64,000 nt of DNA from Reichenbachiella versicolor. GTDB lineage: Bacteria; Bacteroidota; Bacteroidia; Cytophagales; Cyclobacteriaceae. The stretch's first letter is position 1. Every line of letters starts with the position of its first letter. The position numbers and the translations under genes are program-made. The stretch lies in the NCBI RefSeq assembly GCF_003171675.1, contig NZ_QFZQ01000004.1, positions 124,001 to 188,000 of the forward strand. The letters are read 5' to 3'. Of this stretch, positions 1-64,000 are shown in pieces. The notes under the pieces were generated by a model. That model made no database searches. It was not told the origin of the DNA and was given only the letters and a program-made list of their open reading frames with translations.

Positions 1-922
1 TATTGCTATCCATCTTGTAGCAGCTATCCGAATCACCTATTTTCTCTTCGAATGTCTTTTTGAATAGGCTGATCTTATCTTGGCTAGTCTGCTGTAGGTG
101 ATTGTGACTTTCAATGTACTTGAAAGCTTCGTCTATCGATTTGACACTGTGAGGAGGGAGGGCGGTAGTGTAAATAAATGGTCTTGCAAAATTTATTAGG
201 TAATCAATGAGTTGCTGACCGCCAGCGATAGCGGCTCCATGGACGCCCATTGCTTTACCAAAAGTGTAAACTCTTGCAAAGAATTCTGTTTCGATTCCAA
301 GGTCGCAGACTAAACCTTGGCCTTGATCACCGTACATGCCAGTACTATGAGCTTCATCAACAATTAAATGTGCGTTGTGTTTTTTTGCTAACTCTATAAT
401 AGGCCCGAACTCAGCTTTGTCACCATCCATAGAATAAACAGATTCGATTACCACGAATTTCTCTCCAGTTGCATTGTTGAGTTTTCGTTCTAGGTCTTCA
501 ATATCATTGTGCTTGAAAGAATAGCTTTGAGCTTTACTAAGCTTTGCACCTTCCTTGAGGCAAACATGAGAAAGACTATCATAAATGATGGTGTCAGATC
601 GCTGGGGAATCGTAGATATTAGAGCAAGGTTAGCTACATAACCCGAGTTAAAAAGCAGCGTGGCTTCAGTATTAAATAGCTTCGCAAGCTTGTTTTCTAA
701 ATCCGTAGTACTTGATTGATTACCAGCTAGAAGCCTTGACCCTGTAGAACCATTGAGATATACAGAGGAAGTTTTATTGATATTGTGGAATAGTTCTTCA
801 GAGCGACTTAGCCCTAAATAGTCATTAGAAACAAAATCGATCAATTCACTATAATTTTTCAAGGTTCTCAGACTGCCTTCTAGTTTTCTCTCCTCTAGCT
901 TATCAAATATTTTGAGTTTCAT
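1..922 (-). CDS. bioF: 8-amino-7-oxononanoate synthase-like enzyme, 3' end beyond the window
   Basis: This is a PLP-dependent enzyme of the alpha-oxoamine synthase family. It probably condenses pimeloyl-ACP or -CoA with alanine to 8-amino-7-oxononanoate in biotin synthesis, in the cytoplasm. The frame opens with MKLKIFDKLEER at 922 and stays open to the window edge, giving about 307 codons, so the last quarter is missing. It shows the fold-type I marks DEAHSTG and TFGKAMGVHGA; the lysine in TFGKA is the expected Schiff-base lysine. FARPFIYTTALPPH is also typical of BioF. The gene is divergent from the barrel protein at 988. Serine palmitoyltransferase and 2-amino-3-ketobutyrate ligase are relatives, but the TFGKA and FARPFIYTTALPPH stretches favour BioF. 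The absence of other bio genes here is uninformative because the locus is cut. Confidence 0.85.
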   Translation of the reverse strand, partial: MKLKIFDKLEERKLEGSLRTLKNYSELIDFVSNDYLGLSRSEELFHNINKTSSVYLNGSTGSRLLAGNQSSTTDLENKLAKLFNTEATLLFNSGYVANLALISTIPQRSDTIIYDSLSHVCLKEGAKLSKAQSYSFKHNDIEDLERKLNNATGEKFVVIESVYSMDGDKAEFGPIIELAKKHNAHLIVDEAHSTGMYGDQGQGLVCDLGIETEFFARVYTFGKAMGVHGAAIAGGQQLIDYLINFARPFIYTTALPPHSVKSIDEAFKYIESHNHLQQTSQDKISLFKKTFEEKIGDSDSCYKMDSN

Positions 923-987
923 TTCAGTAGCGTAATAGATAGGTCGCGAAGTTACAGAATTAGCCTTGAGAGAAAATAAAACTCAGC

Positions 988-1599
988 ATGCAGAATAAAT
1001 GGCATTCAAATTGTAATGTGAAGCGCATGTATTATTTCGTAATAAAGTGTATTAGAAGTTTAATCTTTGGTTTATCGATAGTTTGTATTGTTAATGCTTC
1101 TGTTTTTGGCCAAAGCATTAACCTAGGACTTAGTGGTGGAGGGAATTTGAGTAGTTTAAAAGTTCCTGACTCAGAATATAAGATGGGGTATCACTATGGA
1201 GTATATGCTAGAGTTCTTAGTTCTAGTAAATGGGGTGCGCAAATAGACTTGACATATAATCGGCATCAAACTGAGTATCTCGGACATCTCTTAAAGATGA
1301 ATTATGTCACCGTTCCACTATTGATTCGATACAAATTCAACCCTCTTTTGTATTTACTTGTTGGGCCTCAGTACAGTTTTCTTGCAGAACAAGGAAAAAA
1401 TACTGAATTCGTTGAAGAAGGGCTTCGAAATACCTATTTAGGTGTGTGCTTTGGAGTGGGAGTAGACTTACCAATGGGCTTCGATATGTCTTTGAGAGTC
1501 AACAATGCTTTCAATGAGCTGTACACAGTTGATGGAGGCATTCCTAGTGATATTGTTCAACTGTCCTTAGAAATGGATCTTCTGAGATTTAAAAATTAA
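988..1599 (+). CDS. Outer-membrane beta-barrel protein, PorT-like family
   Basis: A small outer-membrane barrel protein of about 200 residues. The N-terminus has a hydrophobic stretch (SLIFGLSIVCIVNASVFGQ) ending in a plausible signal peptidase I site. After it come alternating amphipathic strands, such as NLGLSGGGNLSSL, YGVYARVL and VTVPLLIRYKF, then a glycine-rich LGVCFGVGVDL strand and a final LSLEMDLLRF strand. This is the pattern of the PorT/OMP_b-brl group common in Bacteroidota. The role of this copy is unknown. Two starts are possible, 988 and the internal ATG at 1027; the second gives a shorter, more normal signal peptide. The gene converges on glnS with a shared terminator between them. 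Confidence 0.7.
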   Translation: MQNKWHSNCNVKRMYYFVIKCIRSLIFGLSIVCIVNASVFGQSINLGLSGGGNLSSLKVPDSEYKMGYHYGVYARVLSSSKWGAQIDLTYNRHQTEYLGHLLKMNYVTVPLLIRYKFNPLLYLLVGPQYSFLAEQGKNTEFVEEGLRNTYLGVCFGVGVDLPMGFDMSLRVNNAFNELYTVDGGIPSDIVQLSLEMDLLRFKN

Positions 1600-1633
1600 T
1601 TCTACTCAGGGATTTTTCGTAAAAAGAAAGCGT

Positions 1634-1672
1634 AAAAAAAGCACTGCCAAAAGAAATGGTAGTGCTTTTTAT
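1634..1672. terminator. Bidirectional intrinsic terminator between barrel gene and glnS
   Basis: The arms AAGCACTGCCA (1639-1649) and TGGTAGTGCTT (1657-1667) pair with one G-U and have a 7-nt loop. The hairpin is flanked by an A-run on the left and a T-run on the right, so it can stop transcription from both converging genes. Confidence 0.8.
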
Positions 1673-1687
1673 ATTTTTATGTAGGGA

Positions 1688-3355
1688 TTACCCGTTTTTC
1701 TTCGCCCAATTATCACGAAGAGTTACAGTTCTATTAATTACCGGTTTTGTATCCGAGGAGTCTCTATCAATGATAAAATATCCCATTCTTTCAAACTGAA
1801 ATTGTGTTCCAACTTCCATTTTTCCTACAGACGGCTCGACCATAGCATTAGTCATGGTAGTCAGTGATTCAGGATTTAAATGGTTCTTGAAATCGTCCTC
1901 TATAGTATTCAAGTCTTCAGTCTTAAATAATCTGTCGTAGAGTCTAATTTCAGCATTCACTGCGTTATTAGCTTCTACCCATCCAAGAGTACCTTTTACT
2001 TTCTTACCCGTATTATCTTGACCACTTTTAGTCGCAGGGTCATATTCGCAGTACACTTCTTCTATTTCTCCCGCATCATTTTTCTTGAAGCCAGTACATT
2101 TCACGATGTAGGCGTATTTCAATCTTACTTCACGATCTGGTCCTAGTCTGAAAAACTTACGCGGAGGCTCTTCCATGAAGTCACCTCTTTCAATGTATAC
2201 CTCTCTAGAGAATGGTATTTGACGCTTCCCCGCATTTTCATCCTCAGGATTATTCACAGCGTCTAGTTGTTCAGTCTGTCCTTCTGGATAATTGGTGATA
2301 ACAAGTTTAATCGGATCCAAAACACCCAAAACTCTGTTGGCTTTCTTGTTTAAATCCTCTCTTACACTATGTTCTAAAAGAGCAACATCGCTGATACCGT
2401 CTCTTTTGGCTACTCCTACTTTTGATGCGAAGTTTTTGATCGAATCTGGAGTATAACCCCTTCTTCTGATACCAGAAATAGTCGGCATTCGAGGGTCATC
2501 CCATCCACTCACAAAGTTTCCCTCTACGAGTTCTCTAAGTTTTCTTTTACTTACTACTGTGTAGCTTAAGTTTAGTCTAGCAAACTCAGTTTGTTCACTT
2601 GGGAATATCCCTAGTTCCTTGATGAACCAATCATACAATGGTCTGTGTGAAGCAAACTCTAGTGTACACAAAGAGTGTGTAATGTTTTCGATGCTATCAG
2701 ATTGTCCATGTGCAAAGTCATAAGTAGGATAGATGCACCACTTGTCTCCTGTTCTATGGTGAGACGCCTTTTTGATTCTATAGATGACAGGGTCACGAAG
2801 CTGCATGATGGGTGATGCCATATCAATTTTTGCTCTCAAAACATGTGTTCCCTCGTCGTGCTTGCCAGCTTTCATTTCTTCGAAAATTGTAAGACTCTCT
2901 TCGGCAGGTCTGTCTCTATAGGGACTATCTACACCTGGTCGCGTAGGCGTTCCTCTGTCCTTACTGATCTCTTCAGCTGTACGATCATCTATGTATGCTT
3001 TACCATCTTTGATTAATTGTGTAGCAAAGCCATATAGTTGGTCAAAGTAGTCTGAAGCATAATACTCTCTGTCTGCCCAGTCGTACCCGAGCCATTTGAT
3101 ATCTTCCTTGATAGAGTCTACATACTCCGTATCCTCTTTTTCAGGATTGGTATCATCGAAGCGAAGGTTACATTGACCATTATACTTTTCCGCTAGACCG
3201 AAGTTTAAGCAGATAGATTTAGCATGTCCAATGTGTAAGTAACCATTTGGCTCTGGAGGGAAACGAGTGTGTAAAACACCTCCCTTTTTTCCTTCTGCCA
3301 AATCTTTTTCGACCATTTGCTCAATAAAGTTGAGCGTTTCCTTTTCGCTACTCAT
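1688..3355 (-). CDS. glnS: Glutaminyl-tRNA synthetase
   Basis: Class I aminoacyl-tRNA synthetase that charges tRNA-Gln with glutamine in the cytoplasm. The HIGH signature is in YLHIGHAKS, preceded by HTRFPPEPNG, a very conserved GlnRS/GluRS stretch. The KMSKS-like loop is VVSKRKL. The C-terminal half carries the anticodon-binding beta-barrels. The frame extends upstream to 3400, but MSSEKETLNFIEQMVEKDL at 3355 matches the usual GlnRS N-terminus. It gives 555 residues, close to the 554 of E. coli GlnRS, so I place the start there. The presence of GlnRS means this organism charges Gln directly, although Bacteroidota may also keep GatCAB. Confidence 0.97.
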   Translation of the reverse strand: MSSEKETLNFIEQMVEKDLAEGKKGGVLHTRFPPEPNGYLHIGHAKSICLNFGLAEKYNGQCNLRFDDTNPEKEDTEYVDSIKEDIKWLGYDWADREYYASDYFDQLYGFATQLIKDGKAYIDDRTAEEISKDRGTPTRPGVDSPYRDRPAEESLTIFEEMKAGKHDEGTHVLRAKIDMASPIMQLRDPVIYRIKKASHHRTGDKWCIYPTYDFAHGQSDSIENITHSLCTLEFASHRPLYDWFIKELGIFPSEQTEFARLNLSYTVVSKRKLRELVEGNFVSGWDDPRMPTISGIRRRGYTPDSIKNFASKVGVAKRDGISDVALLEHSVREDLNKKANRVLGVLDPIKLVITNYPEGQTEQLDAVNNPEDENAGKRQIPFSREVYIERGDFMEEPPRKFFRLGPDREVRLKYAYIVKCTGFKKNDAGEIEEVYCEYDPATKSGQDNTGKKVKGTLGWVEANNAVNAEIRLYDRLFKTEDLNTIEDDFKNHLNPESLTTMTNAMVEPSVGKMEVGTQFQFERMGYFIIDRDSSDTKPVINRTVTLRDNWAKKNG

Positions 3356-3498
3356 TCCGTAGTTGATAGTTAATGTTGTTAGGCTAGCAGATTTATTCAT
3401 CAGCTAGCTTTAGTTAAGCTTTTGAATTTCCATTTGGAAAACAAAATACAATTTTAGTCAAGAAAAGCCTCTTGGAGGTTCATGAAAGACCTTAATCT

Positions 3499-4158
3499 TT
3501 AGATGGATTTCATGTCTTTTATCATTTGAATAGGGTCTTCTGCTCCGAAAATACCTGAACCAGAAACGATCCAGTCGGTACCTGCATCGATCACATCTTT
3601 AATGTTATCAATTTTAACTCCTCCATCAATTTCGATCTTGATGAGCTCAAGGTTTCTATCCTTTAAGGTTTGTTTTAATGTTCTTATCTTTTCTACGCAA
3701 GATGGGATCAATTTTTGTCCTCCAAAGCCTGGGTTTACAGACATGATCAAAACAAAGTCTACTTCAGGAAGGATTTCTTCGATGGCTGAAAGAGGAGTGT
3801 GAGGATTCAGAACGACGCCGGCTTGAATGTTTCCCTGTTCTTTTATCAGCTGAATCGTTCTGTGTAGGTGAGGGCAAGCTTCTACGTGAACACTGATCAT
3901 ATCAGCACCAGCCTTGGCAAAATCTGGAATGTATAAGTCTGGGTTTTCGATCATCAAATGAACATCAATCGGTAACTCAGTGCATTTGCGAATATCTTTC
4001 AATACAAGAGGTCCAATAGTGATATTGGGAACGAAGTGACCATCCATGACATCATAATGGATGATATCTGCGCCTCCCTGTTCGACCATTTTAATATCAT
4101 CGCCGAGTCGTGAAAAATCTGCTGAAAGTAGGGAAGGTGCTATTTTGTAATCTGCCAT
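3499..4158 (-). CDS. rpe: Ribulose-phosphate 3-epimerase
   Basis: Interconverts D-ribulose 5-phosphate and D-xylulose 5-phosphate in the pentose phosphate pathway. The TIM-barrel has the family marks APSLLSADF at the N-terminus, HYDVMDGHFVPNITIG with a metal-binding His and the catalytic Asp, DVHLMI, MSVNPGFGGQ, EIDGGV with the second catalytic Asp, and VSGSGIF for phosphate binding. At 219 residues it has the family length. The product of the xylose pathway encoded at 9782-12619 (xylulose 5-phosphate) is its substrate, but the gene is not in that operon. It lies about 140 bases upstream of glnS on the same strand. Confidence 0.97.
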   Translation of the reverse strand: MADYKIAPSLLSADFSRLGDDIKMVEQGGADIIHYDVMDGHFVPNITIGPLVLKDIRKCTELPIDVHLMIENPDLYIPDFAKAGADMISVHVEACPHLHRTIQLIKEQGNIQAGVVLNPHTPLSAIEEILPEVDFVLIMSVNPGFGGQKLIPSCVEKIRTLKQTLKDRNLELIKIEIDGGVKIDNIKDVIDAGTDWIVSGSGIFGAEDPIQMIKDMKSI

Positions 4159-4271
4159 GCTTGTAGCTTGTTCGATAGTTGAATATTCAAAGTCTAAAAA
4201 TAGATGATGAATATTCAGTAAGAAGTTTTAAAAATAGTCGCAAATATAACGTGGTCTATTTAGGTAGAAAG

Positions 4272-4508
4272 CTATTCTTCTGTGTATTCTATTACATGAT
4301 GTGGGCGAAGTGATTTTTGGATAGTTTCAACATCTGATTCATTGATCACCATGATAGCAGCACTAAAGTTGTCTGCAATCTTTTCGACACCCACTTGGTG
4401 CAGTTCTATTTTGAATTTTTTAGCAAATTCTTCTAAATGGACAGCATGATGCTCAGCAGTAGGATGGGCATCTGGCCCATGCATCTCCCAGACTAGTTTG
4501 TATTTCAT
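4272..4508 (-). CDS. Small conserved protein of unknown function, coupled to the upstream gene
   Basis: A 78-residue cytoplasmic protein with no signal peptide or membrane segment, and a mixed alpha/beta composition. It is rich in histidine (MHGPDAHPTAEHHAVHLEEF near residues 9-28, RPHHVIEYTEE at the end). Its ATG overlaps the stop region of the 4505-5887 gene by 4 bases, so the two are probably translationally coupled and may act together. The His-rich N-terminus could bind a metal, which is speculation. I do not recognise a named domain. Confidence 0.7.
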   Translation of the reverse strand: MKYKLVWEMHGPDAHPTAEHHAVHLEEFAKKFKIELHQVGVEKIADNFSAAIMVINESDVETIQKSLRPHHVIEYTEE

Positions 4509-5887
4509 TTGATAGCAAACATTTCTTTTTCTTCTACTAGCGAACGAACCTTAGAAGGTACATAATCTTTCCAGCTATTGTCTCCAGCTTTGATGAGTTT
4601 CAATACTTTCTCAGAATCAATGCTCAGGTATTCATCTCGCACTTCTTCGATATCATCTATGAAGCCATTTTCCGTGAAGTGCTGATACAAATATTTTAGA
4701 TCTTCGCTTGGTTTGAAATTACAAGCTTTACTACTTGTACTAGTTGGATAAATCAAGAGCTTAGCATTGGACCCGAATAAATGACTGAAGGCTTCTAAGA
4801 TTCCTCCATTTAATGTCTCGTGTCTGTCCTTATCAAATATTCTAGTCAAGTTTTTAGAGCCTACGATGAGTCCCATTCGCTTTCCTCGGCTGTATTGCTT
4901 GAGGTATGAGGCTAACTGGTGTAGTCGATCGAAATTAGAGATCATTACATGTTGACCAAGAGCATTGAGTTGGCTGACTCTGTCTAGGAAGTCACTGTCG
5001 TCAATTTCGCCATCCGTAGCTAAGTCTGACAAAGTAAATTCGGCTAAGACTTGAACTCTTTTGGGGTCAACTTCTGTATCCTTTTGAAATTGATTGACCC
5101 CTGATACCATCATGTCTACTGAGCGATATGTTACAGGAGTGAATTGCCCTCGAAGTACACAAATATTCTTTTTGTAAAGTAAAGAGGAAGGTTGTTGTAC
5201 TTCGCCGTCTTTGTCAAACATGGCGGCTTGCGAAAGACCATGTTTTACCAACTTAAGAGCCATTAGTCTATTGTCTACCGGTCTGAAGTCCGGTCCTCTT
5301 AGTTTGAACATGTCTACGTCCAGTCGATCGTGACTAAGGTTGTCCCTGATTGAAGTCATTAATCTTTCAGGATCGTTTCGATGATTGAAACAGGCATAAA
5401 TAAGGTTGATACCTGCACGTCCAAGAGCTTCTTGCTGCCATATAGCATCTGGGTCACGTAATACCACATGTATAATACAGATATTCGGTTCACTATTGGG
5501 AGTGAGCTGAAACTTAACACCTAGCCATCCATTTCCTTGGTTAGTTTTTTTGTAATTAAGAGTTTCGACGGTATTAGCGAATGCAAAAAACAAAGTATCG
5601 TCTGCTCTGTGTCCCAGTCTCTCTGCCAGTAAGCTGTACTCATGTCCAAGCATCTTGTGAAGTTTCTCTTCACAGACATACCTATCTGTCTTGCCATAGA
5701 TAGCATCTGAAAACTTCATGTCGTAGGCAGACATGGTTTTGGCGATGGTACCTGAGGCACCTCCAGCACGGAAAAAGTTGGCTGCAGTTTCTTGTCCACC
5801 ACCGATTTCTGCAATGGTTCCGTATATGTCTGGTCTTAAATTCAGAGAAAGCGCTTTCTCTTTGGTAGTGTGTACGCCGTTTTCCAT
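4505..5887 (-). CDS. Conserved cytoplasmic protein of unknown function
   Basis: About 460 residues, soluble, without a signal peptide or transmembrane segment. I recognise it as a protein type that recurs in Bacteroidota without an established role. Conserved-looking blocks are IYGTIAEIGGGQETAANFF and GGASGTIAKTMSAYDMKFSD near the N-terminus, then VLRDPDAIWQQEALGRAGINL and IVGSKNLTRIFDKDRHE further on. None matches a catalytic signature I can name. The open frame reaches 5905, but the ATG at 5887 (MENGVHTTKEKALSLNLRP) places the conserved block at the usual distance. It is the first gene of a two-gene unit with the 78-residue protein, overlapping it by 4 bases. The sequence does not look exported. 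Confidence 0.75.
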   Translation of the reverse strand: MENGVHTTKEKALSLNLRPDIYGTIAEIGGGQETAANFFRAGGASGTIAKTMSAYDMKFSDAIYGKTDRYVCEEKLHKMLGHEYSLLAERLGHRADDTLFFAFANTVETLNYKKTNQGNGWLGVKFQLTPNSEPNICIIHVVLRDPDAIWQQEALGRAGINLIYACFNHRNDPERLMTSIRDNLSHDRLDVDMFKLRGPDFRPVDNRLMALKLVKHGLSQAAMFDKDGEVQQPSSLLYKKNICVLRGQFTPVTYRSVDMMVSGVNQFQKDTEVDPKRVQVLAEFTLSDLATDGEIDDSDFLDRVSQLNALGQHVMISNFDRLHQLASYLKQYSRGKRMGLIVGSKNLTRIFDKDRHETLNGGILEAFSHLFGSNAKLLIYPTSTSSKACNFKPSEDLKYLYQHFTENGFIDDIEEVRDEYLSIDSEKVLKLIKAGDNSWKDYVPSKVRSLVEEKEMFAIK

Positions 5888-6011
5888 GTCGAAAAGTTTG
5901 CACAAAGCTATTTATTAGCCTGATTTTACGGAAATTGCATGTAGGATTAATTATGTGTTTTTCTGCATAATTTATTCCGAATGACCAGCGTTGAACGGTT
6001 AAAGAGTTGAA

Positions 6012-6533
6012 ATGCAAGTACCTTATGAATTTATTGTCGGTAGTTTGATTTTTTTCGGACTGTTCATGTTGTGCTCGGTTGCCTATTATATAGACTCTTT
6101 ACACCTGTTTTATTATCGAAAGGTGAATTTCCGAATCGATGATCTGGAAATTAGCTATTGGTACAAATGGAAACTTTTTACCAGTAATAGCTCACCGTTT
6201 TTCGTTTGGAGAAAAATCAAGTTTAAAAATCACATGACCAATCAGGAGTCAGAGCATATTATGCAACCTGTCAGTGAAAAAGAGCATATTCTATATTTTT
6301 ATCTGGATAATAACTACAAGACCTATACAGGTGTACTATTCGATGCGGTAGTGGTAAGAGATGCAGACGTTTCTATGGGGTTTGATCTTTATTCCACGGA
6401 TTATTTAGGTAAGAATTATGTTTACGAACGTCGTAAGGAAAGTACTGAATACCTTGGGATGATTGAACGGGGTAAATTTTACAAAACAGAAGGTATGTAT
6501 CGAAATGTCAATAGTAAAGAGTTGAATTACTAA
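6012..6533 (+). CDS. Hypothetical protein with one N-terminal transmembrane helix
   Basis: 173 residues. Residues 8-27 (VGSLIFFGLFMLCSVAYYID) form one clear membrane helix. The rest is polar and rich in Tyr and Trp and most likely extends on one side of the inner membrane. I do not recognise a domain. The gene is divergent from the 4505-5887 unit. Its stop lies 7 bases before the 21-bp repeat array, so the array may act as its 3' untranslated region or terminator. Codon use resembles the neighbours, which supports a real gene. Confidence 0.65.
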   Translation: MQVPYEFIVGSLIFFGLFMLCSVAYYIDSLHLFYYRKVNFRIDDLEISYWYKWKLFTSNSSPFFVWRKIKFKNHMTNQESEHIMQPVSEKEHILYFYLDNNYKTYTGVLFDAVVVRDADVSMGFDLYSTDYLGKNYVYERRKESTEYLGMIERGKFYKTEGMYRNVNSKELNY

Positions 6534-6540
6534 AAAAACA

Positions 6541-6855
6541 GCCACACCCTAATCACCCACGGCCACACCCGAATGATCGCCGACCAAGCCCTAACGATCC
6601 ACGACCGCACCCGAATGACTGCCGACCATGCCCTAATGATCCACGTCCACACCCGAATGACTGCCGACCATGCCCTAATGATCCACGACCACACCCTAAT
6701 GACCCACGACCGTGCCCGAATGACTGCCGACCATACCCTAATGACCCACGACCGTGCCCGAATGACTGCCGACCATACCCTAACGATCCACGACCGTGCC
6801 CGAATGACCGCCGACCACTCCCTAACGATCCACGACCATGCCCGAATGACCGCCG
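6541..6855. repeat. Tandem array of fifteen 21-bp repeats in two alternating types
   Basis: Fifteen exact-length 21-bp units run without gaps, followed by a partial sixteenth. The shared core is CCCKAATGAY. Type A units read CCCTAATGATCCACG after their first six bases; type B units read CCCGAATGACTGCCG. Types alternate to make a 42-bp higher-order unit, except that units 7 and 8 (6667-6708) are both type A. The array is roughly 60 percent GC inside AT-rich DNA. Because 21 is a multiple of three, several reading frames stay open on both strands, giving artificial heptad proteins. It fills the whole space between the convergent genes ending at 6533 and 6868. It is too short in period for CRISPR. 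Confidence 0.95.
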
Positions 6856-6867
6856 ACCACGTATGGG

Positions 6868-8838
6868 TCAAATAGTCTCTAAATATTCGTCAAGGCTTAG
6901 ACTTTTTGATAAATCAAACTTCTTTCGGAGTCTGTACCTTCTCGTCTCTACCCCCCTCACAGATAAATTGAGCTGATTAGCCATTTCTTTTGTAGTGAGA
7001 TTTAATTTGATCAGAGAACATAGTTTAGCATCAGAGGGGGATAGTTTAGGATGTTTTTTCTTTAGTTTTTTAAAGAAGTCTGAATGTATGATGTCAAATT
7101 TTTCTTGAAAATGTTGCCAGTCTTTTTGTTTGTCAGTTTGCTGGTCGATGGACATGATGAGTCTACGAATATCATGTGCGGTATTCTCTGAGCTACCGAT
7201 TCTAGCGAGTCTATTTTTAATATCTTCTAACAGTTCATCCTTTTCATTTAGTTTTAGACTGACTGTGGCAAGATCTTGGTCTCGCTTTTCGATTTCCTTT
7301 TTCAAATTAAAATTAATCTGTTTTAGTCGTTCAGGTCTACTCGATTGATTTGGAAGCTCGTAGAGGATTTTTTCAAGGTTGGAATACCAGTAGTTGTAAG
7401 CTTGGTTGCACATCATATAGTTTAGCCGAGGCTCATATATGGCTTTCGGCTTGATACTGCGAAGAGCTTCTTCTAGGTTTTTATATGCTCCACAAGCTAT
7501 ACCAGCACCTCTTGCCGCACCTATGGCTCCATTGGTATCCACTTGTTCCACTTGACAGTCAAGCATAGTCGCTAGTGTCATCGCGAAGACTTCAGATCGA
7601 AACATGTCTTCATTTCCTACCCTGATTATATCAACATCTATATTCATTTCTTTTAAGACATTGACTCCATGTACGAATGAAAAAGCTACTCCCTCTAATG
7701 CAGCCCTGAACACATGGCCTCTTGTATGGCGATTAAAGTCCAGATTGAGAATATGAGAATTAATATTTCTGTCTTCTAATATGCGTTCTGCACCATTTCC
7801 AAAAGGTAGAACACATAAGCCATCTGATCCTACAGGGATCGTAGAAGCTATTCGTTCCATGTCTTCATAGTTACGACCAGAGACGGCAATCTGGTGTTTG
7901 AGCCAATTATATTGTTTGCCAGCACCATTCAAACAGAGTAGTACGCCGATTCCATTCTGTTCTTCATAATTGACATGTGCGAACGAGTTGACCCTGGATT
8001 TGGGGTCGTACTTTGGGGTGTCCACGATTCCGTATACTACTCCAGATTCGGCACTTGATGCAGCGATTTCACCCGGGCGCATGACGTTAAGTGCAAGGGC
8101 GTTGTTGGGCTGGTCGCCAGCCCGATAGGTGAAAGGAGTATTAGGGTGTAAACCTGTTTGATAAGCAGCTTGGTGAGTTAAGTTTCCTTGAATGGAGAAA
8201 GTAGGCTGTAGGTCAGGTACAAGTTCTTTGTCAAGTTCAAAGTAGTTTAAGATCTCTTGCGATACCTTTTGTTTTTGGAAGTCCCATAGTATAGCTTCGG
8301 ATATTCCAGAGACAGTGCTACAGATCTCGCCGGTCATTTTCATAGCTATATAGTCGCCCGGTAGCATGAATTTATAGGTGCGTTCGTAGATGTGAGGTTC
8401 GTTATCCTTGATCCACTTTAGTCGAGAAGTAGTGAAGTTTCCAGGGGAATTGAGCAGGTTTTCCAAACAGAATAGTTCACCCATATCATGAAAAGCCCTT
8501 TTTCCTATGTTTACAGCACGCCCATCACTCCATATGATGGCGGGTCTGAGAGCTTTGTGATCTCTATCGACTAAAACCAGACCATGCATTTGGTAAGTAA
8601 TGCCAATTCCTCCAATGTCTCTAGGTGAGATTTGAGTTTCTTGAATCAAAAGTTTCGTGGCATGACAGAGGTCTTGCCACCACATATCGGGATGCTGCTC
8701 AGCCCAGCCGTGCTGCTTAGAAATAACAGAATAGTCATGTTCAGGATAGCGTAGCGTAGTAATAGTGGTATTGGTAGTTGCATCTAGGAGCGCCACTTTG
8801 ATGCAAGCACTTGAGATCTGATAGCCGAGTAAATACAT
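6868..8838 (-). CDS. Xylulokinase-like (FGGY) pseudokinase fused to coiled coil and LuxR-type HTH; probable xylose-pathway regulator
   Basis: Residues 1-490 align without gaps over at least the first 270 positions with the XylB at 9782. The sugar-site motif QMHG (83-86) and the catalytic-type Asp242 in RAGDQPNNA are kept. Both ATP phosphate-binding motifs are lost: GYDLGSSSVK in XylB is GYQISSACIK here (D7Q, G9S, S11A), and TGGTSG (261-266) is SSAESG. Residues about 500-590 form a charged coiled coil. Residues about 596-656 are a LuxR/GerE-type HTH (LSPSDAKLCSLIKLNLTTKE, then SVRGVETRRYRLRKK) of the kind at the C-terminus of many Bacteroidota regulators. The natural reading is a cytoplasmic transcription factor that binds xylulose or xylose and controls the adjacent operon. 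Residual kinase activity cannot be excluded from sequence. It is divergent from the AraC-type gene. Confidence 0.9.
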   Translation of the reverse strand: MYLLGYQISSACIKVALLDATTNTTITTLRYPEHDYSVISKQHGWAEQHPDMWWQDLCHATKLLIQETQISPRDIGGIGITYQMHGLVLVDRDHKALRPAIIWSDGRAVNIGKRAFHDMGELFCLENLLNSPGNFTTSRLKWIKDNEPHIYERTYKFMLPGDYIAMKMTGEICSTVSGISEAILWDFQKQKVSQEILNYFELDKELVPDLQPTFSIQGNLTHQAAYQTGLHPNTPFTYRAGDQPNNALALNVMRPGEIAASSAESGVVYGIVDTPKYDPKSRVNSFAHVNYEEQNGIGVLLCLNGAGKQYNWLKHQIAVSGRNYEDMERIASTIPVGSDGLCVLPFGNGAERILEDRNINSHILNLDFNRHTRGHVFRAALEGVAFSFVHGVNVLKEMNIDVDIIRVGNEDMFRSEVFAMTLATMLDCQVEQVDTNGAIGAARGAGIACGAYKNLEEALRSIKPKAIYEPRLNYMMCNQAYNYWYSNLEKILYELPNQSSRPERLKQINFNLKKEIEKRDQDLATVSLKLNEKDELLEDIKNRLARIGSSENTAHDIRRLIMSIDQQTDKQKDWQHFQEKFDIIHSDFFKKLKKKHPKLSPSDAKLCSLIKLNLTTKEMANQLNLSVRGVETRRYRLRKKFDLSKSLSLDEYLETI

Positions 8839-8955
8839 ACTTCAAATATACGTCGTTTTTCAACTGTGTGATGATTTCTGTTTTTACTAATACCTACTCA
8901 TTTGAACTGATAAACTTAGCTGAGTTGATCACTTAGGATAAATATTGAGTTGTAT

Positions 8956-8963
8956 TATATTTG
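8956..8963 (+). promoter_or_regulatory. Possible -7 element of the AraC-type regulator gene
   Basis: TATATTTG matches the Bacteroidota -7 consensus TAnnTTTG. It lies 48 bases before the ATG at 9012 and overlaps the TTG at 8961, which argues against that TTG as a start codon. No TTG at the ideal -33 distance is visible, so the call is tentative. Confidence 0.4.
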
Positions 8964-9011
8964 ATTGTTATTATAGATCTAATATTCAGCGATTCTTTAC
9001 GAATTGCATCC

Positions 9012-9617
9012 ATGAAGTTGAAAAATTCACCATTATATATAGCATTCCTTGCGGTACTAGCTGCGACATTGCTGCTTTTTGTTGATGTGATAGCTGGTAC
9101 GTTTGTTATTGCAGATCCTCAAGTGACTAACATAAAAGTTGAAATGGCTGAAAACCACACGACCGAATTGTTTGTCACAATCACTATAGTAGTGTCTGTT
9201 ATCGTTTTCTTCTTGAGAAGGCAGCTAGTTAGGCATCATGATTTTGTAAGAAAAGTAACAGAAGAGAGTTCTAATCAGTTAAGTGTCAATAATTACGCAG
9301 AGCCTTATATCCAAAAGTGTATGATTATTATTAATGCACGATTCAAGGAAGATTTACAACTTGAGGAAGTTGCAAAGGTCTTGAATATCTCAAGTCCGCA
9401 TCTTCAGCAAATGCTTTTTGACCTAACTAACAAATCGTTTGTAGAGCATCTAAATGAGGTGAGGGTAGCATATGCTAAAAAACTATTGATCAAATCTGAT
9501 AAAGAAGTCTCTGAGGTGTCAAAAGCTGTAGGGTATGACAATAAGCATTACTTTATTAGACTCTTTAAGAATGAATATGGTATGTCTCCTGAGAAATTCA
9601 AATCTTCCTACAGTTAA
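9012..9617 (+). CDS. Membrane-anchored AraC-family transcriptional regulator
   Basis: About 201 residues. Two hydrophobic segments (PLYIAFLAVLAATLLLFVDV near the start and VTITIVVSVIVFFLRR near residue 60) enclose a short loop, probably periplasmic. The C-terminal half is an AraC-type DNA-binding domain with two HTHs: LEEVAKVLNISSPHLQQMLF and VSEVSKAVGYDNKHYFIRLF, ending in the usual YGMSPEKFKSS. The gene lies immediately before xylB and divergent from the pseudokinase-HTH gene, so it is a likely regulator of xylose use. There is no cupin-type sugar-binding domain; sensing could occur through the short loop or a partner. The ATG at 9012 is preferred over an in-frame TTG at 8961 that lies inside a promoter-like element. 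Confidence 0.85.
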   Translation: MKLKNSPLYIAFLAVLAATLLLFVDVIAGTFVIADPQVTNIKVEMAENHTTELFVTITIVVSVIVFFLRRQLVRHHDFVRKVTEESSNQLSVNNYAEPYIQKCMIIINARFKEDLQLEEVAKVLNISSPHLQQMLFDLTNKSFVEHLNEVRVAYAKKLLIKSDKEVSEVSKAVGYDNKHYFIRLFKNEYGMSPEKFKSSYS

Positions 9618-9641
9618 TTCAGAGAGTCTTTGTTGCTTCTT

Positions 9642-9698
9642 AATTCAAATTGAATTTACTGACGTAGTATTGAAGTAAAGTGAAGAAATTTTGAAGTA
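9642..9698 (+). promoter_or_regulatory. Candidate operators upstream of xylB
   Basis: Two signals lie in the 164-base gap before xylB. One is a perfect palindrome, AATTCAAATTGAATT (9642-9656). The other is a direct repeat, TTGAAGTA at 9670-9677 and 9691-9698, exactly 21 bases apart, the spacing of AraC-type half-sites on one face of the helix. TTCAAAT and ATTTGAA half-palindromes also occur before the pseudokinase gene (8841-8847, 8900-8906). Assignment to either regulator is inference. Confidence 0.45.
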
Positions 9699-9781
9699 GG
9701 GTATTTCAAGAGTATAATCATTAATCAGTTTCTTTTGCCTTTGTCATCCAACGCTGGAGACAGAAGAATGAAAGAAGAATT

Positions 9782-11263
9782 ATGTATCTACTAGGATATG
9801 ATCTGGGTAGCTCTTCGGTGAAAGCTGCTATTGTGGAGGCTGAGACTGGTAAGTCCATAGCAGTGGAGCAGTATCCCTCACAAGAAATGGAAATTATCTC
9901 TCATGAATTGGGGTGGGCCGAGCAAGAGCCTGACACATGGTGGGAGAATCTCAAAAACGTAACTCAAAATATATTAGCATCTTCTAAGATAGATTCAGCC
10001 TTAATTAAAGGGATCGGAATTTCTTATCAAATGCATGGTCTAGTGGTAGTGGATGAAAATCAAAATTCACTTAGGCCGTCTATTATTTGGTGCGACAGTC
10101 GGGCTGTTGAAATTGGGAATGAGGCTTTTGGACAGATAGGGTCAGAAAAGTGTCTTTCTCACCTTTTGAATTCACCGGGTAATTTTACCGCTTCAAAACT
10201 GAAATGGTTGAAGGACAATGAACAATCTACGTTTCAGAAAATAGACAAGATCATGTTGCCTGGAGACTACATCGCTATGAAGATGACAGGCGAAGTGAAG
10301 ACTACCGTGACTGGATTGTCTGAGGGTATTATGTGGGATTTCAAAGAGGAGAAAATAGCTTCTTTTCTTTTGGATCACTATGGTATCAAGGAGTCAATGA
10401 TTCCAGAAGTGGTAGATGCTGTAGGACATCAGGGGAAATTAACTGCTGAATCTGCTAAATATCTTGGTCTGAACGAAGGAATACCTATTGGCTACAGAGC
10501 TGGAGATCAACCTAATAATGCAATGTCTCTTGGCGTATTGAATCCGGGTGAAGTGGCTGCTACAGGAGGTACGTCAGGTGTGGTGTATGGTGTAGTAGAT
10601 AAGCCAACAGTCGATCCGAAGACTAGAGTAAATTCTTTTGCTCATGTCAATTACACTTCTGATGATGCTAGAGTAGGCGTGTTATTGTGCATCAATGGTT
10701 CAGGGATTCAATATAGCTGGGTCAGACAGATGGTAGCTGAAGAAGGGTTAGATTATCCTGATTTGGAGAAGTTGGCTGCGGAAATTCCCATAGGTTCCGA
10801 TGAGTTAAGAATTATCCCATTTGGAAATGGAGCTGAAAGAGTGCTGGAAAATAAGAATCTGGGAGCACAGATGATCAATCTCCAGTTTAATCGTCACAAG
10901 AAGCCACATATTTATAGAGCTACTCTTGAAGGTATTGCATTTTCTTTCATTTATGGCATGGAAATCATGCAGGATATGGGACTAGATGTGGGAGTTATCA
11001 AGGTAGGTAATGACAACCTTTTTCAGTCAGAGATATTTTCCAAGACTATCGCTACTGTAATAGGTTGTGAGATACAGATGGTGAAGACTACTGGTGCAGT
11101 AGGAGCAGCGAAAGCAGCTGGTGTAGCAGGAGGGCTCTATGACTCATTGGAGCAAGCATTTGCACAAATGGAAACTGTGCAAGTGTATAAAGGAGATGAC
11201 AATGGTGAGCCATACAAGAAGGCTTATCAACTATGGAAACAAGATTTAGAAAAACTTTTATAA
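9782..11263 (+). CDS. xylB: Xylulokinase
   Basis: FGGY-family kinase that phosphorylates D-xylulose to D-xylulose 5-phosphate with ATP in the cytoplasm. It is 493 residues, normal for the family. The first phosphate motif GYDLGSSSVK (5-14) is intact. The substrate motif QMHG is at 83-86, the catalytic Asp242 sits in RAGDQPNNA, and the second phosphate motif GGTSG is at 262-266. The C-terminal actin-like domain has GNGAERVLE and TTGAVGAAKAAG. It is followed by xylA after 18 bases and then the symporter, forming a xylose operon. It is a close paralogue of the HTH-fused protein at 6868-8838, from which it differs mainly in keeping the ATP motifs. Confidence 0.95.
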   Translation: MYLLGYDLGSSSVKAAIVEAETGKSIAVEQYPSQEMEIISHELGWAEQEPDTWWENLKNVTQNILASSKIDSALIKGIGISYQMHGLVVVDENQNSLRPSIIWCDSRAVEIGNEAFGQIGSEKCLSHLLNSPGNFTASKLKWLKDNEQSTFQKIDKIMLPGDYIAMKMTGEVKTTVTGLSEGIMWDFKEEKIASFLLDHYGIKESMIPEVVDAVGHQGKLTAESAKYLGLNEGIPIGYRAGDQPNNAMSLGVLNPGEVAATGGTSGVVYGVVDKPTVDPKTRVNSFAHVNYTSDDARVGVLLCINGSGIQYSWVRQMVAEEGLDYPDLEKLAAEIPIGSDELRIIPFGNGAERVLENKNLGAQMINLQFNRHKKPHIYRATLEGIAFSFIYGMEIMQDMGLDVGVIKVGNDNLFQSEIFSKTIATVIGCEIQMVKTTGAVGAAKAAGVAGGLYDSLEQAFAQMETVQVYKGDDNGEPYKKAYQLWKQDLEKLL

Positions 11264-11281
11264 TAATTTAACTTTTCAGAA

Positions 11282-12619
11282 ATGGCTGATTTAAGTGTAG
11301 TTACTGGCGACAAAGAATATTTCAAAGGTATAGATAAGATAAAGTTTGAAGGCAAAGGTTCGGATAACCCAATGGCATTCAAATACTATGACGAGAACCA
11401 AGTGGTAGCAGGCAAAACTATGAAGGAGCACTTCAAGTTTGCTATTGCTTATTGGCATACGTTCTGTGGAACTGGTGGAGACCCATTCGGTCCAGGTACA
11501 AAGGCATTTGAGTGGGATCAAAATGGAGATCCGATTGGAGCGGCTAAAGAGAAAATGGATGCAGCTTTTGAGTTCATTACTAAGATAGGTGCGCCATACT
11601 ACTGTTTTCATGATTTTGATTTGATCGCTGAAGGTTCTTCATTGAAAGAGTCTGGGGAGAGATTGGATATCATTACTGATTACGCTAAAGAGAAGCAGGC
11701 TGCTTCAGGTGTAAAATTGCTATGGGGTACAGCCAATTGTTTTTCAAATCCAAGATATATGAACGGGGCATCTACTAACCCTGATTTCGATATCGTAGCA
11801 TACGCAGGAGCTCAAATTAAAAATGCTCTTGATGCTACTATTAAGCTTGGTGGTGAAAATTATGTATTCTGGGGTGGTAGAGAAGGTTATATGTCTCTTT
11901 TAAATACCAATACTAAAAAGGAACTAGATCATATGGGTAGATTCCTTGGAATGTGTAGAGACTATGCGCGTAAGCAAGGATTCAAAGGTAATTTCTTCAT
12001 AGAACCTAAGCCGGCAGAGCCTTCTAAGCACCAGTATGATTTTGATGCACAGACTGTGATTGGATTTTTGAAAGAGCATGGTTTGGAAAATGATTTCAAA
12101 TTAAATCTTGAAGTGAATCACGCGACTTTAGCACAGCATACATTTACACATGAGCTTCAGATGGCAGTAGATAGTGGAATGCTAGGAAGTATTGACGCGA
12201 ATAGAGGTGATTATCAAAATGGTTGGGACACGGACCAGTTCCCTAATGATATTTTAGAAGTGACTGAAGCAATGATGATTATCCTGCAAGCTGGAGGCTT
12301 CAAAGGTGGAGGTGTCAACTTCGATGCAAAAACTAGAAGAAACTCTACCGATCTAGAGGATATATTCTATGCTCATATCGGTGGTATGGACATTTTTGCG
12401 AGGGCACTATTAACGGCTCAAGATATTTTAGATAACTCTCAATACTTGAATTTAAGAAAGGCCAGATACAGTTCTTTCAATACAATGCAGGGTAAGGAGT
12501 TTGAAGAAGGAAAGCTTGATCTAGAAGCGTTGGCTAAAATAGCTCAAGAAGGAGGCGAGCCAAAGCTAAGAAGTGGTCAGCAGGAATTGTTCGAAAACAT
12601 CATCAATAGCTATATATAG
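11282..12619 (+). CDS. xylA: Xylose isomerase
   Basis: Converts D-xylose to D-xylulose with two divalent metal ions. At 445 residues it belongs to the long (class II) isomerases usual in Bacteroidota. Visible marks are WHTFCGTGGDPFGPGT, the catalytic-base region YYCFHDFD, VFWGGREGY, the metal-ligand Glu in FIEPKPAEPSKHQYDFD, LEVNHATLAQHTFTHEL with metal ligands, and GSIDANRGD. It starts 18 bases after xylB with ATG and is surely co-transcribed with it. A GC-rich intercistronic hairpin follows before the symporter gene and may set the relative expression of the two. Confidence 0.98.
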   Translation: MADLSVVTGDKEYFKGIDKIKFEGKGSDNPMAFKYYDENQVVAGKTMKEHFKFAIAYWHTFCGTGGDPFGPGTKAFEWDQNGDPIGAAKEKMDAAFEFITKIGAPYYCFHDFDLIAEGSSLKESGERLDIITDYAKEKQAASGVKLLWGTANCFSNPRYMNGASTNPDFDIVAYAGAQIKNALDATIKLGGENYVFWGGREGYMSLLNTNTKKELDHMGRFLGMCRDYARKQGFKGNFFIEPKPAEPSKHQYDFDAQTVIGFLKEHGLENDFKLNLEVNHATLAQHTFTHELQMAVDSGMLGSIDANRGDYQNGWDTDQFPNDILEVTEAMMIILQAGGFKGGGVNFDAKTRRNSTDLEDIFYAHIGGMDIFARALLTAQDILDNSQYLNLRKARYSSFNTMQGKEFEEGKLDLEALAKIAQEGGEPKLRSGQQELFENIINSYI

Positions 12620-12628
12620 CAGATTGAC

Positions 12629-12658
12629 TAGTCCCGATTCATTGTTTGGACGGGACTA
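12629..12658 (+). other. Intercistronic hairpin between xylA and the symporter gene
   Basis: The arms TAGTCCCG (12629-12636) and CGGGACTA (12651-12658) form a perfect 8-bp stem with a 14-nt loop. No T-run follows, so it is more likely an mRNA-processing or stability element than a full terminator. Confidence 0.5.
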
Positions 12659-12693
12659 ATACTATTACCTCAAAAGACTAAATAGACTAAATT

Positions 12694-14097
12694 TTGGAAA
12701 ATCAAGGTATTAACAAAGGGTATATCATTTTGATTACCCTAGTAGCTACACTCGGAGGGTTTCTCTTTGGGTTTGATAGTGGAGTAATCAATGGTACAGT
12801 CAAAGGATTGGAATCGGCATTCAATGCACAAAACATCGGAAGTGGGTTCAATGTAGCTTCAATGCTTCTTGGATGTGCTGTAGGTGCTTACTTTGCAGGA
12901 ACATTTGCAGATAAGTATGGTAGAAAGAATATGCTGATCATGTCAGCTGTGTTTTTTATTATTTCGGCTTGGGGTTCAGGAATCGCTACTGCATCACCCG
13001 AATTTATAGTTTATAGAATTATTGGAGGGTTGGCAGTAGGTGCAGCGTCTGTAATGGCGCCGGCATATATTAGTGAAATAGCTCCTGCCGAATACAGAGG
13101 AGCATTAGCTACAGTGCAGCAAGTAGCAATTATTTCAGGTTTGTTTTTCTCATTTCTTAGTAACTACATTTTAGCAGATGTGTCTGGATCAGCAGAGAAT
13201 GTTCTTTGGATGAATTTTGAGACATGGAGGTGGATGTTTTGGATGGAGCTGATGCCTGCAGGAGTATTTTTACTTTCCCTGTTCTTGATTCCTGAAAGTC
13301 CAAGATTCTTGGTAGCCAAACAAAAGAAAGAGGATGCACTTAAAGTATTGCAAAAATTATATGGTGATGGCGAAGGACAAATTAAATTGAATGAAATCGA
13401 TTCTTCTTTAGCGGTAGACCATCATAAGCCAAGTTTAAAAGATTTGTACGATTCCACTCTAGGAAGAGTAAGGCCGATAGTCTGGATAGGCATTGGTTTA
13501 GCAACTTTTCAGCAATTAGTGGGTATTAATGTAGTGTTCTATTATGGAGCAGTTTTATGGCAGGCAGTGGGATTTGGTGAAGGAGATGCATTATTGATCA
13601 ATGTAGTGTCTGGTGCTTTGAGTATAGCTGCTGTAGTAGCGGCATTAGTTCTGATAGATAAGGTAGGAAGAAAGCCTCTTTTAGTTGCAGGGTCTATTGG
13701 TATGGCTATCACACTTACATTAGTAGCCATCGCATTTGCTACAGGTACTTTGGGAGAAGAAGGTAATCTGGAGTTAAGTGAGAGTATGGGAGTTCTTGCA
13801 TTAGTAGCAGCGAATCTCTACGTTATTTGTTTTAACTTTTCTTGGGGTCCTGTGATGTGGGTTATGCTTGGGGAGATGTTTCCTAATCAAATGAGAGGGT
13901 CAGGATTGGCAGTATCTGGATTAGCACAATGGGTTTCTAATTTTGGAATTACTTTAACTTTCCCGATTCTATTAGCAGGTCTTGGTCTAGCCTTTGCCTA
14001 TGGTCTTTATGCTGCTTTCGCAGCGGTATCAGTCTTTTTCGTGATCAAGTATGTCTATGAGACTAAAGGGAAAGAGTTGGAGCAGATGGAAGGGTAA
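12694..14097 (+). CDS. xylE: Sugar/H+ symporter of the major facilitator superfamily, probably for xylose
   Basis: Inner-membrane sugar porter with 12 predicted helices. Marks of the sugar-porter family are GGFLFGFDSGVINGT in helix 1, DKYGRKN after helix 2, RIIGGLAVGAASVMAPAYIS, PESPRFL in the central loop, QQLVGINVVFYYG in helix 7, DKVGRKP, FSWGPVMWVMLGEMFP, and ETKGKELE at the C-terminus. It closes the xylB-xylA operon, so D-xylose is the likely substrate, taken up with protons. The start must be TTG at 12694: a stop codon (12688-12690) lies two codons upstream and no ATG precedes helix 1. A weak start could lower expression of this membrane protein. The gene symbol is by context and family, not certain orthology. 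Confidence 0.88.
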   Translation: MENQGINKGYIILITLVATLGGFLFGFDSGVINGTVKGLESAFNAQNIGSGFNVASMLLGCAVGAYFAGTFADKYGRKNMLIMSAVFFIISAWGSGIATASPEFIVYRIIGGLAVGAASVMAPAYISEIAPAEYRGALATVQQVAIISGLFFSFLSNYILADVSGSAENVLWMNFETWRWMFWMELMPAGVFLLSLFLIPESPRFLVAKQKKEDALKVLQKLYGDGEGQIKLNEIDSSLAVDHHKPSLKDLYDSTLGRVRPIVWIGIGLATFQQLVGINVVFYYGAVLWQAVGFGEGDALLINVVSGALSIAAVVAALVLIDKVGRKPLLVAGSIGMAITLTLVAIAFATGTLGEEGNLELSESMGVLALVAANLYVICFNFSWGPVMWVMLGEMFPNQMRGSGLAVSGLAQWVSNFGITLTFPILLAGLGLAFAYGLYAAFAAVSVFFVIKYVYETKGKELEQMEG

Positions 14098-14126
14098 TTA
14101 GAATAATAATTTACACATATAGCGCA

Positions 14127-14162
14127 AGCCTTTCTGGAGTGAATCCGGAGGGGCTATTTTTT
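14127..14162 (+). terminator. Intrinsic terminator of the xylose operon
   Basis: The arms AGCCTTTCTGGA (14127-14138) and TCCGGAGGGGCT (14144-14155) pair with three G-U pairs and a 5-nt loop, followed by ATTTTTTTG. Confidence 0.75.
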
Positions 14163-14402
14163 GTCTAAGGTTATTCAGTAACAATTTCTTGTTATTATAT
14201 GCTTTAATAGACATAGCATGTCAAATAAGAGAAATTATTACGTTTATTAATTTATTCATGTGAAAAAGAAGGGTTTGTGGCTTTTAAAGATGGTTTTTAA
14301 ATCTCTCTTGTTTTGTCTTAAAAAATGTGTAACCCCTTATAGGTGATTTGCTTAAAAATGCAAATAGGCATTTACAGTGAGGAATCGCATGGTTTGGCAT
14401 TC

Positions 14403-14410
14403 TACTTTTG
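14403..14410 (+). promoter_or_regulatory. Possible -7 element before the secreted protein gene
   Basis: TACTTTTG fits TAnnTTTG and lies 31 bases before the ATG at 14442. A TTTG sits closely upstream but not at the ideal spacing, so the -33 element is unclear. The rest of the 344-base gap from 14098 holds the operon terminator and otherwise nothing I recognise. Confidence 0.4.
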
Positions 14411-14441
14411 TATTATGCTAAACCACAAAACACAAACCACA

Positions 14442-14921
14442 ATGAGAAATATTTTTACGTTGATTGCGATCCTAGCCGTAATACAAGTACAAGCACAGTT
14501 GGTTAAAGAAAGTGGTTCTTATACTTTTCATCAAGTAGTAAGAGCTGCAGGTGATAAAGTAGATCTATATCAAAAGGCTGAGCAATGGGCAAAAGAAAAT
14601 CATGAAAATACTAAGAATAGTATTCAATTTTCGAGTGAAGACAGAGGTCAAATAGTATTGAAAGGAATTTTTGAACATCATACTAAAAACGGAATGAGCA
14701 ATGTGGCTTATTTATGTACTATTCAGATAAGAAATGGGATGTATAAAGAATCTTATGGAGACTTTAGATACATGAAATTGAATGGAGAGGAGCTACATTT
14801 TGAAGATAAAAAATTGAAAGGGAAGAGTCAAATCCTTGAAGATACACACATGAAGATAGTGTCATTATCAGCAAGCTTAAGGGATCAATTAAGTAGCCAA
14901 GTGATGGCATCAGAGAAATAA
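14442..14921 (+). CDS. Small secreted protein of unknown function
   Basis: 159 residues from the ATG at 14442, which opens directly into a signal peptide (MRNIFTLIAILAVIQVQA, cut before QL). The frame is open back to 14343, but that stretch is not protein-like and contains the promoter-like element. The mature part is polar and mixed alpha/beta, without cysteines after the first third except one in VAYLCTIQIRNGMYKESYGD. I do not recognise a domain. It is followed by another small secreted protein gene at 15005 in the same direction; the pair may be functionally linked, but the 83-base gap leaves that open. Confidence 0.65.
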   Translation: MRNIFTLIAILAVIQVQAQLVKESGSYTFHQVVRAAGDKVDLYQKAEQWAKENHENTKNSIQFSSEDRGQIVLKGIFEHHTKNGMSNVAYLCTIQIRNGMYKESYGDFRYMKLNGEELHFEDKKLKGKSQILEDTHMKIVSLSASLRDQLSSQVMASEK

Positions 14922-15004
14922 ATTACAAGATCTTATAGACCAGCTATCTATCGATCTTTGACATGTCCTTTTGAAAAGAAGGAAATTAACTATGAATTAG
15001 TGCG

Positions 15005-15544
15005 ATGAAATCCACTTTAGCGTTGTTGATAATCATGACTGCATCAGCAGTAGGGTATACGCAACAACTTAGAATCAAACATACTTCCGAGGGACAGGCA
15101 TATGTAGAGTCAGAGGCAATGAAGATAGAAAACGACAACGATTTGGTTATGGAAAATGGGCAATCAGTGCATGAGATAAGCTTTGCGTATTATGGTAGTT
15201 CTGCAGGCGATAAGTCAATGCGAATGACAGTTAGTTTTACTGAAAGTGTAAAACGTGAAATCCCAGCGGGATCGATGGTTATTATTAAGTTGGGTAATGG
15301 GGAGATAGTAGGCTCCAGAACTTTAGCCAGTTATTCAGGTGTACGCAGAGATGATAATGTTTACGCTAGTAATTTTTATGTCTATTTCAATAATACTACA
15401 GCTCGTAAAATAGCAGCTAGTGGAATTAAAAAAGTAAGGCTAGCTTACGAAAAAAAGAGATTTGATTGGCAGGCAGATGAAAACAAGTCTAAAACATTAG
15501 CAATGGGGGTATTTAATACAGACCTTAATGTCTTTGCTAAGTAG
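15005..15544 (+). CDS. Small secreted protein of unknown function
   Basis: 179 residues with an N-terminal signal peptide (MKSTLALLIIMTASAVGYTQ). The mature part has alternating hydrophobic and polar residues typical of beta structure (VHEISFAYYGSS, MRMTVSFTES, MVIIKLGNGEIVGSRTLASY, NFYVYFNN, IKKVRLAYEKK), so a periplasmic or surface beta-sandwich is likely. The repeated use of a YYGSSAGDKSMRMTVSF-type stretch does not match a family I can name. It converges on the 15679-17376 gene, with a hairpin between. Confidence 0.65.
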   Translation: MKSTLALLIIMTASAVGYTQQLRIKHTSEGQAYVESEAMKIENDNDLVMENGQSVHEISFAYYGSSAGDKSMRMTVSFTESVKREIPAGSMVIIKLGNGEIVGSRTLASYSGVRRDDNVYASNFYVYFNNTTARKIAASGIKKVRLAYEKKRFDWQADENKSKTLAMGVFNTDLNVFAK

Positions 15545-15619
15545 TAATTAGTTTTTGATTAATTCTAGTTGTCCTAATATCTTTTTCATTTAAAGAATCT
15601 TGTCTTGTACAATGACTGT

Positions 15620-15650
15620 AAAAAAAGACCGGTTCTTTTTAAACCGATCT
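15620..15650 (-). terminator. Probable terminator of the 15679-17376 gene
   Basis: The arms AGACCGGTT (15626-15634) and AACCGATCT (15642-15650) pair with one mismatch. Read on the minus strand, the hairpin is followed by a T-run (A-run 15620-15626 on the plus strand). Confidence 0.5.
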
Positions 15651-15678
15651 ATATTTAGTCAAATCATTACTGAAAATC

Positions 15679-17376
15679 TTATACTAACTCGTTCATTTCT
15701 ATATTTTCTACCTCTGTCCTGAATTTTTTTATTTCTTTAACTGTGTTTTTGTCAAGCCACATAGCTTCAGCATTGATTAAGTAGTGGGCAATACTGTTTA
15801 ATAAATTAGATTGAAAGGTTTCAAGTTTCTTCAACTCTTTTACTGATAGCTCCGCTGAGTACTTAGGGGTTATTTCCTTCAAATGATTTACGTAAAGGCT
15901 CATTTCCTTCAAGAACATATGTGGGCGTCTCATGGTTAGAATATTGCTTTTACCGTAGATATGACCAACCATTCTCTCTAATGAATAGGTCTTGTCAAAG
16001 TATGCAAGGTTTGGTCCAGGACAAACAGATATGCTATCGTTATTATCCTTACTATCGAGGTTGAATTTCTTTAAAAACGAATTGGCAAGACCATCGCAGA
16101 TGCATTCCTTTTCAGTGATTTTATTGAATTGTTCGAGATATTCATTAGGAGTCAGATCCATTGAATTAATTTCTTCTATTCGTTTTTTCTGAAAATTCAC
16201 AGAGGCAGGGCATATCCCATCATCACTATATCTTTTGTCTAGTGCGACGTGTTTTTTTATACATGGGCTGCCTGGCTTTCCTTGTGCGATTCTTTGTAAC
16301 CTTACCTTCTCCGCATTGTTGTTTTTGATCGTGTTGAATTTGACACCTAAAGGTGAAATATCACTCGTATAAATATCATCTTCACCAGCAGCTATCAACT
16401 CGTCCAAGGTGCTATTATCTATAGATGTTGCTTCAGGAACTAATAGAAAAGGACTGCCCCAACCAGTTCCATTTACGTTGTAAAATGACTCAAGCAATTC
16501 CCTTTCTTCTGCAGTTCCAATTCCTCCCTGTACGGTTAGCTTTTGTATTAGTACAGGTGTATTTTTATTTTGAGCTTTCCAAGCTTCATGACAAAGGCTT
16601 AAAAGCTCATTATTCATTTTTTTGCGATTTTGTTTGAAGTCTTGTAGTATAGGACCTAGTAATATCCCTTCAGTTGGGAAGGCATGGCCTCCACAGTTAA
16701 GTCCAGATTCTACTCTGTATTCAGATACCCATATACCTCTTTTTGCAAGCATTTTACCTTGTATCAAGGCAGATCGATAATCACTTACTTTGAGAATAAT
16801 TCTTTTTTTAATGTATCCAGATTTGTCTGGAAAGAAGTCTTCGAATTCCGTGATATATGCGAATAGTTTTGGATTGATACCTGCGGACAGAACTAATGAA
16901 CCATCTATTTGACTCTTAGCAAAACCTTTTAGTGCAGAGCAAGCTTCTGACAAATCTGTTTCACCATGAATACCCTGTCTATCAAGCTTAGTCATGATGT
17001 TCACATCGATTGATCCAGGTTTCAATTGATTCTTTTTGTCAAGAATGTCCTGTGAACGTACATATCCTGGGAGTAAACGTGCATACTTGTTAAGTTCTGT
17101 TTTTGATTTAAATACCTCTTTAAATCCTTTGTCTACAAGAACTTTGGTCAAATTGAGGTATGCAGTGATTCTACGGCTTCTATAGTCAGGCTCTGACTTT
17201 TTAATTTCTGTATATGGAATCTGATTGACTCTTGAGTAAAACATACGAGCCTTTTCGATGACATCGTCCTGTACTAGAGAAATAACTGATGAGATGCCAT
17301 ATTTGGCTACTTTGATAGGTGTGTCTAGAGTATATCCTATTCCCATTACGGGTATGTGAAATTGATGAGTAAGCAT
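15679..17376 (-). CDS. Uncharacterised protein with nitronate-monooxygenase-like (flavin TIM-barrel) features and a cysteine cluster
   Basis: 565 residues, soluble. The N-terminus IPVMGIGYTLDTPIKVAKYG resembles the opening of FMN-dependent TIM-barrels of the nitronate monooxygenase and PfaD type. Further marks that fit are SGLNCGGHAFP (225-234), like the GHAG-type loop, and VQGGIGTAEERELLE (282-296), like the phosphate-binding GG-G-TAEE loop. A C-terminal extension carries five clustered cysteines (372, 389, 425, 427, 452; contexts GSPCIKK, GICPAS, ECICDG, VCPGPN), which suggests an iron-sulfur cluster or zinc site not found in simple nitronate monooxygenases. The last 100 residues are helical. 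I cannot name a substrate. The gene stands alone, converging on the small secreted protein gene. Confidence 0.7.
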   Translation of the reverse strand: MLTHQFHIPVMGIGYTLDTPIKVAKYGISSVISLVQDDVIEKARMFYSRVNQIPYTEIKKSEPDYRSRRITAYLNLTKVLVDKGFKEVFKSKTELNKYARLLPGYVRSQDILDKKNQLKPGSIDVNIMTKLDRQGIHGETDLSEACSALKGFAKSQIDGSLVLSAGINPKLFAYITEFEDFFPDKSGYIKKRIILKVSDYRSALIQGKMLAKRGIWVSEYRVESGLNCGGHAFPTEGILLGPILQDFKQNRKKMNNELLSLCHEAWKAQNKNTPVLIQKLTVQGGIGTAEERELLESFYNVNGTGWGSPFLLVPEATSIDNSTLDELIAAGEDDIYTSDISPLGVKFNTIKNNNAEKVRLQRIAQGKPGSPCIKKHVALDKRYSDDGICPASVNFQKKRIEEINSMDLTPNEYLEQFNKITEKECICDGLANSFLKKFNLDSKDNNDSISVCPGPNLAYFDKTYSLERMVGHIYGKSNILTMRRPHMFLKEMSLYVNHLKEITPKYSAELSVKELKKLETFQSNLLNSIAHYLINAEAMWLDKNTVKEIKKFRTEVENIEMNELV

Positions 17377-17704
17377 GTTCTTTGAATTTTTATGAGGTAA
17401 ATCTCAAGCAATACTAGAATTGCGCCTATGACCTAGATCAGGAATAGACTTGTTACTCATTAGCTAATTTTTTGTCACAATGATACTAATCAGCCTGTCT
17501 ATAATGGTTTGAAGAAAATCATGAGAGAGGTTTTGATAAGTATTCAGGAGTGATCCAGTTTAATTTATTAGTGTTTTTATAGATGGATATTGTTTGCAGA
17601 CTTATCGAATTTGCACTTAGATAGAATTTAAATATTGATTTGGGTCAGTATTTACTAAGGATGGAATCTAAAATGTGTGTTAATAGTTGATGTGTTTTGA
17701 CTTC
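17377..17704. other. Intergenic region of 328 bases
   Basis: AT-rich spacer between two minus-strand genes. It must hold the promoter of the 15679-17376 gene. I see no reading frame, strong hairpin or repeat in it. Confidence 0.5.
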
Positions 17705-18568
17705 TCAGGTTTTAATAAAACCTTCATCTAAAGCCCATTCATAAAATCGTTCTATCCATGTGTCTGTAGCTAAGTTTTTAGTTCTCATACCAAAGCCATG
17801 ACCTCCTTTGGAGTACATATGTAAACCAACGCTGAACCCATTGCTAAGCCATGATTGATACAGACTAATAGAACCGGGAGCCAATCCTAATGGGTCATTA
17901 CTTGCACATATAATAAGCATAGGAGGCGAGTCTTTTTTTGGTTTTTTAATAGGCATCATTTCTGTCCAAGGGTAAACAGGAACCACAAAGTCTGGACGAG
18001 TCGATTTATTATAAAAATATGTGACTCCCATAGCTACGGCTCCTCCAGCTGAAAATCCCATAAAGCCAACTTTTGAAGGATCAATTTTCAATTCTTCTGC
18101 ATGATCTCTTACATATTGTACAGCACTCAATCCATCTCTAATCGAATATGGAAGTACAGCGTTGACCTTTTCACTAAAAGTTATTTGATCTCTATTTGGT
18201 TGGTCGAGTTCCTTCTTGTTATTATCGATAGGGACTAATCTATATTTTAATACTATGCCCGTAATTCCTTTATTTTGAAGCCATTTAGCCACCATTCTAC
18301 CTTCTGATTCGATACTATGTGCCATCAATCCACCACCTGGAGCGATAATGACTACTGTACCGTTCGGTTCTTTTGGGGAATAGATTTCTATAGTTGGTTT
18401 AGATACATTATTAACGATAGGTGTATTCCATTTCTCGTTGAAAAACGCTTTCTCTTCCCCTGTCCAAACGATATGAGGTGCAGGGGTGAATGGTATTTCT
18501 ATAACTCTTTGAGCTTGAGATAAAAATGTTAATAGTATTAAGCAAGTGGTAATTCTTAGTTTTAACAT
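17705..18568 (-). CDS. Exported alpha/beta hydrolase, acetylesterase-like
   Basis: 287 residues with a signal peptide (MLKLRITTCLILLTFLSQAQ), so it acts in the periplasm or outside. It has the serine-hydrolase marks in order: the oxyanion-hole stretch VVIIAPGGGLMAHS, the nucleophile elbow GFSAGGAVA, a probable acid in ICASNDPLGLAP, and the catalytic His in GGHGFG. This order and length match the esterase group often annotated as xylan or pectin acetylesterase in Bacteroidota. A role in removing acetyl groups from plant or algal polysaccharides is inference. It follows the methyltransferase gene after 27 bases and is probably co-transcribed with it, although the two functions have no obvious link. 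Confidence 0.8.
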   Translation of the reverse strand: MLKLRITTCLILLTFLSQAQRVIEIPFTPAPHIVWTGEEKAFFNEKWNTPIVNNVSKPTIEIYSPKEPNGTVVIIAPGGGLMAHSIESEGRMVAKWLQNKGITGIVLKYRLVPIDNNKKELDQPNRDQITFSEKVNAVLPYSIRDGLSAVQYVRDHAEELKIDPSKVGFMGFSAGGAVAMGVTYFYNKSTRPDFVVPVYPWTEMMPIKKPKKDSPPMLIICASNDPLGLAPGSISLYQSWLSNGFSVGLHMYSKGGHGFGMRTKNLATDTWIERFYEWALDEGFIKT

Positions 18569-18595
18569 GCCTTTTGATTTAGGTGAGAAAATTGG

Positions 18596-19288
18596 TTAAC
18601 CTTTTTTGATACCGAATGCAGCTACATTGACCATCATCCAGCCTAATTTTTGATCGAGTTTTTGATCCAGCCAGTAAAGAGGTTTATTAAGGGCAGGTAC
18701 CACAAAAGGGTATAGATGAATACCCTTAAAACCGATCAGATCAATTCCATTGTTGATTAAAAAAGACTTAAGCTCATGATAGTGTACCCAGTTTTCATAG
18801 CCTTGATAATCCCGTAGATTAAATGTTTGAGCTAATTTCAAAGAAAAATACCAGAACGTTCGGTTCGGGGCGGTGATGCAAATTTTTCCGCCGGGTTTTA
18901 GTACCCTGATCATTTCTAATGTAGCGTCATATGGATTAGGAGTGTGTTCAATTACTTCAGATGAGATTACATAAGAAAAACTATTGTCATCGAAGGGTAG
19001 ATCTAGAAGTGATCCTACTATGCCTTTAGCTTTAGGTGACTTGTTGACTGAAATGTCTACAAGCTTAGGGGCAATGTCTAAAGTGGTGACTTCTGCGCCT
19101 CTTTCTACTGCTTTTTTTGTAAACCACCCAGTTCCACATCCAGCATCCAGTAATGACTGTTTAGTAAGATTTTCATCTCCAAGAAAATCCTTGAAAATGA
19201 CCTCTATTCTGCGATTCGTATCATACATGTTCATGATTGAATCAAAATCTTCAGCAATGTCATTATAGAATAATTCCTTATTCATCAA
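18596..19288 (-). CDS. Class I SAM-dependent methyltransferase
   Basis: 230 residues, cytoplasmic. Motif I is LLDAGCGTGWF (SAM-binding glycine loop), followed by the acidic VTTLDIAPKL, PFDDNSFSYVISSEVIEHT as motifs II-III, and VLKPGGKICITAPNRTFW as the post-motif. This is the Methyltransf_11/UbiG-like arrangement. The C-terminal third (LYPFVVPALNKPLYWLDQKL) is hydrophobic enough for peripheral membrane contact, which fits quinone or lipid substrates, but no other quinone genes are nearby. A second ATG one codon downstream is equally possible. It is the first gene of a two-gene unit with the hydrolase at 17705. Confidence 0.85.
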   Translation of the reverse strand: MMNKELFYNDIAEDFDSIMNMYDTNRRIEVIFKDFLGDENLTKQSLLDAGCGTGWFTKKAVERGAEVTTLDIAPKLVDISVNKSPKAKGIVGSLLDLPFDDNSFSYVISSEVIEHTPNPYDATLEMIRVLKPGGKICITAPNRTFWYFSLKLAQTFNLRDYQGYENWVHYHELKSFLINNGIDLIGFKGIHLYPFVVPALNKPLYWLDQKLDQKLGWMMVNVAAFGIKKG

Positions 19289-19430
19289 GCAACAATATAT
19301 ACATTAATTGATCGTAGTGCGATCTTATATCTGGTTTAATTCTTTTAGACTGGGGTAAAACAAGAATAAAACCTGGAAGATATTCTAATTGGTTACCGAG
19401 TTTTTTACTTGTTAAATATCTAAATAATTT

Positions 19431-19463
19431 AAAAAAAAGAGCTCAGCATCTATACTGAGCTCT
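19431..19463 (-). terminator. Intrinsic terminator of the TRAP operon
   Basis: The perfect 9-bp arms AGAGCTCAG (19438-19446) and CTGAGCTCT (19455-19463) have an 8-nt loop. On the minus strand they are followed by eight Ts, 27 bases after the dctM stop. Confidence 0.9.
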
Positions 19464-19489
19464 CACATACCTTTACTACAGAAGTAGTT

Positions 19490-20782
19490 TTAATCAAATA
19501 ATTCGGGTAACCAAAGACTGATTTGTGGAATGTAAGTTACCAGTAGAAGCACTACTATCATTACTATAAAAAGTGGAATTAAAGGCTTCAATACTTTATT
19601 GAGTGAGACATCAGCGATTCCCATTCCTACGAATAGCACAGATCCTACAGGAGGTGTGCACAAGCCAATACAAAGGTTCATGACCATAATTATCCCAAAA
19701 TGTACAGGATTAATACCAATGCTAGTTACCACAGGTAGGAATATGGGGGTGAAGATTAAAACAGCTGGTGTCATGTCCATGAAAATTCCTACACAAAGAA
19801 GTAATACATTGATAAGGAAAAGAATCACGATTGGATTGTCTGATACACTTAGAAGAGCTGACGTTACCGCTTGAGGAATATCAGCATACGCCATAACCCA
19901 TGACATGCTCATAGAGCATGCAATCAATAAAGTAACTATTGAAGTTGTAGTTACCGAGCTTATTGCTATAGTTCTAAGTTTTTCAAAATCTAATTCTTTG
20001 TACACTAATGAAAGAATAAGTGTGTAAAGAACAGCAATTCCCGAAGCTTCAGTAGCAGTAAATACTCCCGCCACTATACCTCCAATTACTACAAAAAGCA
20101 TAAATAAACTAGGAAGCGCATGTACGAATGTGACGATTACGTTTTTAAAGCTTGCTTTTTCCCCTTTTGGGTAATTTTTGATTTTAGCATATATGGCTGC
20201 TACTAGCATCAATGCAAGCCCCATTAATGTACCTGGAAGATACCCTGCCAAGAAAAGAGCTGCAATAGAAACTCCTCCACTTGCTAGAGAGTATACGATT
20301 AGAATGTTTGAAGGAGGGATGACAAGACCAGTAGTAGATGATACAATATTAACTGCAGCACTATACTCCTTTTCATATCCTTCTTTTTCCATGCGTGGAC
20401 CAAGTGTTCCCCCAATAGCTGATACTGCTGCCATCGCAGAGCCTGAAATTGCGCCAAAAAGCATAGCTCCAATGATGTTTACATAAGCAAGACCTCCTGG
20501 AAAAGAACCTACCAAAGCTTTTGCGAAAGCGATGAGTCGTTGAGCTATACCTCCTTGGTTCATGATTTGTCCTGCTAGTACAAAAAATGGTATTGCTAGC
20601 AAACTAAAACTATCTAACCCAGTAGCCATTCGTTGAGCAATGGTTGTAAAAGCAGGCATTGAATCTATGCTGACCAATATCGTACAAAGCGATGCTAGTC
20701 CAACACTATATGCCACAGGTACACCTAATACCAACAAAACAATGAAGCTTGTAATAAGTGTAATGATTTCTAAATGCTCCAT
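19490..20782 (-). CDS. dctM: TRAP transporter large permease
   Basis: 430 residues with about 12 hydrophobic helices. This is the DctM subunit that forms the sodium-coupled transport channel in the inner membrane. Family marks are VLGVPVAYSVGLAS, PFFVLAGQIMNQGGIAQRLI, GAISGSAMAAVSAIGGTLGP with the conserved glycine-serine turn, IPPSNILIVYS, and MDMTPAVLIFTPIFLPV with LCIGLCTPPVGS near the end. The gene starts 2 bases after the dctQ stop and is the last of a five-gene operon ending in a strong terminator. The substrate cannot be read from this subunit. Confidence 0.95.
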   Translation of the reverse strand: MEHLEIITLITSFIVLLVLGVPVAYSVGLASLCTILVSIDSMPAFTTIAQRMATGLDSFSLLAIPFFVLAGQIMNQGGIAQRLIAFAKALVGSFPGGLAYVNIIGAMLFGAISGSAMAAVSAIGGTLGPRMEKEGYEKEYSAAVNIVSSTTGLVIPPSNILIVYSLASGGVSIAALFLAGYLPGTLMGLALMLVAAIYAKIKNYPKGEKASFKNVIVTFVHALPSLFMLFVVIGGIVAGVFTATEASGIAVLYTLILSLVYKELDFEKLRTIAISSVTTTSIVTLLIACSMSMSWVMAYADIPQAVTSALLSVSDNPIVILFLINVLLLCVGIFMDMTPAVLIFTPIFLPVVTSIGINPVHFGIIMVMNLCIGLCTPPVGSVLFVGMGIADVSLNKVLKPLIPLFIVMIVVLLLVTYIPQISLWLPELFD

Positions 20783-20784
20783 GA

Positions 20785-21246
20785 TTAGTCGATGTTTAAA
20801 AGGTCACAAATGGTATAGAAACATATCAAAAAACCGCTAATAGGGAGTGCTAAGTAAACATATCCTATTGGTAAGTGCATAGCGGATGAAGTTTGCCCAA
20901 GATCAAAAGAAACCAAGACCATTCTCGTGCCGCCGACAATGAATGCTAAAATGGAAAAAATTAATATGATAACATGAATTATCTTATTTTGAATAGCTTG
21001 TTGTTCGTTATTAAGTTTTTGTTTAAGTATTTCTATTGCTACATGAGCTTGTTTACCAGAAGCATAAGCAGCGCCAAGAAGACCAATCCAAACTAATAGA
21101 TATCTTGCTAATTCATCCGTGAAAATGCTAGGGTTACTTAATAGATATCTAGAAGCTACTTGCCAAAGTACATTAAGTACCATTATGCCAAGAAGTATGC
21201 TTAGTGCAATTTCTAGTGCTTTGTCTATTTTATTTCTTAGAGTCAT
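20785..21246 (-). CDS. dctQ: TRAP transporter small permease
   Basis: 153 residues with four membrane helices (LEIALSILLGIMVLNVLWQV, YLLVWIGLLGAAYA, VIILIFSILAFIVGGTRMVL, IGYVYLALPISGFLICFYT). This is the DctQ subunit that docks DctM and is required for TRAP transport. The marks RYLL, FTDELARYLLVWIGLLGAA and MHLPIGYVYLALP are typical. It overlaps the end of the substrate-binding gene by 17 bases and is followed by dctM after 2 bases, so the three subunits are made together. Confidence 0.93.
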   Translation of the reverse strand: MTLRNKIDKALEIALSILLGIMVLNVLWQVASRYLLSNPSIFTDELARYLLVWIGLLGAAYASGKQAHVAIEILKQKLNNEQQAIQNKIIHVIILIFSILAFIVGGTRMVLVSFDLGQTSSAMHLPIGYVYLALPISGFLICFYTICDLLNID

Positions 21247-22264
21247 TTGTAGTTGTTTTTGATGAGGAGAGTCCTGTCGCTTGTATTTGTTGGATTAGTT
21301 CGTATACTTTCGGTTGGTCTTTGTATTTGTTGTACAGGTTTTGAACCTTACCTTGGAATAGAGTCTTGTCAGGGTAGCTTACTTGTACACCTGCTTTTTT
21401 TACAGCCTCTAGACTTTCAAGAACAGAGTTATACCATACTGCTTTTTGATATTCTACAGAGCGGTCAGCAGCTTCTTGAAGCCATTCTTTTTCTTGATTT
21501 GTCAGGTTATTCCAAGTATAAGTGCCTACTATCAGTACATCAGGTAGTGACATATGCTCGTCAATAGAATAATACTTGCATACCTCATAGTGTCTAGAAG
21601 TGAAAAAGCTAGGAGGATTGTTTTCAGCAGCATCTACCACTCCCTGTTGTAGCGCAGTATAAAGTTCACCAAATGAAACTGGGGTAGGAGAGCCGCCAAG
21701 AGCATTAACCATGTCAAAAGAAGATTGACTATTCATGACTCTAATTTTCTTGCCTTTTAGATCTTCAGGAGTTGTAAAAGGTTTTTCTTTAGAGTAGAAG
21801 CTCCTACTACCAGCGTCGTAGAAGCACAATCCCCTAAGTCTGTAATCACTTCCCTTTTCAAGTAGTTGCTTACCTACTCCTCCTTGTAAGACTTGCCAAG
21901 CATGAGCCGAATCTCGGAAAATATAAGGCAGTGCCAACACACTGATTTCTGGAACAAAGTTCTCAAGAGCACCTGCTGATACTTTGGTCATATCCATGCT
22001 GCCGATTTGTAGTAACTCCAATAAATCTCTTTCCTGTCCTAATTGTCCATTACTGTATATATCAATGGTCATCTGACCATTAGATATTTCCTCAAGTAGT
22101 CTGGCCATTTCAAGGATACCAAGATGGACGGGGTGTTGATCATTTAGTCCATGAGCTAGTTTTAAGGTTTTGACCTTATCGGTACGTTGGCAAGAAATTA
22201 ATCCTATGCACAGTACGACTAGTACTTGAATAGACAATCGCCATTTAGTAGTCATCATTATCAT
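21230..22264 (-). CDS. dctP: TRAP transporter substrate-binding lipoprotein
   Basis: 344 residues. It is the periplasmic ligand receptor of the TRAP system. Here it has a lipoprotein signal (lipobox LISC near residue 25), so it is tethered rather than free in the periplasm. Family marks are LKLAHGLNDQHPVHLG at the mature N-terminus, IYSNGQLGQERDLLELLQIG, KGKKIRVMNSQSSFDMVNALGG with the Arg that usually binds the carboxylate, PTPVSFGELYTALQQGVVDAAENN, and the final helical region. The Arg implies an organic acid ligand; sugar acids such as uronates are the usual ones in carbohydrate-degrading Bacteroidota, which is inference. ATGs at the first, third and fourth codons are all possible starts. 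Confidence 0.92.
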   Translation of the reverse strand: MIMMTTKWRLSIQVLVVLCIGLISCQRTDKVKTLKLAHGLNDQHPVHLGILEMARLLEEISNGQMTIDIYSNGQLGQERDLLELLQIGSMDMTKVSAGALENFVPEISVLALPYIFRDSAHAWQVLQGGVGKQLLEKGSDYRLRGLCFYDAGSRSFYSKEKPFTTPEDLKGKKIRVMNSQSSFDMVNALGGSPTPVSFGELYTALQQGVVDAAENNPPSFFTSRHYEVCKYYSIDEHMSLPDVLIVGTYTWNNLTNQEKEWLQEAADRSVEYQKAVWYNSVLESLEAVKKAGVQVSYPDKTLFQGKVQNLYNKYKDQPKVYELIQQIQATGLSSSKTTTNDSKK

Positions 22265-22301
22265 TCTGTTGTTTTTGATTTGTTAGGTTGGTTTAATCAG
22301 A

Positions 22302-22631
22302 TTATTCAAAGTGTTTAGTGTTAATTTCTGGTAGATTATCTGATTTTCTGTAGATAACCTTAAAATATTCATCTCCTTCGGGGAAATAGTAAGTTACAGA
22401 CTCCCAACTTTCCTCAAGAGTATTGAATTTAAATGGAATGAACTCACCATCAGTTTTTAATACAGGAAATAACCCTTCATCGATTTCATCGCTTACTAAT
22501 GCTTCAAATTGAGCTCTAGAATAAGTTTTAAGTCCACTAACTCCTTCTAGTTTTAATGGAGGGTTTTTTATTGATTCACATCCTATTATTAAATAGGTAA
22601 ATAATGCTGATAAATAGATTATCTTTTTCAT
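22302..22631 (-). CDS. Small lipoprotein of unknown function in the TRAP operon
   Basis: 109 residues with a lipoprotein signal peptide (MKKIIYLSALFTYLIIGC, lipobox LIIGC). The mature part is about 90 residues, rich in Phe, Tyr and Glu (ESWESVTYYFPEGDEYFKVIYRK), with no family I can name. It lies 7 bases after the Nudix-type regulator gene and 37 bases before dctP, so it is inside the operon and could assist ligand capture or signalling. That is a guess from context only. Confidence 0.7.
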   Translation of the reverse strand: MKKIIYLSALFTYLIIGCESIKNPPLKLEGVSGLKTYSRAQFEALVSDEIDEGLFPVLKTDGEFIPFKFNTLEESWESVTYYFPEGDEYFKVIYRKSDNLPEINTKHFE

Positions 22632-22638
22632 TTTCTGA

Positions 22639-23355
22639 TTATCTAAAACTGTGATTTGTATTTGACTGAAAATTCGGGTTCAATTTGAATAAAGTTGGAG
22701 CGCCTTGAACGCCTTTTCTTTTTTCCTTAGTTTCTAGTACCATGTTTAGACTGTTGACTTTTCTTCTGAAGTTCCTTCTGTCTAGGGTCTCGTCTAGTAA
22801 TATTTCATATAAACCCTGCAATTCTGTTAAAGTGAATTTTTCAGGAAGTAAATGGAATCCAATCTTGGAAAAACTTACTGCTTGCTTGAGCATATTTCTA
22901 GCATCCTGTAATACTTCCAAGTGATCAAAGCCAAGCTCATTAATATCACTAAAGTCCACCCATTTAGCATCCGATATATAATTTTTTGGTCTCATTTCTA
23001 ACCATTCAGGTTTGACCAAGGCATAATATCCAGATGTAATTGCTCGTTTAATCGGGTGACGTCTGACGTTGCTATAAGTCTTTACTTGCTTTATGTATAC
23101 TTCTGAAGATAGTCCAAGTAATTTATCAAGAACTGTACTAACTGCTTCTTCTAGATTTTGCCCTTCTTGCATTATTCCTCCTGGTAGCAGCCAGTGCCCT
23201 TTGAATGGTTCAATATCTCTTTGGACTAAAAGTACTTTAAGGCCCTTTTGAGTGAAACCAAAAATGGCGACATCTGCTGTATGGGAACATTCATAGGCAT
23301 CTATGGAGACAGTGGTATCCCAATTCACTTGTCTACTGGTTGGTTTTTGTTCCAT
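22639..23355 (-). CDS. Nudix-type transcriptional regulator (NrtR-like)
   Basis: 238 residues. Residues about 25-155 are a Nudix fold (VAIFGFTQKGLKVLLVQR, HWLLPGGIMQEG). The Nudix box is degenerate: the REUXEEXGU half reads TVLDKLLGL, so the catalytic glutamates are gone and hydrolysis is unlikely. The C-terminal part (LTELQGLYEILLDETLDRRNFRRKV) is the winged helix of NrtR-type regulators. In Bacteroidota such proteins include AraR-type regulators of sugar catabolism. As the first gene of an operon with a TRAP transporter, it probably controls that operon in response to a sugar, sugar acid or nucleotide-sugar derivative. The ligand is unknown. Confidence 0.9.
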   Translation of the reverse strand: MEQKPTSRQVNWDTTVSIDAYECSHTADVAIFGFTQKGLKVLLVQRDIEPFKGHWLLPGGIMQEGQNLEEAVSTVLDKLLGLSSEVYIKQVKTYSNVRRHPIKRAITSGYYALVKPEWLEMRPKNYISDAKWVDFSDINELGFDHLEVLQDARNMLKQAVSFSKIGFHLLPEKFTLTELQGLYEILLDETLDRRNFRRKVNSLNMVLETKEKRKGVQGAPTLFKLNPNFQSNTNHSFR

Positions 23356-23801
23356 AACTAAATAAGTGTGTCAAAACTACGCTAAAAATGATTCTATACA
23401 AACTACAAGCAAATGGCTATTGTATGATTATGCTCACTCAAAACTTTGATTGATAATAAACTGGTTAATTGAGCAACTACAAAGTCATTAATTTATAGGT
23501 TTTAGAGATTTCAAACCCTAATAGTACTCTAGATTAATACGCGTTGATGTTCAATAGAATTACCATTAAAGGTGTTATTGTTAAAGAGAACTATATCATC
23601 TTTAGGAAGTGTTTTTAGCTGATATTTTCTGAAAATTAAGGTTCGTTGTACTATACGTCTGTATTTATCGTTATTATTCGAGAATATTATTCATTTGTTT
23701 GTCTATTTGATTAAGAGTTACAATATAGAATGTTATTCAAAGTGCTTTTGTTTACATGTTAATTGAGTTGTCAAATAGAATAGTTGTCCTTAGTAGAGGG
23801 A
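23356..23801. other. Divergent promoter region, 446 bases
   Basis: Very AT-rich spacer between the Nudix-regulator operon (minus) and the LacI gene (plus). It must contain both promoters and probably operators for both regulators. TAATACGCGTTGAT near 23536-23550 has the central CG typical of LacI sites but is not a clean palindrome. I see no reading frame here. Confidence 0.45.
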
Positions 23802-24833
23802 ATGAACGAAAAGATTACAATTAAAGAAATAGCCGCTTTAGCTCAGGTTTCTATTGGAACTGTTGATAGAGTTTTACATAATAGAGGGCGTGTTTCTAAA
23901 GAAACTAAGGAAAAGGTTGAAAAAATAGCAAAGGATTATGACTATAAATCTAATGTTAATGCTAGGAAATTAAAACTTAATAAGGCTTTTGAAATAGCTG
24001 TTTTATTACCTGAGGCTGATAGTTATTGGCAAAAACATAGAGAAGGAATTTCTAAAGCATTATCAGAATTTGACTTTTTAAATATTCTTTTTTTTGAATT
24101 CAAGCTAAATGATTCAACAACTGCTTCAATGAATCTAGCTTTGGATAAAGCACTTGATTCTAGTCCAGATGGTATGATAATTGCTCCCATATTTTTTGAT
24201 TCGAACGAATTACTACTTAGGAGAATCAAAGATGCTGAAGTGCCAGTAATATTGATAGATTCTAAAATTGAAGGTTGGGATGGGCAATTGTCTTATATAG
24301 GTCAGGATGCATTTCAAAGCGGTGTAACTGCAGCACACCTTATAGATCATGGTGCGAGTAATAATTATCATGTTGCAGTAATAAATTTTGATCAAGCGGA
24401 TGAAGTAAAAAAAACGCTTCAATCAAGGATTGCAGGTTTTGAGTCATACTTCAGTTCAATGGTTGTTAAACCGGAGATTAGGAAAATTAATATAGAAAGA
24501 GATAATAGGACGATAAGTGGGTTATTGAGTGAGCTTAGTTTAATCGAAGATGTAAGGATTTATGTTCCGAGTTCTAGAATATACCTTTTGAATGAGGCAA
24601 TAGAAGGCAAAGAGTTTACTCGAATAGTGGGCTGTGATTTGATATCTCAAAACTTTGAGATGCTAAGAGATAATAAAATTGATTTTATTATTAATCAACT
24701 ACCTTTTAACCAAGGGTATAAGGCTATAAGAACCCTTTATAAGAAATTGATTATGAATAGGGAAGTAGAAGAGTATCAATTTATGCCTATCGAAATTGTC
24801 AGTAAGTTTAATCTCGATTATTGTTCATTGTAG
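23802..24833 (+). CDS. LacI-family transcriptional regulator
   Basis: About 343 residues. The N-terminal HTH and hinge read ITIKEIAALAQVSIGTVDRV followed by LHNRGRVSKETKEKV, in the variant GTVDRVLH form instead of the classical STVSRVLN. It is followed by a periplasmic-binding-protein-like sensor domain (FEIAVLLPEADSYWQKHREG, PDGMIIAPIF, VILIDSKI). A sugar or sugar acid effector is expected. The ATG at 23802 opens directly into the HTH and is preferred over a TTG at 23784. It is divergent from the TRAP operon and precedes a TonB-dependent receptor gene, so it may control either. Cytoplasmic, probably dimeric. Confidence 0.92.
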   Translation: MNEKITIKEIAALAQVSIGTVDRVLHNRGRVSKETKEKVEKIAKDYDYKSNVNARKLKLNKAFEIAVLLPEADSYWQKHREGISKALSEFDFLNILFFEFKLNDSTTASMNLALDKALDSSPDGMIIAPIFFDSNELLLRRIKDAEVPVILIDSKIEGWDGQLSYIGQDAFQSGVTAAHLIDHGASNNYHVAVINFDQADEVKKTLQSRIAGFESYFSSMVVKPEIRKINIERDNRTISGLLSELSLIEDVRIYVPSSRIYLLNEAIEGKEFTRIVGCDLISQNFEMLRDNKIDFIINQLPFNQGYKAIRTLYKKLIMNREVEEYQFMPIEIVSKFNLDYCSL

Positions 24834-25176
24834 AAGGAAATAAAAATTCATTACAATTTTCAGTAGTTGACTGTAATAGAATACAAAGTTCAATAAACTG
24901 ATCAGAAAGATTATTCTCAAGATTAAAACTTTAAAAATGAATTCTTTATAAAGAAATGTATTCAGGTTGAAAATTGAGAAATGCTAAAGATGAAAGATAC
25001 GTATTTAAAAGCCGGCAAGGAAGTTGAGATTTGTGTTCTTAAAAGTTTTAATTATTTTGTCCAATCCGATTTTGTTTTAAATGTGTTCCGAAAGTATTAT
25101 TTCGGTGATTTTATGTTCTGTCTCCAAAAATTTCTTGTGGCCTTTAAGTAGCCTTCAATAAGCAAGGAAGTTACAT
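24834..25176. promoter_or_regulatory. Spacer before the TonB receptor gene with an inverted repeat
   Basis: 343 bases without a gene. It has one clear inverted repeat, CCGAAA-6-TTTCGG (25088-25105), 71 bases before the receptor start, the size and place of an operator. The upstream LacI protein is a candidate binder; this is inference. Confidence 0.4.
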
Positions 25177-27204
25177 ATGATTAAAAAAGTATCTACAAGT
25201 ATTATTTTCAGTGTTTTAAGTCATGCAGTTCTTTTCGCTCAAGTAAAGACTGATGTGGACTCATTGGATATTGAAAACTGGTCTTTGCAAGAAATACTTG
25301 ATTTTAGAATATACTCCGTCACAAAACAAGAGGAAAAGTTGGCAGAAGTACCATTGTCAGCATACAAACTGACACACGAAGAAATCAATCGATGGGGTAC
25401 CAGATACCTTTTTGAAACGATGGGGCGAGTTTCTGGATATTCTTTTTACAATACGGATTATTATGGTCAGCATGGGTTTATGGTCAGAGGACTACAATCG
25501 ATCTGGCGATACGGGTATAGTATAGAACTGATGCCTATCCAGGATTATGGGCATACCTTGTTTCCTCACGAATTCTTTAGTTCTGTAGAAGCAGCTCGAG
25601 GGCCTTCAGGACTTGCTTGGGGTAGCAGTGCCAATGCTGGACTAATGAACCTAAATATACGAGATGATTTGAATGGTCCAGAATTAGTGGGTAGTTATGG
25701 GAATTACAATCAATTTTCTTTATCTGCTCTGTATGGTCGAAAGTTTGAAGATGATAAAGGGGGTATGTTTTTTGGGGTGAATGAAAAAGGGCAGAATCCT
25801 GAGACTGTAGAGGATGCATTTAATCAACCAGGTAATAACTGGAAGGTCAATGGACTTTTACCTTCGTACTCTTTTATAGGTAAAGTGGAATACGAAGGGT
25901 TTAAAGCCATAGTCTATATGGAAAAAAATGATCACGTTTCTCCTCAGTTGTGGTTCGAAGACGCCTATGATAGGCGTCCTGATGGACAATGGAGACCAAA
26001 TCAGTTTGCTCAGTTATGGAAAGATATAGCCGATTCTACAGGTGCAGATCCGCATGATCAATTAGATGTTTGGTCGTATAGATTAGAATATACTTTACCA
26101 CTCAAAGGTGATAATATAGATGTATCTCTTTATCATAATCACTATGAAAAGACTTGGTATATGAATGCAGTAGGTATTGATGGACAAAGTACTAGAGACG
26201 TAGGTTTCAATGCAAACGCTAGAGCATTAGATAATAAATTAAATATCAGTTTTGGCAGTGATCTATATGGCTTGGCCAAAAATCAACTTTATTCAATCAA
26301 TGATCAGTTTGCCATCAGAAGAGGTGTTGATTGGTTCGGGAAAACTTCTGCCCCTACAAATATTAGATATCACAACTCGTTTGTCCAGTTGGATTACAAT
26401 ATTCTTCCTGAGTTAAGAGTAATAGGAGGTACTCGTTTCGATTTTCAAGATGATGGAATGTTTCAAGATTGGATGGTCTTTTACCGCGGAGGACTTATTT
26501 ACATGCGAAATGAAAATTTAGTATTTAAGTACTTTTATAATAATGCCCCTAGAAGACCTCAAGCAAATGAGAGAGGACACACATCTCCTGACGAAGAAAT
26601 ACTATCGGCTCATGAAGTAGCAGTAATTGGTAATTTAGGAGAAGTTTTCAATTTCAATGTCAACCTTTATTATCAACAGCTAGAAAATCAAATAACTAGA
26701 GATAATTCTTCCTTCAATGATTTTATTAATACGGGAGGAATGAAAACTCTTGGTATTGAGTGGGGAATTAAATCAAGGCCAATAAATAAACTCTTACTGT
26801 ATTGGAACGGTTCTACAATGAGGTCAAAAATAAATGCAGGGCAATTAGCGATTAATCCAGGGAATTCAGAAGGACGTCCATTGTTTGTTCCTAGTTTCAA
26901 CTCTTTTCTAGGAGCAGAATACCAAATTTTAGACTTATTGAGAACTAACATGGCATGGAGAGCAGTATATGGAATTCCATATCATGATCAACAGCATGAG
27001 GAACAAATTGCTTCAGCTAATTTCTTTGATCTTACTATGACTAGTCGTAAGTTCTGGAAAAAGTTGGAGGTATCTTTTGTAGCGCTCAACTTATTCAATA
27101 ATACGAAACCTTTGCCTGCATATGGTGAACATGCCAAGAATCAACCAGGTACCATTGCACCAGAAGGACTTAGATACTACTTGAAAACAAGATATACATT
27201 CTAA
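25177..27204 (+). CDS. TonB-dependent outer-membrane receptor
   Basis: 675 residues. A signal peptide (about 1-21, ending LFAQ) is followed by a short region (SLQEILDFRIYSVTKQ) and the plug domain (LTHEEINRWGTRYLFETMGRVSG, MVRG). The barrel ends in the aromatic strand LRYYLKTRYTF, as outer-membrane proteins do. It has no carboxypeptidase-like SusC domain and no SusD gene beside it, so it is a simple BtuB/CirA-sized receptor and not a Sus-type glycan importer. The ligand may be a small oligosaccharide, siderophore or cofactor. The position after the LacI gene suggests a sugar-related ligand. It is followed by rlmF after 54 bases, which is probably unrelated. Confidence 0.9.
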   Translation: MIKKVSTSIIFSVLSHAVLFAQVKTDVDSLDIENWSLQEILDFRIYSVTKQEEKLAEVPLSAYKLTHEEINRWGTRYLFETMGRVSGYSFYNTDYYGQHGFMVRGLQSIWRYGYSIELMPIQDYGHTLFPHEFFSSVEAARGPSGLAWGSSANAGLMNLNIRDDLNGPELVGSYGNYNQFSLSALYGRKFEDDKGGMFFGVNEKGQNPETVEDAFNQPGNNWKVNGLLPSYSFIGKVEYEGFKAIVYMEKNDHVSPQLWFEDAYDRRPDGQWRPNQFAQLWKDIADSTGADPHDQLDVWSYRLEYTLPLKGDNIDVSLYHNHYEKTWYMNAVGIDGQSTRDVGFNANARALDNKLNISFGSDLYGLAKNQLYSINDQFAIRRGVDWFGKTSAPTNIRYHNSFVQLDYNILPELRVIGGTRFDFQDDGMFQDWMVFYRGGLIYMRNENLVFKYFYNNAPRRPQANERGHTSPDEEILSAHEVAVIGNLGEVFNFNVNLYYQQLENQITRDNSSFNDFINTGGMKTLGIEWGIKSRPINKLLLYWNGSTMRSKINAGQLAINPGNSEGRPLFVPSFNSFLGAEYQILDLLRTNMAWRAVYGIPYHDQQHEEQIASANFFDLTMTSRKFWKKLEVSFVALNLFNNTKPLPAYGEHAKNQPGTIAPEGLRYYLKTRYTF

Positions 27205-27258
27205 TTCGTTCAGATACTTCATTATACTTTTGTCTACAGGCTGAAATAAAAGAACAAA

Positions 27259-28218
27259 GTGAAAAAGAGTATCCAAAGTCAATCAAAATTACATCCTAGG
27301 AATAAACACCAAGGAAAGTATGATTTTGATACACTTGTCAAACATACCCCCGAGTTGAGGAAGTTCCTTATTAAAAATATTATCGGAGAAGTTTCTATTG
27401 ACTTCTCCGATGCTAAGGCCGTTAAGACACTGAATAAAGCTCTATTAAAACTTCAGTATAATATCGAATACTGGGATATCCCGAATGGATATCTGTGTCC
27501 ACCAATACCGGGAAGGGCAGACTATATTCATTATATGGCAAGTTGGTTACAAAAATGTAATCTGGAAAAAATGCCTAGAAATGGAAGTATTACTTGTATT
27601 GATATCGGTGTAGGGGCCAATTTGATTTATCCAATCATTGGAGTTACTGAATATGGTTGGTCCTTTATAGGTACTGATATAGATGAGAATTCTTTAAGTT
27701 CTGCTCAAATCATAATTGATTTGAATCCTAATTTAAAAGGTCGAATAGAGCTGCGTAGGCAAAATAATGTTGATGATATTTTCAAAGGTATTTTAAGCAA
27801 GGATGATCGTATTGATCTATCCGTTTGCAATCCACCATTTCATGCGTCTGCCGAAGACGCACAATTGGGATCTAATCGTAAAGTGAGCAATTTATCGGGT
27901 AAGAAGGTAGATAGTGCTAAACTAAATTTTGGAGGGCAATCAAATGAACTCTGGTGTCAAGGCGGTGAGTTAAGATTCATTCTCGATTATATCTATCAGA
28001 GTCGAGAGTTTAGTAACTGTTGTTTTTGGTATTCTACTTTAGTATCTAAGCAAGCTAATCTCAAGAGTATTTATAGCGCTTTGAATAAGCATAAAGCAGT
28101 ACAAGTTGAGACTATACCTATGGCTCAAGGTAATAAAGTAAGTAGAATTGTTACTTGGACTTTCTTGACAGAAAAGCAACAAGAGATATGGAGAAAGATG
28201 AAATGGAACAGCAAATGA
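27259..28218 (+). CDS. rlmF: 23S rRNA (adenine-1618-N6)-methyltransferase
   Basis: 319 residues, cytoplasmic. It methylates N6 of A1618 in 23S rRNA with SAM. Recognisable features are the N-terminal LHPRNKHQGKYDFDTLVKHT, PNGYLCPPIPGRADYIHYMA, the SAM-site stretch CIDIGVGANLIYP, and the catalytic amino-methyltransferase motif CNPPFHAS (the NPPF class). Length matches E. coli RlmF (308). The start is GTG at 27259; the upstream frame is closed nearby and MKKSIQSQSKLHPRN is a normal N-terminus. No operon partner is evident. Confidence 0.95.
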   Translation: MKKSIQSQSKLHPRNKHQGKYDFDTLVKHTPELRKFLIKNIIGEVSIDFSDAKAVKTLNKALLKLQYNIEYWDIPNGYLCPPIPGRADYIHYMASWLQKCNLEKMPRNGSITCIDIGVGANLIYPIIGVTEYGWSFIGTDIDENSLSSAQIIIDLNPNLKGRIELRRQNNVDDIFKGILSKDDRIDLSVCNPPFHASAEDAQLGSNRKVSNLSGKKVDSAKLNFGGQSNELWCQGGELRFILDYIYQSREFSNCCFWYSTLVSKQANLKSIYSALNKHKAVQVETIPMAQGNKVSRIVTWTFLTEKQQEIWRKMKWNSK

Positions 28219-28430
28219 CTAAGAAAAGCTAAAAAATTAAGTCATAGGCTTGATCCTTCCCTAGTATATGAAAGGTTGGGAACTATTTGGTTTATATAGA
28301 TATTATCCTAAATTCATTAACTCTATAAAGCTTTGATATCGAGAGGGTAAGAGTTTTTGTCAAGGCAGCTTTTTAATTTTATTTTAAAAGCAGTTTTACC
28401 CTATCTGACAATGATTTTTCTTTGCTGGCT

Positions 28431-30740
28431 ATGAAAGTCTGTATTGCCGAGAAACCCAGTGTAGCCAAGGAGATTGCTAATGTAATCGGAGCAACTAATC
28501 GTCATGATGGTTACTATGAAGGTAATGGCTATCAGGTTACTTGGACATTTGGACATTTTTGTCAGCTCCTACCTCCTGAAGATTATAAACCACATTGGAA
28601 GAGATGGGATTTGAATACTCTACCTATGTTGCCAGTGCGGTTTGAAACCAAAATTATGGATGATGGCGGAGTTAAAAAGCAGTTCAAAATCATTCAAAGG
28701 TTATTAGGTAACGCTGAAACGGTCATAAACTGTGGTGATGCAGGGCAAGAAGGAGAATTGATCCAACGGTGGGTTTTGAAGCAAGCTAAGTTTGAAGGGC
28801 ATGTGCAGCGATTGTGGATTTCATCACTCACTACAGAAGCAATTAGAACAGGTTTTGAGAAGTTAAAACCAGCAGGTGAGTTTGATAACCTATACTATGC
28901 TGGTAGTTCACGAGCTATTGGAGACTGGCTACTAGGAATGAATGCGACTCGGCTTTATACGCTCAAGTATGGTGCACAGAAGCAAGTATTATCTATTGGT
29001 CGAGTTCAAACGCCGACACTTGCTATGTTGGTTAAGCGTCATTATGAAATTGAAAACTTCGTTCCCAAACCTTATTGGGAACTGATGACACTTTATAGGG
29101 ACACTAAGTTTAATAACACAGAAGGGAAGTTTTTCAATAAAGAAGATGGAGAAGCTCTGCTTAATAAAGTAAAAGGTCAAGACTTAGTCATCAAAAAAGT
29201 TGAGAAAAAGGAAGGAAAAGAATATGCTCCAAAACTCTTCGACTTGACCTCGCTTCAAGTTTATTGTAACAGTAAGTTTGGTTTGACAGCAGATGCTACG
29301 TTGAAAATCGTTCAATCATTGTACGAAATGAAAGTCGTGACTTACCCAAGAGTAGATACAACCTTCTTACCAAATGATATGTATCCAAAGATTCCTGGCA
29401 TACTGAAAGGGCTTAACAATTACTCCAGTTTTACAGGGGTATTATTAACCGGTAAGATCAGAAAGTCTACTAAAGTTTTTAACGACAATAAAGTCACTGA
29501 TCACCATGCGATAGTGCCTACGGGGGAGGAGAAATCTTTAAGTGGTGATTATTTAAAGGTTTATGACATTATCGTTAGACGGTTTCTAGCTGTTTTTTAT
29601 CCAGATTGTAAGGTAGCTAAGACGCAGGTCGATGCGGAGGTAGAAGAAGTTAAGTTTGTTGCCAGAGGAAAAGAGATTTTAGAAGAAGGATGGAGAGTTT
29701 TATTTCCTAAAGAAAAGAAAAAGACTAAGGATGATGATGAATCAAAGGAAGAAGAAGAAAATATACTTCCATCATTTGTAGAGAGAGAACAAGGACCACA
29801 TGAACCTTCGTTTGTGGAAAAGGAAACTAAGCCACCTAAGTACTATACGGAGGCGTCATTGTTAAGGGCTATGGAAACGGCGGGTAAGCAACTGGAGGAC
29901 GAAGAATTGAGTGATTTAATGAAAGCCAATGGTATAGGTAGACCTTCTACTCGAGCAAGTATCATTGAGACTTTGTTTAAACGCAAGTACACGATGCGTC
30001 GCAAAAAGCAGGTACTCCCAACACCTATGGGAATTCAGCTAATCGATACGATTCAGAATAAACTACTCAAATCAGCAGAACTTACTGGGCAATGGGAAAA
30101 GCAACTCAAAGAGATAGAGAATGGCAACTATCATGCAGGGCAATTCATTGCTAACATGAAGAAAATGGTTGATCACTTGGTCTATGAAGTAAGAATGGAA
30201 CAAGGTAAAACCATGTTGACAGCAGAACCCATTACACTCAAAAAAAAGTCAGCAAGTAAACCTGCCAAGAAAGAATTTGTAGGTTCACAATGTCCTAGAT
30301 GCCAAAAAGGACAAATCTTAAAGGGTAGTGTAGCTTATGGATGTAGCGATTGGAAAGAAGGTTGTAGTTTTAGACTACCCATATCCTTTTTGGAAAAGAA
30401 GCTTACAGAGTCTCAGTTAAAGCGCCTTATTGATAAAAAAGCTACTACTAAACTAAAAGGATTTATTCTTGAAGGGGAGAAAGTTGAAGGGATTATAAAA
30501 TTGAATGATGACTTTCAATTGACATTCGAAAATAAATCAATAGCTCCAAAGAAAACCGATAATGGAATGCCCATATGTCCTAAGTGCAAGAAAGGTACTT
30601 TGGTCAAAGGAAAGGAAGCGTATGGTTGTTCAGAATGGAAAGATGGCTGTAATTTCAGATTTACATTTGCTGATATTAAAGTGAAAGCTAATGGTCAGCC
30701 GTTAACCAAGAAGCTAGTCTTGGATATCATTTCGAAGTAA
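28431..30740 (+). CDS. topB: DNA topoisomerase III (type IA)
   Basis: 769 residues from the ATG at 28431; the three-codon extension from a TTG is unlikely. The N-terminal TOPRIM domain has VCIAEKPSVAKEI and the acidic NCGDAGQEGELI. The catalytic tyrosine is near residue 304 in VVTYPRVDTTFLP. ANGIGRPSTRASIIETL is the conserved type IA stretch. The C-terminus carries two four-cysteine zinc ribbons (CPRCQKG with YGCSDWKEGC, and CPKCKKG with YGCSEWKDGC). It relaxes and decatenates single-stranded DNA intermediates. This form with zinc ribbons is common in Bacteroidota, often as extra copies on mobile elements, but no mobile genes are seen here. Confidence 0.95.
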   Translation: MKVCIAEKPSVAKEIANVIGATNRHDGYYEGNGYQVTWTFGHFCQLLPPEDYKPHWKRWDLNTLPMLPVRFETKIMDDGGVKKQFKIIQRLLGNAETVINCGDAGQEGELIQRWVLKQAKFEGHVQRLWISSLTTEAIRTGFEKLKPAGEFDNLYYAGSSRAIGDWLLGMNATRLYTLKYGAQKQVLSIGRVQTPTLAMLVKRHYEIENFVPKPYWELMTLYRDTKFNNTEGKFFNKEDGEALLNKVKGQDLVIKKVEKKEGKEYAPKLFDLTSLQVYCNSKFGLTADATLKIVQSLYEMKVVTYPRVDTTFLPNDMYPKIPGILKGLNNYSSFTGVLLTGKIRKSTKVFNDNKVTDHHAIVPTGEEKSLSGDYLKVYDIIVRRFLAVFYPDCKVAKTQVDAEVEEVKFVARGKEILEEGWRVLFPKEKKKTKDDDESKEEEENILPSFVEREQGPHEPSFVEKETKPPKYYTEASLLRAMETAGKQLEDEELSDLMKANGIGRPSTRASIIETLFKRKYTMRRKKQVLPTPMGIQLIDTIQNKLLKSAELTGQWEKQLKEIENGNYHAGQFIANMKKMVDHLVYEVRMEQGKTMLTAEPITLKKKSASKPAKKEFVGSQCPRCQKGQILKGSVAYGCSDWKEGCSFRLPISFLEKKLTESQLKRLIDKKATTKLKGFILEGEKVEGIIKLNDDFQLTFENKSIAPKKTDNGMPICPKCKKGTLVKGKEAYGCSEWKDGCNFRFTFADIKVKANGQPLTKKLVLDIISK

Positions 30741-30840
30741 TCCAACTTTGGTAAGTTTGAGAGTTTCTATTAACTAGAAATTGATAGATGCACTTTCAAT
30801 CAATATTCACTAAACAAATTTCCATTCGTTTATGTGAAAT

Positions 30841-30873
30841 AAAAAGAAAAAAGTCTCACCAAGATGGCGAGAC
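30841..30873 (-). terminator. Orphan terminator-like hairpin on the minus strand
   Basis: The arms GTCTCACCA (30853-30861) and TGGCGAGAC (30865-30873) form a full stem only on the minus strand, where the odd pair is G-U (on the plus strand it is A-C). The T-run is also on the minus side (A-rich 30841-30852). No minus-strand gene lies upstream for more than 7 kb, so it may end an untranslated RNA or be fortuitous. Confidence 0.35.
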
Positions 30874-31164
30874 CAAATATTCACGGGATATGTGAATATA
30901 GCTGGTAAAAATATCAAGGGTGATTTTTCGAGTCCATTTCATAAAATTAAGGTCTATCAAAAATCACGGTCTACTAATTGAAATATCAATTTTTAGAGAC
31001 GCGTACCCATATTCAAAACTCAAATTAATCTATTCAATAACGTCATTGTTATGAGATATTATATGTCGAGGTTATTTCATAATGAGTTAAAATTTACTTG
31101 TTCTATTAGCTTGTATCAGAACTAAACTTTCGTATTGAAAGCCGAATTATAATAATAACGATTT

Positions 31165-31196
31165 ATATAAATATTGAACTAGTTCAATATTTATAT
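31165..31196. repeat. Perfect 32-bp palindrome
   Basis: Sixteen-base arms meet without a spacer at TTGAACTAGTTCAA; the outer parts are AT-only. It lies 155 bases before the beta-helix lipoprotein gene. Its ACTAGTTCAAT half reappears after that gene at about 32964-32974. It could be an operator or a cruciform element. Confidence 0.7.
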
Positions 31197-31350
31197 CCTA
31201 CTCAATTAATAGTATTGTTCTGTAAATGCAATTTTATATTATTTAAATCAAATATTGGTAAAATTGTTAAAGTGATGATTAAGACTTGTTATCGTAGACA
31301 GGGCTACTAAGCCTATAGTTTGAATTAAACATCATATATATAATTAACTC

Positions 31351-32829
31351 ATGAAATATTTATTTTTAAGTCTTTTTGCCTTTTTTCTATTCGCTTGCGA
31401 TGAACAACCTGCAGAAGAACCGGGTTCTGATGAATCAGATGATACTCAGGAACAAAATGATAGCGGTTCTGATAATCCAATTGGTTCTAATTTTGGGTTC
31501 ACAGCTCTAGAAGTATCCTCTGATTCAAGAACTATTTATGTTAGTAATTCAGAAGGAGATGATAAGAATGATTGTTTTACTGATGGTACTCCATGTAAAA
31601 CATTAGCTGTAGCTATGGGTAAAATGCGGGAAGGTTATCCTGATCATTTATATCTCAAAAGTGGAGATTCCTTCATAGATGAAAACCTAAATAAGGTAAC
31701 AAGTGGAAGAAGTAAGTCTGAACCTACCGTAGTGTCTTCCTACGGGGATGGTCCAAGACCAATAATAGGTGCTGCAGGTAAAGATGTTTTTTTGGCCTAT
31801 GGTCCTACATCACATTTGCAGTTTATTGGATTGCACTTTTATGCATACAAATTAGATCCCGATAATGAACAATTTGATGGTGCAACTGGTTCTTCATTTC
31901 ATTTTTTAGGTGGATTTGAAGATGTTTTATTGGAGGATAATGTGTTTGACTTTATGGAACTTAAGATTGCTTCTTGGGAAAGTGGAGGTCCAAAAGACTT
32001 TGTGCTAAGAAGAAATATTTGGACTGGCGCTTATATCAATACCTCGTCAGAACATCATAAAAAAAGACCATCTAACTTGTATGTTAGCGCAGTAGACGGA
32101 TTAGTTATCGAAGAAAACGTATTTGATTATGGAGGGTGGCATCCTACAGTGCAAGGAGCAGGAGCAAATACTCGAAATCATAATTTGTACATAGTTGATA
32201 ATAATGTAAGTAGTAGATTATTTGTTCGAAACAATATCATCACAAGAGGTTCAAGTCATGGTATACATGGCAGACCTGGAGGTACTTATGACAATAACTT
32301 TTTTGGTAGAAACTCTATACAGCTAGGAGTTGGGTATTCTAAAGTTGAAATGGTTCCAGGTGAATTTACGTTGGTCACTGATAATGTAATGAGCGAAACT
32401 GCTTCTATGTATAAGGGAACTCCCGTTTCAGAAAAAGCGAATGGAGCCATTTGGGGATTTGTTATCAGCAAGGATATAGGAAACCCAGACTATATTAAAA
32501 TAGAAAGGAATATAATAACTAAAGAAATAGGGACATGTGGAATTTGCCGATCATATTTAAAACATGGATATACTCCAGAAGATAAGGACAATGTACTTTA
32601 TGATGTTACTGTCGCAGATGAATTTGAAAACCCACATGAAGGTCCTTTTCCAGATCCAGAGAGAACTCTTGCAACATATAGCAAGACTTTAGGTCAGGAA
32701 GAGTCATTTGATGCCTTTATGAATATTGTTAAATCTCGCGCTCCTAAAACTTGGGATGATGCGTACAGCGCAGATGCGATCAATGATTATTTTAGAGAGG
32801 GCTTTGGATTAGAACAAGGTTCAAACTAA
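31351..32829 (+). CDS. Surface lipoprotein with right-handed parallel beta-helix fold
   Basis: 492 residues. The lipoprotein signal is MKYLFLSLFAFFLFAC. It is followed by an acidic linker (residues 20-45, rich in Glu, Asp and Ser), which in Bacteroidota often marks export to the cell surface. The body begins with TIYVSNSEGDDKNDC, typical of pectate-lyase-like proteins, and continues with beta-helix turns rich in Asn (LEDNVFDF, LRRNIWTGAY, IEENVFDYGG, VRNNIITRGSSHGIHGRPGG, IERNIITKE). Polysaccharide lyases and carrageenases share this fold, so glycan binding or cleavage is likely. The substrate cannot be told. It stands alone, with a palindrome upstream. Confidence 0.8.
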   Translation: MKYLFLSLFAFFLFACDEQPAEEPGSDESDDTQEQNDSGSDNPIGSNFGFTALEVSSDSRTIYVSNSEGDDKNDCFTDGTPCKTLAVAMGKMREGYPDHLYLKSGDSFIDENLNKVTSGRSKSEPTVVSSYGDGPRPIIGAAGKDVFLAYGPTSHLQFIGLHFYAYKLDPDNEQFDGATGSSFHFLGGFEDVLLEDNVFDFMELKIASWESGGPKDFVLRRNIWTGAYINTSSEHHKKRPSNLYVSAVDGLVIEENVFDYGGWHPTVQGAGANTRNHNLYIVDNNVSSRLFVRNNIITRGSSHGIHGRPGGTYDNNFFGRNSIQLGVGYSKVEMVPGEFTLVTDNVMSETASMYKGTPVSEKANGAIWGFVISKDIGNPDYIKIERNIITKEIGTCGICRSYLKHGYTPEDKDNVLYDVTVADEFENPHEGPFPDPERTLATYSKTLGQEESFDAFMNIVKSRAPKTWDDAYSADAINDYFREGFGLEQGSN

Positions 32830-33183
32830 ACAGATACTCTCTTTTTATACCTAATTAAAAATTTATTGAGGCTGTAGTTCCCCCTAAGCGAATAGAATTA
32901 TTGAAATACAAAAATATACTATTTGAATAGGAGGGTATTACGTCTCAATTCCTCCATTCTTAAACTAGTTCAATTTTTTTATTCTTCCGATTTAATATTC
33001 TTGTTAGTTAAATCAAACTATAGATTGGTTAAGTCCAAATTAGATTTGGTTTGAGATAAAACTTTTTTCCTAGAAAGAAAGGTGAGACATAAATTATTAT
33101 CTACATGAAAAGACCTAGACTTTCCATTTAGCCATAATTAATGTAAGGTTCTAAAATCCACTAATCCAAAGGTTTATACCGAT
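32830..33183. other. Intergenic region of 354 bases
   Basis: AT-rich spacer. The only notable element is TAAACTAGTTCAAT at about 32961-32974, which repeats half of the palindrome at 31165-31196. No frame or terminator is clear. Confidence 0.4.
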
Positions 33184-36100
33184 ATGAAAAGACCAATACA
33201 CTCTATTTATTCAAAATACATTAAATACAAAAGTCGATTGGATCGAGCCATCCAAAGTGGGGACTTTTATCGCTATACAATCAGAAAGAGGCAAATGCTC
33301 TTAGATCGTTTGAATAGGCTCAAGAGACAATTAACAGCAGCAGGTCTCGCATGGAAAATTGCTAGTTTGAGTACGATGACCCTGGCAGGCATCTCTACAA
33401 GTACTTTCGCTCAGAACAAGGACGGTAGTGAATTTTTAGTTAATACTGAGACTTTAAATAGCCAAGGTAGTCCGTCTGTAGCTATGGATGCTGATGGCGA
33501 TTTTGTTATTGTTTGGCAAAGTGATGATCAGGATGGAAATGGTAGTGGAGTTTATGCACAACTTTTTGATCAATCAGGAAATGTAAAAGGGATAGAATTT
33601 TTAGTTAATACTGAGACATCGGGTAGCCAATGGGTATCCTCAGTAGCCATGGATGACGATGGTAACTTTGTTGTCTCATGGATTGGACCAGATGGCTCCA
33701 ACAGTGGCGTTTATGCTCGACGCTTCAATGCCAATGGTGTCGCATTAGGAGATGAATTTTTAGTTAATACTGAAACCTCAGACAATCAGTATAGGTCAGC
33801 AGTAGCCATGGATGCAGATGGTGATTTCGTGATTACTTGGCAGAGTGCCAATCAGGACGGCGATGATTGGGGAATATATGCTCAACGTTATAATGCATCC
33901 GGAGTGGCGCAAGACGGCGAATTTTTGGTCAATACCAAAACCAGTCAGGATCAACGTTCTCCATCGGTTGCGATGGATGCCGATGGAGATTTTGTAGTAT
34001 CATGGACTACTGGTGATTATAGTACAGGTTTTACTTTTCAGCGCTTTGATGCATCTGGAGTTCCACAGGGTTCTGAAACTTCCGTGATATCATCAATTTA
34101 TCTTGGTTCTTCTTCAGTGGGTATGGCACCTGATGGGGACTTTGTGATTACCTGGAGGAATGAATATAAATCGGCAGAAGGTATTTATGCCAAGCGCTAT
34201 AATGCTGATGGTGTCTTACAGGGCGATCAATTTTTGGTGAATACATTTGTTTCGGGCCAGCAAAGTAATCCTTCCATTGCGATGGAAGCTGATGGTGATT
34301 TTGTGATCGTCTGGCAGAGCTCTGGTCAGGATGGTTCAGGGCAAGGGGTTTATGGGCAGCGTTTTCGCAAATCAGGAGAATTCAAAGATGAAGAGTTTCA
34401 AATTAATACAGAGACCTCCAGTAATCAACAATTTCCAGTGGTAGCAAGTGATGATGCTGGCGGTTTTGTTGTGGCTTGGCAAAGTACCGATCAGGATGGT
34501 TCCAATAATGGCGTTTATGCGCAAAAGTATGCTGCACCACCTGCCACTCCTACGGCTCCAGTTTTATCCCCTATTGCAGATCAATCTATTGATCAAGGTT
34601 TAAAACTTTATTTAAAGACAGAAGCCGAAGATGTTAATGAAGATGTTGTGACTTACAGTTTGGACGAAGCATCTAAGCAACTGGGTATGGATATTGATCC
34701 TGAAACAGGGGAATTTACTTGGTCTAATACTAGCAATCGTGAGGGGAGTTTTGATGTGATTGTAACAGCAAGTGATGGAGCATTAACTCATCAGCAAGAA
34801 TTTATGATTCAGGTGAATGCGACCGCGTTGAATGGATCAGAGTTTCAGGTCAGTTCTCGTACCTCCCAACCTCAGCAAAACCCAACCATAGCTATAGACA
34901 AGGATGGAGAGTTTATGGTGGTTTGGCAAAACGATTTTTTTAGTAGTAGTTCTGTTCGTTTTGATATTAGAGCTCAGAGGTACAATGCTTTCGGTCAACC
35001 TAAAGGGGATAATTTTAAAGTTAATACTTACAATACCAATGGACCTAACATGACTAATCCATCTATAGATGTGAGTGCAGATGGTAGTACAGTAGTAGTA
35101 TGGCAGGATAGCCGTCAAGATGGTTCATCTAGCGGGATATTTGCTCGACGTTATAATTCTGAAGGAGAGGCTAGCGATGCTCAGGAATTTAGAGTCAATA
35201 CAACTACTTCATTAGATCAATCTGATCCTAGTGTAGGAATGGATACTGATGGTAATTTTGTGATTGCTTGGCAAAGTAGAAATCAAGATGGCTCAGACGA
35301 TGGTATTTATGCTCAGCGCTATGATGCTTCAGGAACTACCCAAGGAACTGAGTTTTTAGTAAATTCAGAGACATCGGGAAAACAGTCAAACCCTTCTATT
35401 GCAGTAGCTGCTGATGGTAGTTTTGTGATTGTTTGGCAAAGCTTTGTTGGGGCAGAAGATATTTATGCTCAGCGCTATGATGCTTCAGGAGTAGTTCAAG
35501 GTACAGAATTTAGAGTTAATGGTTTTTTAACTGGTAGACAAGTTAACCCTTCTATTAGTGTAGACTCTGATGGTAATTTTGTTGTTACTTGGCAAAGTGA
35601 AGGTCAAGATGGTGATGGTATGGGAGTTTATGCCCAGCGCTATGATTTTAATGGGGTAGCTTTGGGTACAGAATTCAGAGTCAATACCGAAACTTCTAAT
35701 GACCAAAGCAATCCATCTGTAAGTATGGAAGCAGATGGTAGTTTTGTGATTGTCTGGGATACTTTTGATCAAGATGGTTCGCTTTTGGGGATTTATGGCC
35801 AGAAATACAACGATTCAGGCGTAGCACAGGAGAGTGAATTTCGTGTAAATGTAGAGCCAATAGGTAATCAATCAAGACCTACAGTAAGTATGAGGACAAG
35901 TAATGATTTTGTTGTTGCTTGGCAAAATGATGTAGAGATTGAAGATGAATCACATTTCGGTGTTTTGGCAAGACGTTTTCTTGATCCTATGGCTCCAATA
36001 TTTGAACCCATCGAGGGGTTGGGAGTATCAGAAGGGCTTACATTATTATATCAAGTAATAGCTAAAGATATTAATCTAGATCTACTGACTTTTAGTCTGA

Positions 36101-37956
36101 ATCAGGAGGCCAAAGCTTTAGGAATGGAAATTGATCCTTCCAGTGGTTTATTGACCTGGAAGACAAAATTAGGTCAGACAGGTAGATACGATGGAGTGGT
36201 GCAGGTCAGCGATGGTAAGTTTACTATTGATCAACCTTTTACTGTAGTCGTAGAAAAATCTTTAAGGATAGGCGGTGAGTTCCAAGTCAATACTACAACT
36301 GAATTAACAGAGGAGAAGCCATTTGTGTCAATGAGCCCTAATGGCAGTTTTGTTGTTGTTTGGTCGAAACAAGGAGGGGCTAGAAATGTGGACGGTATTT
36401 ATGCACAGATATATAATTCCCTCGGAAATAAGCAGGGTCCTGAATTAATAGTCCAACTTTTGAAAGATCAGGATGCTCAATATTTAGATTCTCCTGTAGT
36501 AGCAATAGATGCAGATGGTAATTTCATAGTGGTATGGAAAAGTCACATAGATATTGGCGATGTTGATAATATTATGGCTCAACAATACAATGCTTCAGGT
36601 GAATTACAAGGTGATGCAATGACTATTAGTAGCTCAGGAACCAATTCGCTTAGTAATCCATTCATTGATATGAATGCAGGTGGAGACTTTGTAATCTTAT
36701 GGCAAGATCGAGGGAAAGATGGCAATAGAGAAGGAGTTTATGCGCGCCGATATAATTCATCGGCTATAGCACAAGGGGATGAGTTTTTGGTGAACACAAA
36801 TAAAACCGATGACAATCAGGCCAATGCTTCTATAGCCATGAATGATGATGGTGAATTTGTCATCTCTTGGTATGATGATCCAGGAGATGGTGCTGATGTT
36901 TATGTTCAGAGATATGATGCTAAAGGAGTAGCTAAGGGGTTACCTATTTATGTCAATGATGGAAGTGATGAGATTTTTCTTACAGGAGAGTATACCTCAG
37001 CTGGAATAGATCAAGATGGTAATTTTGTTGTCGTTTGGGATAGAGGAGATTATAATAAAGGTGATATTTTGGCACAGCGCTATAATTCAGAAGGAGCTGC
37101 TATTGGAAATCTGATAAAGGTAGTAGAGGGGATCGATTTTATGAAAAAGCCTCAAGTAAGAATGAATGCTACAGGTGAATTTGTGATTACTTGGTCAAAT
37201 ATTGATGCGAATACTGATCAGGAAGACATTTTCGGTAGACTATACAACAAGTCAGGAGAAGCTGAAACGTTTATTTTTCAGGTCAATACTGAAACTACAG
37301 ATGATCAAAAACACCCATCGGTAGATATTCATGATAGTGGTGACTTTGTCATTACTTGGCAAAGTAAAAATCAAGATGGTTTTGATCAAGGTATTTATGC
37401 ACAGCGATTTAGTGAATCTAAAGCACCCGTACTACAAACAATCAGTAATCAAACGATTACTGAAGAGTCAACTTTATTATTTACTATAAAAGCGACGGAT
37501 GAAGATAGTGATGTACTGACATTTAGTTTAGATAGTGAGTCAACAGCATTGGGAATGACTGTAAATGCTAGTACAGGTGAGTTCAAATGGACACCTAACA
37601 ATACGCAGTCAGGTAGTTATAATGTCAAAGTCACTGTAGATGATGGTAGATTGTCTGATAGTCAAGTTTTCAAAATAGTTGTTTCAGATAATATGCCAAC
37701 AGGTTTGTCAAACGATGTAAAAGGAAGTATGAAACTGTTTCCAAACCCTGTTAGAAGTGAATTGACTATATCTTTAGAAGAAGAGGGATTTACACAATAT
37801 GAGATGATTGATTTGACTAATAAAATTGTAAAATCAGGTAGCATTAAAGGTAGAACTCAAATTATTTCAACAATAGAACTACCATTGGGAGTATATGTCT
37901 TAAAAGTTTCAGGTGAAGAGCGTATAAAGTCTAAGCGATTTATCAAGATTGATTAA
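33184..37956 (+). CDS. Giant type IX-secreted protein with three seven-repeat propeller modules and three cadherin-like domains
   Basis: 1590 residues. Residues 1-54 are a basic extension (RKRQMLLDRLNRLKRQL), followed by a signal-peptide core (WKIASLSTMTLAGISTSTFA). Then come three sets of exactly seven 50-55-residue repeats of the form EFxVNTETSxxQxxPSVAMDADGDFVIVWQS with xxDGxxxGVYAQRYNxSG (about 80-457, 549-935, 1026-1412). Each set is followed by an Ig/cadherin-like putative-Ig domain (for example TAEDVNEDVVTYSLDE-type text with LGMDIDPETGEFTW). Seven repeats per set suggests three seven-bladed beta-propellers. Residues about 1516-1590 are a type IX sorting domain (MKLFPNPVRSELTISL to the end). 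It is a surface or released adhesin or binding protein; no catalytic motif is visible. Confidence 0.88.
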   Translation: MKRPIHSIYSKYIKYKSRLDRAIQSGDFYRYTIRKRQMLLDRLNRLKRQLTAAGLAWKIASLSTMTLAGISTSTFAQNKDGSEFLVNTETLNSQGSPSVAMDADGDFVIVWQSDDQDGNGSGVYAQLFDQSGNVKGIEFLVNTETSGSQWVSSVAMDDDGNFVVSWIGPDGSNSGVYARRFNANGVALGDEFLVNTETSDNQYRSAVAMDADGDFVITWQSANQDGDDWGIYAQRYNASGVAQDGEFLVNTKTSQDQRSPSVAMDADGDFVVSWTTGDYSTGFTFQRFDASGVPQGSETSVISSIYLGSSSVGMAPDGDFVITWRNEYKSAEGIYAKRYNADGVLQGDQFLVNTFVSGQQSNPSIAMEADGDFVIVWQSSGQDGSGQGVYGQRFRKSGEFKDEEFQINTETSSNQQFPVVASDDAGGFVVAWQSTDQDGSNNGVYAQKYAAPPATPTAPVLSPIADQSIDQGLKLYLKTEAEDVNEDVVTYSLDEASKQLGMDIDPETGEFTWSNTSNREGSFDVIVTASDGALTHQQEFMIQVNATALNGSEFQVSSRTSQPQQNPTIAIDKDGEFMVVWQNDFFSSSSVRFDIRAQRYNAFGQPKGDNFKVNTYNTNGPNMTNPSIDVSADGSTVVVWQDSRQDGSSSGIFARRYNSEGEASDAQEFRVNTTTSLDQSDPSVGMDTDGNFVIAWQSRNQDGSDDGIYAQRYDASGTTQGTEFLVNSETSGKQSNPSIAVAADGSFVIVWQSFVGAEDIYAQRYDASGVVQGTEFRVNGFLTGRQVNPSISVDSDGNFVVTWQSEGQDGDGMGVYAQRYDFNGVALGTEFRVNTETSNDQSNPSVSMEADGSFVIVWDTFDQDGSLLGIYGQKYNDSGVAQESEFRVNVEPIGNQSRPTVSMRTSNDFVVAWQNDVEIEDESHFGVLARRFLDPMAPIFEPIEGLGVSEGLTLLYQVIAKDINLDLLTFSLNQEAKALGMEIDPSSGLLTWKTKLGQTGRYDGVVQVSDGKFTIDQPFTVVVEKSLRIGGEFQVNTTTELTEEKPFVSMSPNGSFVVVWSKQGGARNVDGIYAQIYNSLGNKQGPELIVQLLKDQDAQYLDSPVVAIDADGNFIVVWKSHIDIGDVDNIMAQQYNASGELQGDAMTISSSGTNSLSNPFIDMNAGGDFVILWQDRGKDGNREGVYARRYNSSAIAQGDEFLVNTNKTDDNQANASIAMNDDGEFVISWYDDPGDGADVYVQRYDAKGVAKGLPIYVNDGSDEIFLTGEYTSAGIDQDGNFVVVWDRGDYNKGDILAQRYNSEGAAIGNLIKVVEGIDFMKKPQVRMNATGEFVITWSNIDANTDQEDIFGRLYNKSGEAETFIFQVNTETTDDQKHPSVDIHDSGDFVITWQSKNQDGFDQGIYAQRFSESKAPVLQTISNQTITEESTLLFTIKATDEDSDVLTFSLDSESTALGMTVNASTGEFKWTPNNTQSGSYNVKVTVDDGRLSDSQVFKIVVSDNMPTGLSNDVKGSMKLFPNPVRSELTISLEEEGFTQYEMIDLTNKIVKSGSIKGRTQIISTIELPLGVYVLKVSGEERIKSKRFIKID

Positions 37957-37988
37957 AACAATATTGTTCTAGTTGACATTCTTTAAAA

Positions 37989-38024
37989 TGAGGTCGGAGT
38001 TTTCTTCTGACCTCAATTTTTACT
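37989..38024 (+). terminator. Terminator of the giant secreted protein gene
   Basis: The arms TGAGGTCGGA (37989-37998) and TCTGACCTCA (38006-38015) pair with one G-U and a 7-nt loop, followed by ATTTTTA. Confidence 0.75.
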
Positions 38025-38105
38025 GGAATGTAATAGACGATATAATTAGATCAGGTTAAAATCTGGGTTGATTTCTAAATGTTAGTTTTAAATTATATAA
38101 TCTGT

Positions 38106-38636
38106 TTATACGACGTCATAAACGGCTTCCATGGCACCCGATTGAAATGTGCGATTTGATATCAACTTTAGAGGTACATTTTTGAGGTTGTATTCAAAAA
38201 TATCGTGACCATTTTCTAAAATGTAAGGCATGTAATAGAGATAGATCTGGTCAATGAGTTTATTGGCCAACAACAAGGTATTTATCTGTCCTCCTCCAAT
38301 TAGCCAAATATCCTTACCATTTTGTTGTTTCAGTGATTTAATGAAATCTATGTGATTACTAGTTACAAATTCCACATGTTCAAATGGCTCAGGATTTTGA
38401 TTTCTGGTGATTACATAGTTTTTCATACCCCGATATGGATACGCTACATCAAATCCTAAAATTTGCTGATGCGTAACCATTCCCATAATGGTTGAATCAC
38501 AACTTTCAACAAATTCAGTATACCCATAATCTTCATTATCAGGATTGGGAATATTTTCTAACCAATCGACATCACCGTTTTTTTTAGCAATTTTACCATT
38601 AATACTGATAGCTATATACAGTTTAATTTTTTTCAT
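38106..38636 (-). CDS. Dihydrofolate reductase-like protein (RibD C-terminal domain family)
   Basis: 176 residues from the ATG at 38636, which opens directly into KKIKLYIAISINGKIAKKNG, the first strand of the fold. NADPH-binding marks are STIMGMVTHQQI and DIWLIGGGQINTLLL, with the GGG turn. The FxWLxNIP region (DVDWLENIPNPDNEDYG) is also usual. Such stand-alone members of the DHFR/RibD fold are widespread and mostly of unknown substrate; the low similarity to true FolA argues against a housekeeping dihydrofolate reductase. It converges on the giant secreted protein gene. Confidence 0.85.
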   Translation of the reverse strand: MKKIKLYIAISINGKIAKKNGDVDWLENIPNPDNEDYGYTEFVESCDSTIMGMVTHQQILGFDVAYPYRGMKNYVITRNQNPEPFEHVEFVTSNHIDFIKSLKQQNGKDIWLIGGGQINTLLLANKLIDQIYLYYMPYILENGHDIFEYNLKNVPLKLISNRTFQSGAMEAVYDVV

Positions 38637-39049
38637 ATAGGGTACATAAGACAAACAAAAGCCAAAAGGTACTGCCTATTTGCTTATCGACATTGTTAAT
38701 TTTCTTACATGAATACTAAACTGACTAAAGACATACTTTTAGGTCTTTTTTAGATTGGTTTTAATTGTTATTGAACATTTAGTTTAGTTAATATGGTGTA
38801 ATGCATAGGTTAGTCGAAGTTATATAAAGACATCTAGATCTGCGTTCTACAAAAACAGAGCTGTTCTATATATAGATTTTCAGGGGGCTGATCAATTAAT
38901 TGAAAAGGCATGTTTTTTTGATATGTCTTAACTGTTGAATCCTATATTTGTGTTCTCATTAAACTGTAGGTTTTATATCAAGGACTTTTTCAGAACCTAC
39001 TCTCTTTTTTATTGCAGGAGAGGTATAAAGCTCACTTTAACTATTTGTT
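38637..39049 (+). promoter_or_regulatory. Spacer of 413 bases with a possible promoter
   Basis: TATATTTG at 38943-38950 fits the TAnnTTTG -7 element, with a TTTG 22 bases upstream, slightly longer than ideal spacing; it could drive the DUF2141 gene. A 12-bp palindrome TCAATTAATTGA (38892-38903) lies just upstream. Nothing else is evident. Confidence 0.4.
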
Positions 39050-39451
39050 TTGAAAAAACACTTTTTTCTTGTTGCGATCTTTGTGATTCCACTTACCACT
39101 TTGGGATATGAACTGAAGGTGGTAATCAATAATGTAAAAAGCGATCAAGGAAATATATGGATAGAGCTCTTAGATGTAAATAAAGATTCTTTTAAAGATA
39201 CCAAAATTCGAGCTCAAGAAGGAGTCTCCATTATGTCCTTCAAGGGTCTTCCCGAGGGTAAATACGCAGTTCGTTTATTTCACGATGAAAACGTGAATGA
39301 CGAATTGGATACAAATTTCATTGGTATACCAAAAGAGGGGTATGGCTTTTCAAATGATGCTCATGGTCGATTTGGACCATATGATTTTAAAAAATGGTTG
39401 ATAGAAGTGAAAAAGGATGAAACCATTCAAGTCAATTTGGAGTATCTATAG
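39050..39451 (+). CDS. DUF2141 secreted protein
   Basis: 133 residues with a signal peptide (KKHFFLVAIFVIPLTTLGY). The body matches DUF2141: ELKVVINNVKSDQGNIWIELLD, FKGLPEGKYAVRLFHDENVNDELDTNFIGIPKEGYGFSND. This is a small beta-sandwich domain of unknown role found in periplasmic or surface proteins of Bacteroidota. The start is TTG at 39050; no ATG lies before the signal peptide. The next gene follows 31 bases later, so the two may be co-transcribed. Confidence 0.88.
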   Translation: MKKHFFLVAIFVIPLTTLGYELKVVINNVKSDQGNIWIELLDVNKDSFKDTKIRAQEGVSIMSFKGLPEGKYAVRLFHDENVNDELDTNFIGIPKEGYGFSNDAHGRFGPYDFKKWLIEVKKDETIQVNLEYL

Positions 39452-39482
39452 ATCGTATTAAATAACTCAAACATTATTTTTC

Positions 39483-40343
39483 ATGAAAAATTACTTCAGA
39501 GCGTTAGCTGTAGTGGCTTTTGCACTTATTTCTCAAATTTCGTATGCGCAAATTGAGACACCTCTTCCTAGCCCAAAAGGAACGGTTTCGACTAAAGTTG
39601 GTTTGACTGATGTGTCAATAGAATATTTCAGACCTCAAGTAAAAGGACGTAAAATCTTCGGAGAGCTAGTAGCATTCGATGAGGTTTGGCGTACAGGTGC
39701 TAATGGAGGTACAAAAGTGACATTTGGCGATGATGTTAAGGTAGGAGGAAAAAGTCTTGCTGCGGGCACTTACCAGCTATTGTCTATTCCATCAAAGACT
39801 GAGTGGACTGTGATTTTCTATACAGACACTAAGATAGGAGGGAATATGAGTAAATACAGTAAAGAAAAAGATGCTGTTAGATTGATGATTAAGCCTTCTA
39901 AAATAAAGCCTACGGTTCAGATGCTGACTTTTAATATATCTGATCTAAGTGAGAACAGCGAAATGGCTGCTATTGAATTGACTTGGGAGAATACATCAGT
40001 TAAGATTCCTGTCACTGTTTCATATGATGATAAGGTTATGGCTTCTATTAAAGAAAATATAGGTAAAGAGCCTGGAAGCTATGCTGTTGCGGCAAGATAT
40101 TATTTAGACAAAGGTAAGGATATGGACCAAGCTCTAGAGTGGATCAATACTTATCTATCGACAGGAGAAAATAGTAAGCAATTTTGGCAAGTATATGTTA
40201 AGGCAAAAATTTTAGCGGCAAAAGGAGATAAAGAAGAAGCCATTAAAGTAGCGAAAGAATCTAAGAAACTAGCTTCAGAAAGTAAAGCAGGTGACTTTGG
40301 ATACATCAAAAGAAACGAAGATTTGATTGCTTCTTTGAAGTAA
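39483..40343 (+). CDS. DUF2911 secreted protein
   Basis: 286 residues with a signal peptide (MKNYFRALAVVAFALISQISYAQ). The DUF2911 core follows: SPKGTVSTKVGLTDVSIEYFRPQVKGRKIFGELVAFDEVWRTGANGGTKVTFGDDV-type blocks, then LAAGTYQLLSIPSKTEWTVIFYTD. The C-terminal 90 residues are helical and TPR-like (AARYYLDKGKDMDQALEWIN, VYVKAKILAAKGDKEEAIKV). The domain is common in Bacteroidota and has no established function; it is probably periplasmic. It is followed by a strong terminator. Confidence 0.9.
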   Translation: MKNYFRALAVVAFALISQISYAQIETPLPSPKGTVSTKVGLTDVSIEYFRPQVKGRKIFGELVAFDEVWRTGANGGTKVTFGDDVKVGGKSLAAGTYQLLSIPSKTEWTVIFYTDTKIGGNMSKYSKEKDAVRLMIKPSKIKPTVQMLTFNISDLSENSEMAAIELTWENTSVKIPVTVSYDDKVMASIKENIGKEPGSYAVAARYYLDKGKDMDQALEWINTYLSTGENSKQFWQVYVKAKILAAKGDKEEAIKVAKESKKLASESKAGDFGYIKRNEDLIASLK

Positions 40344-40362
40344 GATATCTTCCATAATAATT

Positions 40363-40401
40363 AAAAAGCTACTCTTTGAATCATCAAAGAGTAGCTTTTT
40401 T
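40363..40401 (+). terminator. Terminator after the DUF2911 gene
   Basis: Long perfect arms AAAGCTACTCTTTGA and TCAAAGAGTAGCTTT flank a 4-nt loop (40380-40383), followed by TTTTTTG. Confidence 0.92.
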
Positions 40402-40610
40402 GTTTAAGGTTATTCCTGTTTTAGCGTTACCAAGTTCGATTTTTTTATAGTGCAGAGAAGAAATGGAGATTCTGGTTTTTTAAAAGGCTGATTTAGCTCA
40501 AATAGTAATTTCAGTTCGATTTTTTGTATGAGAAATAATGAAACTGATAAATAATTCTGCCACAAGGAACCTTTTTAGTCAAATTAGGTTTTTAATACCA
40601 AATCAAGATT

Positions 40611-41042
40611 ATGAATAAGCAAAAAGGTAATGAACAGCCAAATATGCTGAAATGGGCAGTTAAGTTTGCAGCATCAGCAGGTATAGCAGGAATACTATGT
40701 TGTGTAGCTCCAGCAGTGTTATTTATGTTCGGTTTGATGGGTGGGGTGTATGCCATTTCGTTTGCAGATTTTTTCTATAATGAAGACGGTTCTGTAGGGG
40801 TAGGTTCTTGGGTGCTGAGAGGAGTAGCTGTAGCCATAGGTATATATGGTGTGTATGCCTACAGAAAGAAGCAAAACCAGTGTTCCGTAGATCCGGATAG
40901 AAAGGTTCTGAACTTAGTGCTTCTTACTCTAACGATCGTTGCTCTTAGTGTAGGCATCTTTTTATCATTAGAAAAATGGTCGTCTTGGTATTTTGATAAG
41001 TACATCGTTCCAGCTCAGCAAGAAGAGCTGTTTGGAGAGTAA
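40611..41042 (+). CDS. Small membrane protein with a MerT-like cysteine pair
   Basis: 143 residues with about four hydrophobic segments. The first two read as AASAGIAGILCCVAPAVLFM followed by GLMGGVYAISFADFF. The cysteine pair (Cys30-Cys31) before Ala-Pro resembles the CC-GP motif in the first helix of MerT mercuric ion transporters. The other two helices are RGVAVAIGIYGVYAY and LVLLTLTIVALSVGIFLSL. A further cysteine lies in KKQNQCSVDP. No merR, merP or merA is nearby, so a metal-transport role is only suggested. It converges on the universal stress protein gene. Confidence 0.65.
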   Translation: MNKQKGNEQPNMLKWAVKFAASAGIAGILCCVAPAVLFMFGLMGGVYAISFADFFYNEDGSVGVGSWVLRGVAVAIGIYGVYAYRKKQNQCSVDPDRKVLNLVLLTLTIVALSVGIFLSLEKWSSWYFDKYIVPAQQEELFGE

Positions 41043-41069
41043 TTTTAAGAATACCCTAAAAACAAAGAA

Positions 41070-41094
41070 GGGGAAACCTATCGCGAGGTTCCCC
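41070..41094. terminator. Hairpin between convergent genes
   Basis: The arms GGGGAAACCT (41070-41079) and AGGTTCCCC (41086-41094) pair with one bulged A. No strong T-run follows on the plus strand; T-rich DNA follows on the minus strand. Confidence 0.45.
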
Positions 41095-41178
41095 CTAAAA
41101 ATTACCCAATCTAGTCTTTCGCTCTATCTGACTGAAAGTGTAGGGCAGCACTTCAGTCCCGCTTTTCATTCTAATTTC

Positions 41179-41946
41179 TTAATCAATTACAAGTAATGGT
41201 ACACTACTATGAGCTGCCAAAAGTCTCGTAAGTCTGCCCTCAGATCGTTCTATGTTTTTAGCATGATGTTTTGGCATTATGGCTAGCATATCGATGTTTT
41301 GGTCTTTAATGTACTCTTCTATTCCTTTTTCAATATCAGAGTTTTTTGGCACAGCCATTTTATAATCTATATTGTCTAAGTAGTACTCAAGTGATCTATG
41401 AGTTTCTCCTAGAGTTATTTTGTCCTGATCCTTTCTGTCTACCGTAACCACATGAACTGTAGATTTATACCACTTCGCTAAATCGTGAAAAAGTCCTAAG
41501 TCGGATGCATCATCTAACTCTTTATTATCTACTGCAAGAGCAATATTTTTCATCATGAATGCATCTGTACCTGCAGGAATTAAAAGTACCGGACAATCTG
41601 CTCTTCTTAGTAGTTGTGCGGTTTTAGAATTAATCGTTTCATCAACAGATCCTGCAGTACCAAAAACAATCAAATTAATTCCAAACTCATCATTCACTTC
41701 TATTAACGTTTCTACTAACTCTCCCGATTTTACTATGGATTGACAAGTAATTCCGTTACTATCGAAAATTTCTGACTTAAGTTTATTTAAATCTTCTAAT
41801 GAAGAATTTGATTTCTCATCTTGAACATGGATCAATAAAAACTCTATTTTTTTATCCATTTTAGACATTTCCGCTGCATATCTAGCTGCAGCATTAGAAC
41901 TTTCTGAGAAATCAATGGGGACAAGGACCTTCCTTACAGTGTTCAT
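41179..41946 (-). CDS. Universal stress protein with two tandem UspA domains
   Basis: 255 residues from the ATG at 41946 (MNTVRKVLVPIDFSESSNAA), the normal opening of a UspA domain. The frame continues upstream to 42048, but that part is not family-like. Domain 1 ends with LIVFGTAGSVDETINSKTAQLLRRADCPVLLIPAG, the nucleotide-binding G-2x-G-9x-type loop region and last strand. Domain 2 (about 130-255) ends in LTRLLAAHSSVPLLVID and has a weaker loop. Such tandem Usps are cytoplasmic stress proteins of unclear biochemical role. It converges on the membrane protein gene at 40611. Confidence 0.9.
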   Translation of the reverse strand: MNTVRKVLVPIDFSESSNAAARYAAEMSKMDKKIEFLLIHVQDEKSNSSLEDLNKLKSEIFDSNGITCQSIVKSGELVETLIEVNDEFGINLIVFGTAGSVDETINSKTAQLLRRADCPVLLIPAGTDAFMMKNIALAVDNKELDDASDLGLFHDLAKWYKSTVHVVTVDRKDQDKITLGETHRSLEYYLDNIDYKMAVPKNSDIEKGIEEYIKDQNIDMLAIMPKHHAKNIERSEGRLTRLLAAHSSVPLLVID

Positions 41947-42072
41947 ATTCTTGCTAATTTTGATTGGGAAAAATTTATGATTCAAATATCTTGTCATTGC
42001 TACGGAACTAAACTGACTGCCGTCATGTAATAGTATGAGCTTAGACATTCACTTAAATATAATCAGATATAA

Positions 42073-42636
42073 ATGGAACCATTTGAATACGTAATTGCAT
42101 TTACATCAATCATATTAGGTCTTGGAGTAGCACAAATTCTTACAGGAGTATCTGATATTGTAGCTGACTGGGACAATGTGAAATTTAGTATTCCACATTC
42201 GCTATACATTTTAGTTGTTTTCCTAATACATATTCAAGATTGGTGGTGGACTTATTCTATGCAGGAAATTGTTAGAGAATGGACAATTTTGAAAGTACTT
42301 AGTGTTTTAATATTCCCAATAATACTATATCTACAAGCTCGAATGTTGTTTCCGACAGGTAGCCGTCAGGAAGAGACAGATCTTAGATTTTACTTTAGAG
42401 ATAGATGGAAGTGGATGTACGGCTTGGGATTGGCCAGTGTAATTTCTAGTGCTTGGAATAATTTCGCTATATCAAATGTTGATTTACATCTGCATATACC
42501 TCATGTTATGTATGCCTCGGCATACATTATCTTTTTTGTGAGTGATGTTAAAAAGGAAAAGTATCACACCATTTTTATCGTTCTTCAGCTTATATTTTTA
42601 TCAGGTGCTATAGTTGGAGCTCCATCTTTAAAATAG
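42073..42636 (+). CDS. Six-helix membrane protein of unknown function
   Basis: 187 residues with six predicted membrane helices (about 7-26, 43-61, 72-92, 113-132, 144-158, 167-183). The tryptophan-rich IQDWWWTYSM after helix 2 is distinctive. No catalytic or transport motif is recognised. It is divergent from the universal stress protein gene and its stop is 4 bases from the end of the aldehyde dehydrogenase gene. Confidence 0.7.
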   Translation: MEPFEYVIAFTSIILGLGVAQILTGVSDIVADWDNVKFSIPHSLYILVVFLIHIQDWWWTYSMQEIVREWTILKVLSVLIFPIILYLQARMLFPTGSRQEETDLRFYFRDRWKWMYGLGLASVISSAWNNFAISNVDLHLHIPHVMYASAYIIFFVSDVKKEKYHTIFIVLQLIFLSGAIVGAPSLK

Positions 42637-42640
42637 TTTA

Positions 42641-44050
42641 TCATAAATAATTGATGGCAAATTCGATAAACTTCTCTTTCCAATGTGTAAATGGTGGATA
42701 AAAAGGGAAGGCATTAGTTAGCCCTATGCGCTGCTTGAGTACCGACTTTTGATTACTGAAATCTAAGAATCCATAATAACCATGTGATTTACCTATACCA
42801 CTGTTATTTACTCCTCCAAAAGGTAAGTTATGCTGTGAATACTGCAATACTACATCATTCATTACCAATGATCCGGAAGATGTTTCTTGACTTATTTTGT
42901 TTTGAGTGTTTTTGTTTTGACTGAAAAGATAAAGAGACAGAGGCTTAGGGTTCATATTGATGTGATTTATTACTTCGGATATTTCGTTGTAAGATTTTAT
43001 TGGAAGAACAGGACCAAAAATTTCCTTTGTCCATACTTCAGAGGATTCTTTTACATTGGATAATAATGTAGGAGCAATGTAGTTGTCGTTCACCTGGTAG
43101 TCTCCCCCAAACTCAACTTTAGCACCATCTTTTTTAGCTTGTTCCAGCATGTCTATAATTCTAGACGTGTGCTTTTCATGAATAAGTCGAGAATAATTCT
43201 GGGTTTTATTGAACCCTTCATTCTTGTGGTCAAAAAGGATTTGAACTTGATGTTTTAAAGCATCTATTAATACATTTTCTTTGCTTTCATGCACAAAAAT
43301 ATAATCTGGAGATAGGCATGTTTGACTACAATTAACGAATCTTCCCCAAACAATCTTTCTAGCTGAATCTTCAATGTTGGCACTATCATCAACGATGACG
43401 GGAGATTTACCTCCTAGTTCCAGAGTAACTGAAGTTAAGTGTTTAGCAGCGGCAGTCATTACAACTTTACCTATTTCAGTACTTCCTGTAAAGAATATAT
43501 GGTTAAAGGGAAGTTGGAGTAATTCTTGAGTCTCTTCAACAGCTCCTTGCACTACTGCTACATCTGAATACTCGAATAACTCTTCAATCAGGTTTTGAAT
43601 GACCATTGAGGTAGCTGGAGAATGTTCACTAGGTTTTATGATGATGGTGTTGCCAGCCGCGATAGCTGTTATCAATGGAATCATTACAAGGTTGAATGGG
43701 AAGTTCCATGGTGCTATTATTAAACATACTCCTTTAGGTTCTGGTAGTATATAAGATTGGGTACCTATAAATGAAAGCCCTGAAGGAACAGCTTTAGGTT
43801 TTGCCCATTTTCTGAGGTTTTTAATAGTGTTATTGATTTCTGAAGTTACTGGAAAGACTTCGAATATGTCAGTATCCTGTTTTGATCTTCTTAGATCAGA
43901 AAATAGTGCTTCATGGATAAGAGTTCTATTGTTTAATATCCATTTTTTTATGCTTATTATTTTATCCAATCTATGTTGAATACTCTTAGAGCGCATTTCA
44001 AGGGCTCTGCCGAGTTGCGCTTTAAAGATTTGTTGGATTGAGGTTTCCAT
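42641..44050 (-). CDS. Aldehyde dehydrogenase, class 3-like
   Basis: 469 residues. It oxidises aldehydes to acids with NAD(P). Visible features are IIAPWNFPFNLVMIPLITAI (cofactor-site start), IIIKPSEHSPATS, FTGSTEIGKVVMTAAAKHL, the catalytic-base Glu in TLELGGKSPVIVD, and the nucleophile Cys in NCSQTCLSPDY. EIFGPVLPI and the C-terminal PPFTHWKEKFIEFAINYL, a hydrophobic tail as in fatty-aldehyde (class 3) enzymes, suggest membrane association and long-chain aldehydes. That substrate is inference. It stands alone. Confidence 0.93.
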   Translation of the reverse strand: METSIQQIFKAQLGRALEMRSKSIQHRLDKIISIKKWILNNRTLIHEALFSDLRRSKQDTDIFEVFPVTSEINNTIKNLRKWAKPKAVPSGLSFIGTQSYILPEPKGVCLIIAPWNFPFNLVMIPLITAIAAGNTIIIKPSEHSPATSMVIQNLIEELFEYSDVAVVQGAVEETQELLQLPFNHIFFTGSTEIGKVVMTAAAKHLTSVTLELGGKSPVIVDDSANIEDSARKIVWGRFVNCSQTCLSPDYIFVHESKENVLIDALKHQVQILFDHKNEGFNKTQNYSRLIHEKHTSRIIDMLEQAKKDGAKVEFGGDYQVNDNYIAPTLLSNVKESSEVWTKEIFGPVLPIKSYNEISEVINHINMNPKPLSLYLFSQNKNTQNKISQETSSGSLVMNDVVLQYSQHNLPFGGVNNSGIGKSHGYYGFLDFSNQKSVLKQRIGLTNAFPFYPPFTHWKEKFIEFAINYL

Positions 44051-44154
44051 GTATCGCTAAAATCATTGTTGGTATCACAATATAATCATTCAATAAAAAT
44101 TCAAAGTTTGAAGGTCATTTTGGCATTCACTTATTGTGATTAAAATCTGATTCT

Positions 44155-44325
44155 AAATAATTAACATTAAGTTAATATGAGCGTAGTTTATGTTAACAAG
44201 GTTATTTAATCGTTAAGTAAGGGATTTACTTAAAGTATCAATTAAGTGGGTTTAGGTAGATAAAGGTGTTGCAATTTATTACTATTGCAATTATATTAGT
44301 TAACATAAAATTAACATTAAGAAAA
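44155..44325 (+). promoter_or_regulatory. Repeated TTAACATTAAG elements upstream of the transglutaminase-like gene
   Basis: TTAACATTAAG occurs at 44161-44171 and again at 44311-44321. The first copy is part of an inverted repeat ATTAAC-5-GTTAAT, and related GTTAACA elements lie between (about 44191 and 44300). This could be a binding array for one regulator. Confidence 0.35.
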
Positions 44326-44337
44326 TAAATTAGAAAT

Positions 44338-45111
44338 ATGATCAAGTCGATCTTCAACATATGGCTCATAATGGCAATGGTAGTATTTACTATCACTAGT
44401 GTTGTGGCAAGTGGAGGAGATAGTTTTGAAAGGTTTTTTGAACGAAACTTAAAACAGTCCCGTCCAGAAATCTTTACTACAGCCAGTACAGATTTTGCTG
44501 AATTAATAGAAAAGCTTGAGGAGAAGAGGTTGAAAGTGAAGTCTGATGAATCTTTCCTAAAGTATGTGTTTTATGCAGTTCATAGAAAGTATCTCGGAGA
44601 ATATAAGCAGTACGTGGCACTTGGGGAGATTTTTGACAAGAGGCGACAGTATGATTGTGTCACAGGTACTGCTCTGTATGCTTTAGTTTTAGATCATTTC
44701 GGGTTTTTGTATGAGATAAGAGAAACAGACTACCATGTGTATTTACTAGCATATGCCGAGGGTAAAAAATATATGCTAGAAAGTACTGATGCTCTGTATG
44801 GTATCACTAAAGATCAAGAAGAAATTCAAGCTCGTCGAAAGATGATTATGGATGATGCGAAAAAAATCAATGCAGAATTAGCTATGTCTGGTGTAGGGTC
44901 GGACGAACAGTACATCTCTGAGCTTATTGATAATAAAGTGACACTAAAAGAGCTCTCAGGTCTACATTATTACAATTTAGCATTGGCTGAGCTGAACAAT
45001 CAAAATTTCTCTCAGGCTTTTACATTAGTGACAAAGGCTTATCACTTGTATCCATCTGAGAGAATAAAACAAACAGCTTCATTAGTTTTTGCACTTGCCT
45101 TTGAGGACTAG
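44338..45111 (+). CDS. Exported transglutaminase-like protein
   Basis: 257 residues with an N-terminal signal peptide or anchor (IWLIMAMVVFTITSVVAS). The middle has a transglutaminase/cysteine-protease arrangement: Cys107 in YDCVTGTALYALVLDHFGF, His133 in ETDYHVYLLAYAEG, and an acidic partner in MLESTDALYG. The C-terminus (ELSGLHYYNLALAELNNQNF onward) is TPR-like. It may act on peptides or glycopeptides in the periplasm. The stop overlaps the end of the convergent SNF2 gene by 4 bases. No substrate can be named. Confidence 0.72.
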   Translation: MIKSIFNIWLIMAMVVFTITSVVASGGDSFERFFERNLKQSRPEIFTTASTDFAELIEKLEEKRLKVKSDESFLKYVFYAVHRKYLGEYKQYVALGEIFDKRRQYDCVTGTALYALVLDHFGFLYEIRETDYHVYLLAYAEGKKYMLESTDALYGITKDQEEIQARRKMIMDDAKKINAELAMSGVGSDEQYISELIDNKVTLKELSGLHYYNLALAELNNQNFSQAFTLVTKAYHLYPSERIKQTASLVFALAFED

Positions 45112-48041
45112 TCTAATAAGCCAACTAAATCCTCTTTTGACAAAGACTTAACAAAGCTTTCTTCAGTCGTGATCAGATCAGAAGCTAGTTTTTGTTTACT
45201 CTGTTGAAGTTTCATAATCTTTTCCTCTACGGAGTTCTTAGTAATGAATCTGTAAGTGAAGACTTTGTTTTTCTGCCCGATACGATGTGCTCGATCAATG
45301 GCTTGTGCTTCGATAGCAGGGTTCCACCAAGGATCTAATAAAAAGACATACTCAGCTTGAGTTAAGTTAAGCCCTAGTCCTCCTGCCTTGAGAGAGATCA
45401 AGAATACCTTGATCTCTTCTTTTTCTTGGAACTCTCTTACAGCTGCTTCTCTATCTTTAGTACTGCCGTCCAAATACGCAAACTTTATTCCTTGCTCATT
45501 TAAGTATTTGCTTACTATTCCAAGGTGTTTTACAAATTGTGAGAAAACTAGTACTTTATGCTCTTTATTCACCGCATTATTAATCATAAAGCTAATGTCC
45601 TCCAGCTTTCCAGAATCACCATTATAACTTTCATCCGCCAATTGAGGATGATTCGCGATTTGCCTAAGTTTAGTTAAGCCTTGAAGAATCATGAATTGAG
45701 ATTTGCCAAGACTTCCACCTCCATCGATTTCTTCCATGATTCTATCACGATAAGCTGATTTTACTTTATCGTAAGCTTCTTCTTGAGCATCTGACATAGT
45801 ACAATAACGCACATTTTCCACTTTTTCAGGAAGGTCTGTAGCTACTTGGGACTTGTGTCTTCGTAATAAGAAAGGTTTTATGATTGTGTACAGCTTTTTG
45901 GTTTGCCCTTCATCATTTTTCTTTTCTATTGGAAGCTGAAAATGCTTCTTGAAATAACTTTTAGCTCCTAAAAGTCCAGGGTTAACAAAGCTCATTTGAG
46001 TCCAGAGATCCAGCGTAGTATTTTCGATTGGAGTACCTGTTAATATGAGTTTGTTTGTAGAGTTAAGATCATTTACACATTTTGAGATGTTAGACTCAGG
46101 ATTTTTAATGACTTGAGATTCATCTAAAATGATATAATTAAAATGGAACTGAGCTAAGTAGTCAATATCCTGTCTTATTATTCCATAGGAAGTGATGATT
46201 ATATCATAGTTGCTGAATTGCGTAATGTCTTTATTTCTTTTAACTCCTGTGTAATTGTGGATTTTGAGGTTAGGAGTAAATTTCTCCGCTTCCTTTTCCC
46301 AGTTGTAGATCAAAGAAGTAGGCATTATCAATAAACTTGTACCAGCATTTTCTTCATCATGGGTGGATTGTAATAGTGCAAGAGTTTGTACGGTCTTACC
46401 AAGTCCCATATCATCTGCTAAGCATCCGCCAAGTCTATAAGAGTGTAAAAACTTCATCCAGTTAAAACCTGCTTTCTGATATGCTCTAAGTTCACCCTTG
46501 AATGCTGGTGAAATAGGGAAGTCTTCGATTTCTTCAAATTCGCTAAGTCTTGCCAATTTAGCTCCCAATTCAAGCTTTGCCAGATTTGACTCTTGAAGCT
46601 CTTTAACAAGAGATATATGGTGCTTCTGAAGTTTGATTTGCTCTTCATCTCCTTCATCAGAAAATGCCATTAACTCTGAGTATTGAGTAAACCAGGCATC
46701 AGGAATGACGGCTATTTCTCCATTTGGTAACTCTATCTCTTTTTTATTCTTAAGAATGTAGTTTCGAATTAGTTTAAAAGGGATTTCAAAATCTCCAAAC
46801 TTCACAATAGCGTGAATATCAAACCAATCAATATTTTCTCTTATTTCTAGATTTAACTCAGATGTCCCTAAGAAGTACTTTTTCTCTCCTGATCCGTTTT
46901 GTTGCAGTTCTATCCCAGCACCTTTAAGAAACCCTTGATTCAATCGCATCCATTCAAACGCCTCACCCATTGGTACTGTTACTTGAGTAGGGCGAAGTCC
47001 TAACCCACTTTCTTTTAGTAAGTGAAGCGTTTTTTCTTCTTTTTCAAGATCTCTTGTAATTCTACGAAAAGTGTAATGATCACCATCTTGATCTACATGA
47101 ACACTTACTCCTTTGCTTTTATCACCATTAAAGGTGTGTTCTCCGTATTGAAATTTTAGCTCAAATAGAATTTTACTGTCTTCTTGTTCGGCTACCGCTG
47201 TGACATTGTCCTCTCCAAATAGTGATAACGATTGATTGGATGCTAATTCTGAAAAGTATAGAACTGGTGAAACAATCATTTTCTCTGTAGTGATATCAAA
47301 CCCTTTGGCATATACGTCGAAGCTAGCTACTAACGGTGCTACGAACTTACGATAGTAGTTGTCTTCGATATTCTTAGGAATTGCAATGAATTTCTTGTTG
47401 AGAAATGGTTTGAGTTTATTGGCATCTACTTTTTTAGCAAAGCTGTATAGCTTCCTTTCGATCACTAAATACGCTGGGGAATTGCACAATATATACGCAC
47501 CTTTGTTTAGAAACTCTACTTTCTGATCATCGTATTTGATGGTAGGGAAGTAATGCGTATTATCTTCGTTTTTTCTGAAATGAAAAAGTACGGTTGCCTT
47601 TTCATTGAGGACTTCAATTTCTTTCCAAGCAGGTTCTCCATCATTCCCCATTTCGAATAGACGTTTTCCATGTAAAAGGGGCATAATGATCTCTCGCCTG
47701 CGTTCTACATATTCACGCATTTGTTTTTGGATACGCTCATCGCCAGTTTTCTTATCAAAAATTTTGAGGAAGTAGTCGTCAGGTTTTACCTTTTTCTTTT
47801 CAAATTTCTTTACTACTACATCTGGCTGCATGGAGTCCATAGTCTTGATAAGCTCGTAGTCCTTTTCATCCAATCCAGATGAGAATTCTTCCGCATTGGC
47901 AGAAGAAATGTTTTGATGAGAGAAGGTTAGATTCCCTTGCTCATTCAACTGTATAACAAAAGACTCGAATAAATACCCTAGGTAAGGATGTTCGAACAAG
48001 GTGTAAATCAGTTGGAAAGGAATGTTAGGAGATACCTTCAT
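45108..48041 (-). CDS. SNF2-family DNA translocase/helicase
   Basis: 977 residues. The N-terminal 500 residues are variable, as in bacterial SNF2 proteins. The helicase core starts at RAYQKAGFNWMKFL (Q-motif region). Walker A is in CLADDMGLGKTVQTLALL (about 543) and the Walker B box reads DESQ in YIILDESQVIKN (about 640). TGTPIEN is motif III. The second RecA domain has VFSQFVKHLGIVSKYL, LISLKAGGLGLNLTQA and the arginine-finger stretch RAHRIGQ (about 917). It uses ATP to move along double-stranded DNA or displace proteins. The gene stands alone and may be a housekeeping copy; no restriction or defence genes adjoin it. Confidence 0.93.
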   Translation of the reverse strand: MKVSPNIPFQLIYTLFEHPYLGYLFESFVIQLNEQGNLTFSHQNISSANAEEFSSGLDEKDYELIKTMDSMQPDVVVKKFEKKKVKPDDYFLKIFDKKTGDERIQKQMREYVERRREIIMPLLHGKRLFEMGNDGEPAWKEIEVLNEKATVLFHFRKNEDNTHYFPTIKYDDQKVEFLNKGAYILCNSPAYLVIERKLYSFAKKVDANKLKPFLNKKFIAIPKNIEDNYYRKFVAPLVASFDVYAKGFDITTEKMIVSPVLYFSELASNQSLSLFGEDNVTAVAEQEDSKILFELKFQYGEHTFNGDKSKGVSVHVDQDGDHYTFRRITRDLEKEEKTLHLLKESGLGLRPTQVTVPMGEAFEWMRLNQGFLKGAGIELQQNGSGEKKYFLGTSELNLEIRENIDWFDIHAIVKFGDFEIPFKLIRNYILKNKKEIELPNGEIAVIPDAWFTQYSELMAFSDEGDEEQIKLQKHHISLVKELQESNLAKLELGAKLARLSEFEEIEDFPISPAFKGELRAYQKAGFNWMKFLHSYRLGGCLADDMGLGKTVQTLALLQSTHDEENAGTSLLIMPTSLIYNWEKEAEKFTPNLKIHNYTGVKRNKDITQFSNYDIIITSYGIIRQDIDYLAQFHFNYIILDESQVIKNPESNISKCVNDLNSTNKLILTGTPIENTTLDLWTQMSFVNPGLLGAKSYFKKHFQLPIEKKNDEGQTKKLYTIIKPFLLRRHKSQVATDLPEKVENVRYCTMSDAQEEAYDKVKSAYRDRIMEEIDGGGSLGKSQFMILQGLTKLRQIANHPQLADESYNGDSGKLEDISFMINNAVNKEHKVLVFSQFVKHLGIVSKYLNEQGIKFAYLDGSTKDREAAVREFQEKEEIKVFLISLKAGGLGLNLTQAEYVFLLDPWWNPAIEAQAIDRAHRIGQKNKVFTYRFITKNSVEEKIMKLQQSKQKLASDLITTEESFVKSLSKEDLVGLLD

Positions 48042-48312
48042 GTAAACTCAATCAAAAAATGAAAAATGTAAAAAATTGCTATCCAATAAATCTTGCAAGT
48101 TATGGTATCATGATCTTATTGCGAAGATTAAAGACTGAAAAAACAACCCACAGTCAAGATTTGTAGCTAATTTTCAAAAATGAAGTTTCCCGACTCAAGA
48201 GGAGGGATGGCTTAGTGATTTTATTGAAGTCGATTCAATGTGCAGGCAATAATACCAATATGGAGATATTGTCCTGTGATTAAAAATGCACTCAAAGCAT
48301 AAAAGATAGTAT

Positions 48313-50718
48313 ATGAAGTTTAGTCAAATTGATCAGATAACTACGGGTGATTTTCAGCAAGTATCCTCAGATGTTGAAATTCGAGATTTAGTTACAGATA
48401 CTCGCAATATCGCGGTAGGACAAGGAGTTGTTTTTTTTGCCATAGAAGGAAAGAATCACGATGGTCATCAATTTGTAAGCGATGCTTATACAAGCGGCGC
48501 AAGATGCTTTGTAGTCGAAAAACCAGTTAAACTTCCCGAAGATGCTAGTGTTTTTATAGTTAATCAGTCTTTGGATGCTTTACAAGACCTCGCGAAAGCC
48601 CACAGAGCACAGTTTAATTATCCAGTCGTTGCTGTAACAGGAAGCAATGGTAAGACTATTGTAAAGGAGTGGCTGGCTCAGATGTTGGATTACAAATATA
48701 GTATTGTCAAAAGTCCAAAGAGTTATAACTCTCAGCTCGGAGTTCCACTTTCAGTTTGGCAAATGTCAGGGCATCATAATGTAGCAATATTCGAAGCGGG
48801 AATATCTAGGAAGGGAGAGATGGGTAAGTTAGAGTCAATCATTAAACCTTCAGTTGGGATATTTACAAATATTGGAGAAGCGCATAATGCAGGGTTCGAT
48901 TCACATCTAGAGAAGGCGAGAGAAAAAGCTCAGTTATTTAAAGGAACTAAGAAAATAATCTATTGCGAAGATCATAAAGTTGTCAAGGAGGCATTGACTT
49001 CTTTTTATTCTGCTGATCGATTGGTTGGTTGGTCGATTAGTGAAAATAAAGGTCGAAAATTCAAAGTAAAAATAGGTGAACAGGAACTTGATTTGAGATT
49101 GAAATTTACGGATCATGCCTCGGTAGAAAATTGTGTTCACTGTGCAGTGACATTGCATGTGTTTGGTTTTGGTGTTGAATTAATTCAACAACGGTTGGAT
49201 ACTTTATCGACTGTCAAAATGCGTCTGGAAATGAAGCAAGCAGTCAATCGCTCATATATAATTGATGATACTTACAACAACGATCTTTATGGCTTAGAAA
49301 TCGCAATTTCATTTCTCAACAGCCAGAAGCAAAGAACTAAGAAAACAGTTATCCTATCAGACCTATATCAAACAGGTCTAGATCAGAAAGTCCTTTATAG
49401 AAAAGTTGATAATCTTCTAAAGGCTAACAAAGTGCAAAGGCTGATAGGTGTAGGTGCTGAGATATCAGCTGCACAAGATGCATTTACATTGGAATCAAAT
49501 TTTTATCCAGATACAGAGAGTTTTCTAAGTTCTGACTTGAATATTCATGACGAGATTGTTTTAATCAAGGGGGCTAGAGATTTCAAATTTGAAAGAATAG
49601 TCGATCGGTATGAGTATAAGGTTCATGGTACAGTTTTGGAGGTGAACTTGGAGAAAGTAACGAACAACCTGAACTATTATCGATCGAAGCTCAAAGAAGA
49701 AACCAAAATCATGGTAATGGTTAAGGCTTTCGCTTATGGAGGAGGGAACTTCGAAATAGCCAATCTTCTACAATATCATAAAGTTGATTATTTAGGAGTG
49801 GCTTATACGGATGAGGCGGTAGAACTCAGAAAGAACGGTGTTCATCTACCAATAATGATTATGAACGCCTCTATGGATTCTTTCAGACTGATCAAAGAGT
49901 ATAATCTGGAACCAGAAATTTACAGTTTGGAGCAGTTCTATGATTTTACAGATTATTTTGAAAATGAAGAAGTCGTACCTGCGATTCATATTAAGCTAGA
50001 GACGGGTATGAACAGATTAGGCTTCAAAGAAAACGAGTTGAATATGCTCATAGATCAACTCAAAGTCAATAAGGATATTAAAGTCAAGAGTATATTTAGT
50101 CATTTGGCTGGAAGTGAAGACCCTAGGCATAAAGAGTTTACAGTTAAACAGGTTTCTAGATTTGAGCAAATGAGTCTAAAGGTTATGGATGCTCTTTGGT
50201 ATAAACCAATGCGTCACATAGTTAATTCTGGAGGGATATCTAGATATCCAGAATACCAATTCGATATGGTAAGGCTTGGAATAGGGTTATATGGCTTTGA
50301 TCCTAGTCAATCAGATGATGGGCAAGTCCAACCAATAGGCACTTTAAAGTCTTTTGTTTCTCAGGTAAAGTTAATCCCCGCTGGAGAGTCTATAGGCTAC
50401 GGTAGAGCTGGTTTTGCTCAGTCAGATATGCAGATAGCAGTTGTGCCAATTGGCTACGCTGATGGTTATATTAGGGCGTTTGGAAATGGAAAAGGGCAAA
50501 TGATGATCAATGGAAGCTTAGTCTCAACTGTGGGGAATATTTGTATGGATATGACTATGATAGATGTTACAGATGTCAAGGTAAAATCTGGAGATGAGGT
50601 AATTGTATTTGGAGAAAACCCTACTATTAAAGATCTGTCGGATTGGATAGGTACCATTCCATACGAGATACTAACCAATATTAGTCAGCGAGTAAAGCGG
50701 GTGTATTCATCAGAATAA
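48313..50718 (+). CDS. murF-alr: Bifunctional MurF ligase / alanine racemase
   Basis: 801 residues with two enzymes joined, the usual form in Bacteroidota. Residues 1-430 are UDP-MurNAc-tripeptide:D-Ala-D-Ala ligase, with the ATP loop VAVTGSNGKTIVKEWL, NIGEAHNAGF and DDTYNND. Residues about 440-801 are alanine racemase, with the PLP lysine in VMVKAFAYGGG (about 470) and the opposite catalytic tyrosine in SIGYGRAGF (about 696). The racemase supplies D-Ala for the dipeptide used by the ligase, so fusion links two steps of peptidoglycan precursor synthesis. A 49-residue gene ends immediately beside its stop on the other strand. Confidence 0.97.
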   Translation: MKFSQIDQITTGDFQQVSSDVEIRDLVTDTRNIAVGQGVVFFAIEGKNHDGHQFVSDAYTSGARCFVVEKPVKLPEDASVFIVNQSLDALQDLAKAHRAQFNYPVVAVTGSNGKTIVKEWLAQMLDYKYSIVKSPKSYNSQLGVPLSVWQMSGHHNVAIFEAGISRKGEMGKLESIIKPSVGIFTNIGEAHNAGFDSHLEKAREKAQLFKGTKKIIYCEDHKVVKEALTSFYSADRLVGWSISENKGRKFKVKIGEQELDLRLKFTDHASVENCVHCAVTLHVFGFGVELIQQRLDTLSTVKMRLEMKQAVNRSYIIDDTYNNDLYGLEIAISFLNSQKQRTKKTVILSDLYQTGLDQKVLYRKVDNLLKANKVQRLIGVGAEISAAQDAFTLESNFYPDTESFLSSDLNIHDEIVLIKGARDFKFERIVDRYEYKVHGTVLEVNLEKVTNNLNYYRSKLKEETKIMVMVKAFAYGGGNFEIANLLQYHKVDYLGVAYTDEAVELRKNGVHLPIMIMNASMDSFRLIKEYNLEPEIYSLEQFYDFTDYFENEEVVPAIHIKLETGMNRLGFKENELNMLIDQLKVNKDIKVKSIFSHLAGSEDPRHKEFTVKQVSRFEQMSLKVMDALWYKPMRHIVNSGGISRYPEYQFDMVRLGIGLYGFDPSQSDDGQVQPIGTLKSFVSQVKLIPAGESIGYGRAGFAQSDMQIAVVPIGYADGYIRAFGNGKGQMMINGSLVSTVGNICMDMTMIDVTDVKVKSGDEVIVFGENPTIKDLSDWIGTIPYEILTNISQRVKRVYSSE

Positions 50719-50868
50719 TCAACCGCCACATCCAATCAGCTTTTTAAAATCTATATTAGGAAAGCCTGCATCTTTAGAATCAATATGTGGTTGATTTTCA
50801 GATGCAGACTTTTGGGTATGTTTAGGTTTACTTTTTTCTTTATTTGATTTAGTCGATCGGTCTGCCAT
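50719..50868 (-). CDS. 49-residue protein ending in GCGG
   Basis: A short open frame runs MADRSTKSNKEKSKPKHTQK, then a polar linker, then DAGFPNIDFKKLIGCGG. The N-terminal two thirds are highly charged and disordered-looking; the C-terminal part is compact and ends in Cys-Gly-Gly. The stop codon touches the murF-alr stop directly. Evidence for coding is a clean ATG, full openness and a protein-like C-terminus. A terminal CGG could be a modification or metal site, but I know no family. It is too short for routine gene calling and could be missed. Confidence 0.5.
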   Translation of the reverse strand: MADRSTKSNKEKSKPKHTQKSASENQPHIDSKDAGFPNIDFKKLIGCGG

Positions 50869-50952
50869 ATTTCATAACTTGAAGCATCAATGAGGGTAGG
50901 GAACCTGATTACAGAGGATAAGTTAGTTAAAATAGGCTGTAACTAAAAAATC

Positions 50953-51444
50953 ATGAATTCTGAAATTAAAGATTATTTCCAAGATCACATGCCAGAGAAT
51001 GTATGTTTTGGGTGTGGGGTTAAAAATGACGAAGGTTTACACGTCAAGAGTTTTTGGCAGGGTGAGGAATCAGTAAGTAAATGGATGCCAGAGGAGAAAT
51101 ATCATGGTTGGGCCAATCTGCTTAATGGAGGGATTATAGCGACATTGATTGACTGTCATTGTATGTGTACTGCTATGGCTTATGCATACAAAACAGAAAG
51201 TAGAGGTTTGGGCACATTTCCAGAATATAGATATGCGACAGGTACTATCAATGTAAAGTATTTGGCTCCAACACCTATAGATAAGGAGGTAGTGCTAAAA
51301 GCACTGGTGACAGAGATGAAAGGGAAGAAGGTAGTGCTTAAATGCGATATGTTTTCTGGGGAAACCAAGACTGCTGAAGCTGAAGTTATAGCTATCAAGG
51401 TGTATGATAGCAGTGAAGGGAAAAGCAGTTTATTCAAAGCTTGA
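50953..51444 (+). CDS. PaaI-type thioesterase (hotdog fold)
   Basis: 163 residues, cytoplasmic. NVCFGCGVKNDEGLHVKSFW at the start is typical of this hotdog subgroup. GWANLLNGGIIATLIDCHCMCTA carries the catalytic acid region on the central hotdog helix, and GTINVKYLAPTPIDKEVVLKA is the conserved strand pair. It probably hydrolyses acyl-CoA thioesters; the substrate is unknown. It stands alone upstream of the tRNA genes. Confidence 0.88.
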   Translation: MNSEIKDYFQDHMPENVCFGCGVKNDEGLHVKSFWQGEESVSKWMPEEKYHGWANLLNGGIIATLIDCHCMCTAMAYAYKTESRGLGTFPEYRYATGTINVKYLAPTPIDKEVVLKALVTEMKGKKVVLKCDMFSGETKTAEAEVIAIKVYDSSEGKSSLFKA

Positions 51445-51516
51445 AAATAATTTGAAATTTTTCTCTCAGATTATCAGAGTGTTAATAAAAACTTCGTCAA
51501 ATATTACCTTGAGGTG

Positions 51517-51546
51517 TTGAAAATGTAAAAACGCTTCTTATCTTTG
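51517..51546 (+). promoter_or_regulatory. Promoter of the tRNA-Gly gene
   Basis: TTG (51517-51519), 19 bases, then TATCTTTG (51539-51546) match the Bacteroidota -33/-7 consensus (TTG-N19-TAnnTTTG) exactly. The tRNA begins 47 bases later, after a small leader hairpin (ACCCGT with ACGGGT, 51548-51568). Confidence 0.8.
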
Positions 51547-51593
51547 CACCCGTAATAACCAAACGGGTTGTTAAAACAAGAAATAATGAAAAC

Positions 51594-51666
51594 GCGAAAG
51601 TAGCTCAGCTGGTAGAGCGCCACCTTGCCAAGGTGGAGGTCGCGGGTTCGAACCCCGTCTTTCGCT
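51594..51666 (+). tRNA. tRNA-Gly(GCC)
   Basis: The acceptor arms GCGAAAG and CTTTCGC pair fully. The anticodon stem CCACC/GGTGG holds loop TTGCCAA with anticodon GCC. The T-arm GCGGGTTCGAACCCCGT is normal. CCA is not encoded. Confidence 0.97.
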
Positions 51667-51680
51667 CTAATGAGTGTGAT

Positions 51681-51731
51681 AGTGTATGTGGAGTGAGAAG
51701 GTGCAAAAGCATCGCGCATACACTTTTTTTA
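51681..51731 (+). terminator. Terminator between the two tRNA genes
   Basis: The arms AGTGTATG (51681-51688) and CATACACT (51717-51724) are perfect, with a long loop, followed by TTTTTTTAT. Confidence 0.6.
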
Positions 51732-51767
51732 TGTCTTTTTGACTCTTACACATTCATAACGCCACAC

Positions 51768-51851
51768 ACCGGAGTGGTGGAATTGGTAGACACGTCAGAC
51801 TTAAAATCTGATGGCCTTCGGGCCGTGCGGGTTCAAGTCCCGCCTCTGGTA
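51768..51851 (+). tRNA. tRNA-Leu(TAA)
   Basis: 84 nt with a long variable arm (TGGCCTTCGGGCCGT), as class II tRNAs have. The acceptor arms ACCGGAG and CTCTGGT pair with one G-U. The loop CTTAAAA gives anticodon TAA. CCA is not encoded. Confidence 0.95.
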
Positions 51852-51855
51852 CTCT

Positions 51856-51895
51856 AAGCCCTTGTTCCTTTTGGATTCAAGGGCTTTTTGTTTTT
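51856..51895 (+). terminator. Terminator after tRNA-Leu
   Basis: The arms AGCCCTTG (51857-51864) and CAAGGGCT (51878-51885) have a 13-nt loop, followed by TTTTGTTTTTG. Confidence 0.85.
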
Positions 51896-52050
51896 GTACG
51901 ATCTATGTTTAGACTGATAGGGTTAGAATTGATCAATCTATATTTCTGTATTAAGAGTAAGTTCGTTTAGTTTTAGCATCTCCCATAATTATAATCATAT
52001 AAGTTATATAGCGCCTTCTGATAAGAAAGGAACTATTAGAATTAAGACTT

Positions 52051-52359
52051 ATGATGTCAAAAATTATTAAAGAAACGTGGCAAGAAGCTTCAAGCAAATT
52101 AAGCTTTGAAATAATAATGCCGTATAAAATTGAATCAAATGATTTTGAGGTAGAAGTTTTTGGTTTTTTACCAAATTATGGTTCTGAAAATGGCATGTTA
52201 GTAGAGATTATGTATCCTCCATATTTTGAAATGGATAGAAATATCATTCAGTGGGCCAAAGGCAATGATTGCTTTTATGCTTTCATAAATGCTGATGAAT
52301 ATCTTAAGTATGATAAAAATAAGTTTATGGAAATACTTGAGGATTGGAAAATAGAATGA
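52051..52359 (+). CDS. Small hypothetical protein
   Basis: 102 residues, acidic and soluble, rich in aromatic residues (FEVEVFGFLPNYGSENGML, EIMYPPYFEMDRNIIQWAKG, CFYAFINADEYLKYDKN). There is no signal peptide. The composition resembles small immunity or anti-toxin-like proteins, but no partner toxin is seen and I do not recognise the family. The lower-GC sequence and its position just downstream of two tRNA genes suggest an accessory gene. Confidence 0.55.
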   Translation: MMSKIIKETWQEASSKLSFEIIMPYKIESNDFEVEVFGFLPNYGSENGMLVEIMYPPYFEMDRNIIQWAKGNDCFYAFINADEYLKYDKNKFMEILEDWKIE

Positions 52360-52412
52360 ATTTTCTTTTGAAGACGCTTATTTAAAGACTGTGTCGCAAT
52401 CATATTAGAGAT

Positions 52413-52856
52413 ATGAAATTTTTACCAGCATTTACGTTATTGGTTTTAGTACTTACATCTTGTGACAATAGTAGGTTAAATAATGATAAACTTATTAGTC
52501 CAGTATTTTCTAATAAGTTTGATACTATACGAAATAACAGCGTATATAGAACGAAAATATTCTTATCAGATAACAAACTGTTAAAACAAGCTCGTGAGTT
52601 AGGTATTACTAATCCAGTTAGTGTGAGATTTGTTACAGGAATGGCTGAAGAAAGATTATTTGCTATACCTAATCAAGCCGCAGTAGTCGAGTCTGATACA
52701 GCTTTCGTTACTTTTTCAATAAAGATAGATACGTTAGGTGTTGGGGATATTGTTGAATATTATTGGCAATGTCACTATGCTATTGACTATGATTTGTCAG
52801 GAAGTGGTGTTGATACAACTTTTATTGTTAATAAAATGCTGTTAGTTAAAGGTTGA
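52413..52856 (+). CDS. Hypothetical lipoprotein
   Basis: 147 residues with a lipoprotein signal peptide (MKFLPAFTLLVLVLTSC, lipobox LTSC). The mature part looks like a beta-sandwich (DTIRNNSVYRTKIFLSDN, VSVRFVTGM, TAFVTFSIKIDTLGVGDIVEYYWQC). No domain is recognised. It begins 53 bases after the 102-residue gene and could be co-transcribed with it. Confidence 0.62.
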   Translation: MKFLPAFTLLVLVLTSCDNSRLNNDKLISPVFSNKFDTIRNNSVYRTKIFLSDNKLLKQARELGITNPVSVRFVTGMAEERLFAIPNQAAVVESDTAFVTFSIKIDTLGVGDIVEYYWQCHYAIDYDLSGSGVDTTFIVNKMLLVKG

Positions 52857-52926
52857 GTTTTATTAGACAATTACATATGTTTTTGATGTTGTGGCAACTT
52901 AATCAAAGCACGGAAGAAGAGAATCC

Positions 52927-53271
52927 ATGAATGAGAAGATATTAATTGATAGTGTGAAGAATTTGGATAAGGTTCAGATGGCTGAGTATTTTTACAGTAA
53001 CAAAGTGTCCTTACAAAGAGTACAGAATTTTCCTGTAGAATTAAGAGAGAAAGCAATTAGTGCTTTAGAGAGACGAGATAAGTCTTTGTCGAAAGGGCTT
53101 CAATTGTTTTACTTTTTACTGCCAACAGGGAGGTTTACTTCTTTTTCTGGAGCTGGTCCAAAGTACATGGAGAATGGATATTTTAAGAAAGAGAAACAGT
53201 TCCAAATTGCTTCGTGGTTGGGGATTTTCTTTTACGTTGTATTATTTTTTGTAATATCGAAATTATTCTAA
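52927..53271 (+). CDS. Small tail-anchored hypothetical protein
   Basis: 114 residues. The N-terminal 65 residues are helical and charged. There is a short hydrophobic stretch (LQLFYFLLPTGRFTSF) and a clear C-terminal membrane helix (ASWLGIFFYVVLFFVISKLF) ending at the last residue, so it is tail-anchored in the inner membrane. The family is not recognised. It is followed directly by a good terminator. Confidence 0.58.
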   Translation: MNEKILIDSVKNLDKVQMAEYFYSNKVSLQRVQNFPVELREKAISALERRDKSLSKGLQLFYFLLPTGRFTSFSGAGPKYMENGYFKKEKQFQIASWLGIFFYVVLFFVISKLF

Positions 53272-53285
53272 TTAGAAATAGATGA

Positions 53286-53315
53286 AAGCCTCTGAGAAAT
53301 CAGGGGCTTTTTTTA
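53286..53315 (+). terminator. Terminator after the tail-anchored protein gene
   Basis: The arms AAGCCTCTGA (53286-53295) and TCAGGGGCTT (53300-53309) pair with one G-U and a GAAA loop, followed by TTTTTT. Confidence 0.88.
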
Positions 53316-53478
53316 ATAATGCACTTCTTCAGCGTTACCATTATCAATTAGCCATTGGTTGACGTTCTCTTTACATCTCAGCGATGAATCGACCGTAGTT
53401 GTCATTCGCTGTTGCCATCTTGTAGCTGGTATTGACGATTTACAGATCAGGAAATAGAGATCAGATAAAAAGAAATGT

Positions 53479-53505
53479 AAGCCACGGGAGACTGTGGCTT
53501 TTTTA
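53479..53505 (+). terminator. Isolated terminator-like hairpin
   Basis: The arms AAGCCAC (53479-53485) and GTGGCTT (53494-53500) are followed by TTTTT on the plus strand. No intact gene precedes it, consistent with a lost gene. Confidence 0.5.
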
Positions 53506-53809
53506 TGCCTAAAATATTGGAATGGGAATGGGAGGGAATTAGGAAGAGTAATCGGGCTCTAAAGCTTAAGGTTAGAACGATACTCTTAAAATAAAATAAG
53601 AAAGAGAATATCTATCATCAATCAAATTAGCTGCTGGTCGAAATACAACCACACAAAACGGGGCACAACTTAGACAGCAATACAACAATCCTGTAGAAAA
53701 ATTAGACGTATCAGCATCAGAGTGCTATTTGTAAAATTTAGCTATTGATTTCAGTAGGCAGAGGGATGCTTGATTTATATTTAATTTGATGTAGAGTTGG
53801 AATGATAAA

Positions 53810-53830
53810 CCACCATGCCGTGCATGGCGG
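53810..53830 (-). other. Hairpin at the 3' end of the PHP-ATPase unit
   Basis: The arms CCACCATGC and GCATGGCGG pair with one mismatch around a 3-nt loop, 17 bases after the minus-strand stop at 53848. No T-run follows. Confidence 0.4.
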
Positions 53831-53847
53831 GAGTAGTTATTTCTTCG

Positions 53848-54081
53848 CTATTCTTCTGTTTCTTCTTCTTCGAATATTTCAGAAACCTTTTCCAGCATCT
53901 CTTTAAGATTTTCTTCTTCATCTTCTGTTAGATTATTGAAATCAGTTTCTGCAATTCGATTATTTTCAAGTAATTGCTTAATCATTTCGGTATATGTGAA
54001 ATCCACAGCTACAGTTCCTTGCTGAATTTTGACCGTTATCTCATTATTATCTTCTTTATTAAATATTAATTTCATGATCAC
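53848..54081 (-). CDS. Small acidic protein coupled to the PHP-ATPase gene
   Basis: 77 residues. The start is beta-like (KLIFNKEDNNEITVKIQQGT). The C-terminal half is very acidic and helical (LTEDEEENLKEMLEKVSEIF, ending EEEETEE). It overlaps the end of the PHP-ATPase gene by 23 bases, so the two are translationally coupled and the products probably interact. A role as a regulatory subunit or inhibitor is plausible; an acidic partner could also mimic DNA. The family is not recognised. Confidence 0.65.
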   Translation of the reverse strand: MIMKLIFNKEDNNEITVKIQQGTVAVDFTYTEMIKQLLENNRIAETDFNNLTEDEEENLKEMLEKVSEIFEEEETEE

Positions 54082-56377
54082 TAAACTTTTTTAGGTTGTA
54101 CTTTTTTACTCGCTTCTTAATGGAGGACTTTCCTCCATCAGTTATTGACGCAATATGATCCACTACGCTAATACCTTCAATTTTCCCTTCAAGAGGGCTT
54201 GATTTAATAATCAACTTGTTGTTTTCGTTTCTGCACAGTATAATGTTCTGAGCATCTGCTAACATTGGAATCGTTGCATTGTGAGAGACTAAAATGATTT
54301 GCTTTTTTGATTTGATCTTTTTTACTGCTTCGACTAAGCCTTTATTAATGTAATCTGTTGCTAAATTATCTTCAGGTTGATCAATTATTATTGGTGCAAT
54401 GTCATTTTCATAACCAAGAATTAAGTCGAGTATGACAGATGTTTTCCAACCTGGGCTAAGCTTATCAAACTCTCGATTATCCTTAGTAATAATTTTATAT
54501 TTCTTCCTGTTCAAGGACTCAAAGCCATTATAGATTTTATTCTCAAAATCATCATAATCATAAACCTTAGGCTTACGTTTCATGAAATTGGTTTCATAAA
54601 AAAGCTCTGGTGTAATGGATGCGAAATCGGATATTTTGTTTTTTATGAAATGGTTTACTATATCAATAAACTTATCCTTATTGAGTACAAAGTCGTTTTC
54701 AATGTAGAGTTTATGACCCATTGACTCAATTTCTTCAGAATCGAAATTTAATGAGTAATTCGATATGGTATTTACGGTACTATAAAATTTTCTGTACGCT
54801 CTGATATATCTTTTTAGAGAAGCAAGTAGCTTGTTGAAATTTTGTCTTTTTGATTGGTCTTCTTGATTTCTGTGCCTTAACAATTGATTATAAGAATTTT
54901 GCTCTTGTTCAAGTAAAGTCCTGACTTGTTTTTCTTTACTGGATACTTCTAGTGCGTAATTTAATTTTGCTTTTAAATCCTCTATAAGTTTAGGATTGTG
55001 CTTGACAAATGGATATGCAGAAAGAAATGAATCTATGGAGTCTAATGATTTTATATAGCTCTCGTGTGTTGGCTTTGAAAATTGAATTTTTTCATGCTCC
55101 AATTCAGTAGGCTGGAGATTATCAAAAATGTTTGTTTCAAGGTTATCCTTAGTAATCAATCTGGAAATAACCGGAATAGTCGAAAGTGTTTGAGTCTCTT
55201 CCTCAAGAACCTTAACATCTTTGATTAATTCTTGGATGTTAGCCTTAAACTCTCTTAATCCATTCGATATACTTGTCTTAATATCCCCGTCACCCGGAAA
55301 CACTCTTTTGATAATATCTATATTCTCGATTTTATCTTCACTGATATTATTCACTACACTCATAATGTAGTTCTGTGAGAGGTAGTGAGGAATCATTCCT
55401 GATGGATTAATAATACTGATTCTATCTACCTCATATTGATCATATACAGTGGCTTCTGTTTGTTTATTTAAGCATCTGACTATTGAGTCGACTAACAATG
55501 TTTTTCCACTAGAAGAACCTCCAATGATTACATTTAAACCAGAAGTTAATTCAATGTCAATTTCAATATTTGGTCTATTGTGCTTTACGGATTGGATTTT
55601 CTCTGAAAAAAAACTTGGCTTTTTTCGAGTATAAATCAGTCTAGAACGTTCGGACAAGGAAAGTCTTAAACCGTTGAAGGTTGGTTGTGCCAACATCCAA
55701 GTTGGATTAAAGGGATGTTTGTCTTTACCATTCGGATAGATTTCAGGGTTGTAGTTATCACTACATGTAATCAGGTTTACAAAGTCATTAATCCCTAATT
55801 TTTTAAAGTATTCCTGCGTTCTTTCAAGCCCATTATCACCACGGGCTGTAAACCCCTCAAAATGGTTGTAATAAATATTCTTTTCTAGAGTACTATCCAG
55901 TCTAGTTTCCTTTGGAATTGAAGTATTAAATGTGGCATGAGATTGACCTCCATGAGGAAGTAACATAAACTCATAAGAATCAAAGTTGTTTATGATGTCT
56001 TGTATTGATGGAATTCTAGGATCAGTTTTTTGAACCACTTTATTTGGATAAAGCTTGTCGAGTTTTTCGTTAATATCGTCAATACAGTCTTCTGTAATTT
56101 CTTTTAAGTCAAAATATATGTGACAATGGTATGCTGGGCAGTTATCATAGTTCTTGATATGAAGTTCCACTCCCAACACTATATTGATGCCCAATTCAAT
56201 AGCTCTTAAGTAAGCTGGTTTGTTGACCATATTGTGATCTGTCAATGAGATTAAAAAATTCGAATTTTCATTAAATTCTTGAATTTTCTTGATTAATAAC
56301 TCTAGATCATAGTTCTGATTAACGCTGTTAGGATCAAGTGAGGTATGAATGTGAGTATCTAAATATATGGGATTCAT
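54059..56377 (-). CDS. PHP-domain phosphoesterase fused to an SMC-like ATPase; candidate anti-phage gene
   Basis: 772 residues. Residues about 1-230 are a PHP domain with metal-binding HxH at 9 and 11 (YLDTHIHTSLD), LTDHNM, VLGVELHI and LLPHGGQSH. Residues 270-772 form an ABC/SMC-type ATPase: Walker A IIGGSSSGKTLLVDSIV (about 292), a long coiled-coil insertion (about 370-560), Walker B IIIDQPEDNLA (about 660), and the H-loop ILVSHNATIP (about 695). This PHP plus ATPase layout occurs in proteins linked to phage defence (the Ppl type) and in TrlF-like ATPases. A nuclease or phosphatase gated by ATP is the likely activity. The gene is paired with the small acidic gene and lies in an accessory-looking region near tRNAs. 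Confidence 0.85.
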   Translation of the reverse strand: MNPIYLDTHIHTSLDPNSVNQNYDLELLIKKIQEFNENSNFLISLTDHNMVNKPAYLRAIELGINIVLGVELHIKNYDNCPAYHCHIYFDLKEITEDCIDDINEKLDKLYPNKVVQKTDPRIPSIQDIINNFDSYEFMLLPHGGQSHATFNTSIPKETRLDSTLEKNIYYNHFEGFTARGDNGLERTQEYFKKLGINDFVNLITCSDNYNPEIYPNGKDKHPFNPTWMLAQPTFNGLRLSLSERSRLIYTRKKPSFFSEKIQSVKHNRPNIEIDIELTSGLNVIIGGSSSGKTLLVDSIVRCLNKQTEATVYDQYEVDRISIINPSGMIPHYLSQNYIMSVVNNISEDKIENIDIIKRVFPGDGDIKTSISNGLREFKANIQELIKDVKVLEEETQTLSTIPVISRLITKDNLETNIFDNLQPTELEHEKIQFSKPTHESYIKSLDSIDSFLSAYPFVKHNPKLIEDLKAKLNYALEVSSKEKQVRTLLEQEQNSYNQLLRHRNQEDQSKRQNFNKLLASLKRYIRAYRKFYSTVNTISNYSLNFDSEEIESMGHKLYIENDFVLNKDKFIDIVNHFIKNKISDFASITPELFYETNFMKRKPKVYDYDDFENKIYNGFESLNRKKYKIITKDNREFDKLSPGWKTSVILDLILGYENDIAPIIIDQPEDNLATDYINKGLVEAVKKIKSKKQIILVSHNATIPMLADAQNIILCRNENNKLIIKSSPLEGKIEGISVVDHIASITDGGKSSIKKRVKKYNLKKFSDHEINI

Positions 56378-57127
56378 GGATCTCTAATTACCGTCAACAA
56401 CCGAGTAATAACACTCCGTTTTTCTTTCGTATTGAAATACAATACTATAAACGACAACAACCAATTACAAACGACGGGGATAAGTAGTTTACTCTGGTGC
56501 TGAACCCTAAGAACAGCCATTAACTCCATAAAAACACAATAAATCTCTCAAAAAACGATGTTACGCAGTTTTGAATGATAAAAACCTAGAAAAAACGACC
56601 GTTCTCTGAAAAAAATGAGTCTACGGAGATTTTCTGGGGTCATTCGCACATTTTCAGGGGCCATTCGCGGTTTTTTGAGTGCCATTCGCTGATTTTGAAG
56701 GGGTATTCGCATGCGAATGGCTATAAAAAAGTGCGAATGGGCCTTCCAAAACAGCGAATACCCCTTCAAAAAGTGCGTAGAGCCAATTTTTTTAGCGAAT
56801 AGGGACAGAATAATAGCGAATGGCGGTTTTTTAGCCGTTTTTGGAACAAAAGCCTACTCAAATCGAACTCCAAACACCAGTTTTAGCCTGTTGATCAGTC
56901 CGTGGAAAGCCACTTCACCCATGAACCAAGATTCTGCTATCGATAGATCTAAACTCTTTGTAGAAGAACCTTAGTCCAAAATAAGGTGGTAATTCTAACC
57001 TAAACCTCCTGTGTTTTCTAAATTCAGCCTTTGTTGAGTGGGCAACTGAATCATTTTGAAAGGCTGTGATTACCTATTGCAGGCAAATCGAGAATGATAT
57101 TTCGAAATAGAGTTAAAGCAGAGTACG
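56378..57127. other. Divergent intergenic region of 750 bases
   Basis: It lies between the PHP-ATPase gene (minus) and the Asp-box protein gene (plus), and contains the head-to-head 21-bp repeat array. Between about 56850 and 57060 two minus-strand frames read partly protein-like (for example GEVAFHGLINRLKLVFGVRF) but are closed on both sides, so they could be remnants. Confidence 0.5.
56641..56836. repeat. Head-to-head array of 21-bp repeats with GCGAATG core
   Basis: Left half: (C/T)ATTCGC at 56641, 56662, 56683 and 56704, exactly 21 bases apart. Right half: GCGAAT(G/A) at 56713, 56733, 56754, 56795 and 56816, with a degenerate copy GCGTAG at 56775, 20-21 bases apart. The halves meet at the perfect palindrome ATTCGCATGCGAAT (56705-56718). 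Spacer sequences vary. The period and CGAATG core match the array at 6541-6855, and read in the same sense the units also start Arg-Met. Confidence 0.85.
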
Positions 57128-59764
57128 ATGATGAAATTAAAGATAAGATTAAGCCTGTTGGCTATGCTGGCCTTGATTGTATGTCAGTCTGTTTATGGAA
57201 AGAAGAAAGATGACTTTTTCAAGAAAATAAAAACAGAAAGAGTAACATCCGACCAATCAATAGAGTGGAAGAACTTTGGACCTGGGATGTCAGGATACAA
57301 TGAGGAATTTTGGTGTCACCCTACAGATCCCAATACGATGCTGATGGGGCCAGATATGCACGTCACCTTTGGAACTTGGGACAATGGTAAATCTTGGCAT
57401 ACAGTAAAAGACTCAGATGGATCAGGTCAATTCATGAAAAGAGTTCACGACATTGAGTTTTCTCGTCAAAACCCTGATTTTGGAATTGCATTAGATTGGC
57501 ATGGTTGGGTATTTGAGACTAACGACAGAGGAAGATCATGGCAAAAGTTAGCAGTATTGGGCAGAACACCCGAACAATCAGGTAAAGATAAATGGTGGTC
57601 ACAGCAATTAGGAATGAGGCTTAGCGAGTTGGCAGTTGACCCGACAGATGATAATATTTGGTATGCAGGAGCAGGAGATTTTTGGAATGTAAAGGAGAAT
57701 CATAAATCCGCTAACCAACCTCATGGAAACGTATACAAATATGCCGACTATGGATATATCAAAAAATCAACAGACAAAGGAAAGACTTGGACTAAGTACA
57801 ACAAAGGCCTTCCTGAAAATACGGATGTAGCCAAAATTATTATCAATCCTAATAATACAAATCATCTGATCATGGCTACGAATGTAGGCCTGATGACTAG
57901 TATGAATGGAGGCAAGTCTTGGGCAAAGAAATCGAAAGGTCTTCCAAATGATCTGCCAAGAGATTTGACATCATTCTATGATCCAGACACCAAAGAGTTT
58001 GTATTGTATCTGGTAGACCAAACAGTATATGAAGAAGAAGGGCAAACTACCACTGCTAGGGGCGGAGTCTTCATAAGTGTAGATGCAGGTGCTACATGGA
58101 AGGATATTACATCTGACCTATACTTTGACTTGAAGGCAATGAATTCATTTGCAGAGACTGATCGTTATTACCGCACGATAGGGTATTGGTTTGGTCTCAA
58201 TAAAAAAGAAGCAAAATCTAAATACTCAGAGGTTCCGAATAAGACTCTACCAGTATTCAATCGCATCGCAGTTAATCCATTAGATAAAAATGAGATCTAC
58301 GTAACCTTCAACAAGAAGCATGATATGACTTTTGGAGCGGGAGATGTTTGGAGAACTTTGGATGGAGGTAGCACTTGGATCAGCTGTGCTCGAAATGGAC
58401 AATATTGGGAGAAAGGTCAAAATGTAGATTATTGGAAAAAGAGAAACAACCCTGTAGAACCAAATATTCAGTTTGCCCACCTTCACAAGCATATGGCTCA
58501 CGAACCAGCACGGTCAGGTAATAGAACACTGGAAATTAACGCCAAGGGACATGTATATATTGGAATAGATCAGCAGACACTGTTATCCACTGATAAGGGG
58601 AATACATGGAATCAAGTAGACGACTACGAAACCTCTCCAGGTAGTGGGAAGTGGATCGGTAGAGGAGACAGCGATCTTCCAGGTCGATTTATGTTGATGG
58701 AAACAGGAATCAAAGGAAGGAGATTGCTGTGCAGCGGAGAGCATGGACTCTGGCAGACAACAGATTTGGAAAGTTGGCCAGATAAGCAAGCTGTAGCCGT
58801 AGAGCAGATAGAAGGCCAAGTTCATAAGAAAGGAGCGCATTCTATTTCTACAGTAGCTGTTCATCCGAAAGATCCAAATACGATATTCTTCTTGAGCTGG
58901 AGACAGTCACACAGAGGGAAACTTCGAAAGACAACTGATGGGGGGAAGACTTGGGAAAATATAGCCACCATCTTTGATGTCAAGAGTCCCCTTCATAGAG
59001 GACTAGCTGCACAAAATAGCTTGACAATTGATCCTCAAAATCCAGACAATATGTATTTCTGCTCTACTCATCAGATGATTTCAGAAGTAGGAGGCGGAAA
59101 AGGGCCAAAACTCACAAAAGGAGGATATGGGTTTTATAGATCTTTTGACGGAGGATATACTTGGGAGCTAAGTAATAAAGGCTTTCATGACAAGTTTAGT
59201 ATTCGAAGAATTATTCTAGATCCAGATAATCCAAAAGTCATTTATGCCGCTTCAAACGATAACAATGGAGGGCTATATAAGTCAACCGACAAAGGAACTA
59301 GTTGGAAAAAGATGACGATTCCTTCTGTGATCAAATCCGTCAACAATGTCTTTATAGATAGAAATACCAAGGATATTTTCATCAGTACTGGGAGAAGGAT
59401 GGGAACGTATGAAGAAGGCGGAGTTTGGAGTAGTTCAGACAAAGGCAAGACATGGAAGAAAATATTCAAAGCACCCTATGTGTGGCAAATTGAAACTTCT
59501 CCAATCAATCCTGATATCCTAGTGGTCAGTGTAGCAGGTCAGCAGATCAGTAAAATTGGAGAATTTCTCAATCCAGGTTTATACCTATCTATGGACCGAG
59601 GCACGACATGGACTAAAATCAATAAAGGACTCGGTCAGCCAGATAAAATAGTGGATGTGAAACCAGACCCATACAACGAAGACGTACTTTGGTGTGCATC
59701 ATGGGGATGTGGGTGGTACATTGCTTACCTAAATGGTTCCAAAGAACCTTGGTTAAAAGAATAA
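57128..59764 (+). CDS. Secreted Asp-box (sortilin/BNR-type) beta-propeller protein
   Basis: 878 residues with a signal peptide (MMKLKIRLSLLAMLALIVCQ, cleavage near VYG). It carries about twelve Asp-boxes of the form S-x-D-x-G-x-T-W, for example STDKGKTW, SMNGGKSW, SVDAGATW, TLDGGSTW, STDKGNTW, TTDGGKTW, SFDGGYTW, SSDKGKTW and SMDRGTTW. These are spread over the whole length, as in sortilin/Vps10 and GH74-like two-propeller proteins. The conserved Arg triad of sialidases is not evident, so sialidase activity is unlikely. It opens a cluster with a sulfatase and a GH43-like protein, so a role in algal polysaccharide binding or breakdown is likely. It has no type IX sorting domain. Confidence 0.85.
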   Translation: MMKLKIRLSLLAMLALIVCQSVYGKKKDDFFKKIKTERVTSDQSIEWKNFGPGMSGYNEEFWCHPTDPNTMLMGPDMHVTFGTWDNGKSWHTVKDSDGSGQFMKRVHDIEFSRQNPDFGIALDWHGWVFETNDRGRSWQKLAVLGRTPEQSGKDKWWSQQLGMRLSELAVDPTDDNIWYAGAGDFWNVKENHKSANQPHGNVYKYADYGYIKKSTDKGKTWTKYNKGLPENTDVAKIIINPNNTNHLIMATNVGLMTSMNGGKSWAKKSKGLPNDLPRDLTSFYDPDTKEFVLYLVDQTVYEEEGQTTTARGGVFISVDAGATWKDITSDLYFDLKAMNSFAETDRYYRTIGYWFGLNKKEAKSKYSEVPNKTLPVFNRIAVNPLDKNEIYVTFNKKHDMTFGAGDVWRTLDGGSTWISCARNGQYWEKGQNVDYWKKRNNPVEPNIQFAHLHKHMAHEPARSGNRTLEINAKGHVYIGIDQQTLLSTDKGNTWNQVDDYETSPGSGKWIGRGDSDLPGRFMLMETGIKGRRLLCSGEHGLWQTTDLESWPDKQAVAVEQIEGQVHKKGAHSISTVAVHPKDPNTIFFLSWRQSHRGKLRKTTDGGKTWENIATIFDVKSPLHRGLAAQNSLTIDPQNPDNMYFCSTHQMISEVGGGKGPKLTKGGYGFYRSFDGGYTWELSNKGFHDKFSIRRIILDPDNPKVIYAASNDNNGGLYKSTDKGTSWKKMTIPSVIKSVNNVFIDRNTKDIFISTGRRMGTYEEGGVWSSSDKGKTWKKIFKAPYVWQIETSPINPDILVVSVAGQQISKIGEFLNPGLYLSMDRGTTWTKINKGLGQPDKIVDVKPDPYNEDVLWCASWGCGWYIAYLNGSKEPWLKE

Positions 59765-59783
59765 GGGTTTGATACCCCAATAC

Positions 59784-59815
59784 ATGCTTTGAAAGTATCA
59801 ATTCAAAGCATTTGT
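59784..59815 (+). terminator. Probable terminator of the Asp-box protein gene
   Basis: Perfect arms ATGCTTTGAA (59784-59793) and TTCAAAGCAT (59802-59811) with an 8-nt loop, followed by a short TTG. The T-run is weak. Confidence 0.55.
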
Positions 59816-59829
59816 AATGCATAATACGC

Positions 59830-59866
59830 TATCACAAAAGGCAACAATTCGTTGCCTTTTGTGATA
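59830..59866. repeat. Strong 16-bp-stem hairpin
   Basis: Perfect arms TATCACAAAAGGCAAC (59830-59845) and its complement (59851-59866) have a 5-nt loop. There is no T-run after it; it could be a second transcription or processing barrier. Confidence 0.65.
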
Positions 59867-59973
59867 AAAAACTTCAGTTCGATTTAAAAAACTGCTTATT
59901 CGGTGCTTCACAAGAAAGAATGAAAATTATACTGTCTGAGCGCTAGCGAGTTTATAATTTTCTAGACTTTTTG

Positions 59974-60002
59974 CTTCCTTTTTTGGCAATGAAAAAAGGA
60001 AG
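59974..60002. repeat. Palindromic intergenic element
   Basis: Perfect arms CTTCCTTTTTT (59974-59984) and AAAAAAGGAAG (59992-60002) flank the loop GGCAATG. It sits inside a stretch (about 59935-60030) including AGCGCTAGCGAG and GAGCCTGCCTGGC, which looks like a dispersed repeat of Bacteroidota genomes; only one copy is present here, so this is from memory, not shown. Confidence 0.45.
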
Positions 60003-60442
60003 AGCCTGCCTGGCTTGAAGGCAAAAGCTTGATTAAGTGTAATGGATTTAGGTTTTGCAGAGTGTTTGAATAAAGTTATTAATCGAACTCAGGTCTAAAA
60101 ATTTAATCAACTGATCCATACATATTGATTGAGGAATAGGTTGAGAATACTTTAGATCAGAAAGTTAATTCTATGATCAGGTTAGAACAGGCTGTTTTAA
60201 CTGTTAAGCATGAAATGGAATATGTCAGTTCAGTTATTCTTTAGATATAAAATGACAACAAGCCGCTTTAATTTGGTTGTTTTACTTCCTGATTACATCG
60301 TTGTGAGCGAGAAAAGCAATTAGTTTCTTTATAGAAGCAACTGGGTATTTGAGATGATTGTAAAGTCAAATCAGCCAAATATTAGAATCTGTTTTTCGGC
60401 CATAGAAGTGATCAAAGAATGATAAGAACTAAATATCACAAT

Positions 60443-62215
60443 ATGAAGATCAGAACTTCGATATTCGCAGCATTACTACTTACCCTTACCCTCTATTCGA
60501 CTGCTAAACCTGACAAACCTAATGTCATTTTGATCCTAACCGATGATCAAGGAATAGGAGACTTAGGGTGTCATGGCAATCCTTGGCTAAAGACTCCAAA
60601 TATTGATGCGTTTTACAAAGAAGCCGTACGAATGACTGACTTCCATGTTAGTCCACTATGCACTCCCACCAGATCAGCCATCATGACTGGTCGTTACCCA
60701 ATTAATAATGGTACATGGGCGACTTACAAAGGTCGTGACGCACTTCAAGGGGATGCTGTTACTATGGCTGATGTATTTAAACAAGCCGGATACAAAACAG
60801 GGATATTTGGTAAGTGGCATCTAGGAGATAACTATCCCGTGAGACCAACAGACCTCGGTTTTGATGAAGCGATTCATCATCTCGCCGGTGGAGTAGGAGA
60901 ACTATCAGACTATTGGGGCAATGACTACTTTGACGATACATATTACGTCAATAATGAGCCAAAGAAATTTGAAGGGTATTGTACAGATGTATGGTTTCAG
61001 GAAACCATAAAATTCATAGATAAGAACAAGGAGGAGCCATTCTTCATCTATCTACCGACCAACGCACCACATGATCCACTGATAGTGGCGGAAGAATATG
61101 CAGCTCCATATAAGCATCTAGAAGGAGATAAAATTATTAGCGCTAACCTCTACGGTATGATTGCCAATATTGATGAGAATTTTGGAAAATTCAGAGCGTA
61201 TTTGGATGACCAAGGTTTGACCAAAAACACAATTTTGATCTACATGAGTGACAATGGTACCCGATATGGATATAGCCCAGATGGTAAATTAGGATATAAC
61301 ATGGGGTTCAGAGGTATTAAAGGCAGCAAACAAGAAGGGGGGCACAGAGTTCCGTTTTTTATCCATTGGCCAGAAGGAAAAGTCAAAGGAGGTAGAGATA
61401 TTACTGAAGTAGCAGCACATGTAGATTTGATTCCTACGTTGGCAAGTCTATGTGGTATAGGTATTCCAAAAGGAATGCCATTGGATGGAATAGATTTATC
61501 CCCACTATTGACCAAGAAGCAGACGGAGCTTGAAGATAGAACGGTCTTTGTACATCACCGTCAAGATTGGAGACCTCCAATGGAAATCAACCAAACCTGT
61601 CTCATTAATGATCAATGGAGATTAATCAACGGTAAAAAGCTATATGACGTCAAAACTGATCCGTCCCAAAGAAAAGATTTAGCCTCTCAAAATCCAGAGC
61701 TAGTTAATAAGCTTAAAAACGATAATAGCAAGTTTGTACAAGCTTCTAAACAGAATAAAGAATACTATGAATTGCCGGTAGCTATAGTCGGAAACCCTGC
61801 ACAAAAGGAAATTAAACTCACTATCCAGCACGCTATAGGTGAAGGAGGGGGGATCTGGAAGACTGAGCAAGTAGCTGCAGGCATGACTAATGTAAATAAT
61901 ACCCACGCACTACAAATAGACCAAGATGGAGTTTATCGCATATCCTGTAGACGTTGGCCAAAGGAATGTTCAGGACCTATTTTAGGTGTCCCTGCAAAAG
62001 TTCCAGAAGGGGATTTTGAATATAAGGCAATCACTCCCAAAAAGGTGAGAATTAGAATAGCGAATCAAATGCTAGAAAAAGAAATAGGAGAAAACGACGA
62101 GGAAGTAGTATTTGAAGTTAGCCTTCAAAAAGGAAAGACTCTTTTAGTTAATGATTTCATTGATGGAAAAGATAAATATGGAGTGTACTACACCTATGTG
62201 AGTCTAGCGCATTAA
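60443..62215 (+). CDS. Exported S1-family sulfatase
   Basis: 590 residues from the ATG at 60443, which gives a normal signal peptide (MKIRTSIFAALLLTLTLYS). An ATG at 60419 is also possible. The sulfatase signature is CTPTRSAIMTGRYP; the cysteine in C-x-P-x-R must be converted to formylglycine by a maturase. Metal ligands are in ILILTDDQG and YMSDNGTR, and GKWHLGD is also typical. Residues after about 440 form a second, beta-rich domain beyond the normal sulfatase core (YRISCRRWPKECSG). It removes sulfate esters from a polysaccharide, probably of algal origin. It lies between the Asp-box protein and the GH43-like gene, forming a degradation cluster. Confidence 0.93.
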   Translation: MKIRTSIFAALLLTLTLYSTAKPDKPNVILILTDDQGIGDLGCHGNPWLKTPNIDAFYKEAVRMTDFHVSPLCTPTRSAIMTGRYPINNGTWATYKGRDALQGDAVTMADVFKQAGYKTGIFGKWHLGDNYPVRPTDLGFDEAIHHLAGGVGELSDYWGNDYFDDTYYVNNEPKKFEGYCTDVWFQETIKFIDKNKEEPFFIYLPTNAPHDPLIVAEEYAAPYKHLEGDKIISANLYGMIANIDENFGKFRAYLDDQGLTKNTILIYMSDNGTRYGYSPDGKLGYNMGFRGIKGSKQEGGHRVPFFIHWPEGKVKGGRDITEVAAHVDLIPTLASLCGIGIPKGMPLDGIDLSPLLTKKQTELEDRTVFVHHRQDWRPPMEINQTCLINDQWRLINGKKLYDVKTDPSQRKDLASQNPELVNKLKNDNSKFVQASKQNKEYYELPVAIVGNPAQKEIKLTIQHAIGEGGGIWKTEQVAAGMTNVNNTHALQIDQDGVYRISCRRWPKECSGPILGVPAKVPEGDFEYKAITPKKVRIRIANQMLEKEIGENDEEVVFEVSLQKGKTLLVNDFIDGKDKYGVYYTYVSLAH

Positions 62216-62305
62216 TTAGAAATAGCAAAAGCACAAACAATCAGATTAACACACCATCAATTAAAAGCATCTTCGATGGTATAAATCATTCTAACAAAAT
62301 CAGAA

Positions 62306-63679
62306 ATGAAAAATACAGTAATACTACTGGCAGCAATTACATTATTAGCTTGTCAGCAGCCAAAACAAACAACAGAAGTAGAGTCAAAGGAAGATAGTAT
62401 ATCCTCAGACATCATTCAAACAGATGTCATAGTTCCAGAACATGGAATGGCAGACCCACATGCCTGGGTGCATAATGACACACTCTACATTATTTGTGGA
62501 CACGATGAATCTTGGGCAGGAAAAGGATCTTTCCGAATGGATAGATGGGAAGTATGGTCTACAGTTGATTTAGTTAACTGGACCTTTCACAGGAACATTT
62601 TGCCATCTGATACCTATATCGGAGATCAACCCAATTGCTGGGCAGGAGATATTTGTGAGAGAAACGGTAAGTTTTATTGGTTCTTTTCAAATCGAAATAT
62701 CGATTCTGGTGTAATGGAAGCAGACTCACCTACGGGAGAATATAAGGATATCTTAGGGAAGCCATTATTACCAAAAGGTATCGTTCCAGTACATCCATAT
62801 GATCCTGAAATCTACGTAGAAGACGGAGTATATACTATCAGTTTTGGAGCAGGAACATATTATATGGCTACACTAGCTGAAGATATGAAATCACTCACTA
62901 CGGAACCTAAACCGGTATTGGTTTTAGATAGTCTAGGCAATAAGTTGGGTGTTCCAGATAAGTCTACACTCTTTAAGAGAAATGATTGGTATTACCTTGT
63001 GTATGGAAATAAATACGCAATGTCCAAGAATCTATATGGACCCTATGATTTCAAGGGAGCTTTCTTAGATGGTGGACACACTAGTTTTTTCGACTGGAAG
63101 GGGCAGAAATATGTATTACAAGAAAATCATGACATTAGTGCCTTCTACAGAGGAGCTAGTTTGAAACCTGTATTCTTCAATGAAGATGAAACTATCATGG
63201 TGCCAGAGGATGACCGAATGTACCCAGCACCTGGACGTCCGTTTAGATTCATTAGCAGTACGATGGGTTGGGTCACTGAAGATGATCAAGATGTGAACTA
63301 TGCCGACGGTGTGATTTCAGGAGAAGTGACGAAAAAAGGAGCTGTGATTAAAAGTGCTCCATGGTTATATACAAAGTCATCTTTATGCTCAGATATGAGT
63401 TTTCGAATCAAAAATAACAGTGAAGCCACAGAATTAAAGGTAGCACTCTTTTCTAGAGATCGCAGTAGGAATTTTTGGTCCGAAACAGCTCCAGTAGACT
63501 GGACAGCCCAAGAATGGATTACGATTCCAATTTCTAGTGAAGATGAAGAGTTTAAGACCTATGAATTGAGTTTGTCAAAATTCTCTGATATCAAAGAGCG
63601 TATTATGCAAGTGGCGATTCAGCCAGCGGCTGATGCGAGCTCAGGAAGTTGGGAGATAGACGAAGTAATTATTAAATAG
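62306..63679 (+). CDS. GH43-like glycoside hydrolase lipoprotein
   Basis: 457 residues with a lipoprotein signal (MKNTVILLAAITLLAC). The N-terminal 310 residues look like a five-bladed propeller of the GH43/GH117 clan. The likely base is Asp50 in GMADPHAWVHNDTLY, the second acidic residue is in PYDPEIYVEDGVYTI (about 165), and the possible acid is the Glu in YVLQENHD (about 272). SKNLYGPYDFKG is also typical. Residues 330-457 are a beta-sandwich, probably carbohydrate-binding. It probably removes a terminal sugar from oligosaccharides at the cell surface. It begins 90 bases after the sulfatase and ends in a strong terminator. Confidence 0.82.
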   Translation: MKNTVILLAAITLLACQQPKQTTEVESKEDSISSDIIQTDVIVPEHGMADPHAWVHNDTLYIICGHDESWAGKGSFRMDRWEVWSTVDLVNWTFHRNILPSDTYIGDQPNCWAGDICERNGKFYWFFSNRNIDSGVMEADSPTGEYKDILGKPLLPKGIVPVHPYDPEIYVEDGVYTISFGAGTYYMATLAEDMKSLTTEPKPVLVLDSLGNKLGVPDKSTLFKRNDWYYLVYGNKYAMSKNLYGPYDFKGAFLDGGHTSFFDWKGQKYVLQENHDISAFYRGASLKPVFFNEDETIMVPEDDRMYPAPGRPFRFISSTMGWVTEDDQDVNYADGVISGEVTKKGAVIKSAPWLYTKSSLCSDMSFRIKNNSEATELKVALFSRDRSRNFWSETAPVDWTAQEWITIPISSEDEEFKTYELSLSKFSDIKERIMQVAIQPAADASSGSWEIDEVIIK

Positions 63680-63684
63680 TACCA

Positions 63685-63729
63685 GAAATCAGGAAACGGA
63701 CCATTCTCGTTTCCTGATTTCTTTTGTTT
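63685..63729 (+). terminator. Terminator of the sulfatase/GH43-like unit
   Basis: Perfect 14-bp arms GAAATCAGGAAACG (63685-63698) and CGTTTCCTGATTTC (63708-63721), followed by TTTTGTTT. Confidence 0.93.
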
Positions 63730-63901
63730 AAGGGGGTAAATCCTTAAAAAAGACTTGTAAATTCTGAGAGTCCCTTCGTTAGTTTTTCACCCTTTGAAAA
63801 TCGATATTCTCTACCCAAATATTTGATTTTCTATCAACACATTTGCAATCTGAGCAAGGTGCAGATGGGCTCGGTTAACAAATTGATAGAATAATTCATA
63901 T

Positions 63902-64000
63902 ATGAAGAATGCAACGAAAATAGGGCTATTAGCAATAATGGTCTTGTTGATTGGAGCCAGTTTAACTCAGGCCCAATCCAAAACTGAGAAATACCAGGAA
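63902..64000 (+). CDS. Exported protein, only the N-terminus in the window
   Basis: The ATG at 63902 opens 33 codons to the window edge: a signal peptide (MKNATKIGLLAIMVLLIGAS, cleavage near TQAQ) and the start of the mature protein (SKTEKYQE). The product cannot be named. Its place after the sulfatase and GH43-like genes suggests another member of the polysaccharide cluster, but a terminator separates it, so it has its own promoter. Confidence 0.6.
   Translation, partial: MKNATKIGLLAIMVLLIGASLTQAQSKTEKYQE

Follow-up and report, generated by a model that had tools for sequence, protein, structure and literature searches.

Regulators of sugar genes that derive from enzymes are already known, namely the ROK proteins and the Nudix-type AraR and XylR. 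ROK stands for Repressor, ORF, Kinase; its members, such as Bacillus XylR and E. coli Mlc, belong to the same actin/hexokinase-like superfamily as the sugar kinases and carry their helix-turn-helix (HTH) at the N-terminus. How repressors and kinases are related within ROK is mentioned in a passage of PMC555942. In Bacteroides, XylR BT0791 is placed within the NrtR family in a passage of PMC3878776, and AraR is described in part of PMC4666351 as having an impaired Nudix motif and binding L-arabinose. For a Vibrio homologue of E. coli-type XylR, an excerpt of PMC12125979 gives a motif with two direct repeats.

We analysed a 64,000-nucleotide stretch of Reichenbachiella versicolor DNA (the window), in which a gene neighbouring xylB encodes an FGGY kinase domain fused to a coiled coil and a LuxR-like HTH. 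Comparison across genomes suggests that the product is probably a one-component regulator derived from an FGGY kinase, which would bind tandem sites, sense a pentose, and control the xylose genes together with its own gene. Like the ROK proteins, it would be a sugar-kinase relative turned sugar-sensing HTH transcription factor. However, it belongs to another family, that of FGGY kinases, its coiled coil and LuxR-like HTH are C-terminal, and the fusion family still includes members with intact kinase motifs. No ROK domain was matched in the window protein by Pfam up to an E value of 0.1, and the HTH is C-terminal, not N-terminal. The Bacteroides XylR and AraR, as far as these passages describe them, are, as the fusion is predicted to be, regulators that descend from enzymes and act on pentose operons of Bacteroidota, but consist of a Nudix fold and a winged HTH, unrelated to FGGY. 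E. coli-type XylR also regulates xylose genes, as the fusion is predicted to do, whereas its LacI-like sensor and AraC HTH are unrelated folds. The Bacteroidota coiled-coil-HTH regulators of the BT3442 type share with the fusion a homologous C-terminal module of ~150 residues; by contrast, the sensor of the fusion would be a kinase domain, and its putative recognition helix differs. XylB has the whole FGGY fold, the sugar motif, and the base Asp in common with the window protein, which adds the coiled coil and HTH and lacks the phosphate motifs. The initial annotation of this DNA knew of no characterised FGGY-HTH regulator, and none was found described in open-access PMC full texts, a scope with subscription journals mostly outside it. 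If our reading is right, the fusions form a transcription-factor family on the FGGY kinase fold that arose separately from the ROK regulators, and they would explain pentose control in those Bacteroidota that seemingly use the fusion where Bacteroides uses a Nudix-type XylR.

Architecture of the window protein and its neighbourhood

The fusion gene, its domains and motifs, and the adjacent xylose genes are as follows.

6868..8838, minus strand: FGGY-HTH fusion gene for a 656-aa protein, a probable regulator of xylose genes
7360..8838, minus strand: FGGY (xylulokinase-like) domain, residues 1-493; BLASTP, Pfam, model, and PDB matches
8803..8820, minus strand: degenerate phosphate-1 motif QISSAC, residues 7-12; XylB counterpart DLGSSS
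8581..8592, minus strand: sugar-site motif QMHG, retained, residues 83-86; alignment with XylB
8113..8115, minus strand: Asp242 (GDQP motif), retained; alignment with XylB
8044..8055, minus strand: degenerate phosphate-2 motif SAES, residues 262-265; XylB counterpart GGTS
7054..7359, minus strand: linker and long helical (coiled-coil) segment, residues 494-595; alignment and model
6871..7053, minus strand: LuxR/sigma-r4-like HTH, residues 596-656; sub-cut-off Pfam scores, own-genome matches, and model
9782..11263, plus strand: xylB, xylulokinase with intact motifs; likely target operon
11282..12619, plus strand: xylA, xylose isomerase (TIGR02630, 675 bits versus a cut-off of 533); likely target operon
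12694..14097, plus strand: XylE-like sugar porter (TIGR00879 above cut-off; Pfam Sugar_tr); likely target operon

The best match of the porter was the XylE model, under that model's cut-off. The fusion gene is a single intact ORF with an ATG start in the ORF list of the window. By BLASTP, its product was identical to the neighbouring XylB (9782-11263) at 240 of 493 positions (49%), with a single one-residue gap near residue 296, in agreement with the gapless alignment through residue 270 described in the initial annotation. The other residue-level observations made there were all seen in the alignment as well: the substitutions D7Q, G9S, and S11A, to which S12C can be added, the change of GGTS to SAES at 262-265, and the retention of QMHG and of Asp242, whose position we take to be that of the catalytic base in FGGY kinases. 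Both phosphate motifs required of a functional xylulokinase (D-x-G-[ST] and GTSG) are thus missing in the window protein (QISSAC and SAESG). Pfam assigned FGGY_N (9.8e-47, 160 bits versus a cut-off of 28.8) and FGGY_C (2.2e-8, 34.6 bits versus 27). The protein scored 280.8 bits against the NCBIfam XylB equivalog cut-off of 380.25, which does not discriminate here because the intact neighbouring XylB also fell under it (308.5 bits).

The window HTH remained under the Pfam cut-offs (Sigma70_r4_2, 16.9 versus 25.7 bits; GerE, 13.7 versus 23.5 bits). Residues ~500-656 have counterparts at the C-termini of 14 further proteins encoded in this genome (E ≤ 1.5e-15; 2.4e-24 for the best match), and the C-terminus matched the end of the NCBIfam "BT3442 family" with an E value of 5e-6 (25.5 bits versus a cut-off of 940). 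An AlphaFold model (mean pLDDT 73.8) showed an FGGY fold, long helices at residues 498-546 and 552-595, and further helices at 601-611, 616-623, and 627-640; pLDDT was <50 across much of the modelled coiled coil, and of the 8 rows of the input alignment the first alone covered the HTH. The top PDB matches of the model were FGGY kinases, for xylulose first and then gluconate and glycerol (2itm_B, TMt 0.88). The own-genome matches and the modelled helices agree with the earlier description of a coiled coil followed by an HTH.

Distribution, ancestry, and motif states of the fusions

Whole-genome searches yielded 19 full-length FGGY-HTH fusions. The window protein was the query in 146 whole genomes; a 9-row alignment then served for 390 sampled genomes of the window's GTDB family, 17 of which carried a full-length fusion. 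Carriers of the same genus were the window's genome, G001, G002, G003, G005, and G007, with G004 and G006 lacking the fusion; the others of the family were G009, G014, G043, G078, G176, G213, G309, G310, G326, G337, and G348. Another family of the same class had the fusion in two of 13 genomes, G839, which surfaced in the 395-genome class sample, and G1355. Beyond these 19, no further fusion was found among 291 order, 395 class, and 395 phylum genomes (overlapping samples) at strict E cut-offs of 1e-190, 1e-205, and 1e-205 with the best 3-4 candidates per genome scored, a setting that divergent fusions could escape. A separate genome-contig search returned six loci, all XylB-like and each with the HTH absent. 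Because the architecture recurs in 19 genomes, it is not due to chance.

An IQ-TREE phylogeny built from 71 FGGY domains placed the 19 fusions and a gene of G343 in one clade (support 100/100) among Bacteroidota XylBs, with the branching of the XylB lineages around the clade left without resolution. The simplest reading would be a single origin of the fusion in Bacteroidota. The initial annotation had derived the gene from a duplication of the adjacent xylB; the tree instead indicates that the window fusion belongs to an older paralogous clade common to two bacterial families and is not a recent duplicate. The fusion-clade FGGY gene of G343 (L090:8571-10100, minus strand) has its HTH core deleted, with a short C-terminal remnant readable at the 3′ end.

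The fusion lay within 15 kb of xylB in 12 of the 19 genomes (window, G005, G003, G043, G078, G176, G213, G309, G310, G326, G337, and G1355), the distance being 14 kb in G003. In G213, G310, G326, G337, and G1355, xylB-xylA is directly downstream of the fusion, and in G043 a GH43 gene lies between fusion and xylB. The G839 fusion is surrounded by GH10, GH3, SusC-like, and SusD genes, in what appears to be a xylan-type locus. Six of the 19 fusions were unlinked to xylB (G001, G002, G007, G009, G014, and G348, with 67 kb in the last); the flanks of these showed no obvious xylose theme, with neighbours of the EamA, DUF748, PEP-utilising, amidohydrolase, and HAD families (one each in G001, G007, G002, G014, and G348).

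D-x-G-S and GTSG were both intact in 13 of the 19 fusions. Both motifs were lost in five (window, G001, G003, G005, and G007), with E or Q for the Asp and AESG for GTSG, and the G1355 fusion (L109:8930-10927, minus strand) was partly degraded, separately and differently (DIGNAN, DTSG). Among the rows without an HTH, G343 included, 51 of 52 had both motifs, and the 52nd (G348) is truncated at the N-terminus. GDQP was retained in all 19 fusions and QMHG in 15; G337, G326, G310, and G213 (the fusion genes of L083, L084, L085, and L087) have QMHS, which may point to a different ligand. At position 408, in a later loop that is presumably adenosine-binding, four fusions have T and two have S where most XylBs have G, yet this stretch is variable among XylBs. 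The proposal that loss of the phosphate motifs made the regulator does not agree with the 13 motif-intact fusions. As to the architecture search suggested earlier, the expected linkage to xylose genes proved frequent (12 of 19 near xylB and one in a xylan locus), while motif loss was found in five of 19; of the two observations named there as adverse, relatives with intact ATP motifs were found and a lack of linkage to xylose genes was not.

Because most fusions retain both motifs, the fusion preceded motif loss. G002, which is motif-intact, branches first among the fusions of the window's genus (99/95); a single loss of the motifs within the genus, after fusion, is therefore the simplest account. 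Since kinase versions with intact and with degenerate motifs exist side by side, one can test whether fusion came first, then regulation, and loss of catalysis last. The same motif states bear on whether the fusions are trigger enzymes, that is, active second xylulokinases as well as regulators, with residual kinase activity in the window protein. This is in line with the 13 intact members and with the base Asp and sugar motif of the window protein, but five fusions, including that of the window, lack both phosphate motifs, and a separate xylB is present in 18 of the 19 fusion genomes, where a second kinase seems unneeded; we regard the proposal as doubtful. Both motifs were visible in 17 of these xylBs, that of G348 being cut at a contig end, and the xylB of G839 was not located in a search with a strict cut-off only.

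The motif-less FGGY domains are under purifying selection with strong constraint. Between G003 and G007, dN was 0.019 and dS 1.12, and between G001 and G003, 0.066 and 2.90, respectively; dS was saturated in every pair with the window's copy. The dN/dS of about 0.02 in these two pairs, the open ORFs in 19 genomes, and the retained sugar motif and HTH make it highly improbable that the window gene is a degenerating pseudogene, a decaying xylB copy with a captured HTH, although its branch is long (0.42 versus 0.03-0.21 in five congeners) and the G343 gene has lost its HTH core.

The predicted operator at fusion and xylB promoters

TGACGTA repeats were first spotted by eye upstream of the fusion and xylB in ten fusion genomes. 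The operator predicted from them, TGRCGTA-N4-TGRMGTA (pattern TGRCGTANNNNTGRMGTA), consists of direct repeats with an 11-bp pitch, and it offers a direct experimental handle. Its sites in the window are as follows.

8838..8855, minus strand: operator before the fusion gene, CGACGTA-TATT-TGAAGTA, 1 mismatch
9660..9677, plus strand: operator before xylB, TGACGTA-GTAT-TGAAGTA, 0 mismatches
9681..9698, plus strand: next pair in the array before xylB, 2 mismatches, at the same pitch of roughly 11 bp

The site of the fusion gene overlaps the start codon by one base, the A of ATG, and the xylB array spans 9660-9699; an array of about four units is often found before xylB. Five matches with at most two mismatches were observed in the window versus 0.96 expected.

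The first, strict pattern (TGACGTANNNTTGRMGTA, 350 bp upstream, threshold at least 14 of 15) was found before 16 of 19 fusions and, in the fusion genomes, before 11 of 18 xylBs. None of 34 xylB-type genes from genomes lacking an intact fusion had it; among these, the decayed fusion gene of G343 scored 13 and G205 scored 12. Of the 18 fusion-genome xylBs, 14 scored at least 13. Once these counts were known, position 3 was loosened from A to R, position 11 was left free, and the upstream stretch was extended from 350 to 450 bp plus the start codon. At a threshold of at least 13 of 14, this relaxed pattern was found upstream of 17 of 19 fusions and 13 of 18 fusion-genome xylBs, but of none of the 33 xylBs of genomes without a fusion (best score 11; G343 excluded), which rules out a general feature of xylB promoters. 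Shuffled sequences reached 13 in 0.1% of 2100 cases. Fisher's test gave p = 1.8e-8, a descriptive value only, as the genomes are related and the counts non-independent. With the relaxed pattern, no operator was found before the fusion genes of G839 and G1355, the latter genome having one before xylB. The xylB upstream regions under the threshold were those of G002, G005, and G176 (score 12) and G213 (score 11), and the G348 xylB is at a contig end. In the nine fusion genomes outside the by-eye set, the strict pattern was present at 7/9 fusions and 4/8 xylBs, and the relaxed pattern at 7/9 and 6/8.

Sister contrasts on the xylB tree were concordant (G002/G061, G043/G205, and G014/G039, with G009+G176/G068 at weaker support), the xylB sites of G002 and G176 being weak. 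Furthermore, the operator was present at the fusion's own promoter even where xylB is far away (G001, G007, G002, G009, and G014). According to the initial annotation, a xylulokinase-derived protein would regulate the xyl genes; in line with this, both intervals proposed there for DNA binding contain the predicted operator, which tracks the fusion across genomes. A degenerate operator was also seen upstream of the fusion-clade gene of G343.

Genome-wide, there were 32 exact matches in 28 genomes, compared with 2 for the reversed pattern. Fourteen lay before a fusion, 11 beside xylB (either strand), one at the 3′ end of the G839 fusion, upstream of a susC-like gene in the xylan locus, and six elsewhere. 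At least one exact match was present in 17 of 19 genomes with a fusion and in none of nine without an intact one; G213 and G348 had one-mismatch sites and no exact match. The contexts of the six outlying matches speak against clear regulon members: two in G043 are just 3′ of two IS110 transposase copies, three are in coding sequence (G309, G326, and G014, where a susC-like ORF lies 0.5 kb away), and one in G839 is between two ORFs. In the window's own 5.25-Mb genome, sites with at most one mismatch occurred at four places, two of which are the promoters described here, 0.8 kb apart; the other two are both within ORFs and were rejected as regulon members. The reversed control gave 7 places versus 4. 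Across the genome, sites with one mismatch therefore carry no significance by themselves, and the argument depends on where the sites lie and on their conservation.

The operator centre resembles TAnnTTTG, which we take to be the Bacteroidota -7 box, a likeness that would suit a repressor. No -33 element at a consistent spacing upstream of this part was found in 17 fusion promoters, and repression by promoter overlap therefore stays weak.

Candidate binders and proposed mode of action

A conserved operator before both the target genes and its own gene is what a one-component sugar regulator would show, and this arrangement was found here; binding by the fusion is predicted. In the alignment, the HTH stretch RGVETRRYRLRKK hardly varied across the fusions, with slight differences in G839 and a few others, and was unlike that of six of the 14 matching paralogs of the same genome, as expected if all fusions read one operator. 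LuxR-like HTHs often use inverted repeats, and the direct repeats seen here were counted against the fusion as the binder.

Two other types of regulator were considered. An AraC-type gene lies between the fusion and xylB (9012-9617, plus strand; 201 aa); it was rejected as the operator's binder, since a relative at E ≤ 1e-25 was present in none of 27 other genomes. By eye, its product has two hydrophobic, membrane-like stretches before the HTH. An NrtR-type gene (Nudix plus winged helix; 22639-23355, minus strand) lies 11 kb from the window xylB, where it adjoins the TRAP-transporter genes DctM and DctP (19490-22264), and a second xyl regulator in the window is thus possible. Of 28 genomes, 25 had NrtR-type genes, and these were unrelated to the presence of the operator, occurring both where it was found and where it was not. 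In three fusion-less genomes, such a gene is beside xylB: it is divergent in G068, and G205 and G247 share the order xylB-xylA-transketolase-NrtR. G043 has the fusion plus an NrtR gene beyond the xyl operon. At the xyl locus of several genomes, the fusion may have taken over what an NrtR-type XylR does elsewhere.

A different regulator could bind the operator, with the fusion as co-regulator or co-inherited passenger. The link between operator and fusion is a correlation, the survey of other regulators was non-exhaustive, and NrtR-type genes are found near the xyl operons of the window and G043. However, the operator is present at the fusion's own promoter in the five genomes where xylB is distant, all 33 xylB promoters without a fusion lack it, the AraC-type gene is not conserved, and the NrtR genes occur irrespective of it. 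These results make a different binder quite unlikely and argue for the fusion.

In the one-component mechanism that we favour, the xylulokinase domain would act as the sensor of a protein that binds tandem TGACGTA-type half-sites before xylBAE and its own gene. The ligand would be a pentose in the retained sugar pocket, most likely D-xylulose, since the sugar motif is kept and xylulose is the product of XylA, or else xylose. Ligand binding would shift the cleft between the FGGY lobes, and closure of this cleft would be relayed through the coiled coil to change how the HTHs pair and bind DNA. With several direct repeats per site, dimers or tetramers may bind cooperatively, and repression relieved by sugar is slightly favoured as the sign of control. 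The motif-intact majority may be bifunctional kinase-regulators, and motif loss in part of the genus would have produced a dedicated sensor. Extending this, we tentatively suggest, with somewhat less than even confidence, that the family preserves successive stages of a change from kinase to regulator, that DNA binding by the motif-intact members follows the catalytic cycle (flux sensing) and that part of the genus and, separately, G1355 lost ATP binding to become pure xylulose sensors, displacing an NrtR-type XylR.

Directly downstream of the fusion gene, positions 6542-6860 hold a tandem repeat of 15 copies in a 21-bp register (consensus CCACACCCTAATGACCCACGA), with open frames on both strands.
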